Of a stretch of DNA of 64,000 nucleotides, positions 1 through 64,000 are shown in pieces (within the stretch, counting starts at the first letter, position 1; the number at the start of each line of letters is the position of its first letter). The position numbers were made by a program, and so were the translations under genes. The stretch is taken from the NCBI RefSeq assembly GCF_004134865.1, contig NZ_SDPO01000001.1, positions 248,001 to 312,000 on the forward strand, written 5' to 3'. The notes under the pieces were generated by a model. That model saw only the letters and a program-made list of their open reading frames with translations. It made no database searches and had not been told where the DNA came from. The DNA is from Agromyces fucosus. Lineage in GTDB: Bacteria; Actinomycetota; Actinomycetes; Actinomycetales; Microbacteriaceae.

Positions 1-150
1 GCCCGTGATCTTGATGCCGTCGCGCTTGGCATTCTGGAAATGCCGGGTGCGCACGCGCTTCGGCCCTCCGGATGCGGCGGCACCGCCGTAGGGGTTCTGC
101 TCGGTGCCGGCCGACGTGTCGGATGCTGCGTTCTGGGGCTCGCCTGACAT
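1..150 (-). CDS. panB: 3-methyl-2-oxobutanoate hydroxymethyltransferase, N-terminal fragment (runs off the window)
   Basis: Only the first 50 codons are visible, read leftward from an ATG at 148–150; the rest lies outside the window. After a low-complexity start, the peptide contains KRVRTRHFQNAKRDGIKITG, which resembles the opening helix of actinobacterial PanB (RT-H-x-x-x-x-K-x-D-G-x-K). PanB transfers a hydroxymethyl group from methylene-tetrahydrofolate to ketoisovalerate in pantothenate synthesis. Its position divergent from glnA2 matches the panB neighbourhood I recall from mycobacteria. The TIM-barrel metal and substrate residues cannot be seen, so the call rests on the N-terminus and synteny. 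Confidence 0.7.
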   Translation of the reverse strand, partial: MSGEPQNAASDTSAGTEQNPYGGAAASGGPKRVRTRHFQNAKRDGIKITG

Positions 151-249
151 GGGGCAAGTCTGGCACACGCGCCATCCGTCGCAGCCTCGCGAGCGCGCGC
201 GAGCGAGCACCGCGAGCCAGTACGCTGAGAGGTGCGAGAGAGGGTGTGG

Positions 250-1605
250 ATGGATAAGCAGCGCGACTTCGTTCTTCGCACGATCGAGGAGCGAGGGGTC
301 AAGTTCGTCAGGCTCTGGTTCACCGACGTGGTCGGAACCCTGAAATCGGTGGCGATCGCGCCGGCCGAGGTCGAAGGAGCGTTCACCGAGGGCATCGGCT
401 TCGACGGCTCGGCCATCGAGGGCCTCAGCCGTACCTTCGAGTCGGACCTGCTCGCCTACCCCGATCCGACGACGTTCCAGACGTTGCCGTGGCGCGGGGA
501 CATCGACCCCACGGCGCGCATGTTCTGCGACATCACGACGCCCGACGGCGAGCCCGCGGTCTCCGACCCGCGCAACGTGCTGAAGCGCACCCTCGCACGT
601 GCAGCCGATCGCGGATTCACGTTCTACACGCACCCCGAGATCGAGTTCTACCTGCTGAAGTCGTCGAAGTACGGGGCATCCGGCCCCGAGCCCGTCGACT
701 CCGCCGGCTACTTCGACAACGTTCCCGGCGGCACCGCACACGACTTCCGCCGCCGCTCGGTGCGCATGCTCGAAGACCTCGGCATCTCGGTGGAGTTCAG
801 CCACCATGAGGCGGGTCCCGGCCAGAACGAGATCGACCTGCGCTACGCAGATGCACTGACGACCGCCGACAACATCATGACGTTCCGCACGGTCATCAAA
901 GAGGTCGCGATCGAGCAGGGCGTCTACGCGACGTTCATGCCGAAGCCGTTCTCCGGCCAACCGGGCAGTGGCATGCACACGCACATGTCGCTGTTCGAGG
1001 GCGATGCCAACGCCTTCTACGAGCCCGGCGCGCAGTACCAGCTCTCCAAGGTCGGCCGGCAGTTCATCGCCGGACTGCTGACCCACGCTCCAGAGATCAC
1101 CGCCGTCACGAACCAGTTCGTGAACTCGTACAAGCGGCTCTGGGGCGGGGTCGGGCCCGACAAGCTCGCCGAGGCGCCCAGCTTCGTCTGCTGGGGGCAC
1201 AACAACCGTTCGGCGCTCGTGCGCGTGCCGCTGTACAAGCCCGGCAAGGGGCAGAGCGCTCGGGTCGAATATCGGGCGATCGACTCCGCGGCGAATCCGT
1301 ATCTCGCATTCTCGCTGCTGCTGGCCGCGGGCATGAAGGGCATCGAGGAGGGCTACGAGCTTCCGCCCGAGGCCGAAGACGACGTGTGGGCGCTGACCGA
1401 TCGTGAGCGACGTGCACTCGGCTACGACCCGCTGCCCGCGAGCCTCGATCACGCGGTGCAGCTCATGGAGGAGTCGGAGCTCGTCGCCGAGACGCTCGGC
1501 GAGCAGGTGTTCAACTACGTGCTGGCGAACAAGCGGGCCGAGTGGCGCGACTACCGCTCCGAGGTCACCCCGTTCGAGCTGCAGCGCAACCTCGAGATCC
1601 TCTGA
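250..1605 (+). CDS. glnA2: glutamine synthetase, GlnA2 type
   Basis: A 451-residue type I glutamine synthetase homologue. The start MDKQRDF follows a GAGAGGG ribosome site and matches the GlnA2 N-terminus I recall; an in-frame ATG 18 bases upstream is less likely. Visible family motifs are GFDGSAIEG, the metal-ligand stretch HPEIEF, FSHHEAGPGQNEIDLR, FMPKPFSG, GSGMHTHMS and NRSALVRVP. Where GlnA1 has the LYELPPEEA adenylylation loop, this protein has GYELPPEAEDD, so regulation by GlnE at this position is uncertain. Mycobacterial GlnA2 is dispensable and not the main ammonium-assimilating enzyme. It is followed 8 bases later by glnE, an operon-like arrangement. Confidence 0.93.
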   Translation: MDKQRDFVLRTIEERGVKFVRLWFTDVVGTLKSVAIAPAEVEGAFTEGIGFDGSAIEGLSRTFESDLLAYPDPTTFQTLPWRGDIDPTARMFCDITTPDGEPAVSDPRNVLKRTLARAADRGFTFYTHPEIEFYLLKSSKYGASGPEPVDSAGYFDNVPGGTAHDFRRRSVRMLEDLGISVEFSHHEAGPGQNEIDLRYADALTTADNIMTFRTVIKEVAIEQGVYATFMPKPFSGQPGSGMHTHMSLFEGDANAFYEPGAQYQLSKVGRQFIAGLLTHAPEITAVTNQFVNSYKRLWGGVGPDKLAEAPSFVCWGHNNRSALVRVPLYKPGKGQSARVEYRAIDSAANPYLAFSLLLAAGMKGIEEGYELPPEAEDDVWALTDRERRALGYDPLPASLDHAVQLMEESELVAETLGEQVFNYVLANKRAEWRDYRSEVTPFELQRNLEIL

Positions 1606-1613
1606 CGCAGCGG

Positions 1614-4600
1614 ATGTCTCGTCAGGCCCCCACGCTCGGAAGAGTCGCTCGTGCGGGCTTCGGCGATCTGAGCGGCGCCGCGTCGGCGCTCGAATCGTTG
1701 TCGACCGGCACGGGCGTCGAGCTCGACTCGCTCCTCGAGGTCTTCGCCCAGGCCGCCGATCCCGACGAGGCGCTCGCGGTCGTCGCGCGACTCCGCGAAC
1801 AGGCGCCGAACGAGCTCGCGACAGTGCTCGAGCACGAGAACGCCGCGGCGCGCCTGGTTCGCCTCGTCGGGGCGTCACGCGGCTTCGCCGACTTCCTGCT
1901 GCGGCACCCGTCGGATCTCGCGATGTTCGCGCAGGTGCCGGGCCCGCCGCCGAGCGTCGGCGAGGCGCGTGCGTCACTGCTGGCGGCGCTCGACGACGTC
2001 CCCGCCGCGACCGCCGACCTCACGGAGGCGGCGGCTCGGGCGATCCGCATCCGGTACCGCCGGCTGCTCGCGGATGTCGCGGTGTACGACCTCACCCGTG
2101 CCGATGCGGTCGACGTCGTCGACGTCGTCGCCGCGGGTCTCGCGGATCTCGCCGGCGCGACGCTCGATGCGGCGCTCGCGGCCGCTCGTCGTGTCGTCGG
2201 CCGCACACCGGCGGAGCCGGCGGCGCCTGGGCGTTATCCCATCGCGGAGGTCGCGGCCACGAGGCTCGCGATCATCGGCATGGGCAAGGCCGGCGCTCGC
2301 GAGCTCAACTACGTGAGCGACGTCGACGTCATCTTCGTCGCCGAGTCCGCCGATGAAGAGATCGTCTCCACGCCGAGGGCGCTCGACATCGCGACCAGGC
2401 TCGCCATGCTGACGATGCGCATCATCGGCGAGCCCGGCATCGAGCCACCGCTCTGGGAGGTCGACCCGAACCTGCGCCCCGAGGGCAAGGACGGCGCGCT
2501 CGTGCGCACGCTCGAGTCGCATCTGCAGTACTACGACCGGTGGGCGAAGAGCTGGGAGTTCCAGGCGCTGCTGAAGGCGAGGCCGCTCGCCGGAGACCTC
2601 GAGCTCGGCGGGCGCTACATCGCCGGCGTCGCGCCGAAGGTGTGGTCGAGTTCTGGTCGCGAGGGCTTCGTCGAGTCCGTGCAGGGCATGCGCGAGCGAG
2701 TCACCCAGCACATCCCGGCCGACGAGGTCGACGTGCAGATCAAGCTCGGGCCCGGCGGCATCCGCGACATCGAGTTCACGGTGCAGCTGCTGCAGCTCGT
2801 GCACGGCGCGTCCGACGACGGCATCCACCAGCGCGGAACGCTGCCCGCCCTCGCCGCACTCGCCGAGCTCGGCTACGTCGGCCGCGAGGAGGCGGCCGAG
2901 TTCGCGCGCGACTACCGTGTGCTGCGCGTGCTCGAGCACCGGGTGCAGCTCGAGCGGTTGCGCCGCACGCACCTGATGCCCCGTGACGAGCACCGGCTCC
3001 GCGTGCTCGCCCGTGCTTCGGGCCTCGGTCGCACAGCAGACGAACTCATGGCCGTCTGGCACGCCACCCGCTTGCGGGTGCGGGGCCTGCACGAACGCCT
3101 CTTCTACCGGCCGCTGCTGTCGGCTGTGGCGGCGCTGCCGGCATCCGGTCTCGGACTCACGAGCGCGCAGGCCGAAGCGCGTCTCGCCGCGATCGGCTTC
3201 CGTGACCCGCGTGGAGCGCTCGCCCACATCGCGGCGCTCACGACCGGCGTCTCGCGGCGCGCGCAGATCCAGCGCAACCTCATGCCCGTGCTCATCTCGT
3301 GGTTCGCCGACGGCACCGACCCCGACTTCGGGCTGCTCTCGTTCCGGCGTCTCAGCGACACCCTCGGTACGACCCACTGGTATCTGCGGCTGCTCCGCGA
3401 CTCCTCCGACGCGGCGTTGCGGCTGACCAGGGTGCTCTCGGGATCCCGTTTCACCGCCGAACTGCTCGAGCGCAGCCCCGAATCGGTCGCGTGGCTCGAA
3501 GACCTCGACGAGCTGCGGCCTCGATCGATCGCGGCCCTCGAAGACGAGGGCCGGGCCGTGCTGCGGCGCCACGAGGAGCCCGACGTCGCAGCCAAGATCT
3601 TCCGCGCCATCCGTCGCCGTGAGGTGCTGCGGCTCGCGCTGTCCGGAATCCTCGACGTCTGCACCGTCGAGGAGCTCGGCCACGCGCTCAGCGACGTCAC
3701 CGAGAACCACATCGCCGCCCTCGTCGCCGCGATCCGCGGCGCCGAGTCCGACGGCATCGAGTTCGCAGTGATCGGCATGGGCCGCTTCGGCGGCCGCGAG
3801 CTCGGCATCGGTTCCGACGCCGACATCATCTACGTCTACCGCCCGACGGATGCCGCGCCCGACGCGGCCCACTCGCGGGCGCTCCGCATCGTCTCCGAAC
3901 TCGTGCGCCTCAGCGAAGACGCGCGCCTGCCCTTCGACCTCGATGCGGATCTCCGCCCCGAGGGCCGCAACGGCGTCGTCGCCCGTTCACTCGACGCGTA
4001 CCGCGCGTACTACGCGAGGTGGTCGCTGACCTGGGAGGCCCAGGCACTCCTGCGGGCCCGCGGGGTGGCCGGCAACCGCGCACTCATCGAAGAGTTCACC
4101 GAGCTCGCCGACACCGTGCGATACCCCGAGGCGATCAGCGAGCGCGACGTGCGCGAGGTGAAGCGCATCAAGGCTCGCGTCGAGAACGAGCGGTTGCCGC
4201 AGGGTGCCGACCCGACCCGCCACCTGAAGCTCGGGCGCGGATCGCTGTCCGACGTCGAGTGGTTCGTGCAGCTCATCCAGCTGCAGCACGCCGCCGCCGT
4301 TCCGGCGCTGCGCACGACGTCGACGCTCGACGCGCTGGCCGCTGCGGTCGAACATGATCTCGTCGAGGCATCCGATGCCGAGACCCTTCGCGCGGCGTGG
4401 ATCTTCGCCTCGCGAGCCCGGTCCGCCCTCACGCTCTGGCTCGACCGCACGACCGACGTGCTGCCCGTCGAGCGCTCGCAGCTCGAGGGCGTCGCCCGCA
4501 TCATGGGCTACCCACCGGGCTCGGCGACCCAGCTCGAACAGGACTACCTGCACGTCACGCGACGCGCTCGAGTCGTCTTCGATCGCGGCTTCTACGGGGT

Positions 4601-4631
4601 CGAACCGCGGCGCGAGCCATCCATCAGCTGA
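1614..4631 (+). CDS. glnE: bifunctional glutamine synthetase adenylyltransferase / deadenylase
   Basis: A 1005-residue GlnE, the usual size. It adenylylates and deadenylylates a tyrosine of glutamine synthetase to tune ammonium assimilation. Two nucleotidyltransferase halves are visible: GMGKAGARELNYVSDVDVIF near residue 221 and GMGRFGGRELGIGSDADIIY near residue 719, each with the S-D-x-D metal motif. Each half is followed by its downstream DxxLRPEG segment (DPNLRPEGKDG, DADLRPEGRNG). The start MSRQAPTLG is 9 bases after the glnA2 stop; longer in-frame starts would lie inside glnA2. The main target is presumably GlnA1, encoded convergently beyond the terminator at 4702–4735. Confidence 0.95.
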   Translation: MSRQAPTLGRVARAGFGDLSGAASALESLSTGTGVELDSLLEVFAQAADPDEALAVVARLREQAPNELATVLEHENAAARLVRLVGASRGFADFLLRHPSDLAMFAQVPGPPPSVGEARASLLAALDDVPAATADLTEAAARAIRIRYRRLLADVAVYDLTRADAVDVVDVVAAGLADLAGATLDAALAAARRVVGRTPAEPAAPGRYPIAEVAATRLAIIGMGKAGARELNYVSDVDVIFVAESADEEIVSTPRALDIATRLAMLTMRIIGEPGIEPPLWEVDPNLRPEGKDGALVRTLESHLQYYDRWAKSWEFQALLKARPLAGDLELGGRYIAGVAPKVWSSSGREGFVESVQGMRERVTQHIPADEVDVQIKLGPGGIRDIEFTVQLLQLVHGASDDGIHQRGTLPALAALAELGYVGREEAAEFARDYRVLRVLEHRVQLERLRRTHLMPRDEHRLRVLARASGLGRTADELMAVWHATRLRVRGLHERLFYRPLLSAVAALPASGLGLTSAQAEARLAAIGFRDPRGALAHIAALTTGVSRRAQIQRNLMPVLISWFADGTDPDFGLLSFRRLSDTLGTTHWYLRLLRDSSDAALRLTRVLSGSRFTAELLERSPESVAWLEDLDELRPRSIAALEDEGRAVLRRHEEPDVAAKIFRAIRRREVLRLALSGILDVCTVEELGHALSDVTENHIAALVAAIRGAESDGIEFAVIGMGRFGGRELGIGSDADIIYVYRPTDAAPDAAHSRALRIVSELVRLSEDARLPFDLDADLRPEGRNGVVARSLDAYRAYYARWSLTWEAQALLRARGVAGNRALIEEFTELADTVRYPEAISERDVREVKRIKARVENERLPQGADPTRHLKLGRGSLSDVEWFVQLIQLQHAAAVPALRTTSTLDALAAAVEHDLVEASDAETLRAAWIFASRARSALTLWLDRTTDVLPVERSQLEGVARIMGYPPGSATQLEQDYLHVTRRARVVFDRGFYGVEPRREPSIS

Positions 4632-4701
4632 GCCGGACCGCGCTGTAGACGGCGATCCCACCGCGATCGGTGCTTGGCGTCGCGCTGCCGTGGAACGACG
4701 A

Positions 4702-4735
4702 ATGGGCCCGCACCGCCGAAGCGGTGCGGGCCCAT
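4702..4735. terminator. bidirectional terminator between glnE and glnA1
   Basis: A perfect 15-bp inverted repeat (ATGGGCCCGCACCGC and its complement) around a CGAA tetraloop lies between the convergent stops of glnE and glnA1. It lacks a long T tract, as is common for terminators of high-GC actinobacteria. Confidence 0.8.
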
Positions 4736-4807
4736 CCAAGGTCGGATCCTACGGCTGCAGGGGGGATGCAGCTTCGGATCCTGGGGACTGCAGAGGGGGC
4801 TGCAGGA

Positions 4808-6232
4808 TCAGACGCCGTAGTAGAGCTCGAACTCGAACGGGTGGGGACGCTGAGCCAGCGGCTTCAGCTCCTTCTCGCGCTTGTAGTCGATCCACGTCTC
4901 GATGAGCTCCTTGGTGAACACGCCGCCCTCGAGGAGGAAGTCGTGATCGGCCTCGAGCGCGTCGAGCGCCTCGCCGAGCGAGCCCGGGACCTGGGGGATG
5001 GCCTTGGCCTCCTCGGGGGGAAGCTCGTAGAGGTCCTTGTCGACGGGCTCGTGCGGCTCGATGCGGTTCTTGATGCCGTCGAGGCCCGCCATGAGCTGCG
5101 CGGCGAACGCGAGGTACGGGTTGCCCGAGGCATCCGGCGCGCGGAACTCGATGCGCTTGGCCTTGGGGTTCGTGCCCGTGATCGGGATGCGGATCGATGC
5201 CGAACGGTTGCCCGCCGAGTACACGAGGTTGACGGGAGCCTCGAAGCCCGGAACGAGGCGGTGGTAGGAGTTCACCGTCGGGTTCGTGAAGGCCAGCACC
5301 GCGGGGGCGTGCTTCAGCAGGCCGCCGATGTACCAGCGCGCGAGGTCGGAGAGCCCGCCGTAGCCCGCCTCGTCGTAGAAGAGGGGCTTGCCCTCGCTCC
5401 AGAGCGACTGGTGGGTGTGCATGCCCGAGCCGTTGTCGCCGAAGAGCGGCTTCGGCATGAACGTCGCGCTCTTGCCCCACTGGTCGGCCGTGTTCTTGAC
5501 GATGTACTTGAACTTCAGGATGTCGTCGGCCGCGTGCACCATGGTGTCGAAGCGGTAGTTGATCTCCTGCTGGCCGCCGGTGCCGACCTCGTGGTGCGAA
5601 CGCTCCAGCACGAAGCCTGCGTCGATGAGCTTGAGGGTGATGTCATCGCGCAGGTCTGCGGTCTTGTCGACGGGGCTGACCGGGAAGTAGCCGCCCTTGT
5701 AGGGGGTCTTGTTGCCGAGGTTGCCGCCCTCTTCGACACGGCCGGAGTTCCAGGCGCCCTCTTCGGAGTCGACCGAGTAGAAGCTCGAGTGCTGGTTGAC
5801 CTCGTAGCGCACGTCGTCGAAGATGTAGAACTCGGCCTCGGGGGCGAAGAACGCGGTGTCGGCGATGCCGGTCGAAGCCAGGTACTTCTCGGCCTTCTTG
5901 GCGACCTGACGCGGGTCCTTCGAGTAGATCTCGCCATTGCGCGGGTTGTAGATGTCGAACACCATGATGAGCGTGCGCTCGGCGCGGAACTGGTCGATGT
6001 ACGCCGTCGTCACGTCGGGGATGAGCTGCATGTCGGACTCGTGGATGTTCGCGAAGCCGCGGATCGAGGAGCCGTCGAACAGCTGGCCGACGGTGAAGAA
6101 CTCTTCATCGACAGTGGAGGCCGGGATGTTGAAGTGCTGCTGCACGCCCGGAAGATCGGTGAAGCGGATGTCGAGGAACTTGACATCCGTCTCCTTGATG
6201 AACTTGAGAACTTCGGACGAATCGCTGAACAT
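4808..6232 (-). CDS. glnA: glutamine synthetase, type I (GlnA1)
   Basis: A 474-residue type I-beta glutamine synthetase that condenses ammonia and glutamate in the cytoplasm as a dodecamer. Visible motifs are [67 protein letters not shown] and the adenylylation loop [10 protein letters not shown] with Tyr402. The tyrosine makes it the likely GlnE substrate. The ATG at 6230–6232 gives [13 protein letters not shown] GlnR-type operator lies 72–109 bases upstream (see the separate entry). It is divergent from the RDD gene and convergent with glnE. Confidence 0.97.
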
Positions 6233-6303
6233 GTTTGCGCAGTCTCCAAGAGGACTAGTACCGGACGGACTTTCACAGCCGGTAGCGACGCTAGCCGGGT
6301 GCC

Positions 6304-6341
6304 GTTTCCCACCCGTGACCGGAATGTTTCGGCCATGTTAC
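6304..6341 (-). promoter_or_regulatory. tandem GlnR-type operator upstream of glnA
   Basis: Read on the minus strand toward glnA, the site is GTAAC-n6-GAAAC-n6-GTCAC-n6-GAAAC. That is two complete a-site/b-site pairs with constant 11-bp periodicity. It matches the streptomycete GlnR consensus (gTnAc-n6-GaAAc, repeated) at every constrained position. GlnR is the OmpR-type nitrogen regulator of many actinobacteria. The site ends 72 bases before the glnA start codon, where promoter control would be expected. Confidence 0.8.
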
Positions 6342-6369
6342 GCCCAGCGGGGCTCGGTAGACTCATCGG

Positions 6370-6804
6370 GTGCCTGACGCGAAACCCCAGACCTTCGGAG
6401 ACCTCGAGCCGAGCCGGTGGCCGGGGGAGCGGCTCGGGCTGCCGAGTGAAGGGCGCGGCTCCGTGGCCCGAGCCGGTCGCCGCATCGCCGCGTTGCTCGT
6501 CGATTGGGCGAGCGCGATGCTCATCTCGCTGCTCTTCACGCCGTACGAGTCGGTCGCCTACACCTGGGTCACTCCGCTCGTGTTCGCCGTGCTGCAGATC
6601 GTCTTCATCCCGACCATCGGCGGCAGCATCGGACATCGACTGCTCGGCATGCGGGTCATCCCGCTCGAGGGCGGCTGGATCGGCATCTGGCGCCCGGTCA
6701 AGCGAACCGCGCTGCTGCTCATCGTGGTGCCGGCCCTCGTGTGGGACTCCGACCAACGCGGCTTCCACGACAAGGTCGCCGGCACGGTGCTCATCCGCTA
6801 CTGA
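6370..6804 (+). CDS. RDD family membrane protein
   Basis: A 144-residue protein starting at GTG (MPDAKPQTF). After a charged N-terminal arm it has a first membrane segment with the family signature RRIAALLVDWASA (R and D), a second hydrophobic segment (LVFAVLQIVFIP) and the loop GGSIGHRLLGMRVI. A final segment near residues 115–128 contains RTALLLIVVPALVWD. RDD proteins are small membrane proteins of mostly unknown function. The gene lies between glnA and the DUF4191–lipA block, an order I recall from mycobacteria. It is divergent from glnA and shares its intergenic region, including the GlnR-type site. A terminator follows at 6852–6887. Confidence 0.85.
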   Translation: MPDAKPQTFGDLEPSRWPGERLGLPSEGRGSVARAGRRIAALLVDWASAMLISLLFTPYESVAYTWVTPLVFAVLQIVFIPTIGGSIGHRLLGMRVIPLEGGWIGIWRPVKRTALLLIVVPALVWDSDQRGFHDKVAGTVLIRY

Positions 6805-6851
6805 GGTCCCCATCCGCTCCGGCGGCGCCGAGGCATCCGCTCGCCTGAAGC

Positions 6852-6887
6852 ACGAACGCGGCATCCGTCATCGGATGCCGCGTTCGT
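6852..6887. terminator. bidirectional terminator between the RDD gene and DUF4191
   Basis: A perfect 16-bp inverted repeat starting ACGAACGCGGCATCCG, with a 4-base loop, followed by TTCGTT on the plus strand. It lies between convergent genes. Confidence 0.8.
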
Positions 6888-6903
6888 TTCGTTCAGTGCC
6901 GGG

Positions 6904-7617
6904 TCAGCGCATCTTGCCGCGCTGCGGGCGCGCCTTCATCGGGTCGATGCCCTTGGGGATCGGCAGGGAGGACTGGAGCGAGTTGAGGCGGTTCGAGACC
7001 GCGAGGACCTCGGGCTTGGTGAGCGCCTTCTTCGTCTTGCGGAGCGTCACGGGAAGCTTGTGGAGCGCGATCGATCCCTCGTCGTCGCCGACCGAGATCT
7101 GCGTGACCGGGACGTTCGGGAGAATGCGGGTGACCTTGCGCTGCTCCTCGTCGAGCATGCGCTTCGTGCGAGAGACGGGACCCTCGCTGATGAGCGCGAC
7201 CCCGCCGCGACCGACGGCGCGGTAGATGGCGTCTTGGGTCTTGCCGTTGACGGCGACGGGCATCTCGTTACCGACCCATCCGCCGCGGAGGCCGCTGCGG
7301 AGCACCGCACCGACCGCGCCGGGCTGGCCCTCGATCTGCGAGTACGCGGCGCGCTCGGCACGACGACCGAGGATCACGAGCGCGATGAGGAGGCCGGCGA
7401 GCACGCCCGCGACGACCCAGAGGGCGATCGTGAAGCCGTTGCCCTCGCTCAGCCAGAGCGCCAGGCCCAGGCTCACGAGTACCGGAGCGAGGAAACCGAG
7501 GAGCATCAGCCACTGCGCGGTGGAATCGTAGCGGCGGGTCATCTGGAAGACCTGCCACATCTGCTTCATGCGGCCGGGCTCCTTCTGAGCCTTCGATGCG
7601 TCCTTGGTGCGTGCCAT
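6904..7617 (-). CDS. DUF4191 integral membrane protein
   Basis: A 237-residue protein starting MARTKDASKAQKE. The ATG at 7615–7617 was chosen because longer frames start inside the lipA terminator. After a basic N-terminal region it has two membrane segments at about residues 38–57 and 63–83 (WLMLLGFLAPVLVSLGLALW; ALWVVAGVLAGLLIALVIL). A soluble, basic C-terminal domain of about 150 residues follows. Length, topology and its place directly downstream of lipA match DUF4191, equivalent to mycobacterial Rv2219. The function is unknown. The N-terminus begins 72 bases after lipA on the same strand, with a hairpin between them. Confidence 0.85.
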   Translation of the reverse strand: MARTKDASKAQKEPGRMKQMWQVFQMTRRYDSTAQWLMLLGFLAPVLVSLGLALWLSEGNGFTIALWVVAGVLAGLLIALVILGRRAERAAYSQIEGQPGAVGAVLRSGLRGGWVGNEMPVAVNGKTQDAIYRAVGRGGVALISEGPVSRTKRMLDEEQRKVTRILPNVPVTQISVGDDEGSIALHKLPVTLRKTKKALTKPEVLAVSNRLNSLQSSLPIPKGIDPMKARPQRGKMR

Positions 7618-7642
7618 GTTCTCAAGGATACCGGCGCGGAGG

Positions 7643-7681
7643 GCCGTCTCGGACCGCGATCTGCGCACGGTCCGAGACGGC
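7643..7681 (-). terminator. hairpin terminator downstream of lipA
   Basis: A 14-bp perfect inverted repeat (GCCGTCTCGGACCG and its complement) with an 11-base loop lies just after the lipA stop and before DUF4191. It would end or attenuate lipBA transcription. Confidence 0.65.
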
Positions 7682-7689
7682 GGATGCCG

Positions 7690-8679
7690 TTAGCCGACCG
7701 CCTGGGCGAAGCCGAGCGACGCATCGGCGAGATGCGAGAGCTCGGGGGGCAGCTGTCGCCCCTTCGCCTGCATCGACTGCGCCCAGAGGCGACCTGCGCG
7801 GTAGGACGAGCGCACGAGCGGTCCGGCGAGCACGCCGAGGAATCCGATCGCCTCTGCCTCCTCCTTGATCTCGACGAATTCCTCGGGCCGTACCCACCGG
7901 GCCACCGGCAGGTGCCGGGGGCTCGGACGCAGGTACTGGGTCACCGTGATGATGTCGGTCCCCGCGTCGTGCAGGTCCTGGAGCGCCTGCGACACCTCGT
8001 CCCGCTCCTCGCCCATGCCGAGGATGAGGTTCGACTTGGTGATGAGGCCGGCCTCGCGTCCCTGCGTGATCACGTCGAGCGATCGCTCGTACCGGAAGGC
8101 CGGGCGGATGCGCTTGAAGATGCGCGGCACCGTCTCGACGTTGTGCGCGAACACCTCGGGTTCGGCGTCGAACACCTGCTGCAGCAGCTCGGGCACCCCG
8201 TTGAAGTCCGGCACGAGGATTTCCACTCCGGTGCCGGGCGACTGACGGTGGATCTCGCGGATCGTCTCGGCGTAGAGCCATGCGCCGCCGTCGGGCAGGT
8301 CGTCGCGGGCGACGCCCGTGACGGTCGAGTAGCGCAGCTGCATGCGCAGCACGGACTCGCCGACGCGACGGGGTTCATCGGCGTCGAAGTCTGCGGGCTT
8401 GCCCGTGTCGATCTGGCAGAAGTCGCAGCGCCGGGTGCACTGCGATCCGCCGATGAGGAAGGTCGCCTCGCGGTCCTCCCAGCACTCGTAGATGTTGGGG
8501 CATCCGGCTTCCTGGCACACGGTGTGCAGGTCCTCGCTCTTCACGAGCGACTGCAGCGCCCGGTACTCGGGCCCCATCTTCGCTCGCGTCTTGATCCACT
8601 CGGGCTTGCGCTCGATCGGCGTCTGGGCATTGCGGATCTCGAGGCGCAGCATCTTGCGCCCCTCGGGTGCGGTGCTCAC
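7690..8679 (-). CDS. lipA: lipoyl synthase
   Basis: A 329-residue radical-SAM enzyme that inserts two sulfurs into the octanoyl chain of lipoyl domains. Both iron–sulfur ligand sets are visible: C-x4-C-x5-C at residues 55, 60 and 66 ([12 protein letters not shown]), for the auxiliary cluster that supplies sulfur, and C-x3-C-x2-C at 81, 85 and 88 (CTRRCDFC), for the radical-SAM cluster. GTG is the start. Its first bases overlap the lipB stop by 4 bases (GTGA), so the two are translationally coupled. Its substrates would include the DlaT lipoyl domain encoded 2.3 kb away. Confidence 0.97.
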
Positions 8680-9311
8680 GCGGCGATCGCCGCCTCGGCG
8701 CGGAATCGCGCGGAGATCGGCTCGACGAGATCGGCCGGGGTCACGGTGCGACCCAGCTCACGGCTGATCGTGGTCACTCCCGCGTCCCGGATGCCGCAGG
8801 CGACGATCCGCTCGTAGGCATCGAGCTCGTTGCTCGCGTTGAGGGCGAAGCCGTGCATGGTGACGCCGTTCTCGACCCTGATGCCGATGGCGGCGATCTT
8901 GTTCTCGTGGCCGGGCGGCCCGACCCAGACGCCGGACCTGCCGTCGACGCGACGCGACTCGAGACCGATGCCCGCGAGCACGTCGATGAGGATGCCCTCG
9001 AGCCGCCGGACGTATCCGACGACGTCGATCGGTTCCGGCAGGCGAAGGATCGGATAGCCGACGAGTTGGCCGGGGCCGTGCCAGGTGATCTTGCCACCGC
9101 GATCGACGTCGATGACGGGAGTCCCGTCGGTCGGCCGTTCGTCGGGCGCTGTGCGCTTGCCGGCGGTGTAGACGGAGGGGTGCTCCAGGAGGAGTACGGT
9201 GTCGGGGCGTTCGCCCCTGACAACCGCGCGATGGACGGCGCGCTGAAGGTCGAGACCCTCGATGTACGGCACGGAGTTGGCGCTTAGCCCCGTGACGACG
9301 ATGTCGAGCAT
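8676..9311 (-). CDS. lipB: octanoyl-[acyl carrier protein]:protein octanoyltransferase
   Basis: A 211-residue LipB that moves an octanoyl group from acyl carrier protein onto a lysine of lipoyl domains, the step before LipA. Family motifs are [40 protein letters not shown] and IVACGI. These place the catalytic lysine at residue 138 and the acyl-accepting cysteine at residue 172. The ATG at 9309–9311 gives MLDIVVTG. It is the first gene of a lipB–lipA pair and divergent from the pseudokinase gene. Confidence 0.96.
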
Positions 9312-9419
9312 GGGATCCAGCTTAGGTCACTCGTCCTCGACAGCGGTCGTCGACAGGGCGGCTTCCCCAGACATGCGGCGGGTGCCTCGGCGGCGCGGAT
9401 CGAGGAGCACGCTGGCTGC

Positions 9420-10985
9420 ATGGTTCGATCCAGCAGACGCAAGGTCCGTGGCCACGGACAGGCACCCGACTCCGCCTCCAGTACCGGCGGCAGCACCGAG
9501 CCGGCGCGCGATCGACGCCCGCCATCGGAGACGACGCTCGCGGGCTATCGCCTGCTCCGGCGCATCGCATCGGGTGAGCGTGCCGATGTCTTCCTCGCGG
9601 CCGTCGACGGCCCTGCCGAGGATCCGGCGCCGCTCGTGGTCGTGCGGGTCTACGACGCCGCAGCGAACGGAGCGGCGATCGCTCTCGAGATCGAGGCGAT
9701 GTCGACGGATGCGTCGGGGTCGCTGCCCGCCCTCATCGACATCGCGACACTCGACGACGGGCGTTGCGCGCTGGCCGTCGAACGAATCGCCGGCGCCCCG
9801 ATCTCCCGCGTGATCGCCGAGCGCCGTCTCGCCCCGGGCGAAGCGGTGACCGTGCTCGCCCCGATCGCCGTCGCGGTCGGCGAACTCGCGCGTCGTGGAT
9901 TCGTCCACACCCGGCTGTCGCCCGGAGACGTGCTGCTTGACGGCCGAGGGCGACCCCGACTGATCGGCCTCGGCGGGCTCGAGCGGCTCTCGGCGTCGCC
10001 CCAGGAACGCACACCGCTGCTTCGCGCGGGCCACGTCGCCCTTGCCGAGCTGGTCGCCGAGGTCGTGGCGGCGACAGAGCGACCGGAGGTCTTCGCGGAC
10101 GTCCTCGATCTCGTGGAGTCACGTCTTTCGATGCGGCCGTTCGCTCCGTGCGAGGCGGAACTCGAGCGTGCGCTCTTCGCAGCCGCCGATCCGGCTCCGG
10201 TCCGCGGCATCGCCGCCGCCGCTCCAAGGGGGCTGCCTTCGCGGGTGACGGTGCCGCTCGAGCTCGGGACGCGGGTCGACCGGCGCGACGGTGCGTACGT
10301 CGGAGATGACGGGGGCGCATCCGACCCGCCGGTGCGGAGCGCGATCCGTGCCGTCCTCGACCTCGCGCAGTGGCCTGCATTCCTCGCCGATGGTCGTCGG
10401 AGCGGCGACGTCGCCGAGGCTCCCGAAGCACGAGGCGCGCCGCCGGACGTCAGGAAAGGGGTGCAGGCGATGCTGCGGCGGCGACGCCCGGCACTCGTCG
10501 TCGCCTCGCTCATCGGCGGGGGAGCGCTGGTCCTGCTGCTGACGCTCGTGCCGCCGAAGTCGGTCGATGCCGCGCCCTCCGAGACTGGAGCCCGGACCGC
10601 TGCGCCGGTGGCCGAGACCTCCGAGCGTGACCCGGCGACGAACCCGCCCTCGCTCGATGCGGTCTCCGGCGACGACCCTGTGGCTGCCGTTCAGGCGCTG
10701 CTCGTGCAGCGTGCCGAGTGCTTCGACCGGCTCGATCTGGCATGCCTCGAGTCGATCGTCCAGCCCGGTTCCGCTGCTGAAGCCGCCGAAGTCGCGGCGA
10801 TGGGCATCGCGCGCGACGGCGGAGACGCGCCGCCGGCGTTCGACGCTTCTGGCGCCGCCGTGACCGCCGAGATGGGTTCGGCGGTACTCGTCACCGTTCC
10901 CTATGCATCGGGCGAACGAGAACCGGCCTCGCTCCTCGTGATGAGGGGCGAGGCCGGTTGGCGACTCCGAGAGATCTTCGACTAG
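9420..10985 (+). CDS. membrane-anchored pseudokinase with extracytoplasmic C-terminal domain
   Basis: A 521-residue protein with a GAGGAG ribosome site 12 bases before ATG. Residues 40–265 follow the Ser/Thr kinase order but lack every catalytic residue. The glycine loop is degraded ([11 protein letters not shown]), the VAIK lysine is arginine (VVVRVYD), HRDLKPxN reads HTRLSPGD with the catalytic Asp replaced by Arg, and DFG reads GLG. A single membrane helix lies near residues 357–378. A roughly 110-residue outer domain resembling a small alpha+beta (SnoaL/NTF2-like?) fold ends the protein. It probably senses or scaffolds rather than phosphorylates. Its stop overlaps the convergent dlaT stop by 4 bases. 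Confidence 0.7.
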
Positions 10986-12511
10986 ATGCCGAGGTCCGAC
11001 TCGAACGCGCCCTCTTCGAGCCGCTGCTTGACGGCGGTGAGGAAGCGGGCTGCGTCGGCGCCGTCGATGATCCGGTGGTCGTACGAGAGTGCGAGGTAGA
11101 CCATCGAGCGAACGGCGATCGCGTCGGCGCCGTCGGTCGAGACGACCACGGGGCGCTTCACGACGGTGCCGGTGCCGAGGATCGCCGACTGCGGCAGGAA
11201 CACGACCGGCGTGTCGAAGAGCGCACCGCGCGAACCGGTGTTCGTCAGGGTGAAGGTGCCCCCGGACAGCTCGTCGGGCTTCAGCTGGTTGTTGCGCGTG
11301 CGCTCGGCGAGGTCGGCGATCTGCGCGGCGAGGCCGGCGATGTCGAGCTCGGCCGAGTCGCGGATCACCGGGGTGAGGAGTCCGCGCTCGGTGTCCACCG
11401 CGATGCTCATGTTCTCCTGCGCCGGGTAGACGATGCTGTCACCGTCGACCGTGGAGTTGATGATCGGGTACGCACGCAGTGCCTCGGCCGCGGCCATGGC
11501 GAAGAACGGCAGGAAGGAGAGCTTGTTGCCGGTCTTCGCGAGGAAGTCGCCCTTCACCTTGTCGCGCAGGCGCGCAACCCGGGTCACGTCGACCTCGACG
11601 ACCGTCGTGAGCTGCGCGGTCGACGTCATCGAGACGACGGCGCGCTCGGCGACGACCTTGCGAAGGCGCGTCATCGGCACGGTGGTGCCGCGCAGCGGCG
11701 AGACCTCGAGCGGCTGACGTGCGGGAGCCGCTTCAGCGGACGCCGCAGGCGCGACGTTCGCGGAGATGACGTCCTGCTTGCGGATGCGACCGCCGACACC
11801 GGTGCCGGTGACACTGGCGAGGTCGACGCCTTGCTCGTTCGCGAGCTTGCGGACGATCGGCGTGACGTAGCCGGCGGGACCGGCGTGCGAGCCACCGGTC
11901 GGGGCAGGCGCGGCGGGAGCTGCCGGCGCCTGGGCGGCGGGTTCAGCGACCGGCGCTGCAGGAGCAGCCGGTGCCTGGGCGACCGGCTCGGCGACCGGCG
12001 CAGCAGGAGCAGCGGGTGCCTGGGCAACGGGCTCGGCGACCGGCGCAGCAGGAGCAGCGGGTGCCTGGGCGACCGGCTCGGCGACCGGCGCAGCAGGAGC
12101 TGCCGGTGCCTGGGTGACCGGCTCGGCGACCGGAGCTGCGGGTGCCTGGGCAACCGGCTCGGCGGCCGGCGCCGCGGGGGCAGCCGGTGCTTCGGGCTCT
12201 GCAGGGGCCGCCGGAGCAGCCTCGGTCGCGGGCGCTGCGGCCTCGGGCGCGGCGGGAGCAGCAGCTGCACCCGATCCATCGCCGATCGTCACGAGCGCGG
12301 TGCCGACCTCGACGGTCTCGTCCTCCTGGACGAGGATCGCTTCGATGACACCCGCGACGGGCGACGGGATCTCGGTGTCGACCTTGTCGGTCGAGACCTC
12401 GAGCAGCGGCTCGTCGACCTCGACACGGTCGCCGACATTCTTCAGCCAGCGGGTGACCGTGCCCTCAGTGACACTCTCTCCGAGTGCCGGGAGGCTGACG
12501 GATTCGCTCAT
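10982..12511 (-). CDS. dlaT: dihydrolipoamide acyltransferase, E2 of 2-oxo acid dehydrogenase complexes
   Basis: A 509-residue E2. Residues 1–80 form one lipoyl domain with the modified lysine at residue 43 (STDKVDTE). Residues 81–210 form a flexible Ala-Pro linker built of 15-residue repeats. Residues about 214–247 form the peripheral-subunit-binding domain ([24 protein letters not shown]). The rest is the catalytic core ending with His479 and Asp483 (YDHRIIDG). In actinobacteria this family serves as the acetyl- or succinyl-transferring E2. Its neighbour 68 bases upstream is lpd (E3), and lipA and lipB, which make its cofactor, are nearby. GGAGAC lies before the ATG. sucB is an alternative name. 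Confidence 0.93.
11906..12163. repeat. 45-bp tandem repeats encoding the Ala-Pro linker of DlaT
   Basis: About six near-identical 45-bp units encode [15 protein letters not shown] (15 residues) between the lipoyl and subunit-binding domains. Units differ mainly by synonymous or conservative changes (PVTQ, PAAQ). It is coding sequence with a flexible-linker role, not a CRISPR array. Confidence 0.85.
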
Positions 12512-12579
12512 GCGCTTGTCTCCTTCACAGCGTGGGAACGCTTTCTAGCTTATTGCAGTCGTGGATGGGATCGACGGGA

Positions 12580-13953
12580 TCAGATGGCGTGGAGCGGCTT
12601 GCCGGCCAGCTTCAGCACGGCTTCGCCGAACGCCTCGCCCTGGGTCGGGTGGGCGTGGATGAAGGGGGCGATGTCTTCGGGGTACGCCTCCCAGTTCACG
12701 GCGAGCTGCGCCTCGGCGATGAGCTCGCCCACCCGGCCGCCGATCATGTGGACGCCGACGATGGGGCCCTCGTTGACTCGGACGACCTTGATCGAACCCG
12801 ACGTGCCGAGGATCGAGCTCTTGCCGTTGCCGGCGAGGTTGTACTCGAAGGCCGACACCTGGTCGGCGCCGAACTTCTCGGCAGCCTTGGCCTCGGTGTA
12901 GCCGACGGAGGCGACCTCGGGCTCGCAGTACGTGATCTTCGGGATGTTCACGTCTTCGACGACGATCGGAGCGAGGCCCGCGATCTCCTCGGCGATGAAG
13001 ATGCCCTGCTGGTAGCTGCGGTGCGCGAGCTGGAGTCCGGGGACGATGTCGCCGGCTGCGTAGACGCCGGGGGCGCTCGTCTCGAGTCGGTCGTTCGTGA
13101 TGACGAAGCCGCGGTCGATCGTGATGCCGGCCTCTTCGTAGCCGAGGTTCTGCGTGACGGGCCCACGGCCGACGGCGACGAGCAGCAGCTCGGCCTCGTA
13201 GGTGGTGCCGTTCTCGAGCGTCACGACGACGCCGTCGTCGTTCTGGGTCACGCTCTGGAAGCGCACGCCGAGCGAGTACTCGATGCCGCGCTTGCGGAAC
13301 GCGCGCTCGAGCTGCTTGGAGATCGTCTCCTCCTCGTTGGGCACGAGGTGGGGCAGGGCTTCGATGATGGTGACGTCGGCGCCGAAGGAGTTCCAGACGC
13401 TCGCGAACTCGACGCCGATGACGCCGCCGCCGAGCACGGCGACCTTCTTGGGGATGAAGTCGAGCTCGAGGGCCTGCTCGCTCGTGATGACGCGGCCGCC
13501 GATCTCGAGTCCGGGGAGCGAACGCGAGTACGAGCCGGTGGCGAGCACGACGTTCTTGCCGACGTAGCGGTCGTCGCCGACGGCCACGGCGTTGGTGCCG
13601 ACGAGGCGGCCCTCACCGGCGACGACGGGGATGCCGCGAGCCTTCAGGAGGCCCTGCAGGCCCTTCCACTTGCTCGCGACGATGCCCTCGCGGTAGGCCG
13701 AGACGCCAGCGATGTCGACGCCCTCGAAGGAGGCCTTGACGCCGTACTTCGCAGATTCGCGGGCCACCTCGGCGACCTCTGCCGAGTGCAGGAGGGCCTT
13801 CGTGGGGATGCAACCGCGGTGCAGACATGTGCCGCCGAGCTTGTCCTTCTCGATCACCACGGCGGTCATGCCGAGTTCGACGGCACGGATCGCAGCGGCG
13901 TAACCGGCGCTGCCTCCGCCCAGGACGACAATGTCAAAGTTCTGCTCGGACAA
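12580..13953 (-). CDS. lpdA: dihydrolipoyl dehydrogenase (E3)
   Basis: A 457-residue flavoprotein disulfide reductase that reoxidises dihydrolipoamide with NAD+. Visible are the FAD motif LGGGSAGYAAA, the redox disulfide GGTCLHRGCIPTKALL, the NAD motif VAVLGGGVIGVEFAS, the second FAD segment VYAAGDIVPG and the C-terminal His-Glu pair in HAHPTQGEAF. The TTG start (LSEQNFDIVVLG) is chosen because GGGAGAGAG sits about 6 bases before it; the open frame continues upstream but matches no family sequence there. The operon order is lpdA then dlaT, minus strand. Confidence 0.95.
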   Translation of the reverse strand: MSEQNFDIVVLGGGSAGYAAAIRAVELGMTAVVIEKDKLGGTCLHRGCIPTKALLHSAEVAEVARESAKYGVKASFEGVDIAGVSAYREGIVASKWKGLQGLLKARGIPVVAGEGRLVGTNAVAVGDDRYVGKNVVLATGSYSRSLPGLEIGGRVITSEQALELDFIPKKVAVLGGGVIGVEFASVWNSFGADVTIIEALPHLVPNEEETISKQLERAFRKRGIEYSLGVRFQSVTQNDDGVVVTLENGTTYEAELLLVAVGRGPVTQNLGYEEAGITIDRGFVITNDRLETSAPGVYAAGDIVPGLQLAHRSYQQGIFIAEEIAGLAPIVVEDVNIPKITYCEPEVASVGYTEAKAAEKFGADQVSAFEYNLAGNGKSSILGTSGSIKVVRVNEGPIVGVHMIGGRVGELIAEAQLAVNWEAYPEDIAPFIHAHPTQGEAFGEAVLKLAGKPLHAI

Positions 13954-14020
13954 ACGCTCTCTCCCTTGCGCACCAGATCTGCGACACGGACTGCCCCCGG
14001 TTCGTTGCCGGGACAGGGTG

Positions 14021-14043
14021 TATGGGCGACGTTCTCGCCCATA
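14021..14043 (-). terminator. hairpin terminator downstream of pepA
   Basis: A 9-bp perfect inverted repeat (TATGGGCGA / TCGCCCATA) with a 5-base loop lies 9 bases after the pepA stop and before lpdA, consistent with ending pepA transcripts. Confidence 0.55.
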
Positions 14044-14051
14044 TGACCTTA

Positions 14052-15524
14052 CTACCCTGCGGCGAGCTGCTCGCCCAGGCGGACGAGCGTGCGGACGGCG
14101 ACCCCCGTGGCGCCCGACCCGGTGAAGCCGTAGCCGGCCGCGGTGTTGTTGGAGGGCCCCGCGATGTCGAGGTGCGCCCACGGGATCCGGGTCTCGGCTT
14201 CGCCGCGGACGCCGACGAACTCCTGCAGGAAGACGCCCGCGAGGAGCATCCCCGGCACGGTCATGCCGAGCTTGGTGTTCGCGAGGTCGGCCACATCGGA
14301 CTTCAGGTACTGCATGAGGTCGCGGGGGAGCGGCATCGGCCAGGTCGACTCGTCGACCGAGTCCGCGGCGGCCCGCACCCGTCCGACGAGGTCGTCGTCG
14401 CCCATGAGGCCTGCGATGCGGTGGCCGAGGGCGACCATCTGCGCGCCGGTGAGGGTCGCGACGTCGACGATCGCGTCGGGCTGCTCCTCGCTCGCGGCCA
14501 CCAGTCCGTCGGCCAGCACGAGTCGGCCCTCCGCGTCGGTGTTGATGACCTCGACGGTCTTGCCGCCGCGGATGCGCAGCACGTCGTTCGGCCGCACCGC
14601 GGTCGACGAGGGCAGGTTCTCGGCGATGCAGAGCCAGCCGGTCACTCGGAGCGGCACGCCGATCTCGGCGAGGGCCACCATGGCCGAGAGCACCGTCGCG
14701 GCGCCCGCCATGTCGGTCTTCATGCCGACGAGGGAGTTCATGGGCTTCAGCGAGATGCCGCCCGAGTCGTACGTGATGCCCTTGCCGACGAGGGCGAGGT
14801 GAACGGATGCCCCGGCCGGCGTGTAGTCGAGGCGCACGAGTCGGGGGCCGCGGCTCGAGCCCTGGCCGACCGCCAGGATCCCGCCGAAGCCGTCGTCGGC
14901 GAGTGCCTGCTCGTCCCAGACCTTCGCAGCGATGCCGACGGCCGCGGCGGTCTCGACGGCGATGTCGGCGAGCCGTGCGGGGGAGAGGTCGGCCGGTGGC
15001 ATGTTGACGAGGTCCTTCGTCGTCGCGACGGCCGTCACGACCGCTCGGACCCGGTCGACGCTAACCACGGCGTCGTCGAGCACGGAGTGCAGCACGATGG
15101 CGGTCGGGCGGGGCTTCGGCTCCGAACGGAACCCGTCGTAGCCGTATGCGCCCAGGCCGGCGCCCTCGAGGAGGGCTGCTGCCGCGTCGGCGTCGTCCGT
15201 CGGAACGGCGATCGCCACCGTGAGCTCGCCCTTCAGCTGGCGGAGGGCGGCACCTGCGGCGAGACGGAGGCTCGCGGCATCCGCTCGCTCGCCGACGCCG
15301 ACGATCGCGACGACGCGCGGGCCGCCGGGCGTGCCGGGGATGCGGGTGAACTCCTCGGCCGCGCCGCTCAGCTCGAGCGCCTCGAGCGCGGGGCCGACCC
15401 ACTCGAAGCCGGCCTCGGCCAGGAGTTCCGGGCCCTCGGCCCCCTTTCGGACGGCCAGCAGCACGACGTCGGCGTCGGAGGTGGAGGCGGGGGAGTCGGT
15501 CACGGAGAGGGTGGGAACAGCCAT
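14052..15524 (-). CDS. pepA: leucyl aminopeptidase (M17 family)
   Basis: A 490-residue cytosolic M17 aminopeptidase that removes N-terminal residues using two metal ions. The N-terminal macro-like half is variable. The C-terminal catalytic half shows LVGKGITYDSGGISLKP (metal lysine and aspartate), MKTDMAGAA and the signature NTDAEGRLVLAD. The ATG at 15522–15524 gives MAVPTLSVTD. It lies on the minus strand upstream of lpdA and divergent from the PAC2 gene. Confidence 0.94.
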   Translation of the reverse strand: MAVPTLSVTDSPASTSDADVVLLAVRKGAEGPELLAEAGFEWVGPALEALELSGAAEEFTRIPGTPGGPRVVAIVGVGERADAASLRLAAGAALRQLKGELTVAIAVPTDDADAAAALLEGAGLGAYGYDGFRSEPKPRPTAIVLHSVLDDAVVSVDRVRAVVTAVATTKDLVNMPPADLSPARLADIAVETAAAVGIAAKVWDEQALADDGFGGILAVGQGSSRGPRLVRLDYTPAGASVHLALVGKGITYDSGGISLKPMNSLVGMKTDMAGAATVLSAMVALAEIGVPLRVTGWLCIAENLPSSTAVRPNDVLRIRGGKTVEVINTDAEGRLVLADGLVAASEEQPDAIVDVATLTGAQMVALGHRIAGLMGDDDLVGRVRAAADSVDESTWPMPLPRDLMQYLKSDVADLANTKLGMTVPGMLLAGVFLQEFVGVRGEAETRIPWAHLDIAGPSNNTAAGYGFTGSGATGVAVRTLVRLGEQLAAG

Positions 15525-15612
15525 GCGGTCGATCGTACGTGTTCGCTCTCGGCATCACGTCGACGACCGGTGACCCGGAGGAGGCCGCGACGGGCGTCAG
15601 TAGGCTGGAAGC

Positions 15613-16539
15613 ATGCGAGACCCCCGCTCCCTGTACGAGCTGAACCCCGACGTGAACGTTCCCGCCGGGCTTCCGCTGGTCGCGGGGCTCACCGGCTACG
15701 CCGATGCCGGCGGAGCCGTCGCGCAGACCACCGAGTACCTGCTCTCAACGCTCGACAGCACCGTCGTGGCATCCTTCGAGGCCGACGAGCTGCTCGACTA
15801 CCGCGCCCGCCGACCGATCATCCTGTTCGAGGGCGACCACCTCACCGACTACACGCCACCGCGCCTGAGTCTCGACCTCGCCGTCGACGAACTGGGCCAG
15901 CAGTTCCTGCTGCTCACCGGGTTCGAGCCCGATTACCAGTGGCAGCGGTTCAGCTCGGCGGTGCTCGACCTGATCGAGCGATTCGAGGTGTCGTCGACCA
16001 CGTGGATCAACTCGATCCCCATGCCCGTGCCGCACACCCGACCGGTCGGCGTGACCGTGAGCGGCAACCGCTCGGAACTCATCGAGGCGATGTCGATCTG
16101 GCGCCCGACGACGCAGGTGCCCGCCAACGTGCTCCACTTGGTCGAATTCCGGCTCCAGGCGCTCGATCACCCCACGACGGGGTTCGTGCTGCTGATTCCG
16201 CACTACCTCTCCGACGCCGAGTACCCCTCGGCCGCGATCACCGCGCTCGAGGCGATCAGTGCCGCGACCGGGCGCATCTTCCCGACCGACGCGCTGCGCG
16301 AGCAGGGCCGGGACTTCGTCGCCCGCATCGACGAGCAGGTCTCCGAGAACGCCGAGCTCGCGAAGCTCGTCGGCACGCTCGAGCAGCGGCACGACTCGTA
16401 CATGGAGGGCACCACGCTCCGGTCGCCCCTCACCGACGAAGACGGCGAACTGCCGTCGGCCGACGAGATCGCCGCCGAGCTCGAGAAGTTCCTCGCCTTC
16501 CGCCGCGCGAACGACGACGACACGCCGCGCGGGCGCTGA
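15613..16539 (+). CDS. PAC2 family protein (proteasome-assembly-chaperone-like)
   Basis: A 308-residue protein starting MRDPRSLYELNPDV. The core shows family features: an N-terminal GLPLVAGLTGYADAGGAV, the strand RPIILFEGDHLTDY, a GFEPDYQW segment and INSIPMPVPHTRP. The C-terminus is acidic and helical. The fold is that of proteasome assembly chaperone 2, but bacterial members have no settled function. The gene sits immediately upstream of sigA on the same strand; a strong -10 element between them indicates sigA has its own promoter. Confidence 0.8.
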   Translation: MRDPRSLYELNPDVNVPAGLPLVAGLTGYADAGGAVAQTTEYLLSTLDSTVVASFEADELLDYRARRPIILFEGDHLTDYTPPRLSLDLAVDELGQQFLLLTGFEPDYQWQRFSSAVLDLIERFEVSSTTWINSIPMPVPHTRPVGVTVSGNRSELIEAMSIWRPTTQVPANVLHLVEFRLQALDHPTTGFVLLIPHYLSDAEYPSAAITALEAISAATGRIFPTDALREQGRDFVARIDEQVSENAELAKLVGTLEQRHDSYMEGTTLRSPLTDEDGELPSADEIAAELEKFLAFRRANDDDTPRGR

Positions 16540-16630
16540 GCCGCGGGGGAATGCCCGTCGGCGGCTCGATGTTGTAGCAACGAGAGGGCGAGTCGGACCC
16601 CGATCAGGCGTACTGCGGAGCTGACGTCTG

Positions 16631-16636
16631 TATAAT
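16631..16636 (+). promoter_or_regulatory. -10 element of the sigA promoter
   Basis: A perfect TATAAT hexamer stands in the 251-bp gap between the PAC2 gene and sigA. No good -35 hexamer lies 16–18 bases upstream. Transcription would begin near 16642–16643, exactly where the foldable leader starts. Confidence 0.6.
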
Positions 16637-16642
16637 GGGGGC

Positions 16643-16709
16643 AGGACCCGTTCTGGCCCGCTGGCGTGGTGAAAGACCATGCCGATGCAGCGGACTTGAC
16701 ATGGGTCCT
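16643..16709 (+). ncRNA. predicted structured 5' leader of sigA mRNA
   Basis: The sequence folds as a closed three-part structure. An outer stem pairs AGGACCC (16643–16649) with GGGTCCT (16703–16709). Inside it, CCGCTG (16658–16663) pairs with CAGCGG (16688–16693). At the tip, GCGTGGT (16664–16670) pairs with ACCATGC (16676–16682) across a GAAAG loop with one G–U pair. The 5' end of the outer stem coincides with the predicted transcription start. I do not recognise it as a known riboswitch or RNA family. It may regulate sigA translation or stability, or be a small RNA. Confidence 0.45.
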
Positions 16710-16790
16710 CATAGTGTCCGAAAACGACCGGACCGAGTGCATAGCCGAGTCCGCGAGGGCACGCGGGCACGACGGTAGGAGAGGTAACGA

Positions 16791-18080
16791 ATGGCAACGA
16801 CGAAAGCGACGACGGCTGCGAGCGAGGCGGAGAAGCCTGCTGCGAAGCGCGCGACCGCCGCGAAGTCGACCGCCGCGAAGACGACGGCGAAAGCCGCGGC
16901 CACCCCCGCGACGAAGACGCCGCGCGCAACTACCGCGAAGACCGCGACGAAGCCACGCGCGAAGGCGAAGGCCAAGAGCGACGACGATGAGGGCGAAGAG
17001 GTCGTCGACCTCGAGGTCGTCGAGGGCGCCGACGATTCGGCAGCCGACGGCGACGACGACGACACGAAGGCCGTCGCGGTCGAGCCGCATCCCACCGGCG
17101 CGCTCGTGCTGCGCGCCGTCGACGACGAAGACGAGGTCCCGGTCTACTCGAGCGCCATCACCGGCGCGACGGCCGACCCCGTCAAGGACTACCTGAAGCA
17201 GATCGGCAAGGTCGCGCTCCTGAACGCGGCCGAAGAAGTCGAGCTCGCGATGCGCATCGAGGCGGGCCTGTTCGCCGAAGAGAAGCTCTCGCACATGACC
17301 GACGCCGAGAAGCGCTCGCAGCTCGGCCGCGAACTCCAGTGGGTCGCGAAAGACGGCCAGCGCGCCAAGAGCCACCTGCTCGGCGCGAACCTCCGCCTCG
17401 TGGTCTCGCTCGCCAAGCGCTACACGGGTCGCGGCATGCAGTTCCTCGACCTCATCCAAGAGGGCAACCTGGGGCTCATCCGTGCGGTCGAGAAGTTCGA
17501 CTACACCAAGGGCTTCAAGTTCTCGACCTATGCGACGTGGTGGATCCGCCAGGCGATCACGCGCGCCATGGCCGACCAGGCTCGCACCATCCGCATCCCC
17601 GTGCACATGGTCGAGGTCATCAACAAGCTCGCCCGCGTGCAGCGCCAGATGCTCCAAGACCTGGGTCGCGAACCCACGCCCGAAGAGCTCAGCCGCGAAC
17701 TCGACATGACCCCCGAGAAGGTCATCGAGGTGCAGAAGTACGGCCGCGAGCCCATCTCGCTGCACACGCCGCTCGGTGAAGACGGCGACAGCGAGTTCGG
17801 TGACCTCATCGAGGACACCGAGGCGGTCGTGCCGGCCGACGCGGTGGGCTTCACGATGCTGCAGAAGCAGCTCGAGTCGCTCCTCGACTCGCTGAGCGAG
17901 CGCGAGGCGGGCGTCATCCGCATGCGCTTCGGCCTCGGCGACGGCATGCCGAAGACCCTCGACCAGATCGGCGACACCTTCGGCGTGACGCGCGAGCGCA
18001 TCCGCCAGATCGAGTCGAAGACGATGGCGAAGCTGCGTCACCCCTCGCGTTCGCAGTCGCTCCGCGACTACCTCGAGTAG
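16791..18080 (+). CDS. sigA: principal RNA polymerase sigma factor (sigma-70, group 1)
   Basis: A 429-residue housekeeping sigma factor preceded by AGGAGAGG. Residues 1–120 are a lysine/alanine/threonine-rich then acidic arm typical of actinobacterial SigA/HrdB. Region 1.2 follows ([16 protein letters not shown]), then regions 2.1–2.4 ([44 protein letters not shown]), region 3, and region 4.2 with its helix-turn-helix ([20 protein letters not shown]). The terminal [10 protein letters not shown] is typical of SigA. murT starts 8 bases after the stop, so the cell-wall pair is probably cotranscribed with it. Confidence 0.97.
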
Positions 18081-18087
18081 GCCGCCA

Positions 18088-19344
18088 GTGCGCTACGCCC
18101 CGGCGATCCTCGTCGGCAGGCTCACCCGATTCGCCGCCCGGCTGCGCAAGCCCGGCGGCGGGTCGGCTGTTCCGGGCCTCGTCGTCAACCGCATCGCACC
18201 GAAGTACCTGAAGCGCACCCTCTCCGGCTTCCCCGAGGGGCTCGTGGTCGTCTCGGGCTCGAGCGGCAAGTCGACGACGACGAAGATGCTCGTCGCGATC
18301 CTCCGTGCGCACGGCGTCGACGTCTTCACCAATCCGTCGACGGCGAACATCAGCCAGGGCCTCACCTCCGCCCTGCTCGAACAGGCCGACTGGCGCGGGC
18401 GCGTGCCAGGCGACGTCGCGGTGCTCGAGATGGACGAGGGCCACGGCGCCCTCGTCATGCAGGGCGTCGACGCCCGCGTCGTATGCCTCACCAACGTCAT
18501 GGTCGACCAGATCGACCGGTTCCACGACTCCGAGATGGTCGCCTCAATGCTCGGCCGCATCGCGGCACGGGCCGGCGAGTCGATCGTCGTGAACGCCGAC
18601 GACGCGTACCTCGAGCGCCTCGCCGAACGGGTGCGCCCCGAGGTCGCCGTGCACCGCTTCGGCGTCACCGAATCCGTGCTCGCGGCGTCGCCCCGCGGCC
18701 TCGGCTACACCGAGACGAGCGACACCCGGCTCTCGACCGGCACCGATGTGCTCGTCGAGGCGGTCGACGGCGCCGCTGCGGTGCTCGACGACGCCGGGGC
18801 ATCCGTCTCGATCGGCCTGCCGGCACGCGGCGTGCACTACGCCGTCGATGCGGCCGCCGCGTACGCCACCGCGAAGGCGGTGCTCGGCGACCGCTTCTCC
18901 AGCTCGACCGCGGCCGACGCGCTGAGCGCGATCCCCGCCGTGTTCGGGCGTGGCGAGCGCACCGTCGTTCGCGGCCACGACGTCGAGTTCGTGCTCGTGC
19001 AGAACCCTGCGAGCTACCAGCTCAACGTCGACAGCATCGCGCCGGGCACCGAGCAGATTCTCTTCGCGATCGGTTCCGATGTGCGCGATCCCTCCTATTT
19101 CTGGCCGACGGATGCCGGCTCCCTCGGGAGGGTCTCCATCGTGTCGGGTTCGAAGTCGGCCGAGGCCGCGCTCATGCTCGCCTACGACGGAGTCGAGATC
19201 GATCGCGTCGAGCCCGACCTCGGTACGGCCGTCGACGACTTCCTGGCGATGCCGGAACCCGCTTCCGGCGTCAAGACGATCGTCTTCACCGCCGACGCGA
19301 TGCGCCGCACTCGTGCCCACCTCGGACTCGCTGGAGCAGAATGA
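18088..19344 (+). CDS. murT: MurT-like Mur ligase family protein lacking the zinc ribbon
   Basis: A 418-residue Mur-ligase homologue starting at GTG. Residues 57–63 form the P-loop GSSGKST. VLEMDEGH and LTNVMVDQIDRFHD follow, as in MurT, and the C-terminus is a DUF1727-type domain. MurT activates the D-Glu alpha-carboxyl of lipid II with ATP, and GatD supplies ammonia. Staphylococcal and pneumococcal MurT carry a Cys4 zinc ribbon in the central domain; here the whole protein has a single cysteine (VVCLTN). The usual motif near the GatD interface (…DVSWxWD) appears as DPSYFWPTD. With the cysteine-free GatD, this suggests altered chemistry. Its stop overlaps gatD (ATGA). Confidence 0.82.
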   Translation: MRYAPAILVGRLTRFAARLRKPGGGSAVPGLVVNRIAPKYLKRTLSGFPEGLVVVSGSSGKSTTTKMLVAILRAHGVDVFTNPSTANISQGLTSALLEQADWRGRVPGDVAVLEMDEGHGALVMQGVDARVVCLTNVMVDQIDRFHDSEMVASMLGRIAARAGESIVVNADDAYLERLAERVRPEVAVHRFGVTESVLAASPRGLGYTETSDTRLSTGTDVLVEAVDGAAAVLDDAGASVSIGLPARGVHYAVDAAAAYATAKAVLGDRFSSSTAADALSAIPAVFGRGERTVVRGHDVEFVLVQNPASYQLNVDSIAPGTEQILFAIGSDVRDPSYFWPTDAGSLGRVSIVSGSKSAEAALMLAYDGVEIDRVEPDLGTAVDDFLAMPEPASGVKTIVFTADAMRRTRAHLGLAGAE

Positions 19345-20078
19345 CCCTCACGATCGTCTCGTTGCTTCCCCGGCTGCAGAACACGAACGGCGATGCCGAG
19401 AACGCCCGCGTGCTCTCGACGCGCGCGCGGTGGGCCGGCCTCGACGCCGAGGTCGTCGAGGTCGAGTCGGCCGCAGAGCTGCCGCCGCGCGTCGACGCGA
19501 TCGTGCTCGGGTCCGGGAGCGACTCGTCGCTCGACGAGAGCCGCGGGCTGCTCCTCACGATGCACGACGAGTTCCGCCGGTGGGGCACCGAGGGCGTGCC
19601 GATCCTCTCGATCGGCACCGGCTGGGAGCTGCTGAGCTGGGGCATCGAGCTCGCGAGCGGTCGGAGCGTCGAGGGCCTCGGCATCCTGCCCGGCCGCTCG
19701 GTGCCGCGCGCGAGTCGCGTGACCGGTGACGTCGTGGTGAAGAGTCCGCGCTTCGGAATGCTCGTCGGATTCGAGAACCACGCGCGTGACTACGTCGGCG
19801 CCGAGGCATCCCCGCTCGGCCGCATCCGTGCCGGTCACGGCAACGGCCGCGACTCCGGGCAGGAGGGCGCGGTCATGGGCGACGTCTACGGCACCCACCT
19901 GCACGGCCCGGTGCTCGCCAAGAACCCCGTGTTCGCCGATCGCCTGCTCGAGACCATGGCCTCCAGGGCCGGGCTCGAATACGTGGCGGGGGAGCAGGCG
20001 CAGGCCGTCGACGCCTACGCCTCGGCAGCTCGTGCCGCGCAGCTGGCTGCGGCGGGCGTCTCACTGCCCACGACCTGA
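19341..20078 (+). CDS. gatD: GatD-like class I amidotransferase homologue without catalytic cysteine
   Basis: A 245-residue GatD homologue, shown by LGSGSDSSLDE, VEGLGILPGRS, GMLVGFENHARD and THLHGPVLAKNP. The nucleophile loop, ICGGYQ in Staphylococcus aureus GatD (Cys94), reads IGTGWE here. The codon at 19614–19616 is GGC (Gly92), and the protein contains no cysteine anywhere. The triad histidine is retained at residue 188. Glutamine hydrolysis by the normal thioester route is therefore not possible, yet the fold and the partner interface appear intact. The ATG overlaps the murT stop. A terminator follows at 20167–20197. Confidence 0.85.
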   Translation: MTLTIVSLLPRLQNTNGDAENARVLSTRARWAGLDAEVVEVESAAELPPRVDAIVLGSGSDSSLDESRGLLLTMHDEFRRWGTEGVPILSIGTGWELLSWGIELASGRSVEGLGILPGRSVPRASRVTGDVVVKSPRFGMLVGFENHARDYVGAEASPLGRIRAGHGNGRDSGQEGAVMGDVYGTHLHGPVLAKNPVFADRLLETMASRAGLEYVAGEQAQAVDAYASAARAAQLAAAGVSLPTT

Positions 20079-20166
20079 CGCGTTCGCGCGCTGCGATGTC
20101 GGACGTGCGCACGTCGACCCGGGCGTCGGCGAGCCGTGCTCACGCGTCGTCCCGAGTGGTGAAACG

Positions 20167-20197
20167 ACGAACGCCCCGGACGAGCCGGGGCGTTCGT
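20167..20197. terminator. bidirectional terminator between gatD and the DUF7455 gene
   Basis: A perfect 13-bp inverted repeat (ACGAACGCCCCGG and its complement) with a 5-base loop lies between convergent genes. Confidence 0.8.
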
Positions 20198-20213
20198 TCG
20201 TGAAACCGGTGGG

Positions 20214-20447
20214 TCAGCTGCGGTCGGCGAGCAGCTTGCTCGACTCGTCGTGCCAGCTGTGCGCGATCTGCGAGAGCTTCTCCTGGTGCTTGCGGCCGTG
20301 GTGGGCGCAGAACAGCAGTTCGCCGCTCGCGACGACGACGCGGATGTACGCCTGCGCACCGCAGGCATCGCATCGATCGAGCGCGGTGAGCTCGTAAGGG
20401 GTCTCGAGTTCATCGACCGCACCGGTGGTCTCGGTGTACTGGGTCAT
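20214..20447 (-). CDS. small zinc-ribbon-like protein, DUF7455
   Basis: A 77-residue protein beginning MTQYTETTGAVDELE, with GGAGGAG before the ATG. The core has CDACGAQAYIRVV followed 18 residues later by FCAHHGRKH, giving a Cys2–Cys/His2 set that could bind one zinc ion. It then ends in a helix (EKLSQIAHSWHDESSKLL). Small proteins of this type lie next to sigA and parE in many actinobacteria, including streptomycetes. No function is established. It is convergent with gatD and divergent from parE. Confidence 0.8.
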   Translation of the reverse strand: MTQYTETTGAVDELETPYELTALDRCDACGAQAYIRVVVASGELLFCAHHGRKHQEKLSQIAHSWHDESSKLLADRS

Positions 20448-20593
20448 GGCTCCTCCTTCGTCGCTCACGCGTGGTGTTCCGTTCATCAATGAAAACACGA
20501 GTGAGGGCAGGTTCCTTCCGTTGGGCCGGGCATTTCGCTCAGCGCGTAGTGGCTGAATGGATGTGTCGGCGGCGCTCAGTAGGCTTGTTCGAC

Positions 20594-22672
<2,079 letters not shown>

Positions 22673-22709
22673 CGTTCGACCGGTGCTCGGGGCTTCGACT
22701 CACGACATG

Positions 22710-22745
22710 CCGCTGGGCCCGGTCGAGGACGACCGAGCCCAGCGG
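22710..22745. terminator. bidirectional terminator between parE and the metalloprotease gene
   Basis: A 16-bp inverted repeat with one mismatch (CCGCTGGGC…GCCCAGCGG) and a 4-base AGGA loop lies between convergent genes. Confidence 0.7.
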
Positions 22746-22778
22746 ACTCTGACAACGCTCCGATGAGCGCGCGGTGAC

Positions 22779-23588
22779 TCAGTTGCCGTAGAGCGCGACG
22801 GCCCCCGTGCGGTCGGAGTTCGTCATCGACAGGTCGTCGGACGAACCGTTGCACTGCGGGTAGTGCATGATCGATGACGAGTCGTACGGCGTCAGCGGCC
22901 GCCAGTTGTTGTCTTCGAAGCACGTGCCCGATTCCGGGCGCGTGTGCTCGTGCCGGAACCCGAGGGTGTGGCCGAGCTCGTGCCCGAGGATGTTGGTCGG
23001 CGTCCAGGAGCCGGAGCTCCAGATCGAGTCGTCGATGAGCACGTTCTGCTGACGATCGGCCGTGCTCGGGAAGAACGCGCGGGCGATGTACTGCGAGGTC
23101 TGCACCGGCTCGACCGAGAACAGCACCGACTTGTTCCGCGTCGTGCACTGACCGTCGGCGCTGCCCACGTACACGAAGTTGATCTTCGAGGATGCGGACT
23201 CCCAGAGTGCTGCGCCGCTCGCCATCGCGTTGACGACGTCGGCGTGACGCGTTCCGAACTTCGTGCTGACGCAGTAGGTGAGATTGCCGACCTGCGAGGC
23301 CGACCACTTGTCGTCGGCGCCGTTGACCGTGTTGACGATGAGACCGTCGGTCGGCGTCTCAGGACCGACGAGCAGGTCGTAGAACTTCTTCAGGTCGCCC
23401 TTGTCCGAGAGCACCTCGTCTCCGTTGACGATGTAGCTGCCGTCGACGTCTCGGTAGGTCGACTCCGCGAACTCCTGGTAGGAGGGAACGTCATCGAGCG
23501 GGGTTGCGCCGGCGGCCGGGATTGCCGTGCCGACGGCGAGCGCGGCCGCCGCGGTGGCGGCGAGCGCGAGTGTTCTCGTGATTCTCAT
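22779..23588 (-). CDS. secreted metzincin-type zinc metalloprotease
   Basis: A 269-residue exported protease. The start MRITRTLALA follows AAGGAG by 9 bases. Residues 1–28 form a signal peptide with an AGA cleavage region. The catalytic zinc motif HELGHTLGFRHE occupies residues 203–214 and matches HExxHxxGxxH. It is followed by the metzincin Met-turn SSIMHY at 238–243. Cysteines at 106, 148, 223 and 246 could form disulfides. It resembles bacterial matrixin/M10–M12-type enzymes with no obvious attached domains. The substrate is unknown. It stands alone between parE and a flavin oxidase gene. Confidence 0.85.
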   Translation of the reverse strand: MRITRTLALAATAAAALAVGTAIPAAGATPLDDVPSYQEFAESTYRDVDGSYIVNGDEVLSDKGDLKKFYDLLVGPETPTDGLIVNTVNGADDKWSASQVGNLTYCVSTKFGTRHADVVNAMASGAALWESASSKINFVYVGSADGQCTTRNKSVLFSVEPVQTSQYIARAFFPSTADRQQNVLIDDSIWSSGSWTPTNILGHELGHTLGFRHEHTRPESGTCFEDNNWRPLTPYDSSSIMHYPQCNGSSDDLSMTNSDRTGAVALYGN

Positions 23589-23761
23589 GCAGTGTGCTCC
23601 TTCTGAGATGAGCGATCTCCGTTCGCCTGGTCGGCGAGCGGATTCGGGTCCATGGAACGGGCGTCGTTGCCCGTGGATGAGCGTCATTGCTTGTCCCCCG
23701 AAGTGGGCACAAAAGTAGCCTGTGCGATTCCTGCGTGTCAAGGATTTCCAGGTGTTCCGCG

Positions 23762-25114
23762 TCAGGCGTGACCGGCGCGACCATCGGTCGGCCTGATGTT
23801 CTGATTCAGGTGGAAGACGTTGCCGGGATCGTACGCGTCCTTGACGGCGGTCAATCGTGCGAGCTGTTCGGTCGGGTACGCGCGCCGAAGACCCGCGGCT
23901 CCATCATCGCCGAGCACGTTGACGTAGGCGCCGCTGGCGTAGCCGTCCATTCCGCTCGCGTAGCGGCGGGCGGCCGCCATCCGCGGCGCATCCTCGTCGG
24001 GCGAGCGCCAGCGGGAGGCGGCGACGAACTCGAACGCGGTGTCGCGCCTCGAGAAGGCGGTGGCGTCGCCGGGAACGTCTGCGATGGCGCCGCCGTAGGC
24101 CTGGAGGCTCACGTCGGGCGCGAGGTCGTCATCGCGGTCGAGGAGAGCGTCGATCAGGTCATCGGCGAGTTCGCGAAAGTAGTGACCTTTCCAGTACCGG
24201 CGCCAAGCGTGGCCCTCGACGTCGTCTTCGCGTGTCTGCAGCTGCAAGTAGCTGAGCGGATCGACGGAGTTCGCGATCGGCTCGGCCGCCTGGCGCAGGC
24301 GGGTCTCGAGGGAGTCGATGTGGCGACGAGCGTCGACGGCATCCCCGACCCACACGAAGCCGAGGGCGAGCGTCCGGCCCGAGATCGTCGCGGTGAAGGT
24401 CGCCTCGCGTGGGGCGTCGATGCTGAGGTCCCGCCACGCTCGCATCGCGGCGGTGGTCGAGCCGCCATCGAGCGAGAAGTGGAACTCGACGGCGATCGCG
24501 TCGCCGGGCACCGGGTGCAGTGCGAACTCGAACGCGGTGACGACACCGAAGTTGCCGCCGCCACCGCGAAGCGCCCAGTCGAGTTCGCGGTGCGAGTCGT
24601 GGTCGACCCGAAGCGACTCGCCGTCGGCCGTGACGAGCTCGAATGCGACCACGTTGTCGCAGGCGAGCCCGAGGCGCCTCGCGAGCCACCCCATGCCGCC
24701 GCCGAGTGCGAGCCCGCCGACGCCGGTGTGCGAGACGTTGCCCGCTGTCGTCGCGAGGCCGTACTCCTGCGAGGCTCGATCGAGAGCGCCGAGGAGAGCA
24801 CCGCCCTGCACTCGCGCCCGCCGTCCGACCGCGTCGACCTGCACGTCGCCCATGGGGCGGAGGTCGATCATGAGACCGCCGTCGGGTACGGCGTGCCCGA
24901 CGATGCCATGGCCACCGCAGCGCACGCCGATCTCGAGGTCGTTCCGGGTTGCGAACCGCACCGCGGCGGCGACGTCGGTCGCATCAGTGCAACAGACGAC
25001 GTAGCGTGGATGCCGGTCGATCATGCCGTTCCAGACCGTGCGGGCCTCGTCGTACCCGTCGTCGCCGGGCTCCAGCACGTTCCCTGCGATGTCGTGCAAC
25101 GTCGCGTGCGCCAT
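23762..25114 (-). CDS. FAD-binding oxidoreductase, berberine-bridge-enzyme-like
   Basis: A 450-residue VAO/BBE-type flavoprotein. The N-terminal FAD domain shows the covalent-histidine loop RCGGHGIVGH (His69) and the pyrophosphate loop GVGGLALGGGMGW. The C-terminal BBE segment YDPGNVFHLNQNI closes the active site. In bicovalent family members a cysteine in G-x-C-x-x-x-G also binds FAD. Here that position is serine (Ser128, GNVSHTG), so only a histidine link is expected. Substrates in the family include sugars and alkaloid-like compounds; none can be assigned. No signal peptide is seen. Confidence 0.87.
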   Translation of the reverse strand: MAHATLHDIAGNVLEPGDDGYDEARTVWNGMIDRHPRYVVCCTDATDVAAAVRFATRNDLEIGVRCGGHGIVGHAVPDGGLMIDLRPMGDVQVDAVGRRARVQGGALLGALDRASQEYGLATTAGNVSHTGVGGLALGGGMGWLARRLGLACDNVVAFELVTADGESLRVDHDSHRELDWALRGGGGNFGVVTAFEFALHPVPGDAIAVEFHFSLDGGSTTAAMRAWRDLSIDAPREATFTATISGRTLALGFVWVGDAVDARRHIDSLETRLRQAAEPIANSVDPLSYLQLQTREDDVEGHAWRRYWKGHYFRELADDLIDALLDRDDDLAPDVSLQAYGGAIADVPGDATAFSRRDTAFEFVAASRWRSPDEDAPRMAAARRYASGMDGYASGAYVNVLGDDGAAGLRRAYPTEQLARLTAVKDAYDPGNVFHLNQNIRPTDGRAGHA

Positions 25115-25221
25115 GAATGCTCCCGTTCGCCCGTGGACCGGCGCGAGCGAACGCGGCGTTCACCGGCCGGCACGGCCGAATATGCTCCTCGGCAGTGCCG
25201 GCGTCAAGCCCGGGTTGTCGT

Positions 25222-27696
25222 TCAGCCGATGCGCGTGCCGATCGCACCCACGACGGCCTCGAGGGGCTGTCCGGAGGCGTCTCGCTTGGCCCCGCTGTCC
25301 GGCAGGGTGCGAGCCGTGCCGTCAGGGCCGACGGCGAGGGCGGGGGAGGGACCGACCCAGGCGAGGTGCAGCGCATCTTCGCCCTTCAGGAACCGCTGCG
25401 CCCGCACACCGCCGGTCGCTCGGCCCTTCGCCGGGAACTCGGTGAAGTCGCTGACCTTGGCGCTGCCGGGGTCGGTGCCGAGGAGCGTGTCGGTCGTCGC
25501 CGCGATCGTGACGACGACGGTCTGCGGCACGTCATTCGAGGCGAGGCTCGTGAAGTGCACGACGTGCGCGCCGCTGCCGAGGTTGATGCCGGCCATGCCC
25601 CCTGCCGGGCAACCCTGCGGGCGTACCGACGAAGCCGGGAAGCGCAGCAACTGCGCGTCGCTCGCCACGAACACGAGTTCGTCGCCCTCGTCGCCCTGCA
25701 CGGCGCCGACGATCTCGTCGCCGGCCTTCAGCCCGATCACCTCGAACTCGGGCTTGTTCGGGTAGGCGCCGGTCGCGACGCGCTTCACGACGCCCTGCTT
25801 CGTGCCGAGCGCGATCGAGCGATCGGCGTCGAGGGAGACGATCGCGAGCACCTTCTCGTCGCGGTTCGGCAGCGCCAGGTAGTCGCCGATCTTGACCCCC
25901 GCCCCGAGCTGCACCGAGGTCGGAGGCAGCATCGGCAGGTCGACGGGCGTGAATCGGATGAGTCGGCCGAGGCTCGTGACCGCGCCGATCTCGGCCCGGC
26001 TCGTCGTGTCGAGCGTCGAGCGGATCGCATCGTGTTTGCTGCGTCGGGCGGGCACGGTAATGACCGGGGGACCGTCGTCGCCGACCGGCAGGTCGACGCG
26101 CGCGATGCGGCCGGTGGCCGAGAGGAAGACCCGGCACGGCACATCGGCGACCTCGAGGATCGCGGCGGCGCGCTTGGCCGCTGCGCCGGCGATACTCGGC
26201 CTGGCATCGGTGAGCAGGGTGCGACGGGGAGTGTCGAACCGTTCGGCGATCTCGGCGAGCTCATCGGACACGAGGGCCTCGATGCGGTGCCGGCTCGAGA
26301 GCAGCGCCTCGAGTTCGGCGATCTCGGCGCGCAGCTTGTCGCGCTCGGCCTCGAGCTCGATGCGCGAGAACTTCGTGAGTCGACGGAGCTGCACCTCGAG
26401 GATGTAGTCGGCCTGCACCTGGCTCAGGTCGAAGACCTCGATGAGGCGGGCGCGGGCTGCGGCGGTGTCGTCGCTGCCCCGGATGAGCTGGATGACCTCG
26501 TCGATGTCGAGGATCGCGATGAGCAGCCCGTCGACGAGGTGGAGCCGCTCGCGACGACGGGCCAGGCGGTACTCGGATCGGCGGGTGACGACCGAGATGC
26601 GGTGCGCAACGTAGACCTGGAGCAGTTCGCGCAATCCGAGGGTCTGGGGGCCGCCGTCGACGAGGGCGACGTTGTTGATGTTGAACGAGTCCTCGAGCGG
26701 TGTGAGCCGGTAGAGCTGTTCGAGCACCGCTTCGGGGCTGAAACCGGTCTTGATGCCGATGACGAGCCGCAGACCGTTCGTGCGGTCGGTGAGGTCGGTG
26801 ACGTCGGAGATGCCGTTGATCTTCTTGGCGTTCACCCCGTCTTTGATCTTCTCGATGACCTTCTCGGGGCCGACGAGGTAGGGCAGCTCGGTGACGACGA
26901 GGCCGGTCTTGCGAGCCGTGATCGACTCGACGCTGACCTTGGCTCGCGTCTTGAAGCTGCCGCGGCCGGTGGCGTAGGCGTCTTTGATGCCGGACAGGCC
27001 GACGATCGTGCCGCCCGTGGGCAGGTCGGGGCCCGGGACGTACTCCATGAGCTCGTCGAGCGTGGCGTTCGGGTGCGCGATGAGGTGCCGGGCAGCGCCG
27101 ACGACCTCGATGAGGTTGTGGGGCGCCATGTTGGTCGCCATGCCGACCGCGATGCCGCTCGCACCGTTGACGAGCAGGTTCGGGTAGGCCGCAGGCAGCA
27201 CCTCGGGCTGGGTGAGCTGGTTGTCGTAGTTCGGCACGAAGTCGACGACGTTCTCGTCGAGGCCCTCGGTCATCGCCAGGGCGGGGGAGGCGAGACGGGC
27301 CTCGGTGTAGCGCGAGGCTGCGGGGCCGTCGTCGAGCGAGCCGAAGTTGCCGTGGCCGTCGATGAGGGGCACGCGCAACGTGAAGGCCTGCGCCATGCGC
27401 ACGAGGGTGTCGTAGATCGCGGTGTCGCCGTGCGGGTGGAGCTTTCCCATGACCTCGCCGACGACGCGCGCCGACTTGACGTGGCCGCGATCGGGTCGAA
27501 GCCCCATCTCGGTCATCTGATACAGGATGCGCCGTTGCACGGGCTTGAGACCGTCGCGGGCGTCGGGCAGGGCCCGGGAGTAGATGACCGAGTACGCGTA
27601 TTCGAGGAACGAGCCCTGCATCTCTGCGGCGACGTCGACGTCTTCGATGCGCTCGACGATCGGGTCTTCAGCGGGCTGATTCTTTGCTCGGGTCAT
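25222..27696 (-). CDS. parC: DNA topoisomerase IV subunit A
   Basis: An 824-residue type IIA topoisomerase cleavage subunit. [12 protein letters not shown] was chosen as start because codons upstream of it are shared with the divergent phosphodiesterase promoter region. The breakage–reunion core shows [21 protein letters not shown], with the fluoroquinolone-region string [17 protein letters not shown] nearby. The catalytic tyrosine is in [10 protein letters not shown]. Its C-terminal half is a beta-pinwheel-type DNA-wrapping region that lacks a clear GyrA box. With parE nearby, it is ParC rather than GyrA. Confidence 0.92.
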
Positions 27697-27770
27697 CCGT
27701 CGTCTCTGGGGCGGGCGTGCCGGGCACGCGGGAAACAGGGGCGCGCCCGGCCTGTGCCAGACTGGGCGCG

Positions 27771-28919
27771 ATGTCTGCCATGCTACCGGTGCCCGCCGAC
27801 ACCGCCCCGCGCCTTGCCGGGGTGCTCGGCAGTTCGATGTCGGCCGTCCAGGGCCTCCCGAACGAACTGGGCCTTCCTCCGGCATCGGCCGTCGTCGTGG
27901 TGCTCGTCGACGGGCTGGGCGCCTCGAACATCCAGGCGCGGGCCGGGCACGCCAGGTTCCTCGCCTCGCGCATGGCGAGGCGCGACGTGCTGCGCACCGT
28001 GTTCCCCTCGACGACCGCGGCAGCGCTCGCGACCTTCGCGACGGGCCGCCCTCCCGGGGAGCACGGCCTCGTGGGCTACCGCGTGCTCGACGCCGCCCAC
28101 GATCGTCTCGTCAACCAGCTCAGCGGGTGGGACGCGGGCATGCCGCCCGAGACCTGGCAGCGGCTTCCGACGCTCTTCGAGACGATGCGCGAGGCCGGCA
28201 TCGCGAGCTACGCGATCGGCGCGGCGCGCTACTCCGACTCGGGGTTCACCCGCGCCGTCCTCCGCGGGGCGGAGTACCGCCCCGGCGCATCCGTCGCCGG
28301 TCGGTTCGCCGAAGCCGACCGCATCCTCGCGACCGGCGAGCGCGCCGTCGTCTACCTCTACGTCCCCGAGCTCGACCAGGCCGCCCACGCGCACGGTTGG
28401 GAGTCCGACAAGTGGCTCGGCCAGCTCGAGACGCTCGACGCCGAGCTCGCGGCGTTCGAACGACGGATGCCGCGTGGCACGGGCCTGCTCGTCACCGCCG
28501 ACCACGGGGTGGTCGATGTGCCCGCGCACCGACACGTCTTCGTCGACGACCGGCCGGAGCTGCTCGTCGGGGTGCGTCACGTCGGGGGAGAGCCGCGCTG
28601 CGTGGCCCTCTACTTCGAACCCGGGCTCGAGGCATCCGCTCGCACCGCGCTCGTCGAGGGCTGGCGCGCAGCCGAGGGCCACCGGTCGTGGGTGCTGAGC
28701 CGTGACGAGGCGATCGAGTCCGGGCTCTACGGCGAGGTCGCCGATGAGGTGCGCGACCGCATCGGCGACGTCGTGATCGCGGCTCGCGCGGGCATCGCGT
28801 ACTACGACCGGCGGGAGCCGAACCGACAGGCCGAAGCCATGATCGGCCAGCACGGGTCGCTCAGTGACGAGGAGACCCGGGTTCCGCTCATCCGCGGCGG
28901 AGTGTTCAGCCGCAACTGA
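27771..28919 (+). CDS. alkaline-phosphatase-superfamily phosphodiesterase / nucleotide pyrophosphatase
   Basis: A 382-residue protein starting [10 protein letters not shown]; a start further upstream would overlap parC. Metal and nucleophile sites of the PF01663 type are visible: [10 protein letters not shown] (Asp47), [15 protein letters not shown] (threonine nucleophile at 81 or 82), [11 protein letters not shown] and [10 protein letters not shown]. The final metal histidine is in [16 protein letters not shown]. It should hydrolyse a phosphodiester or pyrophosphate bond, but the substrate is unknown. No signal peptide or membrane segment is seen. It is divergent from parC. Confidence 0.85.
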
Positions 28920-28976
28920 CGCAGTCGACGATCACGGGGCCCGAGGCGGGCGACGGCGCCGCCCCGAGCCATCCGA

Positions 28977-29579
28977 TCATTCGGGGTAGTTCCAGCGCTT
29001 GACCTGCGGCTTCGGCAGGCGCAGCGGGCGCAGCTGCAGCGCGCGCATCGCGGCGTACCAGCGCACGCGCTCGACCTTGTCGGCGCCGAACTTGGCGGCG
29101 AGCTTCTTCGTGACGATGAAGCCGAGCACGACCGAGTCGATGACCGCGACGAGGAAGAACGCCCAGAGCGCCAGGATGCCGATGGACTGCACTTCGGGAC
29201 TCGGCACGAAGGTCAGCAGGATGACGGCGAACATCACGGGGATGAGGACCTCGCCGATGGAGAACCGCGCGTCGACGTAGTCGCGCACGTACTTCTTCTG
29301 GGGGCCGCGGTCGCGGGCGGGCAGGTAGCGCTCGTCGCCGACCGCCATGCCGATGCGGGCGCGCTCGCGCGACTCGGCAGCCTTGCTGCGCGCCTGCTTC
29401 GCCGCCTCCTTGCGGTCGTTCGGCACGAGCGGACGCTTGCGCGCCGCCTCCTGCTGCGCACGGCTCGGCGTGGGCGCACCCTTGCCGGCCTTCAGGCGAG
29501 CCTGGGTCTCTTCGAGCGTCTCTGCCTGCTTCGGCGTCTGGGCGCTCGGTTCTTCGGTGTTGTTCGGGTTCTTGGCCAC
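28977..29579 (-). CDS. DUF3043 membrane protein
   Basis: A 200-residue protein. The GTG start (VAKNPNNTEEPS) is preceded by GAGGAAT. Residues 1–95 are a charged, helical arm rich in Glu, Lys, Arg and Ala. Two membrane helices follow near 110–155 (VLIPVMFAVILLTFV; ILALWAFFLVAVIDSVVLGF). The C-terminus is basic and ends RLPKPQVKRWNYPE. Length, topology and tail match the DUF3043 family, which is restricted to actinobacteria and of unknown function. It is divergent from the M20 peptidase gene. Confidence 0.85.
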   Translation of the reverse strand: MAKNPNNTEEPSAQTPKQAETLEETQARLKAGKGAPTPSRAQQEAARKRPLVPNDRKEAAKQARSKAAESRERARIGMAVGDERYLPARDRGPQKKYVRDYVDARFSIGEVLIPVMFAVILLTFVPSPEVQSIGILALWAFFLVAVIDSVVLGFIVTKKLAAKFGADKVERVRWYAAMRALQLRPLRLPKPQVKRWNYPE

Positions 29580-29615
29580 GGGATTCCTCGAATCGGTCCC
29601 CTTAAGATTACCGGC

Positions 29616-31058
29616 ATGACCGAGTCTCATCCCGCCGCCGGCGGAACTTCCGACCCCACCTCCACGAGCGATGCGCTGCGCAGCGCCGTCGAAGCCGCCT
29701 TCCCAACCACTATCGCCGATCTCACGCGGCTCGTGAAGATCCCCTCGGTGTCGTGGGCGGCGTTCGACGACGCCCACGTCGAGGCGAGTGCCGAGGCGGT
29801 CGCCGAGCTCGTGCGCGGCCTCGGCGTCTTCGACCTCGTCGAGATCCGTCGCGCCGCGATCGGCGAGGGCGAAGGCCCGGATGCCGCGCTCGGCAAGCCT
29901 GCCGTCGTGGCGCGCCGTGCTGCGCGCAACGGACGTCCGACCGTCCTCCTCTACGCGCACCACGACGTGCAGCCGCCCGGCGACGACGCCGACTGGGAGT
30001 CGTCGCCGTTCGAGCCGACGCTTCGCGGGGACCGCCTGTACGGCCGTGGCGCTGCCGACGACAAGGCCGGCGTGATGGCCCACATCGGCGCCATCCGCGC
30101 GCTCACGGAGGTGCTCGGCACCGACTTCGACCTCGGCATCGCGCTCTTCATCGAAGGGGAGGAGGAGTCGGGTTCGCTCTCGTTCGCCAACTTCCTGCAC
30201 GAGAACCGCGACCTGCTCGAAGCCGACGCGATCGTCGTCGCCGACTCCGGCAACTGGGACGTCGAGACGCCGGCCCTGACAGTCGCGCTCCGCGGAGCGG
30301 TGGCCTTCCGCATGCGGGTGTCGACGCTCGCGCACGCCTCGCACTCCGGCATGTTCGGGGGAGCGGTGCCCGACGCCATGCTCGCCGCCATCCAGCTGCT
30401 CGCGACCCTGCACGATGCCGACGGCTCCGTCGCCGTCGAAGGGCTGACCTCAGCCGACCTCGAGACGCCGGCCTACGACGAGGCCCAGCTCCGCGCCGAG
30501 ACCGGGCTGCTCGACGGTGTCTCGCCGATCGGGCGCGGCGAGATCCTCTCCCGCATCTGGGCGCAGCCGGCCATCACGGTCACGGGCATAGACGCCCCCA
30601 CGGTGGCGAACGCATCCAACACGCTCGTGCCGAGCGTCGCCGTTCGCGTGAGCGCTCGCGTGGCGCCCGGCCAGCGCGACGTCGACGCCCTCGCGGCCAT
30701 CCGCTCGCACCTCGAAGCACGGGCGCCGTTCGGCGCGAAGCTCGAGTTCGACGCGGTGGAGCTCGGCAACCCGTTCCTCGTCGACACCTCGGGCTGGGCC
30801 GTCGCCGAGTCGAACGCGGCGATGGCGGAGGCCTGGGGCAAGGAGCCCGTCGAGATCGGCGTCGGAGGATCCATCCCGTTCATCGCCGAGCTCGTCGCGG
30901 AGTTCCCCGCCGCGCAGATCCTCGTGACCGGTGTCGAGGACCCCGACTCACGTGCGCACAGCCCCAACGAGTCGCTGCACCTCGGCGTGTTCCAGCGAGC
31001 CCTGCTCAGCGAGGCGCTCTTCCTCGCCCGCCTCGACGAACGGAACGGCGATTCCTGA
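29616..31058 (+). CDS. M20 family dipeptidase / metallohydrolase
   Basis: A 480-residue M20 peptidase. The catalytic domain shows the first metal ligand and adjacent Asp in LYAHHDVQPPG, GRGAADDKAGVMAHI, the general-base glutamate pair in IEGEEESGS, and VVADSGNWD. The dimerisation domain follows (LRGAVAFRMRVSTL). The distal metal histidine lies in SRAHSPNESLHLG. Members cleave dipeptides or deacylate amino acids; the exact substrate is not visible. It has no signal peptide, so it is cytosolic. erpA begins 79 bases downstream on the same strand. Confidence 0.9.
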   Translation: MTESHPAAGGTSDPTSTSDALRSAVEAAFPTTIADLTRLVKIPSVSWAAFDDAHVEASAEAVAELVRGLGVFDLVEIRRAAIGEGEGPDAALGKPAVVARRAARNGRPTVLLYAHHDVQPPGDDADWESSPFEPTLRGDRLYGRGAADDKAGVMAHIGAIRALTEVLGTDFDLGIALFIEGEEESGSLSFANFLHENRDLLEADAIVVADSGNWDVETPALTVALRGAVAFRMRVSTLAHASHSGMFGGAVPDAMLAAIQLLATLHDADGSVAVEGLTSADLETPAYDEAQLRAETGLLDGVSPIGRGEILSRIWAQPAITVTGIDAPTVANASNTLVPSVAVRVSARVAPGQRDVDALAAIRSHLEARAPFGAKLEFDAVELGNPFLVDTSGWAVAESNAAMAEAWGKEPVEIGVGGSIPFIAELVAEFPAAQILVTGVEDPDSRAHSPNESLHLGVFQRALLSEALFLARLDERNGDS

Positions 31059-31137
31059 GAGCGCGCAGGGCGCGACCACCGTTCCTGCGGTTACCATGGA
31101 AGCAGGTTCCGCGTTCCCTGACGCACCGAGGAGAGAC

Positions 31138-31488
31138 ATGAGCGACACGATCATCGAGACCGCGCACGGCGTGAAGCTGAGCGACCCCGCCGCCGACAAG
31201 GTGCGCAGCCTCCTCGAGCAGGAGGGCCGCGACGACCTGCGTCTGCGCGTCGCCGTTCAGCCCGGTGGCTGCTCGGGCCTCATCTACCAGCTCTACTTCG
31301 ACGAGCGCCTGCTCGACGGCGATGCCGTCGTCGACTTCGAGGGCGTCGAGGTCGTCGTCGACAAGATGAGCGTGCCGTACCTCGATGGCGCATCGATCGA
31401 CTTCGAGGACACGATCCAGAAGCAGGGCTTCACGATCGACAATCCGAACGCGGAAGGCAGCTGCGCCTGCGGTGACTCGTTCCACTGA
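31138..31488 (+). CDS. erpA: iron–sulfur cluster insertion protein, A-type (HesB/IscA)
   Basis: A 116-residue A-type carrier with GAGGAGAG before the ATG. The three conserved cysteines are in QPGGCSGLIY and, near the C-terminus, GSCACGDSF (C-x-C). It passes Fe–S clusters to apoproteins. Upstream placement next to ctaC is typical of actinobacteria. Nearby Fe–S clients include the Rieske protein QcrA and LipA. A terminator follows at 31508–31535. Confidence 0.93.
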   Translation: MSDTIIETAHGVKLSDPAADKVRSLLEQEGRDDLRLRVAVQPGGCSGLIYQLYFDERLLDGDAVVDFEGVEVVVDKMSVPYLDGASIDFEDTIQKQGFTIDNPNAEGSCACGDSFH

Positions 31489-31507
31489 CGCATCCTGATC
31501 AGCTCCG

Positions 31508-31535
31508 AAGGGAGGTCGCGAGAGCGGCCTCCCTT
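31508..31535 (+). terminator. terminator downstream of erpA
   Basis: A 12-bp stem (AAGGGAGGTCGC, one G–U pair) with GAGA loop, followed by CTGTGTTTT, lies 20 bases after the erpA stop. The trailing T-rich run is unusual here and supports termination. Confidence 0.75.
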
Positions 31536-31686
31536 CTGTGTTTTCACCGATGGAGCCGGAAATCAGTGGATCGACGCGCCCGACACCGGCCCCGAGTGCA
31601 CACCCCGGGGGTCGAGTCGGAGTAGGCTAGACACCGATCACCGCGCTTCACTGTGAAGCGCCTTCGAGTCTCCCGAAAGGTCACCG

Positions 31687-32580
31687 GTGCGCAACAACCG
31701 CCGACTCCGATGGGCTGCAATCCCGATCGCAGCGTCGCTCAGTCTCGTCCTCGCAGGGTGCACGCAGGCCCAGTTGAACGGATTCCTCCCCGGATTCGTC
31801 GAGGGGGAGGCGCCGGTGACGAATCACACCGAGCGCGTCTCAGGCCTCTGGGTCACCTCGTGGATCGTGCTGCTCATCGTGGGTGTCATCACCTGGGGCC
31901 TCACGATCTGGGCCGTCGTCGCGTACCGCCGCCGCAAGGGCCAGACCGGCCTCCCGGTGCAGCTTCGCTACAACATGCCGATCGAGGTCTTCTACACGAT
32001 CATCCCGCTGATCCTCGTGCTGGGCTTCTTCGCCTTCACCGCACGCGACCAGGCGGCGATCGAGCAGCGCTTCGCCGAAGACCAGATCGACGTCAAGGTC
32101 GAGGTCATCGCGAAGCAGTGGGCGTGGGACTTCAACTACGTCAAGGAAGACGTGTACTCGCCCGGCATCCAGGGCCAGCTCTCCGAAGAGGGACCCAAGG
32201 GTTCGCTCGTCCAGGAGGAGCTGCCGACCCTGTACCTGCCCGTCGGGGCGAACGTCGAGATCGAACTCGAGTCGCGCGACGTCATCCACTCGTTCTGGGT
32301 CGTGGACTTCCTCTACAAGAAGGACATGTACCCCGGCAAGACCAACTACATGTCGTTCGTGCCCGAGCGCGAAGGCACGTATGCGGGCAAGTGCGCCGAG
32401 CTCTGCGGCGAGTACCACTCGCTCATGCTCTTCAACGTCGAGGTCGTCTCGCAGGCCGAGTACGACGACTACATCGAGTCGCTCCGCGACGCCGGCCAGG
32501 AAGGCCAGCTGTCGAACGAGTACGACCGCAACCAGAACCTGCCCGGTACGGGCGCGCCCGAATTGAAAGAGGAGCACTAA
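31687..32580 (+). CDS. ctaC: cytochrome c oxidase subunit II (aa3-type)
   Basis: A 297-residue subunit with GAAAGG before the GTG start. A lipoprotein signal with lipobox LAGC lies near residue 25, then two membrane helices (ending near residue 120) and a cupredoxin domain outside the membrane. The CuA ligands are in DVIHSFWV (His) and CAELCGEYHSLM (C-x3-C-x3-H). WAWDFNY is the aromatic entry region for electrons from cytochrome c. No haem c domain is fused; the diheme QcrC carries electrons in the actinobacterial bcc–aa3 supercomplex. ctaD follows after 6 bases. Confidence 0.96.
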   Translation: MRNNRRLRWAAIPIAASLSLVLAGCTQAQLNGFLPGFVEGEAPVTNHTERVSGLWVTSWIVLLIVGVITWGLTIWAVVAYRRRKGQTGLPVQLRYNMPIEVFYTIIPLILVLGFFAFTARDQAAIEQRFAEDQIDVKVEVIAKQWAWDFNYVKEDVYSPGIQGQLSEEGPKGSLVQEELPTLYLPVGANVEIELESRDVIHSFWVVDFLYKKDMYPGKTNYMSFVPEREGTYAGKCAELCGEYHSLMLFNVEVVSQAEYDDYIESLRDAGQEGQLSNEYDRNQNLPGTGAPELKEEH

Positions 32581-32586
32581 GCCGCG

Positions 32587-34323
32587 ATGAGCACCACGAC
32601 CGCACCGGCTCGCCCCTCTGCGAGCACGCTTCCGTTCGGCGCTTCCAAGGTCGAACGCAAGGGCAACATCCTCGTCAAGTGGATCACGTCCACCGACCAC
32701 AAGGTCATCGGGTACATGTACCTGATCACCGCGTTCATCTACTTCTGCATCGGCGGCGTCATGGCGCTGATCATCCGGGCGCAGCTCTTCGAGCCGGGCC
32801 TCGAGATCATCCAGACGCGTGAGCAGTACAACCAGCTCTTCACGATGCACGGCACGATCATGCTGCTCATGTTCGCGACTCCGCTCTTCGCGGGCTTCGC
32901 GAACGTGCTCATGCCGCTGCAGATCGGTGCTCCCGACGTGGCGTTCCCGCGTCTGAACGCACTTGCGTACTGGTTCTTCAACTTCGGTTCGCTGATCGCG
33001 GTCGCCGGCTTCTTCACCCCGCAGGGTGCGGCGTCGTTCGGATGGTTCGCCTATCAGCCACTCGCGTCGACGACGTTCTCGCCAGGTGTCGGCGGAAACC
33101 TCTGGATGCTCGGCCTCGGCCTCTCCGGTTTCGGCACGATCCTCGGTGCCGTGAACTTCATCACGACGATCATCACGATGCGCGCGCCCGGCATGACGAT
33201 GTTCCGCATGCCGATCTTCACGTGGAACACCCTCGTGACGTCGATCCTCGTGCTCATGGCCTTCCCCGTGCTCGCCGCGGCGATCCTGGCTGCCGGCGCC
33301 GACCGCATCTTCGGTGCCCACGTGTTCGACCCGGCCAACGGCGGTGTCATCCTGTGGCAGCACCTGTTCTGGTTCTTCGGCCACCCCGAGGTCTACATCA
33401 TCGCGCTGCCGTTCTTCGGCATCGTCTCCGAGATCTTCCCGGTGTTCAGCCGCAAGCCGATCTTCGGATACAAGACCCTGATCTACGCGACGATCGCGAT
33501 CGCGGCCCTCTCGGTCACGGTGTGGGCTCACCACATGTACGTCACCGGCTCCGTGCTGCTGCCGTTCTTCGCGCTCATGACGATGCTCATCGCAGTGCCG
33601 ACGGGTGTGAAGATCTTCAACTGGATCGGCACGATGTGGCGCGGCTCGATCACCTTCGAGACGCCGCTCATCTGGTCGCTCGGCTTCCTCATCACCTTCG
33701 TGTTCGGTGGCCTCACCGGCGTCATCCTCGCGTCGCCGCCGCTCGACTTCCACGTGTCCGACACGTACTTCGTCGTCGCTCACTTCCACTACGTGGTGTT
33801 CGGCACCGTCGTCTTCGCGATGTTCGCCGGCTTCTACTTCTGGTGGCCGAAGTGGACCGGCAAGATGCTGAACGAGACGCTCGGCAAGTGGCACTTCTGG
33901 CTGCTCTTCATCGGCTTCCACACGACGTTCCTGATCCAGCACTGGCTCGGCGTCGTGGCGATGCCCCGCCGGTACTACTCGTACCTGCCCGAAGACAACA
34001 TCACCTGGATGAACCAGTTGTCGACGATCGGCGCCGGCATCCTGGCGGTCTCGATGATCCCGTTCTTCCTGAACGTGTACATCACGGCTCGTCGGGCTCC
34101 GAAGGTCACCGTCAACGACCCGTGGGGCTACGGCGGTTCGCTCGAGTGGGCGACCAGTTGCCCGCCGCCGCGACACAACTTCACCTCGATCCCGCGCATC
34201 CGTTCGGAGCGACCTGCGTTCGACCTCAACCACCCCGAAGCCGGCATCCCGGTCGGCATCGGTCCGGCGAAGGACGCACCGCAGGCACCTACGTATGACG
34301 CTGCCACGGAGGAGATCAAGTAA
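32587..34323 (+). CDS. ctaD: cytochrome c oxidase subunit I (aa3-type)
   Basis: A 578-residue, 12-helix haem–copper oxidase core. Ligands are visible in [10 protein letters not shown] (haem a His), [15 protein letters not shown] (CuB His and the cross-linked Tyr), WAHHMY (two CuB His) and [18 protein letters not shown] (haem a3 and haem a His). It reduces oxygen to water and pumps protons. Its stop shares one base with the ctaF ATG (TAATG). It partners with ctaC, ctaF and ctaE, the last on the opposite strand 6 kb away. Confidence 0.98.
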
Positions 34324-34754
34324 TGCGCGCCAACGTCAACCTCTTCTGGATCCTGACGGTCTTCCTCGCGATCGTCGCCGGCGTCTACATCGGCTGGAGC
34401 TGGGCCGACAACGCGGCGCACGGTCTCGACCACCCCGAGTGGGCCGGCACGGTCGCCATCACGCTGACCGCGGTCCTGAGCGCGTTCATCGCGTTCTACC
34501 TCGGTCGGGTGCACAAGGCGCAGGGCGCTGAACTGCCCGAGGACCGACTCGACGCGAACATCGACGATGGAGACGCCGAACTCGGGTTCTTCAGCCCGTG
34601 GAGCTGGTGGCCGATCGTGCTCGCCGCCGCTGCCGCGCTGATGTTCCTGGGCCTCGCGATCGGGTTCTGGATCTCGTTCATCGCGGTCGGCCTCGGAATC
34701 GTCGCTCTCGTCGGCTGGGTCTACGAGTACTACCGCGGTAACTTCGCCCGCTGA
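34323..34754 (+). CDS. ctaF: cytochrome c oxidase subunit IV (actinobacterial)
   Basis: A 143-residue protein with about four membrane helices (FWILTVFLAIVAGVYIGW, AITLTAVLSAFIAFYLG, and two in the C-terminal third) and the actinobacterial subunit IV motif GFFSPWSWWPIVLA. It is translationally coupled to ctaD and stabilises the oxidase core. The tail YEYYRGNFAR is typical. A long perfect terminator follows. Confidence 0.93.
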   Translation: MRANVNLFWILTVFLAIVAGVYIGWSWADNAAHGLDHPEWAGTVAITLTAVLSAFIAFYLGRVHKAQGAELPEDRLDANIDDGDAELGFFSPWSWWPIVLAAAAALMFLGLAIGFWISFIAVGLGIVALVGWVYEYYRGNFAR

Positions 34755-34760
34755 GTTTCA

Positions 34761-34805
34761 ACGCGAAGAGCCCCGAGACGGTTTCCGTCTCGGGGCTCTT
34801 CGCGT
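34761..34805. terminator. very long perfect hairpin terminator after ctaF
   Basis: A 21-bp perfect inverted repeat, starting ACGCGAAGAGCCCCGAGACG on the left arm and with a 3-base loop, separates ctaCDF from the convergent methyltransferase gene. It should insulate both transcription units. Confidence 0.85.
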
Positions 34806-34823
34806 ATCTGCGACATCGATTCG

Positions 34824-35513
34824 TCAGGCGGTCGACGTTGTCGCCGCGCTGCCGATCGGTGCCCTGAGGGCCACGGCGACGTTCCAGTTGCCGACGCGAT
34901 CGTGGTCGCTGACGACCATGCCCGAGCGTCGCAGCACGTCGATCATCGCCTCGGGGGAGTGGATGAAGCCTCGGTATCGACTCCCACGCATCGCCATCCA
35001 CGCGTTCTCCAGTCGAACCAGTGCGCGCGTCACCCACGACGGCGACGGGTAGGTGAAGACGATCGCGAGCCGCGCATGGGCGGCCGCAGCGCCGAGGAGA
35101 TTCGTGAAGTCGGGATAGCAGCACACGACACGGTGGAGGATCACGAAATCGGCCGGTGCGATGTCGTGGCCTGGCACGGCGAGATCGATGCCGACGATGC
35201 GCATTGCCGCGGATTCGACTCCAGCCTGGCGAATCAACTCCGCAGCCTTCCCTTCGTAGGCGTCCGACAGTTCCAGGTTCACGGCCGACGCCGCACCTCG
35301 CGCCAGCAGTGCGAGCTGCATGGCGCCGATGCCGCCGCCGATCTCCAGGACCGACCTGCCGTCGACGCCGAGAGCCGAGATGCGGTCTGTCACGCGGCGC
35401 TCGGAGTCGGTCAGGCCGTGCCGTCGATAGCGGCGCGCCAGCTTCGCGGCGAATCGGGTGCCGAAGACGTCGTCGAATCCGCATGGGACCCGCGGATCGC
35501 AGCACTCGTCCAT
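34824..35513 (-). CDS. SAM-dependent class I methyltransferase
   Basis: A 229-residue methyltransferase starting MDECCDPRVPCGFDD. The SAM motif I reads VLEIGGGIGAMQLALL, followed by an acidic residue on the second strand (LELSD). A later segment, FVILHRVVCCYPDF, resembles the acceptor side of small-molecule and Mg-porphyrin O-methyltransferases. Five cysteines cluster at residues 4, 5, 11 and near 130. No substrate can be assigned. It lies 57 bases after rlmA on the same strand, between the two respiratory operons. Confidence 0.75.
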   Translation of the reverse strand: MDECCDPRVPCGFDDVFGTRFAAKLARRYRRHGLTDSERRVTDRISALGVDGRSVLEIGGGIGAMQLALLARGAASAVNLELSDAYEGKAAELIRQAGVESAAMRIVGIDLAVPGHDIAPADFVILHRVVCCYPDFTNLLGAAAAHARLAIVFTYPSPSWVTRALVRLENAWMAMRGSRYRGFIHSPEAMIDVLRRSGMVVSDHDRVGNWNVAVALRAPIGSAATTSTA

Positions 35514-35570
35514 GGCTTCATTCTCGTCCGGATGCCGATCGATGGCGAGACCCAGGCGAATCGTCGACCG

Positions 35571-36467
35571 TCACTGAACGGCAGGCGAACGCACGAACGT
35601 CACGACATCGACCGACACGGTCACGGAGAGAGCATCGGATGCTGCCGACCGCTCACCGTCGGTCCGATGATGGGCGGCGGGACCCATGTCGACGAGCAAC
35701 TCGCGTGTCTCGGCATCGGCGACGAGGGGATACTCGACCCGCGTCGAACCGGCCTTTGCGAAACCCACCTCGGAGAGCTGTGCAGAGACGGACTCGGCTT
35801 TGCCCTCGGGGATGTCGAGCGCCGCGCCGAGGCGACGCAGCTCCTCGAAGTGCACCGACGTCGGCACCACGACGAGCAGCATCCCGCGTGGACGCACGAT
35901 GCGCGCGTACTCGGGAGGGTTCCGCGGGGCGAAGACATTGAGTGCGATGTCGGCTGTGTCGTCGCGGATCGGGAGCGGCCGCCAGAGATCGAGCACGACG
36001 CCCGTGGAGCCGGAGACCGCCCTCATGGCCATGCGCACGGCCGCAGGGGACCGATCTGCGAGCAGGATGGAGGCGCCCGGCGCAGCGTGCCTGAGCGCGT
36101 CGGCGTAATAGCCGGTACCGCACCCGAGATCGGCGATGCGGGTTGCTGTCGATGCGTCGTCGCGCGACGAATCGAGCTGACTGAGACCGGCCCCTGAAGC
36201 GTCGCCCGCTCGCCAGGCTTGCATCGCCGCAACGAGCGCCTCGGCGATCGGCGCGTAGGCGCCGGACTCCAGGAGTTCGGCGCGAGCCTCGAGCATCTGA
36301 CGGTCATCGCCGATCGTGCGGGGCGCTCGTGGCGGCAGCAGGGTCACGCTGTGATGCTTCGAGAGGTCGAATCGGTGCCCGAACTCGCACCCCAGCACTC
36401 GCTCGGTGACCGGCTCGAGATCGTGGAAACAGTTCGGGCACCGCAGCCAGGTCGAATCGATCGACAT
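35571..36467 (-). CDS. rlmA: RlmA-like 23S rRNA (guanine-N1)-methyltransferase
   Basis: A 298-residue protein starting MSIDSTWLRC. An N-terminal zinc-binding segment has Cys10, Cys13, Cys27 and His31 (LRCPNC … CEFGHRFD), the RlmA signature. Motif I of the Rossmann fold is IADLGCGTGYYADAL, and FAPRNPPEYARIVRP is typical of RlmA/TlrB. Family members methylate G745 or G748 in helix 35 of 23S rRNA; in some actinobacteria they confer macrolide self-resistance. It starts 33 bases after the qcrB stop, so it may be read from the cytochrome bc operon. Confidence 0.85.
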   Translation of the reverse strand: MSIDSTWLRCPNCFHDLEPVTERVLGCEFGHRFDLSKHHSVTLLPPRAPRTIGDDRQMLEARAELLESGAYAPIAEALVAAMQAWRAGDASGAGLSQLDSSRDDASTATRIADLGCGTGYYADALRHAAPGASILLADRSPAAVRMAMRAVSGSTGVVLDLWRPLPIRDDTADIALNVFAPRNPPEYARIVRPRGMLLVVVPTSVHFEELRRLGAALDIPEGKAESVSAQLSEVGFAKAGSTRVEYPLVADAETRELLVDMGPAAHHRTDGERSAASDALSVTVSVDVVTFVRSPAVQ

Positions 36468-36499
36468 GGCGCGGTGCCCGAATCTCTCTGACGGGATCG

Positions 36500-38107
36500 T
36501 CAGTGGTGGGTGTCGTGGCCGGACTCGAGTTCGCCCTTCGTGACCGGCGCGATGCGGTCTTCGAAGAACCAGCGCGAGAGCGCCGCACGAACGTGCTGGC
36601 CTGCGGTGATCTTGCCCCGCGCGTTGGGGCGGATCATGAGCGGCGCGTACGACTCCTGGCTCACGAGCCTCCAGCGGTCGTACTCGTCGAGGGGCTGGTG
36701 CACCTCGATGAACTCGCCGCCGGGCAGCTTCACGATGCGCCCGGACTCGTAGCCGTGCAGCACGATCTCGCGGTCCTTCTTCTGCAACGCGATGCAGACG
36801 CGCTTCGCGATGAAGTAGGCGACGAACGGGCCGATGATGACGACCGCCTGGAGCGCGTGGATCACGCCCTCCATCGTGAGCGAGAAGTGCGTCGCGAGGA
36901 TGTCGGAGCTCGCCGCCGCCCAGAGGCCGGCGTAGAACGTGACACCTGCAGCACCGATCGCCGTGCGCGTCGGGGAGTTGCGCGGCCGGTCTGCGATGTG
37001 GTGCTCGCGCTTGTCGCCCGTGACCCACGCCTCGATGAACGGGTAGATCAGCACGGTCACGATGAAGATGCCGATCACGATCAACGGCACGAGGATGTTG
37101 AACGACCACGTGCGGTCGAGCCAGACGAACTCCCAGCCCGGCGGGATCAATCGCAGGGCGCCGTCGGCGAAGCCGATGTACCAGTCGGGCTGGGTACCGG
37201 CGGAGACGGGGGAGGGGTCGTACGGACCGTAGTTCCAGATCGGGTTGATCGTGAACATCGAGGCAATGAGCGCGAGCACGCCGAACACGATGAAGAAGAA
37301 CCCGCCGGCCTTGGCCGCGTAGATCGGGAGGATGGGCGGGCCGACCGCGTTCTGCTGGCTCTTGCCCGGGCCGGCGTACTGCGTGTGCTTGTGCACGACG
37401 ACGAACACCAGGTGCAGCGCGACGAGCGCCACGACGAGCGCGGGCAGCAGCAGGATGTGCAGCGTGTAGAGACGGCCGACGATCTGGGTGCCCGGGAACT
37501 CGCCGCCGAACAGCAGGAACGAGGTCCAGGTGCCGATCAGGGGGATGCCCTTGACCATGCCGTCGATGATGCGGAGGCCGTTGCCCGAGAGCAGGTCGTC
37601 GGGAAGCGAGTAACCGGTGAAGCCTTCGGCCATCGCGAGGATGAAGAGCGTGAAGCCGATCACCCAGTTGAGCTCGCGCGGCTTGCGGAACGCACCCGTG
37701 AAGAAGATGCGCAGCATGTGCAGGCCGATGGCCGCGACGAAGAGCAGAGCCGCCCAGTGGTGCATCTGGCGCACGAAGAGCCCGCCGCGGATGTCGAAGG
37801 AAATGTCGAGCGTCGATGCCATGGCGACCGACATCTCGACGCCCTTGAGGGGCACGTACGAGCCGTCGTAGTGCACCTCGACCATCGAGGCCTGGAAGAA
37901 GAACGTCAGGAAGGTGCCCGAGATGAGCACGACGACGAAGCTGAAGAGCGCGACCTCGCCGAGCAGGAACGACCAGTGGTCGGGGAAGGCCTTACGGCCG
38001 AGCTCCTTGACGAATCCCGCGATGCTCGTGCGCTCGTTGACGTACACGGACGCAGCTGACGTGAACGACCGCTTCTGCGGCGCGGTTGCGGACGGTGCGG
38101 TGGTCAA
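36500..38107 (-). CDS. qcrB: cytochrome bc1 complex cytochrome b subunit
   Basis: A 535-residue cytochrome b of the actinobacterial bcc complex. The TTG start overlaps the qcrA stop (TTGA). Haem histidines are in RQMHHWAALLFVAAIGLHML and in TLHILLLPALVVALVALHLV. The quinol-oxidation loop reads PPGWEFVWLD rather than PEWY. It has an extended soluble C-terminal tail of about 120 residues, as in other actinobacteria. Quinol binds here and electrons leave through QcrA and QcrC to the oxidase. Confidence 0.96.
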   Translation of the reverse strand: MTTAPSATAPQKRSFTSAASVYVNERTSIAGFVKELGRKAFPDHWSFLLGEVALFSFVVVLISGTFLTFFFQASMVEVHYDGSYVPLKGVEMSVAMASTLDISFDIRGGLFVRQMHHWAALLFVAAIGLHMLRIFFTGAFRKPRELNWVIGFTLFILAMAEGFTGYSLPDDLLSGNGLRIIDGMVKGIPLIGTWTSFLLFGGEFPGTQIVGRLYTLHILLLPALVVALVALHLVFVVVHKHTQYAGPGKSQQNAVGPPILPIYAAKAGGFFFIVFGVLALIASMFTINPIWNYGPYDPSPVSAGTQPDWYIGFADGALRLIPPGWEFVWLDRTWSFNILVPLIVIGIFIVTVLIYPFIEAWVTGDKREHHIADRPRNSPTRTAIGAAGVTFYAGLWAAASSDILATHFSLTMEGVIHALQAVVIIGPFVAYFIAKRVCIALQKKDREIVLHGYESGRIVKLPGGEFIEVHQPLDEYDRWRLVSQESYAPLMIRPNARGKITAGQHVRAALSRWFFEDRIAPVTKGELESGHDTHH

Positions 38108-39180
38108 TTGCGCTCCCAGAAGCTCGGACCGACGGGTTCGGTGAAGTCGTGCTGCGCGATGAGGTAGCCCTCGTCGTCAACGTCGATCGCAAGTTGAGGC
38201 AGGGGACGAGCGGCCGGGCCGAAGATGACCTCGCAGGCGTTCGCGACGTCGAACTGCGACTGGTGGCACGGGCACAGCAGGTGGTGCGTGTGCTGCTCGT
38301 ACAGGGCGACGGGGCATCCGACGTGCGTGCAGATCTTGGAGTACGCGACGATGCCCTCGTAGGCCCAGTTCTCGCGACCGGGCGCATGGTTGAGCTCGCC
38401 AGGCTCGAGGCGCATGAGCAGCACCGCTGCCTTGGCCTTCTCTTCGAGCTTGCCGTGCTCGAGGTCTTGGAGACCCTCGGGGATGACGTGGAACGCGCTG
38501 CCGATGGTGACGTCGCCGGCCTTGATCGGAACGCCCGACGGGTCGAGCGCGAGTCGGGTGCCCTTCTTCCACATCGTGTGGCTGAGCAGCTCGACGGGCA
38601 TCTGGTCCTGCGGCGCGAATCCTCGGAACAGCACGATCGCGGGGAGCGGGAAGACGAGCAGCGCACCGATGAGGCTGTTGCGGATCGCGGCACGGCGGGT
38701 GAAGCCCGACTCGCGGTCGGCGTCAGCGAAGACCTTGACCGCGGCCGCCTGCGTCTCGGGGGAGCCGCCGATGGGGTGGCGCTCGTCGACGAGCTCGACG
38801 TCGGCCATGATCGCCTTGCCCCAGTGCACTACGCCGAAACCGATGGCGAGCAGGGCGAGGGTCGCGCCGAGACCGAAGAACATGTTGTTCAGGCGGACCG
38901 CACCGACGTCGTTGGACTCGATCGGGAACAGCATGTACGCGGCGATCGCCCAGACGCTGCCGAGGATCGACAGGTAGAACAGCGTGTAGACGGTGCGCTG
39001 GGCACGCTTCTCGCGCTTCGGCTCCTGGTCGGTGACTCGGGGCCGGTGCGGCGGGAAGCCGGGGTTCTCGAACGAGTCGGCGGCGATGACCGCGGTACCC
39101 GGCGAGACGGCGATGTCGTGCGCGGCGTGCGACGAGTCGGCAGCGGCGAGCTCTGCGCCGCTGTGGTCGTCCTGTGCCAT
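38104..39180 (-). CDS. qcrA: Rieske iron–sulfur subunit of cytochrome bc1 complex
   Basis: A 358-residue Rieske protein. Three membrane helices lie near residues 64–84, 99–118 and 165–184, as expected in actinobacteria rather than one. The [2Fe–2S] site is given by ICTHVGCP and CPCHQSQFD (two Cys, two His). The N-terminal 60 residues are disordered and acidic. It transfers electrons from quinol at QcrB to QcrC. It ends in the TTGA overlap with qcrB and begins 39 bases after qcrC. Confidence 0.96.
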   Translation of the reverse strand: MAQDDHSGAELAAADSSHAAHDIAVSPGTAVIAADSFENPGFPPHRPRVTDQEPKREKRAQRTVYTLFYLSILGSVWAIAAYMLFPIESNDVGAVRLNNMFFGLGATLALLAIGFGVVHWGKAIMADVELVDERHPIGGSPETQAAAVKVFADADRESGFTRRAAIRNSLIGALLVFPLPAIVLFRGFAPQDQMPVELLSHTMWKKGTRLALDPSGVPIKAGDVTIGSAFHVIPEGLQDLEHGKLEEKAKAAVLLMRLEPGELNHAPGRENWAYEGIVAYSKICTHVGCPVALYEQHTHHLLCPCHQSQFDVANACEVIFGPAARPLPQLAIDVDDEGYLIAQHDFTEPVGPSFWERN

Positions 39181-39219
39181 GGTTCTCCTTCTTCAGCTAC
39201 TTCTGTGCCGGGGCGTGCG

Positions 39220-40014
39220 CTAGTTGGACTTCGCCGTGATCCACACGGTGATCGCGACGATTGCGCCGAGACCGAAGATCCAGATGAACAGACCCTCTGC
39301 GACCGGCCCGAGGGAGCCGAGTTCGATGCCGCCGGGTGAGCGGTTGTCCTGCACGTACTTGAGGTACGTGATGACGTCGCGCTTGTCTTCCGGCGAGATG
39401 TTGAGGTCGTTGAAGACGGGCATGTTCTGCGGGCCGGTGACCATGGCTTCGTAGATGTGCACGCCGGAGACGTCCGTCAGCGGGGGAGCGAACTTGCCTT
39501 CGGTGAGCGCACCGCCGGCGCCGGCGACGTTGTGGCACATCGCGCAGTTGATGCGGAAGAGCTCCGCGCCGTTCGCGGCGTCTCCGCCGCCATTGACGAG
39601 GTGGTCGCTGGGGATGTCGGGGCCGGGGCCGAGCGAGGCGACGTAGTACGCCAGCTGCTTGACCTGCTCGTCGGTGAACTGCGGCGGCTTCTGCTGCGCC
39701 TGGGGGCCCTGCATCTGCATCGGCATGCGGCCCGTGCCGACCTGGAAGTCGACGGCTGCTGCGCCGACGCCGATGAGGCTGGGACCTTCGTCGGTGCCCT
39801 GGGCGGAGAGCCCGTGGCACGTGGCGCAGTTGGCCTGGAAGAGCTTCTTGCCCTCTTCGATCGTCTGCTGCGAGCTCGGGTCGACCTCGGCCTGCGCGAT
39901 CGTGCCGCTGCTCAGCGCGGCGTATGCGCCGCCGGTGAAGACGAGGCCGAGCGCGAGGAGCGCGACGGTGGCGAGCGGGTGCCGGCGTCCGGTGCGTCGC
40001 TTCTGGCGAGTCAT
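39220..40014 (-). CDS. qcrC: diheme cytochrome c subunit of cytochrome bc1 complex
   Basis: A 264-residue membrane-bound c-type cytochrome. An N-terminal hydrophobic segment (ATVALLALGLVFTGGAYA) and a C-terminal anchor (LFIWIFGLGAIVAITVWIT) frame two haem domains with CATCH and CAMCH motifs. The start MTRQKRRTGRR is preferred because AGGAAG lies 7 bases upstream; an alternative ATG eight codons further upstream also has a weak AGGAG. It joins complex III to the aa3 oxidase without soluble cytochrome c. Confidence 0.94.
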   Translation of the reverse strand: MTRQKRRTGRRHPLATVALLALGLVFTGGAYAALSSGTIAQAEVDPSSQQTIEEGKKLFQANCATCHGLSAQGTDEGPSLIGVGAAAVDFQVGTGRMPMQMQGPQAQQKPPQFTDEQVKQLAYYVASLGPGPDIPSDHLVNGGGDAANGAELFRINCAMCHNVAGAGGALTEGKFAPPLTDVSGVHIYEAMVTGPQNMPVFNDLNISPEDKRDVITYLKYVQDNRSPGGIELGSLGPVAEGLFIWIFGLGAIVAITVWITAKSN

Positions 40015-40063
40015 GGGTATCTTCCTGTTCACGGGCATGCTGTGCTGACGCTCCTGATGCGAC

Positions 40064-40696
40064 TTACTTGAGGACGTAGATGACGAAGAACAGCCCGATC
40101 CAGACCACGTCGACGAAGTGCCAGTAGTACGAGACGGCGATCGCGCTCGTCGCCTCGCGGTGACCGAAGTTCTTGACCGCGAAGACACGGCCGATGACGA
40201 ACAGGAACGCGATCAGGCCGCCGGTGACGTGCAGGGCGTGGAAGCCCGTCGTGAGGTAGAAGGCCGAGCCGTACGCGTTCGAGTCGAGTGCGATGCCCTC
40301 GGACACGAGCGTCGCGTACTCCCAGACCTGGCCAGCGACGAAGACACCGCCCATGGCGTAGGTGAGGAAGAACCACTCCACCACGCCCCACTGGGTCGGC
40401 TTCCATCCGGTCGCATACGGCTGGAGGCGCTCGGCTGCGAAGACGCCGAACTGGCACGTGACCGACGACAGCACGAGGATCAGCGTGTTCACCGCCGCGA
40501 ACGGAACGTTGAGCCTGCCGGCCTCGAAGGACCACAGCTCGGGTGATGTCGACCGCAGCGTGAAGTAGATCGCGAAGAGTCCCGCGAAGAACATGACCTC
40601 GCTGCCGAGCCAGACGATCGTTCCCACCGCTACGGTGTTCGGTCGTTTGATCAGGGGCGCGCTCGCCTGATAAGTGATTGAGGTGCTCGTCACCAT
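40064..40696 (-). CDS. ctaE: cytochrome c oxidase subunit III
   Basis: A 210-residue, five-helix subunit III starting [10 protein letters not shown]. It shows [39 protein letters not shown] (conserved His and Gly) and the C-terminal [20 protein letters not shown]. It is the first gene of the ctaE–qcrC–qcrA–qcrB series and divergent from trpD, with 135 bp between. It supports proton uptake and stability of the ctaC/D core encoded on the other strand. Confidence 0.96.
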
Positions 40697-40831
40697 CCCA
40701 TTATGGCTGAAACGAGGCCTGAGTTTTCGTCATCCGGGGGAGTCGTGTCGCTCCCGACGGGTAAGGGGAGCCTAAGTTGGGCTGGGCGAAGGCCGCGAAT
40801 CCGCCGTGAATCACGCAGATAGGATCGACGC

Positions 40832-41884
40832 ATGCCCGCAGGACAGAACTGGCCAGACATCTTGAATTCCCTCCTCGAGGGGTCCGATCTCAGTGTTTCG
40901 GATGCCGCGTGGTGCATGGAGCAGGTCATGACGGGCTCGATCAGCGAGGCCCAGCTGGCCGGTTTCCTCATCGCCCTGCGCGTCAAGGGGGAGACGGTCG
41001 ACGAGATCGTCGGCTTCCGCGACGCGATCCTCGACCACGCCGTGGCGCTTGCTGTCGACCCGATGGCGCTCGACATCGTGGGCACCGGCGGCGACCGCTT
41101 CGGCACGGTCAACGTGTCGACGATGGCGTCGATCGTGGCCGCGGCATCCGGAGTGCCGGTGATCAAGCACGGCAATCGCGCCGCGAGCTCGTCGTCGGGC
41201 TCCTCCGACGTGCTCGCCGCCCTCGGACTCGACCTCGAGCTGCCTGCCGAGCGCGTTGCCGAGGTGCTCGGCGACGCCGGCATCACCTTCGCCTATGCGG
41301 CGGCGTTCCACCCCGGCTTCCGTCACGCCGGACGCGTGCGCGCCGAGCTCGGCGTGCCGACCGTCTTCAACTTCCTCGGCCCGCTCGTGAACCCGGCCCG
41401 CCCCGAGGCATCCGCGGTCGGTGTGGCGCAGCTCGACCGCGTGCCGCTCATCGTCGGCGTCTTCCAGACCCGAGGTGCCACGGCGCTGGTGTTCCGCGGC
41501 GACGACGGCCTCGACGAACTCACCACGACCGGCCACAGCCATGTCTGGGAGGTGTCGCTCGGCACGGTGAAGGAGCACGACCTCGATCCCCGTGACCTCG
41601 GCATCGCGCGTGCCACGATCGATCAGCTCGCGGGCGGTGACGCGCAGCACAATGCCGTCGTCGTGCACGAGGTGCTCGCCGGTGCCCGGGGTCCGGTGCG
41701 CGACATCGTCGTGCTGAACGCCGCTGCCGGCCTCGTCTCCTTCGAGCTCGCGAAGGATCCGAGCCAGTTCCAGCGCGCGATCCTCGATCGGTTCACCGAG
41801 AAGATCGCCATCGCCGAGGCGGCCATCGACAGCGGCGCCGCCGCACGCAAGCTCGAGCAGTGGATCGCGGCCACGAAGGCCTGA
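40832..41884 (+). CDS. trpD: anthranilate phosphoribosyltransferase
   Basis: A 350-residue enzyme that joins anthranilate and PRPP in tryptophan synthesis. Motifs are DIVGTGGDRFGTVNVSTM (PRPP and metal loop), KHGNRAASSSSGSSD, FHPGFRHAGRVR and FNFLGPLVNPAR. The usual second metal motif DE is seen as FRGDDGLDELT. No other trp gene is nearby; it stands alone beside ctaE, an arrangement I recall in other actinobacteria. No leader peptide or attenuator is evident upstream. Confidence 0.95.
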   Translation: MPAGQNWPDILNSLLEGSDLSVSDAAWCMEQVMTGSISEAQLAGFLIALRVKGETVDEIVGFRDAILDHAVALAVDPMALDIVGTGGDRFGTVNVSTMASIVAAASGVPVIKHGNRAASSSSGSSDVLAALGLDLELPAERVAEVLGDAGITFAYAAAFHPGFRHAGRVRAELGVPTVFNFLGPLVNPARPEASAVGVAQLDRVPLIVGVFQTRGATALVFRGDDGLDELTTTGHSHVWEVSLGTVKEHDLDPRDLGIARATIDQLAGGDAQHNAVVVHEVLAGARGPVRDIVVLNAAAGLVSFELAKDPSQFQRAILDRFTEKIAIAEAAIDSGAAARKLEQWIAATKA

Positions 41885-41896
41885 TTTTCCCGCGCC

Positions 41897-41934
41897 CTGA
41901 GCCTGTCGAAGGGGTCCCGATTCGACAGGCTCAG
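41897..41934. repeat. REP-like palindrome and probable bidirectional terminator between trpD and glpK
   Basis: A perfect 14-bp inverted repeat (CTGAGCCTGTCGAA / TTCGACAGGCTCAG) with a 10-base loop lies between convergent genes. This exact CTGAGCCTGTCGA core is one I recall as a dispersed extragenic palindrome in many high-GC bacteria. It may serve both as an intergenic repeat and as a terminator. Confidence 0.65.
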
Positions 41935-41947
41935 CGAGCACGGAATG

Positions 41948-43462
41948 TCACTTCACGTCGGCGTCGACCCAGTCGAACGTCTTCGTGACGGCCTTCTTCC
42001 AGAGTCGGATCTGGCGGTCGCGCTCGGCCTCGTCCATCGAGGGCTCCCAGCGCGAATCCTCCTGCCAGTTGGCCCGCAGCTCGTCGAGGCTCGACCAGAA
42101 ACCGACCGCGAGTCCCGCCGCGTAGGCGGCACCGAGTGCCGTGGTCTCGGCGACGACCGGTCGCACGACCGGCACGCCGAGGATGTCGGCCTGGAACTGC
42201 ATGAGGGTGTTGTTGGCGATCATGCCGCCGTCGACCTTGAGCTCCGTCAGGTCGACACCGGAATCGGCGTTCACCGCTTCGAGGACTTCTCGCGTCTGGA
42301 ACGCGGTCGCCTCGAGGGCGGCGCGGGCGATGTGGCCCTTGTTGACGTACCGGGTCAGGCCGACGAGCGCGCCGCGGGCGTCGGGGCGCCAGTACGGCGC
42401 GAACAGGCCCGAGAACGCGGGCACGAAGTACGCACCGCCGTTGTCCTCGACCGTCTTGGCGAGCGCCTCCACCTCAGGGGCGCTCGAGAACAGGCCGAGG
42501 TTGTCGCGGAGCCACTGGATGAGCGACCCGGTGACGGCGATCGAGCCCTCGAGTGCGTAGTGGGGAGCGGCATCCCCGAGCTTGTAGCCGAGCGTCGTGA
42601 GCAGCCCGTTCTTCGAGTGGACGATCTCCTCGCCCGTGTTGAAGATCAGGAAGTTGCCCGTGCCGTAGGTGTTCTTCGACTCACCGGCGTCGAACGCCGC
42701 CTGGCCGAACGTCGCGGCCTGCTGGTCGCCGAGGATGCCGGCGACCGGGACTTCGCGCAGCAGGCTCGAGGAGTGCGCGTGGCCGTAGACCTCCGAGGAC
42801 GACTTGATCTCGGGAAGCATCGACTTCGGCACGCCGAACGCGGCGAGGATGTCGTCGTCCCAGGCGAGGGTCTCGAGGTCCATGAACATGGTGCGCGAGG
42901 CGTTCGTGACATCCGTCGCGTGCACGCCGCCGTCGACGCCGCCGGTAAGGTTCCAGAGCACCCAACTGTCGGTCGTGCCGAAGAGCAGGTCGCCGGCCTC
43001 GGCCTTCTCACGCGCACCGGGCACGTTCTCGAGGATCCAGACGATCTTGGTGCCCGAGAAGTAGGTCGCGAGCGGGAGGCCGACCTGCTGCTTGAATCGC
43101 TCGACGCCGCCGTCGGCCGCGAGCCGGTCGACGATCGGCTGGGTGCGGGTGTCCTGCCAGACGATGGCGTTGTAGACGGGGCGACCGGTCGTCTTGTCCC
43201 AGACGACCGCGGTCTCGCGCTGGTTCGTGATGCCCACCGCGGCGATGTCATGACGGGTGAGGTTGGCCTTGCCGAGGGCCTGGCCGATCACCTCGCGCGT
43301 GTTGTCCCAGATCTGGGTGGCGTTGTGCTCGACCCAGCCGGCCTGCGGAAAGATCTGCTCGTGTTCGAGTTGTCCGGTCGAGATGATCGATCCGGCCTTG
43401 TCGAAGATGATCGCGCGCGACGAGGTCGTGCCCTGGTCGATCGCGAGGATGTAGTCGGCCAT
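41948..43462 (-). CDS. glpK: glycerol kinase
   Basis: A 504-residue FGGY kinase that phosphorylates glycerol. Motifs are [51 protein letters not shown], and the C-terminal FGGY signature [28 protein letters not shown]-type residues are seen as [17 protein letters not shown]. It shares the operon with glpF upstream and is convergent with trpD. Regulation by EIIAGlc, as in enterobacteria, cannot be judged here. Confidence 0.97.
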
Positions 43463-43554
43463 TCGGTTTCTCTCTCAATCTGCTCAGCCGGCCGAGACCG
43501 GCGGTCGTGCCGCGGATGACGCGGGGCCGGCCCGACGGACCGGCCCCGACGTCA

Positions 43555-44340
43555 TCAGGTGATGATGGGCAGCAGCGGGATCGCCAGCCACCCGGCCAGC
43601 AGTCCGCCGATGACCGGGCCGATCACGGGTACCCATGAGTACGACCAGTCGCTGCCGCCCTTGCCGTGGATCGGCAGGATGGCGTGCGCGATGCGCGGGC
43701 CGAGGTCACGGGCCGGGTTGATCGCGTAGCCGGTCGGGCCACCGAGGGAGACGCCGATACCGATCACGAGCAGTGCCACGGGCAACGCTCCGAGGGCCGC
43801 GAGACCGCCGTCGCCCTGCCTGCCGCCGCCGAAGCCGATCACGACGAAGACCAGCACGAAGGTGCCGATGATCTCGGTGACGAGGTTCCAGGCGTAGTTG
43901 CGAATGCCGGGACCCGTCGAGAAGACGCCGAGCTTCGAGGCGGGTTGCGGCTCCTCGTCGAAGTGCTGCTTGTAGGCGAGCCAGACGATCACGGCGCCGA
44001 TGATCGCTCCGATGAACTGGGCGCCGATGTAGGCGCTCACGGAGACGGGATCGACCGGTACGGTGAGGCCGAGCCCGGCGTTGCCGAACTCGGTCGCGCC
44101 GTTGGCGACGAGACCGAGGGTGACGGCCGGGTTGATGTGCGCGCCCGACGCGTAGGAGACGATGACACCGGCGAAGACCGCGAGGCCCCAGCCGATCGTC
44201 ACCATGAGGAATCCGCCGTTGTAGCCCTTCGTCTTGGCGAGGGCCACGTTGGCCACGACACCACAGCCGAGGAGCACGAGCATCGCGGTACCGACGAGCT
44301 CGCTGAGGAACAACACTCCGAGATTGTCCACGTTGACCAT
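43555..44340 (-). CDS. glpF: glycerol facilitator (aquaglyceroporin)
   Basis: A 261-residue MIP channel with six membrane helices. The two pore motifs are HINPAVTLG and YAINPARDLGPR. NPARD in the second motif, with Asp rather than the NPARS/F of water channels, marks a glycerol-type pore. It is the first gene of glpF–glpK; the kinase traps incoming glycerol. It is divergent from dhaKLM across 206 bp, which may carry shared control. Confidence 0.95.
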   Translation of the reverse strand: MVNVDNLGVLFLSELVGTAMLVLLGCGVVANVALAKTKGYNGGFLMVTIGWGLAVFAGVIVSYASGAHINPAVTLGLVANGATEFGNAGLGLTVPVDPVSVSAYIGAQFIGAIIGAVIVWLAYKQHFDEEPQPASKLGVFSTGPGIRNYAWNLVTEIIGTFVLVFVVIGFGGGRQGDGGLAALGALPVALLVIGIGVSLGGPTGYAINPARDLGPRIAHAILPIHGKGGSDWSYSWVPVIGPVIGGLLAGWLAIPLLPIIT

Positions 44341-44546
44341 CCATCCTTTTCGCTAGCCCGGGGGCATCGCCCAGGGGCGGAACACAGCCCACGATACTCA
44401 GAGCGGCTACGGCGGGGAATGGGGCGGGTGAGATTCGCACTGCCCCCTTACGGTTGAGCGCACGTCGGGCGTAGGTTGGCGGGGGAATGCTGCGTCGACG
44501 TCGCTGCACGGCTGAACGGCGCCCGGCAGTCGAGGAAGGGGATGTC

Positions 44547-45548
44547 GTGAAGAAGATCATCAACGATCCCAAGCGGGTCGTCGACGAGTCGGTCGCAGGG
44601 TTCGGCCTTGCCCATGCCGATCTCGTGCGCGTGGAGTTCGATCCGATCCGTGTCGTGCGTGCCGACGCGCCGATCGCCGGCAAGGTCGGCATCGTGAGCG
44701 GTGGCGGCAGCGGGCACGAGCCCCTGCACGCGGGATACGTCGGCTTCGGCATGCTCGACGCCGCCGTACCGGGTGCGGTGTTCACCTCGCCGACGCCGGA
44801 TCCGATCCTCGCCGCGACGAAGGCGGTCGACGGAGGGGCCGGCGTGCTCCACATCGTGAAGAACTACACGGGCGACGTGCTGAACTTCGAGACGGCCGCC
44901 GACCTGGCCGCCGCCGACGGCATCGAGGTCCGCTCCGTCGTCACGAACGACGACGTGGCCGTCAAGGACTCGCTCTACACGGCAGGTCGCCGGGGCGTTG
45001 CCGGCACCGTGCTCGTCGAGAAGATCGCGGGCGCCGCTGCCGAACGCGGGGACTCGCTCGACGAGGTCGTCGCCGTCGCGGAGCGCGTGAACGCCAGTGC
45101 GCGCTCCATGGGGCTCGCCCTGACGCCGTGCATCGTGCCCCATGCAGGCGAGCCGAGCTTCACGCTCGCCGAAGACGAGATCGAGATCGGGATCGGCATC
45201 CACGGGGAGCCCGGGAGGGAACGCGTCAAGCTCGAACCCGCCGATCGCCTGGTCGATCGGCTGCTCGAGCCGATCCTCGAAGACCTCCCGTACGAGCGCG
45301 GCGAGCGAGCGCTGCTCTTCGTCAACGGCATGGGCGGCACGCCGCAGATCGAGCTGTATCTGGCCTATCGGCGGGCGGCGGAAGTGCTCGAGGAGCGCGG
45401 CATCGAGATCGCCCGCTCTCTCGTGGGCAACTACATCACCGCGCTCGAGATGCAGGGAATGTCGATCACGTTGCTGAAGCTCGATGACGAGATGATCGAA
45501 TTGTGGGATGCCCCGGTGCAGACGGCTGCGCTGCGGTGGGGCCGCTAG
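44547..45548 (+). CDS. dhaK: PTS-dependent dihydroxyacetone kinase, DhaK subunit
   Basis: A 333-residue dihydroxyacetone-binding subunit. The GTG start ([12 protein letters not shown]) follows GAGGAAGGG. Substrate loops are [16 protein letters not shown] and the region ending [13 protein letters not shown], followed by [15 protein letters not shown]. The His of the latter stretch forms a hemiaminal with dihydroxyacetone in homologues. The phosphate comes from DhaL-ADP recharged by DhaM. It is the first gene of dhaKLM, and the short gaps show an operon. Confidence 0.95.
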
Positions 45549-45579
45549 GCCCGAGCGAATGATCGAAGGGGGAATCTCG

Positions 45580-46227
45580 GTGGGATTGGACATCACCTGG
45601 GCCGTGGACTGGGTCAGACGAAGCGCGCAGGTGATCGCCGATCACCGAGTCGAGCTCATCACGCTCGACCGCGAGATCGGCGACGGCGATCACGGCGAGA
45701 ACATGGATCGAGGGTTCCAGGCGGTGCTGCCGAAGCTCGACGATCTCGCCGCGGGATCGACGCCGGGCGATGTCCTGAAACTCGTCGCGACGACGCTCAT
45801 CTCGACGGTCGGTGGTGCGGCTGGTCCGCTCTACGGCACCGCCTACCTGAAGGCCGCGGCGGCCGCCGGTGGTGCCGTGTCGCTCGACGGTACGGCGATC
45901 GCCGCGATTCTGACGGCAGCGCGCGACGGCGTCGTGTCGCGCGGCAAGGCGGAGTCCGGCGACAAGACGATGATCGACGCGTGGACTCCAGCCGTCGATG
46001 CAGCGGATGCCGCGGCCGCGGCGGGTGTCGATGCCGCCGGCGTCTTCGCGGCGGCTGCCGACGCGGCGGAGGCGGGCGCCGTCGCGACGGAGCCGCTGGT
46101 CGCGCGGAAGGGCCGTGCGAGCTATCTGGGCGAACGATCGGCCGGTCACCGCGACCCGGGTGCCGAGTCGAGCGCACTGCTGCTTCGAGCGGCCGCCGAC
46201 GCGGCGGCGGCATCCGCGGGTGCCTGA
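45580..46227 (+). CDS. dhaL: dihydroxyacetone kinase, ADP-binding DhaL subunit
   Basis: A 215-residue DhaL. The GTG start (VGLDITWAVDW) is chosen for the strong AAGGGGGA 7 bases before it; an in-frame ATG seven codons upstream is an alternative. The Mg–ADP motif DREIGDGDHGENM spans residues 30–42, and STVGGAAGPLYG closes the nucleotide pocket. Its ADP stays bound and is phosphorylated by DhaM. dhaM begins 2 bases after its stop. Confidence 0.94.
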   Translation: MGLDITWAVDWVRRSAQVIADHRVELITLDREIGDGDHGENMDRGFQAVLPKLDDLAAGSTPGDVLKLVATTLISTVGGAAGPLYGTAYLKAAAAAGGAVSLDGTAIAAILTAARDGVVSRGKAESGDKTMIDAWTPAVDAADAAAAAGVDAAGVFAAAADAAEAGAVATEPLVARKGRASYLGERSAGHRDPGAESSALLLRAAADAAAASAGA

Positions 46228-46228
46228 C

Positions 46229-46954
46229 ATGGCCGTTCCGGGGAAGGTCGGGCTGCTCTTCGTCTCGCACTCGGCGGCGATCGCGACGGGGCTCGTCGAG
46301 CTCGCGAGGCAGATGGCGCCGACCGCAACGCTCGTCGCCGCGGGCGGCACCGATGACGGTCGCATCGGCACGAGCTTCGATCTCGTGAGCGCCGGCATCA
46401 CCGAGGCCGATTCCGGCTCAGGAGTCGTCGTGCTGTGCGATCTCGGTTCTGCGATCCTCACGGCCGAGACCGCACTCGACTTCCTCGACGACGATGCTCG
46501 CGCACGAGTGCGCATCGTCGACGCTCCGCTCGTCGAGGGCGGCGTCGCCGCAGCAGTCGCCGCCGAGGCGGGGGATCCGCTCGAGGTCGTCGTCGCCGCT
46601 GCCGAGTCGGCACGAGGGGCGGCCACGGCTGCGAGCGCGGGGGCCGTCTCGAGCGGGGAGACCGCGGATGACGGTGCGAACATTGGCGCCGCGGCATCCG
46701 GCTACACCCGAAGCATCCGTCTGGTGAACTCCGACGGGCTGCACGCCCGGCCCGCCGCGGAACTCGTGAAGCTCGCGAGCACGTTCCCGCAGAAGGTCAC
46801 CGTGAACGGCACCGACGCGAAGAGCCTGCTCGGCATCATGTCGCTCGGCCTGACGAAGGGGGCCCAGGTCGACATCTCGAGCCGAGATCTCAGCGGCCGC
46901 GAAGCGGTCGACGCGTTGGCGGCACTCGCGGAGTCCGGGTTCGGCGAGAGCTGA
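46229..46954 (+). CDS. dhaM: PTS phosphotransfer subunit DhaM, EIIA–HPr fusion
   Basis: A 241-residue two-domain phosphotransferase. Residues 1–130 form a mannose-type EIIA domain with the phosphorylated His14 (FVSHSAAIA). A linker follows, and residues about 160–241 form an HPr domain with His172 (GLHARPAAELVKL) and the regulatory serine in KSLLGIMS. Unlike E. coli DhaM, there is no third EI-like domain, so a separate enzyme I must feed it. It recharges DhaL. It is convergent with the SDR gene. Confidence 0.93.
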   Translation: MAVPGKVGLLFVSHSAAIATGLVELARQMAPTATLVAAGGTDDGRIGTSFDLVSAGITEADSGSGVVVLCDLGSAILTAETALDFLDDDARARVRIVDAPLVEGGVAAAVAAEAGDPLEVVVAAAESARGAATAASAGAVSSGETADDGANIGAAASGYTRSIRLVNSDGLHARPAAELVKLASTFPQKVTVNGTDAKSLLGIMSLGLTKGAQVDISSRDLSGREAVDALAALAESGFGES

Positions 46955-46965
46955 ACGTGATCTCG

Positions 46966-47730
46966 TCAGTTGCCGCCCGCGACACGGATGTCCGCACCCG
47001 TGGTGTACGAGGCATCCGCTGAGAAGAGATAGGCGACCGCACCGGCGATCTCGTGCGGCTCACCGGCACGGCGCATCGGGATGTTCGGTGCGCGCTCTTC
47101 GGGAGCATTGGGTCGCCCGGCCTCAGCATGGATCTCGGTGTGCGTCGTACCGGGGGAGACCGTGTTGACCCGCACGCCGACGGGGCCGAACTCCTTCGAC
47201 GCCCCCGTCGTGAGCGCGTTGAGCGCCGCCTTGCTCATGGCGTAGGGGATGTAGGTGTTCGGGGATCCGCTGCGAGCCGCACCCGAGGAGATGTTCACGA
47301 TGCTGCCGCCCGCACCGCCGCGATCGGTCGCCATGTGCGCGATCGCGGCCCGCGTGAGCGCGATGGGGGCGAGTACGTTCACCCGGAAGAGCACCTCGCT
47401 CTCGTCGAGACTCGCGTCGAGGAACCCCCCGATGCGCCCCGTGATGCCGGCGTTGTTGACGAGGCCGGTGACCCTGCCGAACTCCGCGATCGCCGCGGGC
47501 ACGACGGTCGACGCGGCCTCGAGATCGGCGAGGTCGACCTGCAGCAGGAGCACTCGGGCACCGGATGCCGCGCAGCGACGTGCGATCGCATCGGCCTCGT
47601 CACGTCGCTCGCGATAGGTCAGCACGAGGTCGTGCCCGTCGGCGGCGAGGCGTTCGGCGATGGCAGCGCCGATTCCGCGGCTCGCGCCGGTGATGATCGT
47701 GACCTGGCGTGGGGCTGAGGCATCCGTCAT
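46966..47730 (-). CDS. short-chain dehydrogenase/reductase
   Basis: A 254-residue classical SDR starting MTDASAPRQV. The nucleotide loop is TGASRGIGAAIAE, followed by NNAGITG, the catalytic serine in NISSGAA, and Y-x3-K in YIPYAMSKAAL. FGPVGVRVNTVSPGTT and the C-terminal GADIRVAGGN are typical of glucose-dehydrogenase-like and FabG-like SDRs. The substrate is unknown. TYRER at the second strand end suggests NADPH. It is convergent with dhaM and stands alone. Confidence 0.9.
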   Translation of the reverse strand: MTDASAPRQVTIITGASRGIGAAIAERLAADGHDLVLTYRERRDEADAIARRCAASGARVLLLQVDLADLEAASTVVPAAIAEFGRVTGLVNNAGITGRIGGFLDASLDESEVLFRVNVLAPIALTRAAIAHMATDRGGAGGSIVNISSGAARSGSPNTYIPYAMSKAALNALTTGASKEFGPVGVRVNTVSPGTTHTEIHAEAGRPNAPEERAPNIPMRRAGEPHEIAGAVAYLFSADASYTTGADIRVAGGN

Positions 47731-47825
47731 GCATCAAGCCTATTCGCGATGCCGTGCCGTGTGCCGCGGACGGTGGGGGAGCGGGCAGTGGCGGTGCGGA
47801 CTGAAGCGGGCGTACCATCAGGCGC

Positions 47826-48158
47826 ATGATGGCACGTGACGAAGCGAGCCGCGACGACGGCAACGCATTCACCCACTTCTTCGAGAAGGTCGACCGGGTG
47901 CTGGAGCCGGTCTTCACCAATCCGCCGACCCCAGCCGATGAAGCGGAACTCGAGCCGACCGATGGCAAGGCTTGCCCGATCTGCGGACACCCGATGTTCG
48001 AGCACTTCATCGATCACTCGACGCCGAACACCGTGCTCGTGTGCCCGACCGACGAACGGCTGCCAGAGCGCGAGGTCGATGGGCCCTACAACGAGCTCGG
48101 CATGCCGGCCACTGGGCGGCGACTCGAGAAATACGCAGAGCGGCACGCGAACGACTGA
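47826..48158 (+). CDS. hypothetical protein with a CxxC zinc-like motif
   Basis: A 110-residue protein that I do not recognise. It starts MMARDEASRDDG (ATG at 47826, with a second ATG directly after). The centre contains CPICGHPMFEHFIDHS, then VLVCPTDERLP, which supplies three cysteines and several histidines able to hold one metal ion. The N-terminal part is helical (FTHFFEKVDRVLEPVF) and the C-terminal part is charged. Codon use is typical of the genome and the ribosome site is weak. It is divergent from the SDR gene. Confidence 0.6.
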   Translation: MMARDEASRDDGNAFTHFFEKVDRVLEPVFTNPPTPADEAELEPTDGKACPICGHPMFEHFIDHSTPNTVLVCPTDERLPEREVDGPYNELGMPATGRRLEKYAERHAND

Positions 48159-48264
48159 CGATCGGGCGTCATCGGCGTTCCTCGTGCGGAGCGATCGCAT
48201 CGAACGGCGATAGTCGGGTGGAGCCCCTCATCGACGAGCAGGCTGGACGTCGAAGGGGGAATCC

Positions 48265-49149
48265 GTGATCGCACTGCTCAATCGACTCGTCGACTTCGTC
48301 GAGGATCACCTCACCGAGGAGATCGACATCGCCGGCCTTGCGGGCCGCCTCGGCACCACGGACTACCACCTGCGCCGGATGTTCTCATCATTGGCCGGCA
48401 TGCCGTTGTCCGAGTACGTGCGGCGCCGCCGCATGTCGGTCGCCGCGTCCGAGGTCCTGGGAGACGGTGACCTGCTCGGCATCGCGACCAGGTTCGGCTA
48501 CGGCTCGACCGAGGCGTTCAACCGGGCGTTCAGATCGGTGCACGGCGTCGGCCCCGGCGATGTCCGCCGGAACGGTGGCCCCCTTCGCACACAATCGCAG
48601 CTCAGGTTCCGCCTGACCGTAGAAGGGAACACCCCGATGGACACCCGCATCGCCGATCGACCTGCGTTCCGACTCATCGGACATTCGGCACGCGTGCCGC
48701 TCATCCACCACGGTGCCAACCCGCACATCCAAGCGCACATCGCCGCGCTGCCGCCGACCGAGCATCAGCGCCTGAAGGGGTTGGGCGACACGGAGCCGGC
48801 GGGGCTCCTGCAGGTGAGTGCCGATGTGGATCCCGACTACACGGAGGGCAGCGAGCTGACCTATCTCCATGGCGTCGCGGTCGCCGAGGCGACCTCGGTG
48901 CCGGAAGACCTCGACGCCATCGAGGTCGGCGCCGGCACCTGGGCCGTCTTCCGCGTCGAGGGCGCCTATCCGGCGGCGCTGCAGTCCACGTGGGCCGCGA
49001 CCGCCACCGAATGGTTCCCCTCGAACCCCTGGCAGTTGAGGCCGGGCCCCTCGATCGTGGCGGTCCTCGACCGCGCGCCCGACTTCAGTACGGCGACCTG
49101 CGAGTTGTGGTTGCCGGTGGAACGCACCGAAGCGGATGCGCCGGGTTGA
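48265..49149 (+). CDS. AraC-family regulator with GyrI-like effector domain
   Basis: A 294-residue regulator with AAGGGGGA before its GTG start (VIALLNRLVDF). Residues 1–105 form two AraC-type helix-turn-helix motifs (IDIAGLAGRLGTTDYHLRRM; LLGIATRFGYGSTEAFNRAF). Residues about 125–290 form a GyrI/SOUL-type ligand pocket (DTRIADRPAFRLIGHSARV; TWAVFRVEGAYPAALQST). Such N-terminal-HTH fusions resemble the Rob/SoxS and BmrR-type sensors of amphipathic compounds. It could respond to bile salts or other toxins handled by nearby genes, which is inference only. Confidence 0.88.
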   Translation: MIALLNRLVDFVEDHLTEEIDIAGLAGRLGTTDYHLRRMFSSLAGMPLSEYVRRRRMSVAASEVLGDGDLLGIATRFGYGSTEAFNRAFRSVHGVGPGDVRRNGGPLRTQSQLRFRLTVEGNTPMDTRIADRPAFRLIGHSARVPLIHHGANPHIQAHIAALPPTEHQRLKGLGDTEPAGLLQVSADVDPDYTEGSELTYLHGVAVAEATSVPEDLDAIEVGAGTWAVFRVEGAYPAALQSTWAATATEWFPSNPWQLRPGPSIVAVLDRAPDFSTATCELWLPVERTEADAPG

Positions 49150-49262
49150 TCGCCCATTCGGCGTTCGCCGCAATCCTCCGCTGGATTGCACCGGCGATCG
49201 CGATCGTGTTCACCGCGTCGGCGACCGCTTCACGACCGGGCGATCGGCGCGGCGCACGAACC

Positions 49263-50237
49263 TCAGTTCTGCATATGCACCTGCTGGCCTGTGACCAGCG
49301 GATACGCAGCAAGATCGGTTCCGTCGAGGTCTTCCTTGTGCATGTCGACCCCGGTCACCTGACTGTTCTCGTAGGTCGTGTAGTAGTAGATGCCCTGGTC
49401 GGTGTTGCAGCACGACGAGTAGATCGTGATCTCGTACTTGTCGGGCGACACTTCGACGCACCCCCGTTGCTGCGCGACAGACCCGAGTATGTGGAAGAAC
49501 TGGCTGATCGACTCGGATTCGGAGTCACCGGACACCGAGTTCATCTTCGTGAAGGCCGCCTTGACGAAGCGAGATGCCGACGACAGGTCTCCGGGAAGGC
49601 CGATCGCGCCCATTCCCCGGCTGTACACGTCGAATTCCAGCTCGCGTGAGAAGTTCGGCTCGGGCGGGTTCTTCGACAGGTGCATGAAGTTGTTCAGGTT
49701 GAAGGACTGGATGTCGAACGTGGGGTTGTTGGTGAGCACCCCGATGGGGTTCTCGTACACCTTCAGACCGTCCTTCACGCTTTCGACCGTGATCGACGTC
49801 GTGCGGTCGGAGATGATCCAGTGCAATGGGGAGAGTGGGAACGTCTCGCTGAAGTCGATCTTCACGAGGTTCAGCGTCGAGAGGGCCGTCTTCACCTCGT
49901 CGACGGTCTCGAACTGCCCGAGAATCCAGGGGATGAATTCGAACGGCGTGATGTTCGTCTTGCCCTCCGCTTCGGGCTTGTAGTCGGCGTTTTCCGGGAA
50001 GTTGAGCCCCGCCATGCTGAGGCCCTTCTCGTTCGTCGCTTCGTAGTACAGCGGGTAGCCGTCCGCGATGGTCGCCATCCCGATGATCGCGTGATGCGTC
50101 GGGAGCGCAGACGCCTTGCGGAACTCGAACGGGAAATTCCGTGGTGTCACGGTGACGGTCTCGTTGTACGAGAACTCCAGGTCGAGATTGCGACCGAAGT
50201 AATGATCCCGCGTCGTGTAGCTCAGTCCTGTGCACAT
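49263..50237 (-). CDS. choloylglycine hydrolase / bile salt hydrolase-like Ntn hydrolase
   Basis: A 324-residue Ntn hydrolase. After removal of Met, Cys2 is the nucleophile (MCTGLSYTT). The other catalytic positions are present: Arg16 and Asp19 (FGRNLDLE), Asn in NEKGLSMAGLNFP, Asn in GVLTNNPTFD and Arg in GDLSSASRFVKA. The sequence is close to clostridial conjugated bile acid hydrolase throughout its length, including IYYYTTYENSQ near the end. Sampled GC is near 52%, well below its neighbours at about 70%, and it carries no signal peptide. Both points suggest acquisition from Firmicutes. N-acyl-homoserine-lactone or penicillin V hydrolysis is an alternative activity. Confidence 0.9.
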   Translation of the reverse strand: MCTGLSYTTRDHYFGRNLDLEFSYNETVTVTPRNFPFEFRKASALPTHHAIIGMATIADGYPLYYEATNEKGLSMAGLNFPENADYKPEAEGKTNITPFEFIPWILGQFETVDEVKTALSTLNLVKIDFSETFPLSPLHWIISDRTTSITVESVKDGLKVYENPIGVLTNNPTFDIQSFNLNNFMHLSKNPPEPNFSRELEFDVYSRGMGAIGLPGDLSSASRFVKAAFTKMNSVSGDSESESISQFFHILGSVAQQRGCVEVSPDKYEITIYSSCCNTDQGIYYYTTYENSQVTGVDMHKEDLDGTDLAAYPLVTGQQVHMQN

Positions 50238-50375
50238 GAAAGGCCCCCACTTTCCATTTCGTGGTCGAGTGGGCCCAACGCTAGCTAGGCGAGAGACTTC
50301 TTGGCTACCCCTGTGTCTTCGGTCCAGCCATGTGCGAAACCTGTCCCCGTGGGTGCCGTCGACTAGCATTCGGGG

Positions 50376-50603
50376 ATGACGAACACGGATCCCATCGACG
50401 ACGTCCACATCGGCGGTGAGGTCATCCGCCTCGGGCAGTTCATGAAGTTCGCTGGCCTGTTGGACTCCGGTGGCGACGTGAAAGAGGCCATCGTCGACGG
50501 CCATGTGGCAGTGAACGGCGAGGTGGATCGTCGACGTGGACGGCAGCTGCAGCTCGGTGACATCGTCAGCTTCGAGGGGCGCGGGGTTCGCGTCAGCTCG
50601 TGA
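50376..50603 (+). CDS. S4-domain RNA-binding protein
   Basis: A 75-residue single S4 domain: IRLGQFMKFAGLLDSGGDVK, then the signature DGHVAVNGEVDRRRGRQLQLGD. It is the YbcJ/RlbA-like type: small, monomeric, RNA-binding and of unknown target. It is complete in length for the family. It is followed on the same strand by a small membrane protein. Confidence 0.85.
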   Translation: MTNTDPIDDVHIGGEVIRLGQFMKFAGLLDSGGDVKEAIVDGHVAVNGEVDRRRGRQLQLGDIVSFEGRGVRVSS

Positions 50604-50678
50604 CGGCGCCCCGACCCGGGAGGCGACGACGCGCGGCCACCGACGAGGCTGCGGGCCGCCGAGACGACATAATGAAGC

Positions 50679-50945
50679 ATGTCTTCCTCTGTCGAACGCT
50701 CCAACCCGGCGGCCTGGGCCGCGTTCTGGTTTGCACTGGCCGGCCTCGTGCTCATGCCCATCCCGCTCTTCATCGGGCTGATCGTCGGCGGCGCCCTCTC
50801 CATCATCGCCGCGATCCTCGCGGTGATCGCGCTCTTCAAGGGGCTCGCGCGCAACGGCAAGGGCATCGCACCGGTCGTGTTCGCGGCGATCTTCATCGCG
50901 CTCACCTGGGGCGGAATCTCAGTCGGCGGCGGCACCGTCTGGTAG
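50679..50945 (+). CDS. DUF4190-like small membrane protein
   Basis: An 88-residue protein of three membrane segments (AFWFALAGLVLMPIPLFIG; LIVGGALSIIAAILAVIALF; APVVFAAIFIALTWGGI). It has the GLARNGKG loop between the second and third that is typical of DUF4190. Its function is unknown. It lies 75 bases after the S4 gene and is convergent with the RibD-like reductase. Confidence 0.75.
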   Translation: MSSSVERSNPAAWAAFWFALAGLVLMPIPLFIGLIVGGALSIIAAILAVIALFKGLARNGKGIAPVVFAAIFIALTWGGISVGGGTVW

Positions 50946-50964
50946 TCGAGCGGTGTGATCCACG

Positions 50965-51534
50965 TCAACCGGCAGCGTGCACCGGCCGGTAGCGCATAGC
51001 GACCGCGCCAGACCGGAACTCGTGGCGATCCACGAGTTCGAGCTGAATACGCTCACGGAGACCGGCGAGCAACGTGGGACCGTGTCCGGCAAGGACCGGC
51101 TGCACGACGAACTCGTACTCGTCGATCAGCCCCAGATCCGCCAGCGCCAGGGGGAGTGCCACGCCGCCGACCCATAGGCCGTCGCCTGGCTCCTGCTTGA
51201 GCCGCTGAACCGCCGGCCCCAATTCGCCGCGCAGGAGTTCGGCATTCCAGTCGACCTCGCTCAGTGTCGTCGATACGACGTGCTTCTTCGCCCCATCGAT
51301 CGCCTCGGCGAACGGCACCTGCCACGCATCCATCCAGTCCGGCCACGAGCCCGCGGCCGGCTTCCGCCATGCGGACTCCATCATGCTGTAGGTCACCCGC
51401 CCGAACAGCAAGGCATCGGCTCGTTCCATCTCCGAGGTCCAGTAGCGCATCGACTCCTCATCCGGAGGGAGTCCCGCCTCGTGATGGCAACAGCCATCGA
51501 GCGTCACGTTGATCGAGTATCGAAGCGGCCTCAT
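50965..51534 (-). CDS. dihydrofolate reductase family protein (RibD C-terminal type)
   Basis: A 189-residue NADPH-dependent reductase homologue. RPLRYSINVTLDG opens the fold, ADALLFGRVTYSMME binds the cofactor, VSTTLSEVDWN and LWVGGVALPLALADLGLIDEY match the RibD_C (PF01872) family. It lacks a folate-reductase-specific signature, so the substrate is unknown. It lies 47 bases downstream of the LuxR-family regulator on the same strand and may be read from that transcript. Confidence 0.85.
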   Translation of the reverse strand: MRPLRYSINVTLDGCCHHEAGLPPDEESMRYWTSEMERADALLFGRVTYSMMESAWRKPAAGSWPDWMDAWQVPFAEAIDGAKKHVVSTTLSEVDWNAELLRGELGPAVQRLKQEPGDGLWVGGVALPLALADLGLIDEYEFVVQPVLAGHGPTLLAGLRERIQLELVDRHEFRSGAVAMRYRPVHAAG

Positions 51535-51581
51535 TCTCGTCGCTCTCCCTTCCTGCGTCCCTCGCGTAGACCGGACCGAGG

Positions 51582-53852
51582 TCAGACGTCGGCCGGCGCC
51601 ATCGTCATCGGCTCATGCTCGTCGAACGAGGCGGTTCTCAGGCCGCCGAGCAACCCCAGAGCGGTTGCGTTCTCCACGGCCTCGGACCTGGTCGATGCGG
51701 CGAGCTTCCGGAAGATCGAGGACACGTGGCTGCCGATGGTGTTCCTCGAGACGTAGAGTCGCTTGCCGATCTCCGCGAGGGTCAAGTGGGTCTGGAGGTA
51801 GGGGAGGACGCGCTGTTCGGCGACCGTCAATGCGGTCGACGCAGCGTGTCGACCGAGACGGTCCTTCTCATCGATCGCTCGCACCGCCGCAGCCACACGA
51901 GCGTCCAGTACCTCGCGGCCCTCGCGCGGCGGCAGGATCTCCTTGATTTCGCGGGACAACATCCGGGCGGCCTCGATATCGCCCATCTGCAGGTTCGCGT
52001 GGATGAGGAAGAGACGCGTGGGGATGCTGATCAAGGGAACCGCGCTTCCGCAGCGGCCGCGTTCAGACATCGCCAGAGCCAGGAACTTCTGCCCGGTCAC
52101 CCGGCGCCCGGCGTGCAATGCGCAGTATGCCGCGGCCGCATGCGCATAAGCGCACATGACGTAGCCGTCGATGTTGCCGGTACGAATCGCGTCGAGTGCT
52201 CGCTGCACGTGTGCGTCGGCCGTGACCCAGTCGTCCGCATCGATCGAGAGCTGTGCGAGTTCGATCTCGCACATGACGATGGTGGCGGGGTTTCCGTGTG
52301 CCTCCGCCGTGTGGATCGCTTCACGCAGGACTTCGCGCGCTCGGGTCTCGTCTCCCGTATGGAGAAGGGTGCTGCCCAGGATCTGGAGCGCTGGATCGCG
52401 CCATGGGCTCTCGACGGCCTCCGCCTGAACCCCGAATTCGGCGTCGGCGAGTGCTTCTCGCATGCCGCGTTTCATGGTGATGGCCCGCACCATCGCCTTC
52501 GCCGACGAAACATCGATTCCATCGACCCGCGGGGCGCCGTCGGGCATGCTGCCGAGCAGCGAGGCCCACTTCTGCGCAGCGCCGTCGGTACCGGACAGGA
52601 GCGAGTACCACGTCACGACCACGACGGCGAACGGGTTGGCGAGCAGGTTCGGGTCGCCGATCTGCTCGATCCACCGCCCGAGGGTCGTCGTTTCGCCTGC
52701 TGTGTACGTATTGAGCGCAGCGAGCGCCACGAGCGAGGAGGCCGTCGCGAAATCACCTGCGGCGATCGAGTGGTTGATCGCCTCCGGGAGGAGGCCATGC
52801 TCCTGGCACCAGCCGGATGCCCGTCTGTGGAGGTCGGCAACCGTCGAACCGGCGTCGTGATCGAGTTCGGCCTGCAGGTACTCGGCGAACAACGGGTGAA
52901 GTCGATAGGAACGGCGCTGAGGATCCGCGGTGATGAAGAGCTGACGAGCTTCGAGATCACGGAGGATGCCCGCGGAGTCGGAGCGCCCCAGCACCGCATC
53001 GCACATCGCGGGAACGAGGGACTTCAGAATCGACGTGGAAACGAGGAACCCGCGGATGTCGTCGGGCAGCTCGCGCAAGCACTCGCGGTAGAGATAGTCG
53101 GCGAGCAGATCCTGGCTTCCGATCGACGCGACCGGGCCCCTTCGCGACAACAGGGCGCACATGTGCAGGCCCGCCGCCCAGCCGCCGCTCTGCTCAACCC
53201 AGTTCCCGAGCATCTCGGGGGAGACCTGTGCGCCTGCGCCCTCGGCGATCCTGGCAGCCCCGGAGACATCGATTCGGAGATCTTCCGCCGTGACATGGGC
53301 CGCAGATGCTGCCACGCGCCCGCGGGCGAAGGAGGTCGGCCGATGCCGGCTGGCTAGCACGACCTGGGAGCGCGCCGGCACGCCCGCAAGCACGACGTTG
53401 AGCGCGTCGATCGAGTCGAGTGATTCCAGCACGTGGGTGTCGTCGATGAAGAGCACGAACGGTTGCTCGCATTGGGAGAGGGCACGCGCGAGTACCGGTG
53501 CGATCCGGCCGAGCACACCACGATCGGCGGTCAGGATCTGATCGTCGAGTGAAGCAGCCACAGGTGTGAAGGGGGAGCAGGCGCGAGTCAGCAGACGCAT
53601 GAGCGCTGCGGGGTCGTCGTCGTCGCTGCTGAGGGTGAGCCATCCGGTGGCGCGATCTTCGCGCTGTCGCCATTCGGCGAGGAACGAGGTCTTCCCGTAG
53701 CCCGCAGGGGCAGTGACGGTGACCAGCCGAGACGGACCGGACCTGACGCTCTCGATGAGGTCATCGCGATGCACGAAACCCCGATCGAAGTCAGGACCCG
53801 TGGTCTTGACTTCAAGGATCAGATCCCTGAGCTCGCGTTCAACGGTCACCAT
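51582..53852 (-). CDS. large LuxR-family (MalT/LAL-type) transcriptional regulator
   Basis: A 756-residue signal-transduction ATPase. The ATG start MVTVERELRD follows GGGGAGA at 6 bases. The P-loop is TVTAPAGYGKTSF near residue 47, with Walker B in FVLFIDDTHVLES. Residues about 340–660 are TPR-like helices (YTAGETTTLGRWIEQI and others). The last 70 residues are a LuxR helix-turn-helix (TLAEIGKRLYVSRNTIGSHVSSIF). LAL proteins bind a ligand and ATP before activating nearby operons. The bile-salt-hydrolase-like gene and the AraC gene are within 4 kb. Confidence 0.9.
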   Translation of the reverse strand: MVTVERELRDLILEVKTTGPDFDRGFVHRDDLIESVRSGPSRLVTVTAPAGYGKTSFLAEWRQREDRATGWLTLSSDDDDPAALMRLLTRACSPFTPVAASLDDQILTADRGVLGRIAPVLARALSQCEQPFVLFIDDTHVLESLDSIDALNVVLAGVPARSQVVLASRHRPTSFARGRVAASAAHVTAEDLRIDVSGAARIAEGAGAQVSPEMLGNWVEQSGGWAAGLHMCALLSRRGPVASIGSQDLLADYLYRECLRELPDDIRGFLVSTSILKSLVPAMCDAVLGRSDSAGILRDLEARQLFITADPQRRSYRLHPLFAEYLQAELDHDAGSTVADLHRRASGWCQEHGLLPEAINHSIAAGDFATASSLVALAALNTYTAGETTTLGRWIEQIGDPNLLANPFAVVVVTWYSLLSGTDGAAQKWASLLGSMPDGAPRVDGIDVSSAKAMVRAITMKRGMREALADAEFGVQAEAVESPWRDPALQILGSTLLHTGDETRAREVLREAIHTAEAHGNPATIVMCEIELAQLSIDADDWVTADAHVQRALDAIRTGNIDGYVMCAYAHAAAAYCALHAGRRVTGQKFLALAMSERGRCGSAVPLISIPTRLFLIHANLQMGDIEAARMLSREIKEILPPREGREVLDARVAAAVRAIDEKDRLGRHAASTALTVAEQRVLPYLQTHLTLAEIGKRLYVSRNTIGSHVSSIFRKLAASTRSEAVENATALGLLGGLRTASFDEHEPMTMAPADV

Positions 53853-54048
53853 CTGTGTCTCCCCATCGACCGACTTCAGCAGTGAACGCACACCCCGATG
53901 CACTGCGCGGCTTTCAGATACTACCGATCCGGCGAACTGGTTCGTGTGAAGGGAATCGTCGGCGTGGTCTCACGATCAGGCAGAACCCTTCGCCGCTGAT
54001 CTGTTGGCGACGCCTCCTGACTGGTGCTCCGCAAATGCTGGCGATGTG

Positions 54049-54834
54049 TCACACGGACGGGTCCCAGGCGGCGAGCTGACCGAAGATGCGACGCTCGCCT
54101 TCGAACGCGACCGACTGCAGCGATATGCGGCTGTAGAAGAACAGCACCAGGTCACTGGCAGTGCCCCGGGCGGATGCGTCGGGCAGGTCAGCGTGCTCGC
54201 TGGCAGCAGGAGCGAGGCGGGCGACCTGTGCGCCGTCGGGGGACAGCCGGAGGCGCCAGGACCAGCCCTCGATGGCGTGGTAGTCGACGACGGCGGGGTC
54301 GTGCGGCCAGGCGACCGTCGTCGCGCACAGGGTGAACTGGCAGTCGTCGAAACCGTCGAGGGCGATGTTCTCGGGTATCGGCTGAGGGGCACCTTCAGCG
54401 AGCTGGACATCGTAGGTGTGCACGGCGATCTCGTGCAGTTGGCGCCGCGCCCACGCCCCGGAGGTTGGGGGTGTGGGCGAGTCATCCCACCATGTCCAGC
54501 ATTCGCGGTCTGGGCCCGCCTCGCGCAGCACACTCGACAGGTGCGCGACGGACTCGGCCCACCAATTCAGGAGGGCCTCGCGCTCTCGAGGCGCACCCTT
54601 GCCGGCCTGCCATGCGGACTCGGCCGGCGGGCCGTCCGCGGGCCCGGCGGTGACGATCGCGGCTGCCTTGCGGCGACCCATGCCCACGTGTTGCACGTGA
54701 TCGAACAGCGTGCGCGCGGGATTGGTCGGCATCCGGACGTCGAGGCTCGGTACCGCGGCGACCGCGGCGCTGAAGGCGGCCGACCGTTCGTCGATCAGCC
54801 TCAGCTGATCAGCGAACGTGAGAAGCCTGTGCAT
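54049..54834 (-). CDS. maleylpyruvate isomerase family / mycothiol-dependent-fold (MDMPI) protein
   Basis: A 261-residue DinB-superfamily protein. The N-terminal half shows FDHVQHVGMGRRKAAAIV and WWAESVAHLSSVLREA; the centre shows ARRQLHEIAVHTYDVQLAEG, the metal-site pattern of MDMPI (His in HEIAVHTYD). A C-terminal domain follows (WSWRLRLSPDG). Family members include mycothiol-dependent isomerases and many of unknown substrate. It is alone on the minus strand. Its upstream region contains the dif-like palindrome. Confidence 0.82.
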   Translation of the reverse strand: MHRLLTFADQLRLIDERSAAFSAAVAAVPSLDVRMPTNPARTLFDHVQHVGMGRRKAAAIVTAGPADGPPAESAWQAGKGAPREREALLNWWAESVAHLSSVLREAGPDRECWTWWDDSPTPPTSGAWARRQLHEIAVHTYDVQLAEGAPQPIPENIALDGFDDCQFTLCATTVAWPHDPAVVDYHAIEGWSWRLRLSPDGAQVARLAPAASEHADLPDASARGTASDLVLFFYSRISLQSVAFEGERRIFGQLAAWDPSV

Positions 54835-54926
54835 CCCGCCGTTCTACCACCATGTTCCGAATACTGCGCGGAAGCTTCCCAGAAGGAGCGCCTCGACGGG
54901 AGAGATCTGCCCCTTCCCGCCTTTCG

Positions 54927-54954
54927 TTCCGACATAATGTGCATTATCGGCTAC
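54927..54954 (-). other. dif-like XerC/XerD recombination site
   Basis: On the minus strand the core is CCGATAAT-GCA-CATTATGTC. As I recall it, the actinobacterial dif consensus contains CCGATAAT-n3-CATTATGTCAAGT. The arms of the two inner half-sites and their spacing match, while the last four bases (GGAA here) differ from AAGT. The motif is a near-perfect palindrome with a 6-base centre, the architecture of a Xer site. It could be the chromosomal dif, a mobile-element att site using Xer, or chance similarity. Confidence 0.4.
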
Positions 54955-55162
54955 TTGTGATTCGTGCCGGGAACAGCACTTTCGAGCTCGAATTCTGTGG
55001 GAGAAGTTCTCAAAGCGGTTTCACGCGGTGCAGCATCTCAGGCATGTCAACTCACGCGCCGACGGATCTCCGATCGTTCACGTTCCGACGCTCGATGGCG
55101 TACGGGCTGAATCGGCGTGCCGATGACCGCACCTGGAACTCATCGCTTGCCGTGCCGCGCGC

Positions 55163-55191
55163 TTGACGTACTACGGCACACATAGTACGTT
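55163..55191 (+). promoter_or_regulatory. padR promoter with overlapping operator
   Basis: A perfect 8-bp inverted repeat ACGTACTA-n9-TAGTACGT (55166–55190) overlaps a TTGACG -35 element (55163–55168) and a weak TACGTT -10 element 17 bases later. It lies 39 bases before the padR start, the usual setting for PadR autoregulation. Confidence 0.55.
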
Positions 55192-55229
55192 CAGGGTGGT
55201 ATCGCCACGAAGCTCGAATGGAGGTCAGC

Positions 55230-55562
55230 ATGATCAGCGCCGATGCGATCCGCGGCTACGTCGACCTCATGGTGCTCTCACTGCTGCGCCAGCGGCCGTC
55301 GTACGCCTATGAACTCGCGCAGCAGATCCACGCTGTGACGGGTACCGAGTACACGATCAAGCAGACCACCCTCTACACGGCGGTCAAGCGGCTCGAGGGG
55401 GCGAACCTCGTCACCTCGTACGCCGGCGCTTCGGCGTCGGGCAAGCCGCGCACCTACTACCAGATCACCGCGAACGGGCTCGAGCACCTCGAGCAGAAGG
55501 TCGCCGAATGGCACGACACGAAGTCGGTCGTCGACCGGTTCATCGAAGGAGTCGAAGCATGA
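55230..55562 (+). CDS. PadR family transcriptional regulator
   Basis: A 110-residue PadR-s2-type regulator. The start MISADAIRGY is chosen because GGAGG lies 6 bases before it. The winged helix begins DLMVLSLLRQRPSYAYELAQQI, with the recognition part TIKQTTLYTAVKRLEG and the wing ASASGKPRTYYQIT. A short helical dimerisation tail follows. The operator upstream suggests autoregulation. Its stop overlaps the next gene (ATGA), which is probably its main target. Confidence 0.92.
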   Translation: MISADAIRGYVDLMVLSLLRQRPSYAYELAQQIHAVTGTEYTIKQTTLYTAVKRLEGANLVTSYAGASASGKPRTYYQITANGLEHLEQKVAEWHDTKSVVDRFIEGVEA

Positions 55563-56626
55563 ACGTCATCACCGCCTATCTCGAGACGATGTTCAGCGCC
55601 TACCCGCACAACCCGCGCATGCTCGAGGCAAAGGCCGAACTGCACGCCATGATGGAAGACGCCTACACGGGCTACCTCGCCGCGGGGCTGAGCGAGAACG
55701 AGGCCGTCGGCCGGGTCATCACCGAATTCGGCAACCTCGACGAGCTCGCGCCGCAGCTTGGCATCTCGGCCGAAATCGCGCCGGGGTCGTCCTCGGCCGC
55801 ACCCGTCCTGTCGGCCACGACCGTGCCCCCGGCGTACGCCGGCTCTGACACTGCGAGGCGCCCTGCGCCGGCGCCTGTCACTCGCGACGAGGCTGAGCGC
55901 TACGCCGACGTGCGCCGCCGCACCGAACCCCGGCTCGCGTTCGCCGTGGCGATGTTCGTCGTCTCGCCCGCAGCGCTCGTCGCGCTCGTGACGCTCAGCT
56001 CGGGCGGAGCGATCGGGCTCGGCCAGGATCCTGCCGTGCTGATCGGACTCGCGTGCCTGCTCGTCGTCGTCGTGACTGGTGTGCTCATGGTCGTGCGTCG
56101 TGACCAGGAGCTCGCCCCGTTCCGTCGCCTCGCCGCGGGAGAATTCACGAGGGCTCCCGGCGTCGATCGGTGGGCAGACGAACTCGCTGCGGAGGTCGCT
56201 CCCAGGCGGGCGACTGCGCTGCAGGTCGCCATCGGGCTCTGGATCCTCGCCGCATCCCCGGTGCTCGCGATGAGCCTGCTCGCTCCGCCCGCGGTGACGA
56301 ACAGCTGGATCGGCGTCGCCGTCGCCGGCACGCTCGTCATGGTCGCGACGGGGCTCGTCGTCTTCATCCCCACCAACTGGGCGCAGTCGGTCGCCGAAAC
56401 CCTGACGAAGACCGATGGTGACGGGCACGCCAGCGACGAACGGCGCAGCATCGTTGGCGTGATCGCCGCGTTCTACTGGCCGCTCGTGGTCGCGATCTTC
56501 CTCGCCTGGAGCTTCGTCGGCAGCGCCTGGGGCATCTCGTGGGTGATCTGGCCGATCGCTGCCGTGCTGTTCGGCGCCCTCGCCTCCGGGCTGAGCGCGG
56601 TCGAGCGGTACCGCGCCGCCCAATGA
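55559..56626 (+). CDS. permease-prefix-domain membrane protein
   Basis: A 355-residue membrane protein. Residues 1–70 form a permease-prefix / DUF1700-like helical domain (RMLEAKAELHAMMEDAYTGY; ENEAVGRVITEFGNLDELA). A proline-rich linker and six hydrophobic segments follow, several in pairs near residues 130–185, 220–280 and 300–345. PadR with an overlapping gene of this type is a common two-gene unit for envelope stress or antibiotic response, with the PadR protein repressing the membrane protein. Its molecular function is unknown. Confidence 0.8.
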   Translation: MNVITAYLETMFSAYPHNPRMLEAKAELHAMMEDAYTGYLAAGLSENEAVGRVITEFGNLDELAPQLGISAEIAPGSSSAAPVLSATTVPPAYAGSDTARRPAPAPVTRDEAERYADVRRRTEPRLAFAVAMFVVSPAALVALVTLSSGGAIGLGQDPAVLIGLACLLVVVVTGVLMVVRRDQELAPFRRLAAGEFTRAPGVDRWADELAAEVAPRRATALQVAIGLWILAASPVLAMSLLAPPAVTNSWIGVAVAGTLVMVATGLVVFIPTNWAQSVAETLTKTDGDGHASDERRSIVGVIAAFYWPLVVAIFLAWSFVGSAWGISWVIWPIAAVLFGALASGLSAVERYRAAQ

Positions 56627-56857
56627 AAGCGCACAGGGGCCCGTTCCCGCCGCATCGTCACGCCACGCCGTCACCTCTCCGTGCAACCTTGAGGCTGCCG
56701 CCCGTCGACGATCCTTCTCCACCCTTGGCGTCTCGACTCCCCCGCCGTCCGTTCGTGCTCAGGCATCGTCTGCCTCAGGCGTGAGACGTTCGGTCGGGCC
56801 ATCCCAGAAGACTGAGAACGTCGCCGAGCGAACGCCCATACGCTGGATCGAGACCAA

Positions 56858-56893
56858 CGGATGCCTCGGAGACGACGGTCTCCGAGGCATCCG
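56858..56893. other. perfect hairpin 30 bases upstream of the thioredoxin gene
   Basis: A perfect 16-bp inverted repeat (CGGATGCCTCGGAGAC and its complement) with a GACG loop. It stands between the permease-prefix gene and the dsbA-like gene. It may terminate the PadR operon 230 bases after its stop, or attenuate the downstream gene. The rest of the 296-bp gap shows nothing I recognise. Confidence 0.6.
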
Positions 56894-56922
56894 CCCTGCA
56901 CCGGCTCGAGAGGCACTCCCCC

Positions 56923-57594
56923 GTGACGATGAAGAACAGCACGAAGATCCAGCTCGCGGTGATCGGAGGGCTCGTGGTCGCCGCCGTCGGGATCGTCTTC
57001 GCGGTCACCGCGAACCAGGCTCCTGCTGCGGTGCCCGGCGCCGCAGCTTCGACGCCTCCGCCCGTCGTCGCCGAGAACAGCCACCGACTCGACGTCGCCG
57101 AGGGCAGCACGGTGACGTTCACCGAGTTCCTCGACTTCGAGTGCGAGGTGTGCGCTGCGGTGTACCCCTTCGTCGAGGAGCTCCGCGCCGACTACGCCGG
57201 CGAGGTGACCTTCGTGACGCGGTACTTCCCCATGCCGGGGCACACGAACTCGCGAACTGCTGCGATCGCCGTCGAGGCTGCGGCTCAGCAGGGTGAGTTC
57301 GAGGCGATGTACGACCGCATGTTCGAGACGCAGGCCGAGTGGGGTGAGCAGCAGGTGTCGAAGGCAGACGTCTTCCGCGGGTATGCCGACGACCTCGGGC
57401 TCGACATGGCGGCCTACGACGAAGCGGTCGCCGATCCCGCCACCGAGGCGCGAGTGCAGTTCGACTTCGATGCCGCCGTCGCGCTCGGCGCGCAGGGCAC
57501 CCCGACGATCTTCATCAACGAGGAGCTCGTGCCCCTCACCTCCCCCGACGACATTCGCGCCGCCCTCGAGCGAGCGGTCGCGACGTCGAAGTAG
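56923..57594 (+). CDS. DsbA-family thioredoxin-fold protein, membrane-anchored
   Basis: A 223-residue protein. The GTG start is taken for its GAGAGG 9 bases before; an ATG two codons later is equally possible. Residues 12–30 form an uncleaved signal anchor (AVIGGLVVAAVGIVFAVTA), followed by a proline linker. The thioredoxin active site is FLDFECEVCAAV (Cys74, Cys77) and the cis-proline loop is QGTPTIFIN. It resembles actinobacterial DsbA/DsbG-like disulfide oxidoreductases acting outside the membrane. It is convergent with the M23 peptidase gene. Confidence 0.9.
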   Translation: MTMKNSTKIQLAVIGGLVVAAVGIVFAVTANQAPAAVPGAAASTPPPVVAENSHRLDVAEGSTVTFTEFLDFECEVCAAVYPFVEELRADYAGEVTFVTRYFPMPGHTNSRTAAIAVEAAAQQGEFEAMYDRMFETQAEWGEQQVSKADVFRGYADDLGLDMAAYDEAVADPATEARVQFDFDAAVALGAQGTPTIFINEELVPLTSPDDIRAALERAVATSK

Positions 57595-57612
57595 CCGACT
57601 CGAGCATGCAGT

Positions 57613-58287
57613 TCAGGTGAGCGCCTCCACGATCGACCGCTCGCCGGGGATCCCCGCTTCGACGACAACGGGCTGATCGGACCCCGACCGCCATTCGCTG
57701 AACCTCCGGAATGCCATCGGCAGTCCCTCGGCGTTGGATGGGTCGACGCGGTCCATCACCTGCAAGTGCACATGGGGCTCGGTGGAATTCCCTGAGTTGC
57801 CGCACTCCCCGATCGCCTGCCCCGCCGCGACGCGGTCGCCGACGGCGACACGGATCGAACCCGAACGCAAGTGCGCGAGCGAGACGAACGCATCTCCGCC
57901 GCGGAGCGCGATGGTCACGGTGTTGCCAGCGATCGCGTGCACTCCCTGCCGGAGTCGCCCGGCCTGGCCCAGCGCATACGGCACGAGGGCGAGCTGGGAG
58001 CGCCGGCCCTCGTGGTCGGGCTCGCCGTCGTGTAGGTCGACGACGACGCCGTCGGCCGGCGCGAGGATGGCTTGCCCGAACCCGAGGAATCGTTCAGGCG
58101 GTTCGGTCGTCAGGACGGTTCGCCAGTCGCGTTGCTCCGAAGTGCGGCGTCGCCGGTCGACCGCGACGAAGTCGATCGCGTACCGCTCGCCGAAGAGGTC
58201 GACCCCGTGGCTCGGCACGCGCCGAGCAGGGCTGTTCTGGGCCATCCAGAGGCCCGTGAACGGGAGGTGCAACAGCTCTGCCGTCAT
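57613..58287 (-). CDS. M23 family metallopeptidase (lysostaphin-like), cytoplasmic form
   Basis: A 224-residue M23 protein. The first zinc ligands are in PSHGVDLFGERYAID (HxxxD), and later ones in SLAHL and HVHLQV; GDRVAAGQAIGECGNSGNS is the conserved beta-core loop. There is no signal peptide or membrane segment. The enzyme may therefore be an inactive or intracellular relative, or be exported by another route. The substrate is presumably peptidoglycan peptide bonds. Confidence 0.85.
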   Translation of the reverse strand: MTAELLHLPFTGLWMAQNSPARRVPSHGVDLFGERYAIDFVAVDRRRRTSEQRDWRTVLTTEPPERFLGFGQAILAPADGVVVDLHDGEPDHEGRRSQLALVPYALGQAGRLRQGVHAIAGNTVTIALRGGDAFVSLAHLRSGSIRVAVGDRVAAGQAIGECGNSGNSTEPHVHLQVMDRVDPSNAEGLPMAFRRFSEWRSGSDQPVVVEAGIPGERSIVEALT

Positions 58288-58464
58288 GCTCCGATACTGT
58301 CAGCCCCGTTCTCGCAGGCGTCGGATCCGACGAATTCGGCCATCTACGCCACCACATGGTCACCCCGCGACATCCGAAGACTCGCGCATTCACATCCGAC
58401 ACTCAGGCGATCGACGGCCATAACCTGACCCTGCACGGCACCCGCCGCCAGAAAGGACACAACC

Positions 58465-59076
58465 ATGTCTACGTCGCAACCCACCGGGGTCTTCGCGTCA
58501 TTCTCGCTCGACGCATCGTCACTGACGAAGTCGGCGATCAACACCATCCGCGCGACGCTCGGCATCAGCGGCGCCGTCGCACTCATCTTCGGCCTCCTCA
58601 TCACGTTCTGGCCGAAGAACTCGGCCATCGTCATCACGGTGCTGTTCGGCATCTACTTCCTGATCGCCGGCATCGCCTACCTCGGCCTCGGCATCTTCTC
58701 GAAGGGCATCTCGGGCGGCGCACGCACGCTCGACATCATCCTCGGACTCCTGTTCGTCGTCGGCGGCATCATCGTGCTCGCCAACCCGAGCGAGTCCGCC
58801 GTCTTCTTCGGCATCTTCCTCGGCATCCTCGTCGGCATCCTCTGGATCATCGAGGGGATCGTCGCGTTGGCGCAGTCGAGCGACGCGGGCTCGCGAGGAT
58901 GGGCGATCTTCTTCGGAATCCTGAGCATCGTGGCGGGTATCGTGGTGCTGTTCTCGCCGCTGTGGGGAATCGCCATCCTCTTCGTCATCGCGGGCATCAG
59001 CCTCATCATCCTCGGAATCGTGCAGATCGTGCGCGCGTTCACCTTCGGACGCGGCGTCACGCCGGCCGCGGAGTAG
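58465..59076 (+). CDS. HdeD family / DUF308 membrane protein
   Basis: A 203-residue protein with GAAAGGA before the ATG. Six membrane helices occur as three repeated pairs, each with a Gly-rich pattern (LGISGAVALIFGLLITFWP; LDIILGLLFVVGGIIVLAN; IFFGILSIVAGIVVLFSPL). It matches HdeD/DUF308 in length and repeat architecture. HdeD is an acid-resistance membrane protein in E. coli; the role here is unknown. The terminator at 59091–59127 follows. Confidence 0.88.
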   Translation: MSTSQPTGVFASFSLDASSLTKSAINTIRATLGISGAVALIFGLLITFWPKNSAIVITVLFGIYFLIAGIAYLGLGIFSKGISGGARTLDIILGLLFVVGGIIVLANPSESAVFFGIFLGILVGILWIIEGIVALAQSSDAGSRGWAIFFGILSIVAGIVVLFSPLWGIAILFVIAGISLIILGIVQIVRAFTFGRGVTPAAE

Positions 59077-59090
59077 TCCCGACGAACGAC

Positions 59091-59127
59091 GAAAGCCCGC
59101 CGAAGCAGTCTGCTTCGGCGGGCTTTC
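59091..59127. terminator. bidirectional terminator between HdeD and SDR genes
   Basis: A perfect 17-bp inverted repeat (GAAAGCCCGCCGAAGCA and its complement) with a GTC loop lies between convergent genes. Confidence 0.8.
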
Positions 59128-59164
59128 CGCTGTCTCGGCCGAGCCGGGACGACGTTTCAATTGA

Positions 59165-59938
59165 TCAGGCGTCGCCCACGCGCGCGAAGCCCGACGTGTC
59201 GCCGACGTAGCGCGTGTGCTCAGCGGGCACCGGCTCGACCGCGGCCGAAGCGACCTCTGCGGCGAACTCGGCGACGTTGAAGAGGCGACCGGCGTCCTGC
59301 TTGCGGGCCTCGATCGCTCCGGGGTTCGCGCGCTCGAGGAGGGTCGCCGTGATGGTGCCCTCGATCATGTCGCCCGAGACGACGACGAACTCGAACCCGG
59401 CGGCCTCGAGATCGGGGAGCTTCGCACGGAGCGCGTCTTCGCCGGCGCGCTTCGAGAGGGCCACGGCCTCGTACTCGGGCATGGTCGGCGTCGTGCGGAT
59501 GAAGTGCGCCTGGTGGCTCGTGACGAAGACGATGCGGGCGCCTGGCGCGAGGTGCGGAAGCGCGCCCTCGACGACGTTGACCTGCGCGTCGCGGTTCAAG
59601 CGCATCGCGTAGTCCTCGCCCATGCCGGTCTCCATGCCGCCGGAGGCATTCAGCACGAGGACGTCGATGGGTCCGAGCTCAGCAGCGGCACGCTCGAACA
59701 TCGAGGCGACGGAGGACGCGTCGGTGAGGTCCGCCCCGACGGCGACGGCGGTGCCACCGGCCTCGGTGATCTCGGCGACGACCTTCTCGGCGCGCGGGGC
59801 CTTGCTGCGGTAGTTGATGACGACGGATGCCCCGGCACCCGCGAGGTAGCGGGCGGTGTCGGCACCGATTCCACGCGAAGAGCCGGTGACGAGGGCGACG
59901 CGGCCGTCCAACGATCCGGGGGCGAGCGGGTTGGTCAC
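59165..59938 (-). CDS. SDR family oxidoreductase with displaced active-site lysine
   Basis: A 257-residue SDR. The GTG start (VTNPLAPGSLDGR) has GAGGAG 9 bases before it. TGSSRGIGADTARYLAGAG is the nucleotide loop, VINYRS suggests NADPH, and NASGG replaces the usual NNAG. The active-site serine is in VTSHQAHF, and tyrosine and lysine occur as EYEAVALSK. The spacing is therefore Y-x6-K rather than Y-x3-K, so classical catalysis is doubtful. It has no close operon partner and is divergent from nfeD. Confidence 0.85.
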   Translation of the reverse strand: MTNPLAPGSLDGRVALVTGSSRGIGADTARYLAGAGASVVINYRSKAPRAEKVVAEITEAGGTAVAVGADLTDASSVASMFERAAAELGPIDVLVLNASGGMETGMGEDYAMRLNRDAQVNVVEGALPHLAPGARIVFVTSHQAHFIRTTPTMPEYEAVALSKRAGEDALRAKLPDLEAAGFEFVVVSGDMIEGTITATLLERANPGAIEARKQDAGRLFNVAEFAAEVASAAVEPVPAEHTRYVGDTSGFARVGDA

Positions 59939-60072
59939 AGTGGAACTCCTCGATGCTTGACGGACGTGGTCCGCAGGGAACAGGCGAACCGAGACTATCA
60001 AGTCCACAGGCACGGCCCACTGGGTCGACCGCCCTGATAGTTTCAGTAGAAGGCCGTGCGAAGGAGAACGAA

Positions 60073-60546
60073 TTGGATGTGCTGACCCAGTACGCGTGGA
60101 TCGTGTGGCTCGTGTTGATCCTGGCGTTCGCCACGATCGAGGTCTTCACACTCGAGATGACGTTCCTGATGCTCGCACTCGGCAGCGTCGCCGGTCTGCT
60201 GTCGGGTCTGTTCGGCATCCCGTGGTGGGCGCAGTTCATCATCGCCGCGCTCGTCGCGGTCGCATTGATCCTGCTGCTGCGGCCACCGCTCCTGCGGATG
60301 CTCCGGCGCGGCGGTGATCCGACGCGCAGCAACATCGACGCGCTCATCGGCGCCGACGGCCAGGTCGTGCGCACCGTCACCTCCGCGGGTGGCCAGGTGC
60401 GCCTGCAGAACGGCGACGTGTGGACGGCTCGACTGTCGCCCATCACCGAGCAAGCGGATGTCGCGGTCGGCGAGCGTGTGCTCGTGACCGGTATCGACGG
60501 AGCGACGGCGGTCGTCGTTCCGATGGAGAGGAGCACTGGGGTTTGA
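60073..60546 (+). CDS. NfeD-like membrane protein
   Basis: A 157-residue protein. The TTG start (LDVLTQYAWIVWL) lies 7 bases after AAGGAG; a GTG two codons later is an alternative. Three membrane helices lie near residues 5–75. A C-terminal OB-fold domain (IGADGQVVRTVTSAGGQVRL, VGERVLVTGIDGATAVV) follows. NfeD proteins cooperate with SPFH/flotillin partners. Here the gene overlaps the SPFH gene (TGATG), giving a classic NfeD–SPFH operon of membrane-microdomain type. Confidence 0.9.
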   Translation: MDVLTQYAWIVWLVLILAFATIEVFTLEMTFLMLALGSVAGLLSGLFGIPWWAQFIIAALVAVALILLLRPPLLRMLRRGGDPTRSNIDALIGADGQVVRTVTSAGGQVRLQNGDVWTARLSPITEQADVAVGERVLVTGIDGATAVVVPMERSTGV

Positions 60547-61475
60547 TGGAAGTTTCCGGCATCATCGCGACGGTCGTCGTCGTCGCGATCGTCATCTTCG
60601 TCATCGTCGTATTGGCGAAGTCGATCCGAATCATCCCCCAGGCGTACTCGGGCGTGGTCGAACGGCTCGGGCGCTATCACAAGACCCTCAGCCCGGGACT
60701 GAACATCCTCGTGCCGTTCATCGATCGCCTGCGGCCGCTCGTCGACATGCGCGAGACCGTGGTCTCCTTCCCGCCGCAGCCGGTCATCACCGAAGACAAC
60801 CTCGTCGTCTCGATCGACACGGTCGTCTACTTCCAGGTGACCGACGCCCGTGCCGCCACGTACGAGATCGCGAACTACCTCGGCGCGGTCGAGCAGCTGA
60901 CGACCACGACACTGCGAAACGTGGTCGGCGGCCTGAACCTCGAAGAGGCGCTCACCTCGCGCGACAACATCAACGGCCAGCTGCGCATCGTGCTCGACGA
61001 GGCCACGGGCAAATGGGGCATCCGCGTCGGACGCGTCGAGCTCAAGGCGATCGACCCGCCCCACTCCATCCAGGACTCCATGGAGAAGCAGATGCGCGCC
61101 GAGCGCGACCGGCGTGCACTCATCCTCACCGCCGAGGGCACCAAGCAGTCCGCCATCCTCACCGCGGAGGGTGCCAGACAGGCGGCCATCCTCGAGGCCG
61201 AGGGCGACGCCAAGGCCGCGGTGCTCCGCGCCCAGGGCGAGGCCGAGGCGATCCTCACCGTCTTCGACGCCATCCACAAGGGCGATCCCGACCCGAAGCT
61301 GCTCGGCTACCAGTATCTGCAGATGCTCCCCCAGATCGCGCGGGGCGAGTCGAACAAGCTCTGGATCGTGCCGAGCGAACTCACCGAGGCGCTGAAGGGC
61401 ATCGGCAAGGCCTTCACGCCCACCGCTCCCCCGCAGGCACCGGAGGCCCCTGGGGCGGCCGGTCAGCGGCTCTGA
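60546..61475 (+). CDS. SPFH domain / stomatin–prohibitin-like membrane protein
   Basis: A 309-residue protein with one N-terminal membrane helix (residues 5–24), an SPFH domain (QAYSGVVERLGRYHKTLSPG, VDMRETVVSFPPQPVIT) and a long charged coiled-coil segment (RDRRALILTAEGTKQSAI through GEAEAILTVF). It resembles bacterial stomatin/Slp-type band 7 proteins that oligomerise in membranes and may bind NfeD. It is translated through overlap with the NfeD gene. Confidence 0.93.
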   Translation: MEVSGIIATVVVVAIVIFVIVVLAKSIRIIPQAYSGVVERLGRYHKTLSPGLNILVPFIDRLRPLVDMRETVVSFPPQPVITEDNLVVSIDTVVYFQVTDARAATYEIANYLGAVEQLTTTTLRNVVGGLNLEEALTSRDNINGQLRIVLDEATGKWGIRVGRVELKAIDPPHSIQDSMEKQMRAERDRRALILTAEGTKQSAILTAEGARQAAILEAEGDAKAAVLRAQGEAEAILTVFDAIHKGDPDPKLLGYQYLQMLPQIARGESNKLWIVPSELTEALKGIGKAFTPTAPPQAPEAPGAAGQRL

Positions 61476-61485
61476 CGGCAGGTCA

Positions 61486-62241
61486 GTGGCCACCGCCTAT
61501 TTCGAGCCGTCGAGGCCGCGAGTGCTCGCGCACCGCGGCCTCGCCCTCGAAGCGCCTGAGAACACCCTCCTCGCCTTCGCGAAGGCCGTCGCGATCGGAG
61601 CGGAGTACGTCGAGACCGACGTGCACCTGACCGCCGACGGCGTCGCCGTCGTGGCCCACGACCCCACGCTCGCGCGCGTCGCCGACCGCGACGTCGAGGT
61701 CTCGAAGCTCACGATGGCGGAACTGCGACGCATCGACCTCGGCCACGGCCAAGCATTCTGCTCGCTCGAGGAGTCGTTAGATGCGTTCCCCGACACCCGA
61801 TTCAACATCGACGTGAAGATCGAGAGCGCGGTCGAGGCGACCGTCGCCTCGGTGGCGAAGCTCCGGGCCGGGTCGCGCGTGCTGCTCACGAGCTTCTCCG
61901 AGGGCAGGCGCCGGCGACTCGCGGCGTATGTGCTCGACGCGGCGACCTCGGTCGGCGGCGCCGGAGTCGTCCGAACCCGCCTCGCCTCGCTGACGGGTTC
62001 GACCCGAGCCGTGAGCCGCGCGCTTCGCGGCGCGCACGCCCTGCAGGTGCCCGAGCGGATCGGCGTGCTCCCCCTCGTCACCGAACGCTTCGTCGCCGCC
62101 GCCCATCGCGCCGGCGCCGAGGTGCATGTCTGGACCGTCAATGACCCCGCCGACATGACACGACTGCTCGACCTCGGCGTCGACGGCCTCGTGACCGATC
62201 GCGCCGACCTCGCTCTCCCGCTCATCCTCGCTCGAAACTGA
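61486..62241 (+). CDS. glycerophosphodiester phosphodiesterase family protein
   Basis: A 251-residue GDPD-type TIM barrel. The signature elements are VLAHRGLALEAPENTLLAF, YVETDVHLTADGVAVVAHD, FNIDVKIE and VWTVNDPADMTRLLDLGVDGLVTD. The catalytic His pair is AHRG and AHD. It would cleave glycerophosphodiesters to glycerol-3-phosphate and an alcohol; the alcohol cannot be read from the sequence. The GTG start is 10 bases after the SPFH stop. Confidence 0.92.
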   Translation: MATAYFEPSRPRVLAHRGLALEAPENTLLAFAKAVAIGAEYVETDVHLTADGVAVVAHDPTLARVADRDVEVSKLTMAELRRIDLGHGQAFCSLEESLDAFPDTRFNIDVKIESAVEATVASVAKLRAGSRVLLTSFSEGRRRRLAAYVLDAATSVGGAGVVRTRLASLTGSTRAVSRALRGAHALQVPERIGVLPLVTERFVAAAHRAGAEVHVWTVNDPADMTRLLDLGVDGLVTDRADLALPLILARN

Positions 62242-62267
62242 GAATTCCCCGGTAAACCTCAGGGTCC

Positions 62268-62294
62268 GGAAAGGGAACGCCCAGCTTGATCGTT
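62268..62294 (+). promoter_or_regulatory. candidate SigR-type promoter upstream of rbpA
   Basis: GGAAA-n19-GTT lies 32–58 bases before the rbpA ATG. It fits the streptomycete SigR pattern GGAAT-n18/19-GTT except one base. rbpA is a known SigR-regulon member in Streptomyces. A single-base departure and the short pattern keep confidence low. Confidence 0.4.
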
Positions 62295-62325
62295 TAGACA
62301 TAGAGACGAGCGAGAGGAGTACGCC

Positions 62326-62691
62326 ATGGCGGACAGGAGCCTTCGAGGCATGCGCATCGGCGCACAGAGCCTGCAGAGTGAAGACGGCGTGGTGTTCGCC
62401 GACCGTGCGGAATACACCTATCGCTGCGAGACCTGCGGGCGCGAGACCGTGATGACGTTCTCGACCGAGGCCGAGCTGCCCGAGTCGTGGGAATGCAAGC
62501 ACTGCGGAGCATCCGCTGTGCTGCTCGTCGACTCGAAGCCGGTCGAGATCGACCGCTCGGGCGAGAAGGTCGCCCGCACGCACTGGGACATGCTGCTCGA
62601 ACGACGCACACGTGCCGAGCTCGAGGAGCTGCTCGAGGAGCGTCTCAGCTACCTGCGGGCCCGTCGCGGCCAGCAGAAGATCGGCGCCTAG
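62326..62691 (+). CDS. rbpA: RNA polymerase-binding protein RbpA
   Basis: A 121-residue RbpA, the actinobacterial transcription activator that stabilises the open complex with group 1 sigma factors. An N-terminal tail leads into the zinc core (YRCETCGRETVM, ECKHCGAS: two CxxC pairs). The basic linker and the sigma-interaction helix (RRTRAELEELLEERLSYLRARR) follow. The start MADRSLRGMR has GAGAGGAG before it. Its stop overlaps the stop of the convergent lnt gene. Confidence 0.95.
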   Translation: MADRSLRGMRIGAQSLQSEDGVVFADRAEYTYRCETCGRETVMTFSTEAELPESWECKHCGASAVLLVDSKPVEIDRSGEKVARTHWDMLLERRTRAELEELLEERLSYLRARRGQQKIGA

Positions 62692-64000
62692 GCCGAATCG
62701 GTTCCGACGGCTTCGTCGCCGCCCAGGTCGCGAGACCGACGGCGTGCGATGAAACCGGCGGCGATGAGTGCTGCCAGCGACCCCAGCACGATCACGTTCG
62801 GCACGCTCGAACCGAGCGCGACCGACGGCGTCAGTCCGTCGCGCAACTCGACATCGGTGACCATCGCACCCGGTTCATAGGCCGGCAGCGAATCGATCGT
62901 GCGACCCGACGGGTCGATCACCTGGCTCGTGCCCACTGTCGAGATGTTCACGACCGAGCGACCGGTCTCGATCGCGCGGAGCCGCGCAATGGCGAGCTGC
63001 TGCTCGTTCTCGTCGGTGCCGCGGAAGTCGGCGTTGTTCGTCTGGAACATGTAGAGCTGCGCACCGTCGCGTGCGCCCTCCCAGACGAGGTCGTCGTAGA
63101 TGACGTCGAAGCAGATCGCGAGCCCGGTGACGGCCTTGCCGAGATCGAACACGGGCGCATTGGTGCCCGGGGTGTATCCACGCTGCACGAGACCGATCAG
63201 GTCGGGCGCGAGCGAGTACCAGAAGTCGCGGTCGGGGATGTACTCGCCGAAGGGCACCGGATGCCGCTTGTCGTAGAGATCGACGGCCCCCTCCCCTGCG
63301 CGCCACAGCATCGACGTGTTGAAGTACTCGTCGTCGCGATTCGTCACGGTGTTGAGTACGAGGGGTGCGTCGAGGTCTTCGCTCAGCCGATCGAAGATGC
63401 GCGCGACCGAATCGCTGCGGGTCGGGTCGATGTCGGAGCCGCCCTCGGGCCAGAGCAGCACGTCGATGCCCGGCTCGTCGAGGATCGGTTCCGTTGCCGC
63501 GAGCTGCGCGGCGAGCACGTCGCCCGGTTCGCGCTGATCGAAGTACCCGGAGGGTCCGTTGCCCTGCACGCTGGCCACCCGGAGCTCACCCGCCGGCGTG
63601 GTCTGCCACGCGGGAACGAGCATCGCGACGGCCACGAGCGCGGCGACGGGCAGGGCTGAGACCGGCCGCCGCCACCCGGCGAGCCGAACCCATTCGATGA
63701 CTCCGGCCACGATGGCGACCATGACGAAGCTCAAGCCCGTTGAACCCGCCCACGAGACGACCTCGGCGAAGGGGCTCTGCGACTGGCTGAGTGCGGCCCG
63801 GCCCCACGGGAAGCCTCCGTAGGGGATGCTGCCGGTGGCGGCCTCGCGCACGCACCAGAGGCCCGCGACGAGCAGCGGCAGTGCGATCAGCCGGACCCAC
63901 CGGGAGCTGCTCACCAGCGGCATCCAACGGTAGGCGAGCGTGATGAGCACGCCGCCGGCCGCGACGAAGAGCGACTCGAGGATCGAGAGCGCGAGCCACG
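62688..64000 (-). CDS. lnt: apolipoprotein N-acyltransferase, 5' end outside the window
   Basis: At least 437 codons of Lnt; the frame continues past the right edge without a start. About two membrane helices near the edge (LALSILESLFVAAGG) and further helices are followed by the nitrilase-type domain. The catalytic triad is visible: Glu in LLWPEGGSD, Lys in LYDKRHPVPFGEY, and Cys in LAICFDVIYDD. A C-terminal helix (VIVLGSLAALIAAGF) and basic tail end it. It adds a third acyl chain to lipoproteins such as CtaC. The stop overlaps the rbpA stop by 3 bases. Confidence 0.93.
   Translation of the reverse strand, partial: WLALSILESLFVAAGGVLITLAYRWMPLVSSSRWVRLIALPLLVAGLWCVREAATGSIPYGGFPWGRAALSQSQSPFAEVVSWAGSTGLSFVMVAIVAGVIEWVRLAGWRRPVSALPVAALVAVAMLVPAWQTTPAGELRVASVQGNGPSGYFDQREPGDVLAAQLAATEPILDEPGIDVLLWPEGGSDIDPTRSDSVARIFDRLSEDLDAPLVLNTVTNRDDEYFNTSMLWRAGEGAVDLYDKRHPVPFGEYIPDRDFWYSLAPDLIGLVQRGYTPGTNAPVFDLGKAVTGLAICFDVIYDDLVWEGARDGAQLYMFQTNNADFRGTDENEQQLAIARLRAIETGRSVVNISTVGTSQVIDPSGRTIDSLPAYEPGAMVTDVELRDGLTPSVALGSSVPNVIVLGSLAALIAAGFIARRRSRDLGGDEAVGTDSA

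Follow-up and report, generated by a model that had tools for sequence, protein, structure and literature searches.

A MurT–GatD gene pair without the glutaminase cysteine in Agromyces fucosus, and its possible role in attaching the bridge of group B peptidoglycan

The window, by which we mean the whole stretch of 64,000 nucleotides of Agromyces fucosus DNA that was analysed, holds a murT-like and a gatD-like gene that overlap by ATGA and lie beside a gene for an rpoD-type sigma factor. The features of this locus that the text refers to are the following:

16791..18080, + strand: rpoD-type sigma factor; the same locus is occupied by most Cys-less pairs
18088..19344, + strand: murT-like gene, GTG start, 418 aa, MurT type I
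18502..18504, + strand: MurT Val139, where S. pneumoniae MurT has the gate residue Arg135
18838..18849, + strand: MurT Tyr251-Ala-Val-Asp254 (in HYAVD), which is NxxN in most Cys-containing MurTs
19087..19089, + strand: MurT Asp334, the equivalent of S. aureus D349, kept
19341..20078, + strand: gatD-like gene, ATG start, 245 aa, zero cysteine
19386..19388, + strand: GatD Asn16, at the position of the channel-plug Tyr (Tyr30 in S. pneumoniae, Tyr17 in S. aureus)
19614..19616, + strand: codon of GatD Gly92, at the position of the nucleophile Cys94 in S. aureus GatD
19902..19904, + strand: GatD His188, corresponding to S. aureus His189, kept

The MurT of the window shows the features of type I, namely the P-loop GSSGKSTTTK and the C-terminal motif GSDVRDPSYFWP. 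A first-pass annotation, made from the sequence alone, had described the C-terminal motif as altered, and so it is, with its Asp (Asp334) nonetheless retained. When compared with protein family profiles, MurT matched Mur_ligase_M at 50 bits, above the cut-off, and MurT_C at 21.5 bits against a cut-off of 25 (25.1 bits in a genome-wide profile search), and GatD matched GATase_3 at 63 bits. For both genes the best NCBIfam models are the subunits of isoglutaminyl synthase, with scores far under the equivalog cut-offs (82 bits against 800 for MurT and 114 against 450 for GatD); these are Staphylococcus models, and their cut-offs may be set too high for actinobacteria generally. In the predicted structures, with a mean pLDDT of 89.5 for MurT and 94.2 for GatD, the Mur-ligase fold and the GatD fold are both retained. 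The GatD model matches S. aureus GatD with a TM-score of 0.83 (6gs2) and, for chain A of 5n9m, with an rmsd of 1.8 and a TM-score of 0.82. By E-value, the best PDB match of the MurT model is S. aureus MurT (7q8e; E 1.3e-21, TM 0.50, rmsd 9.1), the low TM-score and large rmsd probably being due to domain orientation, and its TM-scores against S. pyogenes MurT and MurF are 0.64–0.67.

GatD contains no cysteine at all and MurT a single one (Cys133), just as the first-pass annotation had counted them. Its placement of the missing nucleophile also holds, as alignment with the PDB sequences puts IGTGWE of the window GatD on ICGGYQ of S. aureus GatD, with Gly92 for Cys94, and pairs His188 with the His of the triad. 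A search of the host genome with MurT_C, GatD and GATase_3 found no second MurT–GatD pair; a second GatD with an intact cysteine, together with normally amidated D-Glu, had been named beforehand as speaking against a changed function. There was one match to MurT_C and one match to the window GatD, and among the six matches to GATase_3 (E ≤ 1) the window GatD alone spans the domain (25–195 of 196 positions), with at most 94 positions covered by the others. Sequencing error or a pseudogene as the source of the missing cysteine was ruled out by the existence of a whole Cys-less clade and by the ratio of dN to dS, whose medians over 45 pairs from ten Agromyces sequences, the window included, are 0.211 for MurT and 0.26 for GatD; judged by these substitution rates, selection on both genes is purifying. 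Among the loci listed, the closest is that of Agromyces cerinus (MurT 96%).

Comparison across genomes indicates that the loss of the cysteine is a trait of a subfamily. Among 149 Microbacteriaceae genomes, 94 have the main Cys-less pair (three of them together with a Cys-containing pair, and two read in part, with MurT alone in G035 and only the end of GatD in G143), 14 have a Cys-containing pair only, 11 have only a second Cys-less kind, and 27 were matched by neither MurT profile at E ≤ 1e-18, leaving three that were matched with the pair sequence not read. The alignment-based genome searches score only some of the first-look candidates (for example 15 of 67), so absence is weaker evidence than presence and some absences may be misses. 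When pairs were compared by locus (154 in total, of which 110 belong to Microbacteriaceae and 44 to the order's other families), 94 proved Cys-less, all of them from Microbacteriaceae and four of them of the second kind; their cysteine position holds G, A, S, T, N or H. The GatDs read from the other families, 44 from 72 matched genomes, all keep the cysteine. Microbacteriaceae are known for group B walls, in which the diamino acid bridge begins at the alpha-carboxyl of D-Glu, and the first-pass annotation had expected cysteine loss to track this wall type; within the order the loss is indeed seen only in Microbacteriaceae (0 of 44 elsewhere), but inside the family the relation is not one-to-one.

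A further sample of at least 80 loci with organism names had been picked by the P-loop pattern of the Cys-less MurT (two of these are not MurT pairs, and Microbacterium is missing), so the 64 Cys-less among 64 readable GatDs of the loci listed are not an unbiased frequency. In the largest genus, which judging from draw frequency is probably Microbacterium, the pair was found in 14 of 79, with ten read that are all of type III and Cys-less, and 65 of 79 had no match to the MurT profile that elsewhere catches both Cys-containing and H-type pairs. The presence of a Cys-containing and a Cys-less pair together in three genomes (L062/L077, L072/L074 and L078/L083) argues for different jobs of the two. 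At three loci from small Microbacteriaceae genomes (L444, L445 and L446, with L447 partly read), GatD is only about 160–175 aa long and its triad residues are gone, with a GPVLAK stretch kept. A scan of viral contigs for MurT-like patterns gave no result.

The cysteine did not disappear alone. In S. pneumoniae, Tyr30 of GatD is reported to plug the passage, and one of the loop models has the gate closed by Arg135 of MurT (PMC6085368). Both residues are present in all 60 Cys-containing pairs that we compared, and among the 94 Cys-less pairs the plug Tyr occurs in none and the gate Arg in three, all of H-type. This joint loss of cysteine, plug and gate fits a loss of ammonia channelling; most Cys-less pairs form one clade, so the residue losses are mainly one event and not 94. 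The triad His (His189) is lost in 30 of the 94 Cys-less GatDs, among them all 14 of type III, and the Asp of MurT equivalent to D349 is kept in 90 of the 94 pairs. Six more MurT columns carry new residues common to types I–IV, at 80% or more in each type. In addition, position 254 of MurT is Asn in 60 of 60 Cys-containing pairs and Asp in 88 of 89 pairs of types I–V, and position 251 is Asn in 52 of 60 Cys-containing pairs and Tyr in 82 of 86 pairs of types I–IV. Two Asn residues including N267 are reported to line the adenine pocket of S. aureus MurT, where N267Y is inactive (PMC6113224). The site that reads NxxN or YxxD probably corresponds to this Asn pair, and with the motif changed it is possible that the pocket was rebuilt or that another nucleotide is used. 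An alignment of 39 MurTs from the main Cys-less clade shows no variation at the P-loop Lys61, at Glu114 (equivalent to the Mg-site E108 of S. aureus) or at Asp334.

The loss of the Cys4 zinc ribbon of MurT had been offered by the first-pass annotation as a companion signal, and we have dropped it from the account, as most Cys-containing relatives lack the ribbon too. In the ribbon region, no more than two Cys are present in 34 of the 44 Cys-containing MurTs from other families and three to six in the remaining 10, and the zinc finger is described as present in a subset of bacteria only (PMC6113224).

The MurT trees bring the main Cys-less sequences together in a single clade with 91 members, at a support of 0.951 among 151 MurTs (L114–L117 left out) and 0.919 among 192 MurTs (L114–L117 included). 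The Cys-containing pairs of Microbacteriaceae were considered as the ancestral form. In the 151-MurT tree, which has several weak nodes here, 13 of 16 group among other families; L072 has no resolved place, and L062 and L078 join the Cys-less clade as its sister in this tree but not in the 192-MurT tree. We distinguish MurT types I–V, the type of a locus being assigned by its nearest MurT. Type V comprises the Cys-less pairs L067, L088 and L075; the genomes of the first two (G111 and G145) also have a type I pair, so that L067 and L088 are second copies there.

Most types share the neighbourhood seen in the window. An rpoD-like frame lies in 72 of 80 of the P-loop-picked loci listed and, within flanks of about 1.5 kb, in 73 of 89 other loci of types I–V (24 of 29 for type I, 24 of 29 for II, 11 of 14 for III, 13 of 14 for IV and one of three for V), compared to none of the 16 Cys-containing loci of Microbacteriaceae and none of the 44 loci of other families. 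On a tree of rpoD, built from 67 of the 151 loci with an rpoD match after matches under 500 bits were dropped, types I–IV are interleaved: Mycetocola (IV) stands beside Pseudoclavibacter (II) with a support of 0.952, Plantibacter (I) beside Arenivirga (IV) with 0.885, and Labedella (III) beside Agromyces (I) with 0.879. This interleaving suggests repeated exchange of the pair at its locus, with the caution that rpoD is a slow marker, several nodes are weak and tree error is possible.

The second Cys-less kind differs from the main one and comes in two forms, found in nine (H-type) and two (g50 type) of the 149 Microbacteriaceae genomes. H-type pairs have more Cys in MurT, and their GatD has His at the cysteine position (Asn in one) and no triad His; the GatD of the g50 type has Gly at the cysteine position. 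All 11 genomes are without a main or a Cys-containing pair (hypergeometric P 9e-8, with the kinship of the genomes ignored), a mutual exclusion that looks like functional replacement. In the 192-MurT tree, the H and g50 types and eight distant Cys-less MurTs form one clade with a support of 0.984, separate from the main clade. Given two separate Cys-less clades with Cys-containing sequences beside both, the GatD cysteine was probably lost twice. A phylum-wide search with the second-kind profile gave 30 loci, and the GatDs read in 24 of them comprise 16 with the cysteine and eight without. These eight (L463–L470) combine a Cys-less GatD with a Cys-rich MurT and come from two families of the phylum that are distant from Microbacteriaceae, perhaps Coriobacteriia, with genomes of 1.6–2.5 Mb. 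We looked for the wall type of these two families, under that guess, and did not find it; if their walls belong to group A, the eight loci would speak in part against the interpretation of the first-pass annotation, which had named cysteine loss in many group A species with amidated walls as contrary evidence.

The wall chemistry of several genera can be set beside the MurT types. DAB is the diamino acid of Agromyces, Plantibacter, Leifsonia, Herbiconiux and Pseudoclavibacter, and we take it to be that of the window's host, as an Agromyces, as well; Curtobacterium has D-Orn, and Mycetocola, Okibacterium and Microcella have Lys. Among the loci listed, Curtobacterium is of type III, and Mycetocola, Okibacterium and Microcella are of type IV. 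In the open-licence literature, we found no bridge diamino acid for Mycetocola, Okibacterium, Microcella or Labedella. Published descriptions give DAB as the bridge diamino acid of Subtercola and L-DAB plus D-Orn for Agreia (both walls are classed as B2-gamma and have DAB in them, and the bridges differ), Orn for Frondihabitans (PMC7033078, Table 3), DAB for Cryobacterium, Glaciihabitans and Clavibacter (the last in PMC9190974), and Lys and Orn for Salinibacterium, with both DAB and ornithine in one Cryobacterium species (PMC12113805). Among the loci listed, type II was found in Subtercola (one locus) and Clavibacter (4 of 4), type III in Agreia (4 of 4) and Frondihabitans (one locus), and type I in 10 of 11 Cryobacterium, the remaining one being a MAG with type III. 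Three Glaciihabitans MAGs have types I, I and II. Salinibacterium, with types I, II and III, and the Cryobacterium species with both diamino acids speak against a clean rule linking type and bridge; DAB goes with types I and II alike. Where the chemistry was found in print, covering few genera, the MurT type tends to correspond to the bridge diamino acid, and the sharpest contrast is that of Agreia (III) with Subtercola (II), where both walls contain DAB and both bridge and type differ.

We infer that the window pair is probably an ATP-dependent ligase that joins the bridge diamino acid to lipid-linked D-Glu. The complex would no longer make ammonia; MurT would phosphorylate the alpha-carboxyl of D-Glu in the lipid-linked peptidoglycan precursor, and the activated carboxyl would then be joined to an amino group of a free diamino acid. 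In Agromyces this diamino acid would be D-diaminobutyrate, and the product would be the 2-to-4 bridge found in group B walls. MurT would need GatD, retained as its subunit, and the amino acid may enter or be held at the opened glutaminase side of GatD. The pair itself may have been exchanged in place. Published mutants offer a precedent for such a subunit: the C94G and C94S variants of S. aureus GatD are reported to lose glutamine-dependent amidation (PMC6113224, PMC3266927), MurT paired with GatD_C94G remains able to amidate at pH 8.5 when given free ammonia (PMC3266927), and GatD is described as required even when ammonia is supplied (PMC6085368), so a Cys-less GatD, dead as a glutaminase, can serve an added amine. 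The ligase reading partly supports the interpretation of the first-pass annotation, with its core strengthened and the zinc point removed. More tentatively, and with some doubt on our part, the Cys-less pairs taken jointly could be the missing group B bridge ligases, their glutaminase subunit having become an amino acid port. Types I and II would add D-Dab, type III D-Orn and type IV lysine, and the chemotype of a genus would be set by replacement of the pair in place beside rpoD; the H-type would have lost its cysteine separately and taken the same job, and the main clade would have rebuilt its nucleotide pocket, perhaps with another nucleotide.

Several observations stand against a bridge ligase. 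Since 27 of the 149 genomes and 65 of 79 of the probable Microbacterium have no MurT match, group B walls cannot all depend on this pair as their ligase. The bridges of Microbacterium begin with glycine, and if this applies here the rarity of the pair would fit. In addition, 14 of the 149 genomes have only a Cys-containing pair, the second Cys-less clade reaches two distant families, and, at what is probably the adenine pocket, Tyr and Asp have taken the place of the Asn motif. The joint loss of Tyr and Arg, like the single clade, mostly reflects one ancestral event.

Genomes without MurT seem to have another route, and this, together with the glycine that starts Microbacterium bridges, would suit a pair that adds some other small molecule, such as glycine or a polyamine, either to D-Glu at the carboxyl considered here or to a different carboxyl, the true bridge ligase being a different enzyme; we think this unlikely, as the match of type and diamino acid in Subtercola, Agreia and Frondihabitans, few genera as they are, would then be coincidence. 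A degenerating pseudo-enzyme complex, in which GatD is dead and MurT is non-catalytic with a structural or regulatory part to play, might be read from the GatDs of about 160–175 aa in some small genomes, from the loss of His189 in 30 of 94 Cys-less GatDs and from the replaced Asn motif. It strikes us as very doubtful, given the invariant Lys61, Glu114 and Asp334 of the 39 aligned clade MurTs, the purifying selection on both genes and an rpoD locus kept by most types. It also seems quite improbable that the pair still amidates D-Glu, with free ammonia or that of another glutaminase, and that the cysteine was lost by relaxation with the product unchanged. S. aureus MurT with GatD_C94G does just this at pH 8.5 (PMC3266927), and neither MurT Asp334 nor the overall fold has been lost, but once amidated, the carboxyl from which the bridge of group B walls starts would be blocked. 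The plug and gate went with the cysteine and six more MurT columns changed in types I–IV, the types, intermixed on the rpoD tree, tend to track the bridge chemistry, and Cys-containing and Cys-less pairs coexist in three genomes, all of which count against an unchanged product.

Compared to the MurT–GatD lipid II isoglutaminyl synthase of S. aureus and S. pneumoniae, the window pair is alike in its adjacent overlapping genes, both folds, His188 and MurT Asp334, and unlike in having no nucleophile Cys, channel Tyr, gate Arg or zinc ribbon, a changed Asn motif and low NCBIfam scores. The Asl-type D-aspartate ligases of enterococci and lactobacilli have an ATP-grasp fold unrelated in sequence to the window pair and act on the side chain at position 3; the proposed pair would likewise add a D-amino acid to the precursor as a bridge. 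The Mur ligases MurC–MurF use ATP-dependent acyl phosphate chemistry to join the amine of an amino acid, and the window MurT model matches the folds of MurF and MurE. Unlike these ligases, the window MurT keeps a GatD partner gene, has a shortened N-terminus of the kind described in print for MurT, and would act on a lipid-linked precursor.

With a candidate gene pair, the attachment of the group B bridge becomes directly testable. To our knowledge no enzyme has been assigned to the step that attaches the bridge residue to D-Glu, and a thin search of the open-licence literature found no such assignment. If the ligase reading is true, a chemotaxonomic marker that is decades old would be explained by one locus, and a glutaminase subunit would have been kept without its chemistry. 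The name "lipid II isoglutaminyl synthase" could then be wrong for the Cys-less pairs of much of Microbacteriaceae. Outside that family, all 12 loci read from family f6, which we guess to be Micrococcaceae (GC 0.54–0.71 in eight), have the cysteine; Micrococcus luteus carries glycine on D-Glu.
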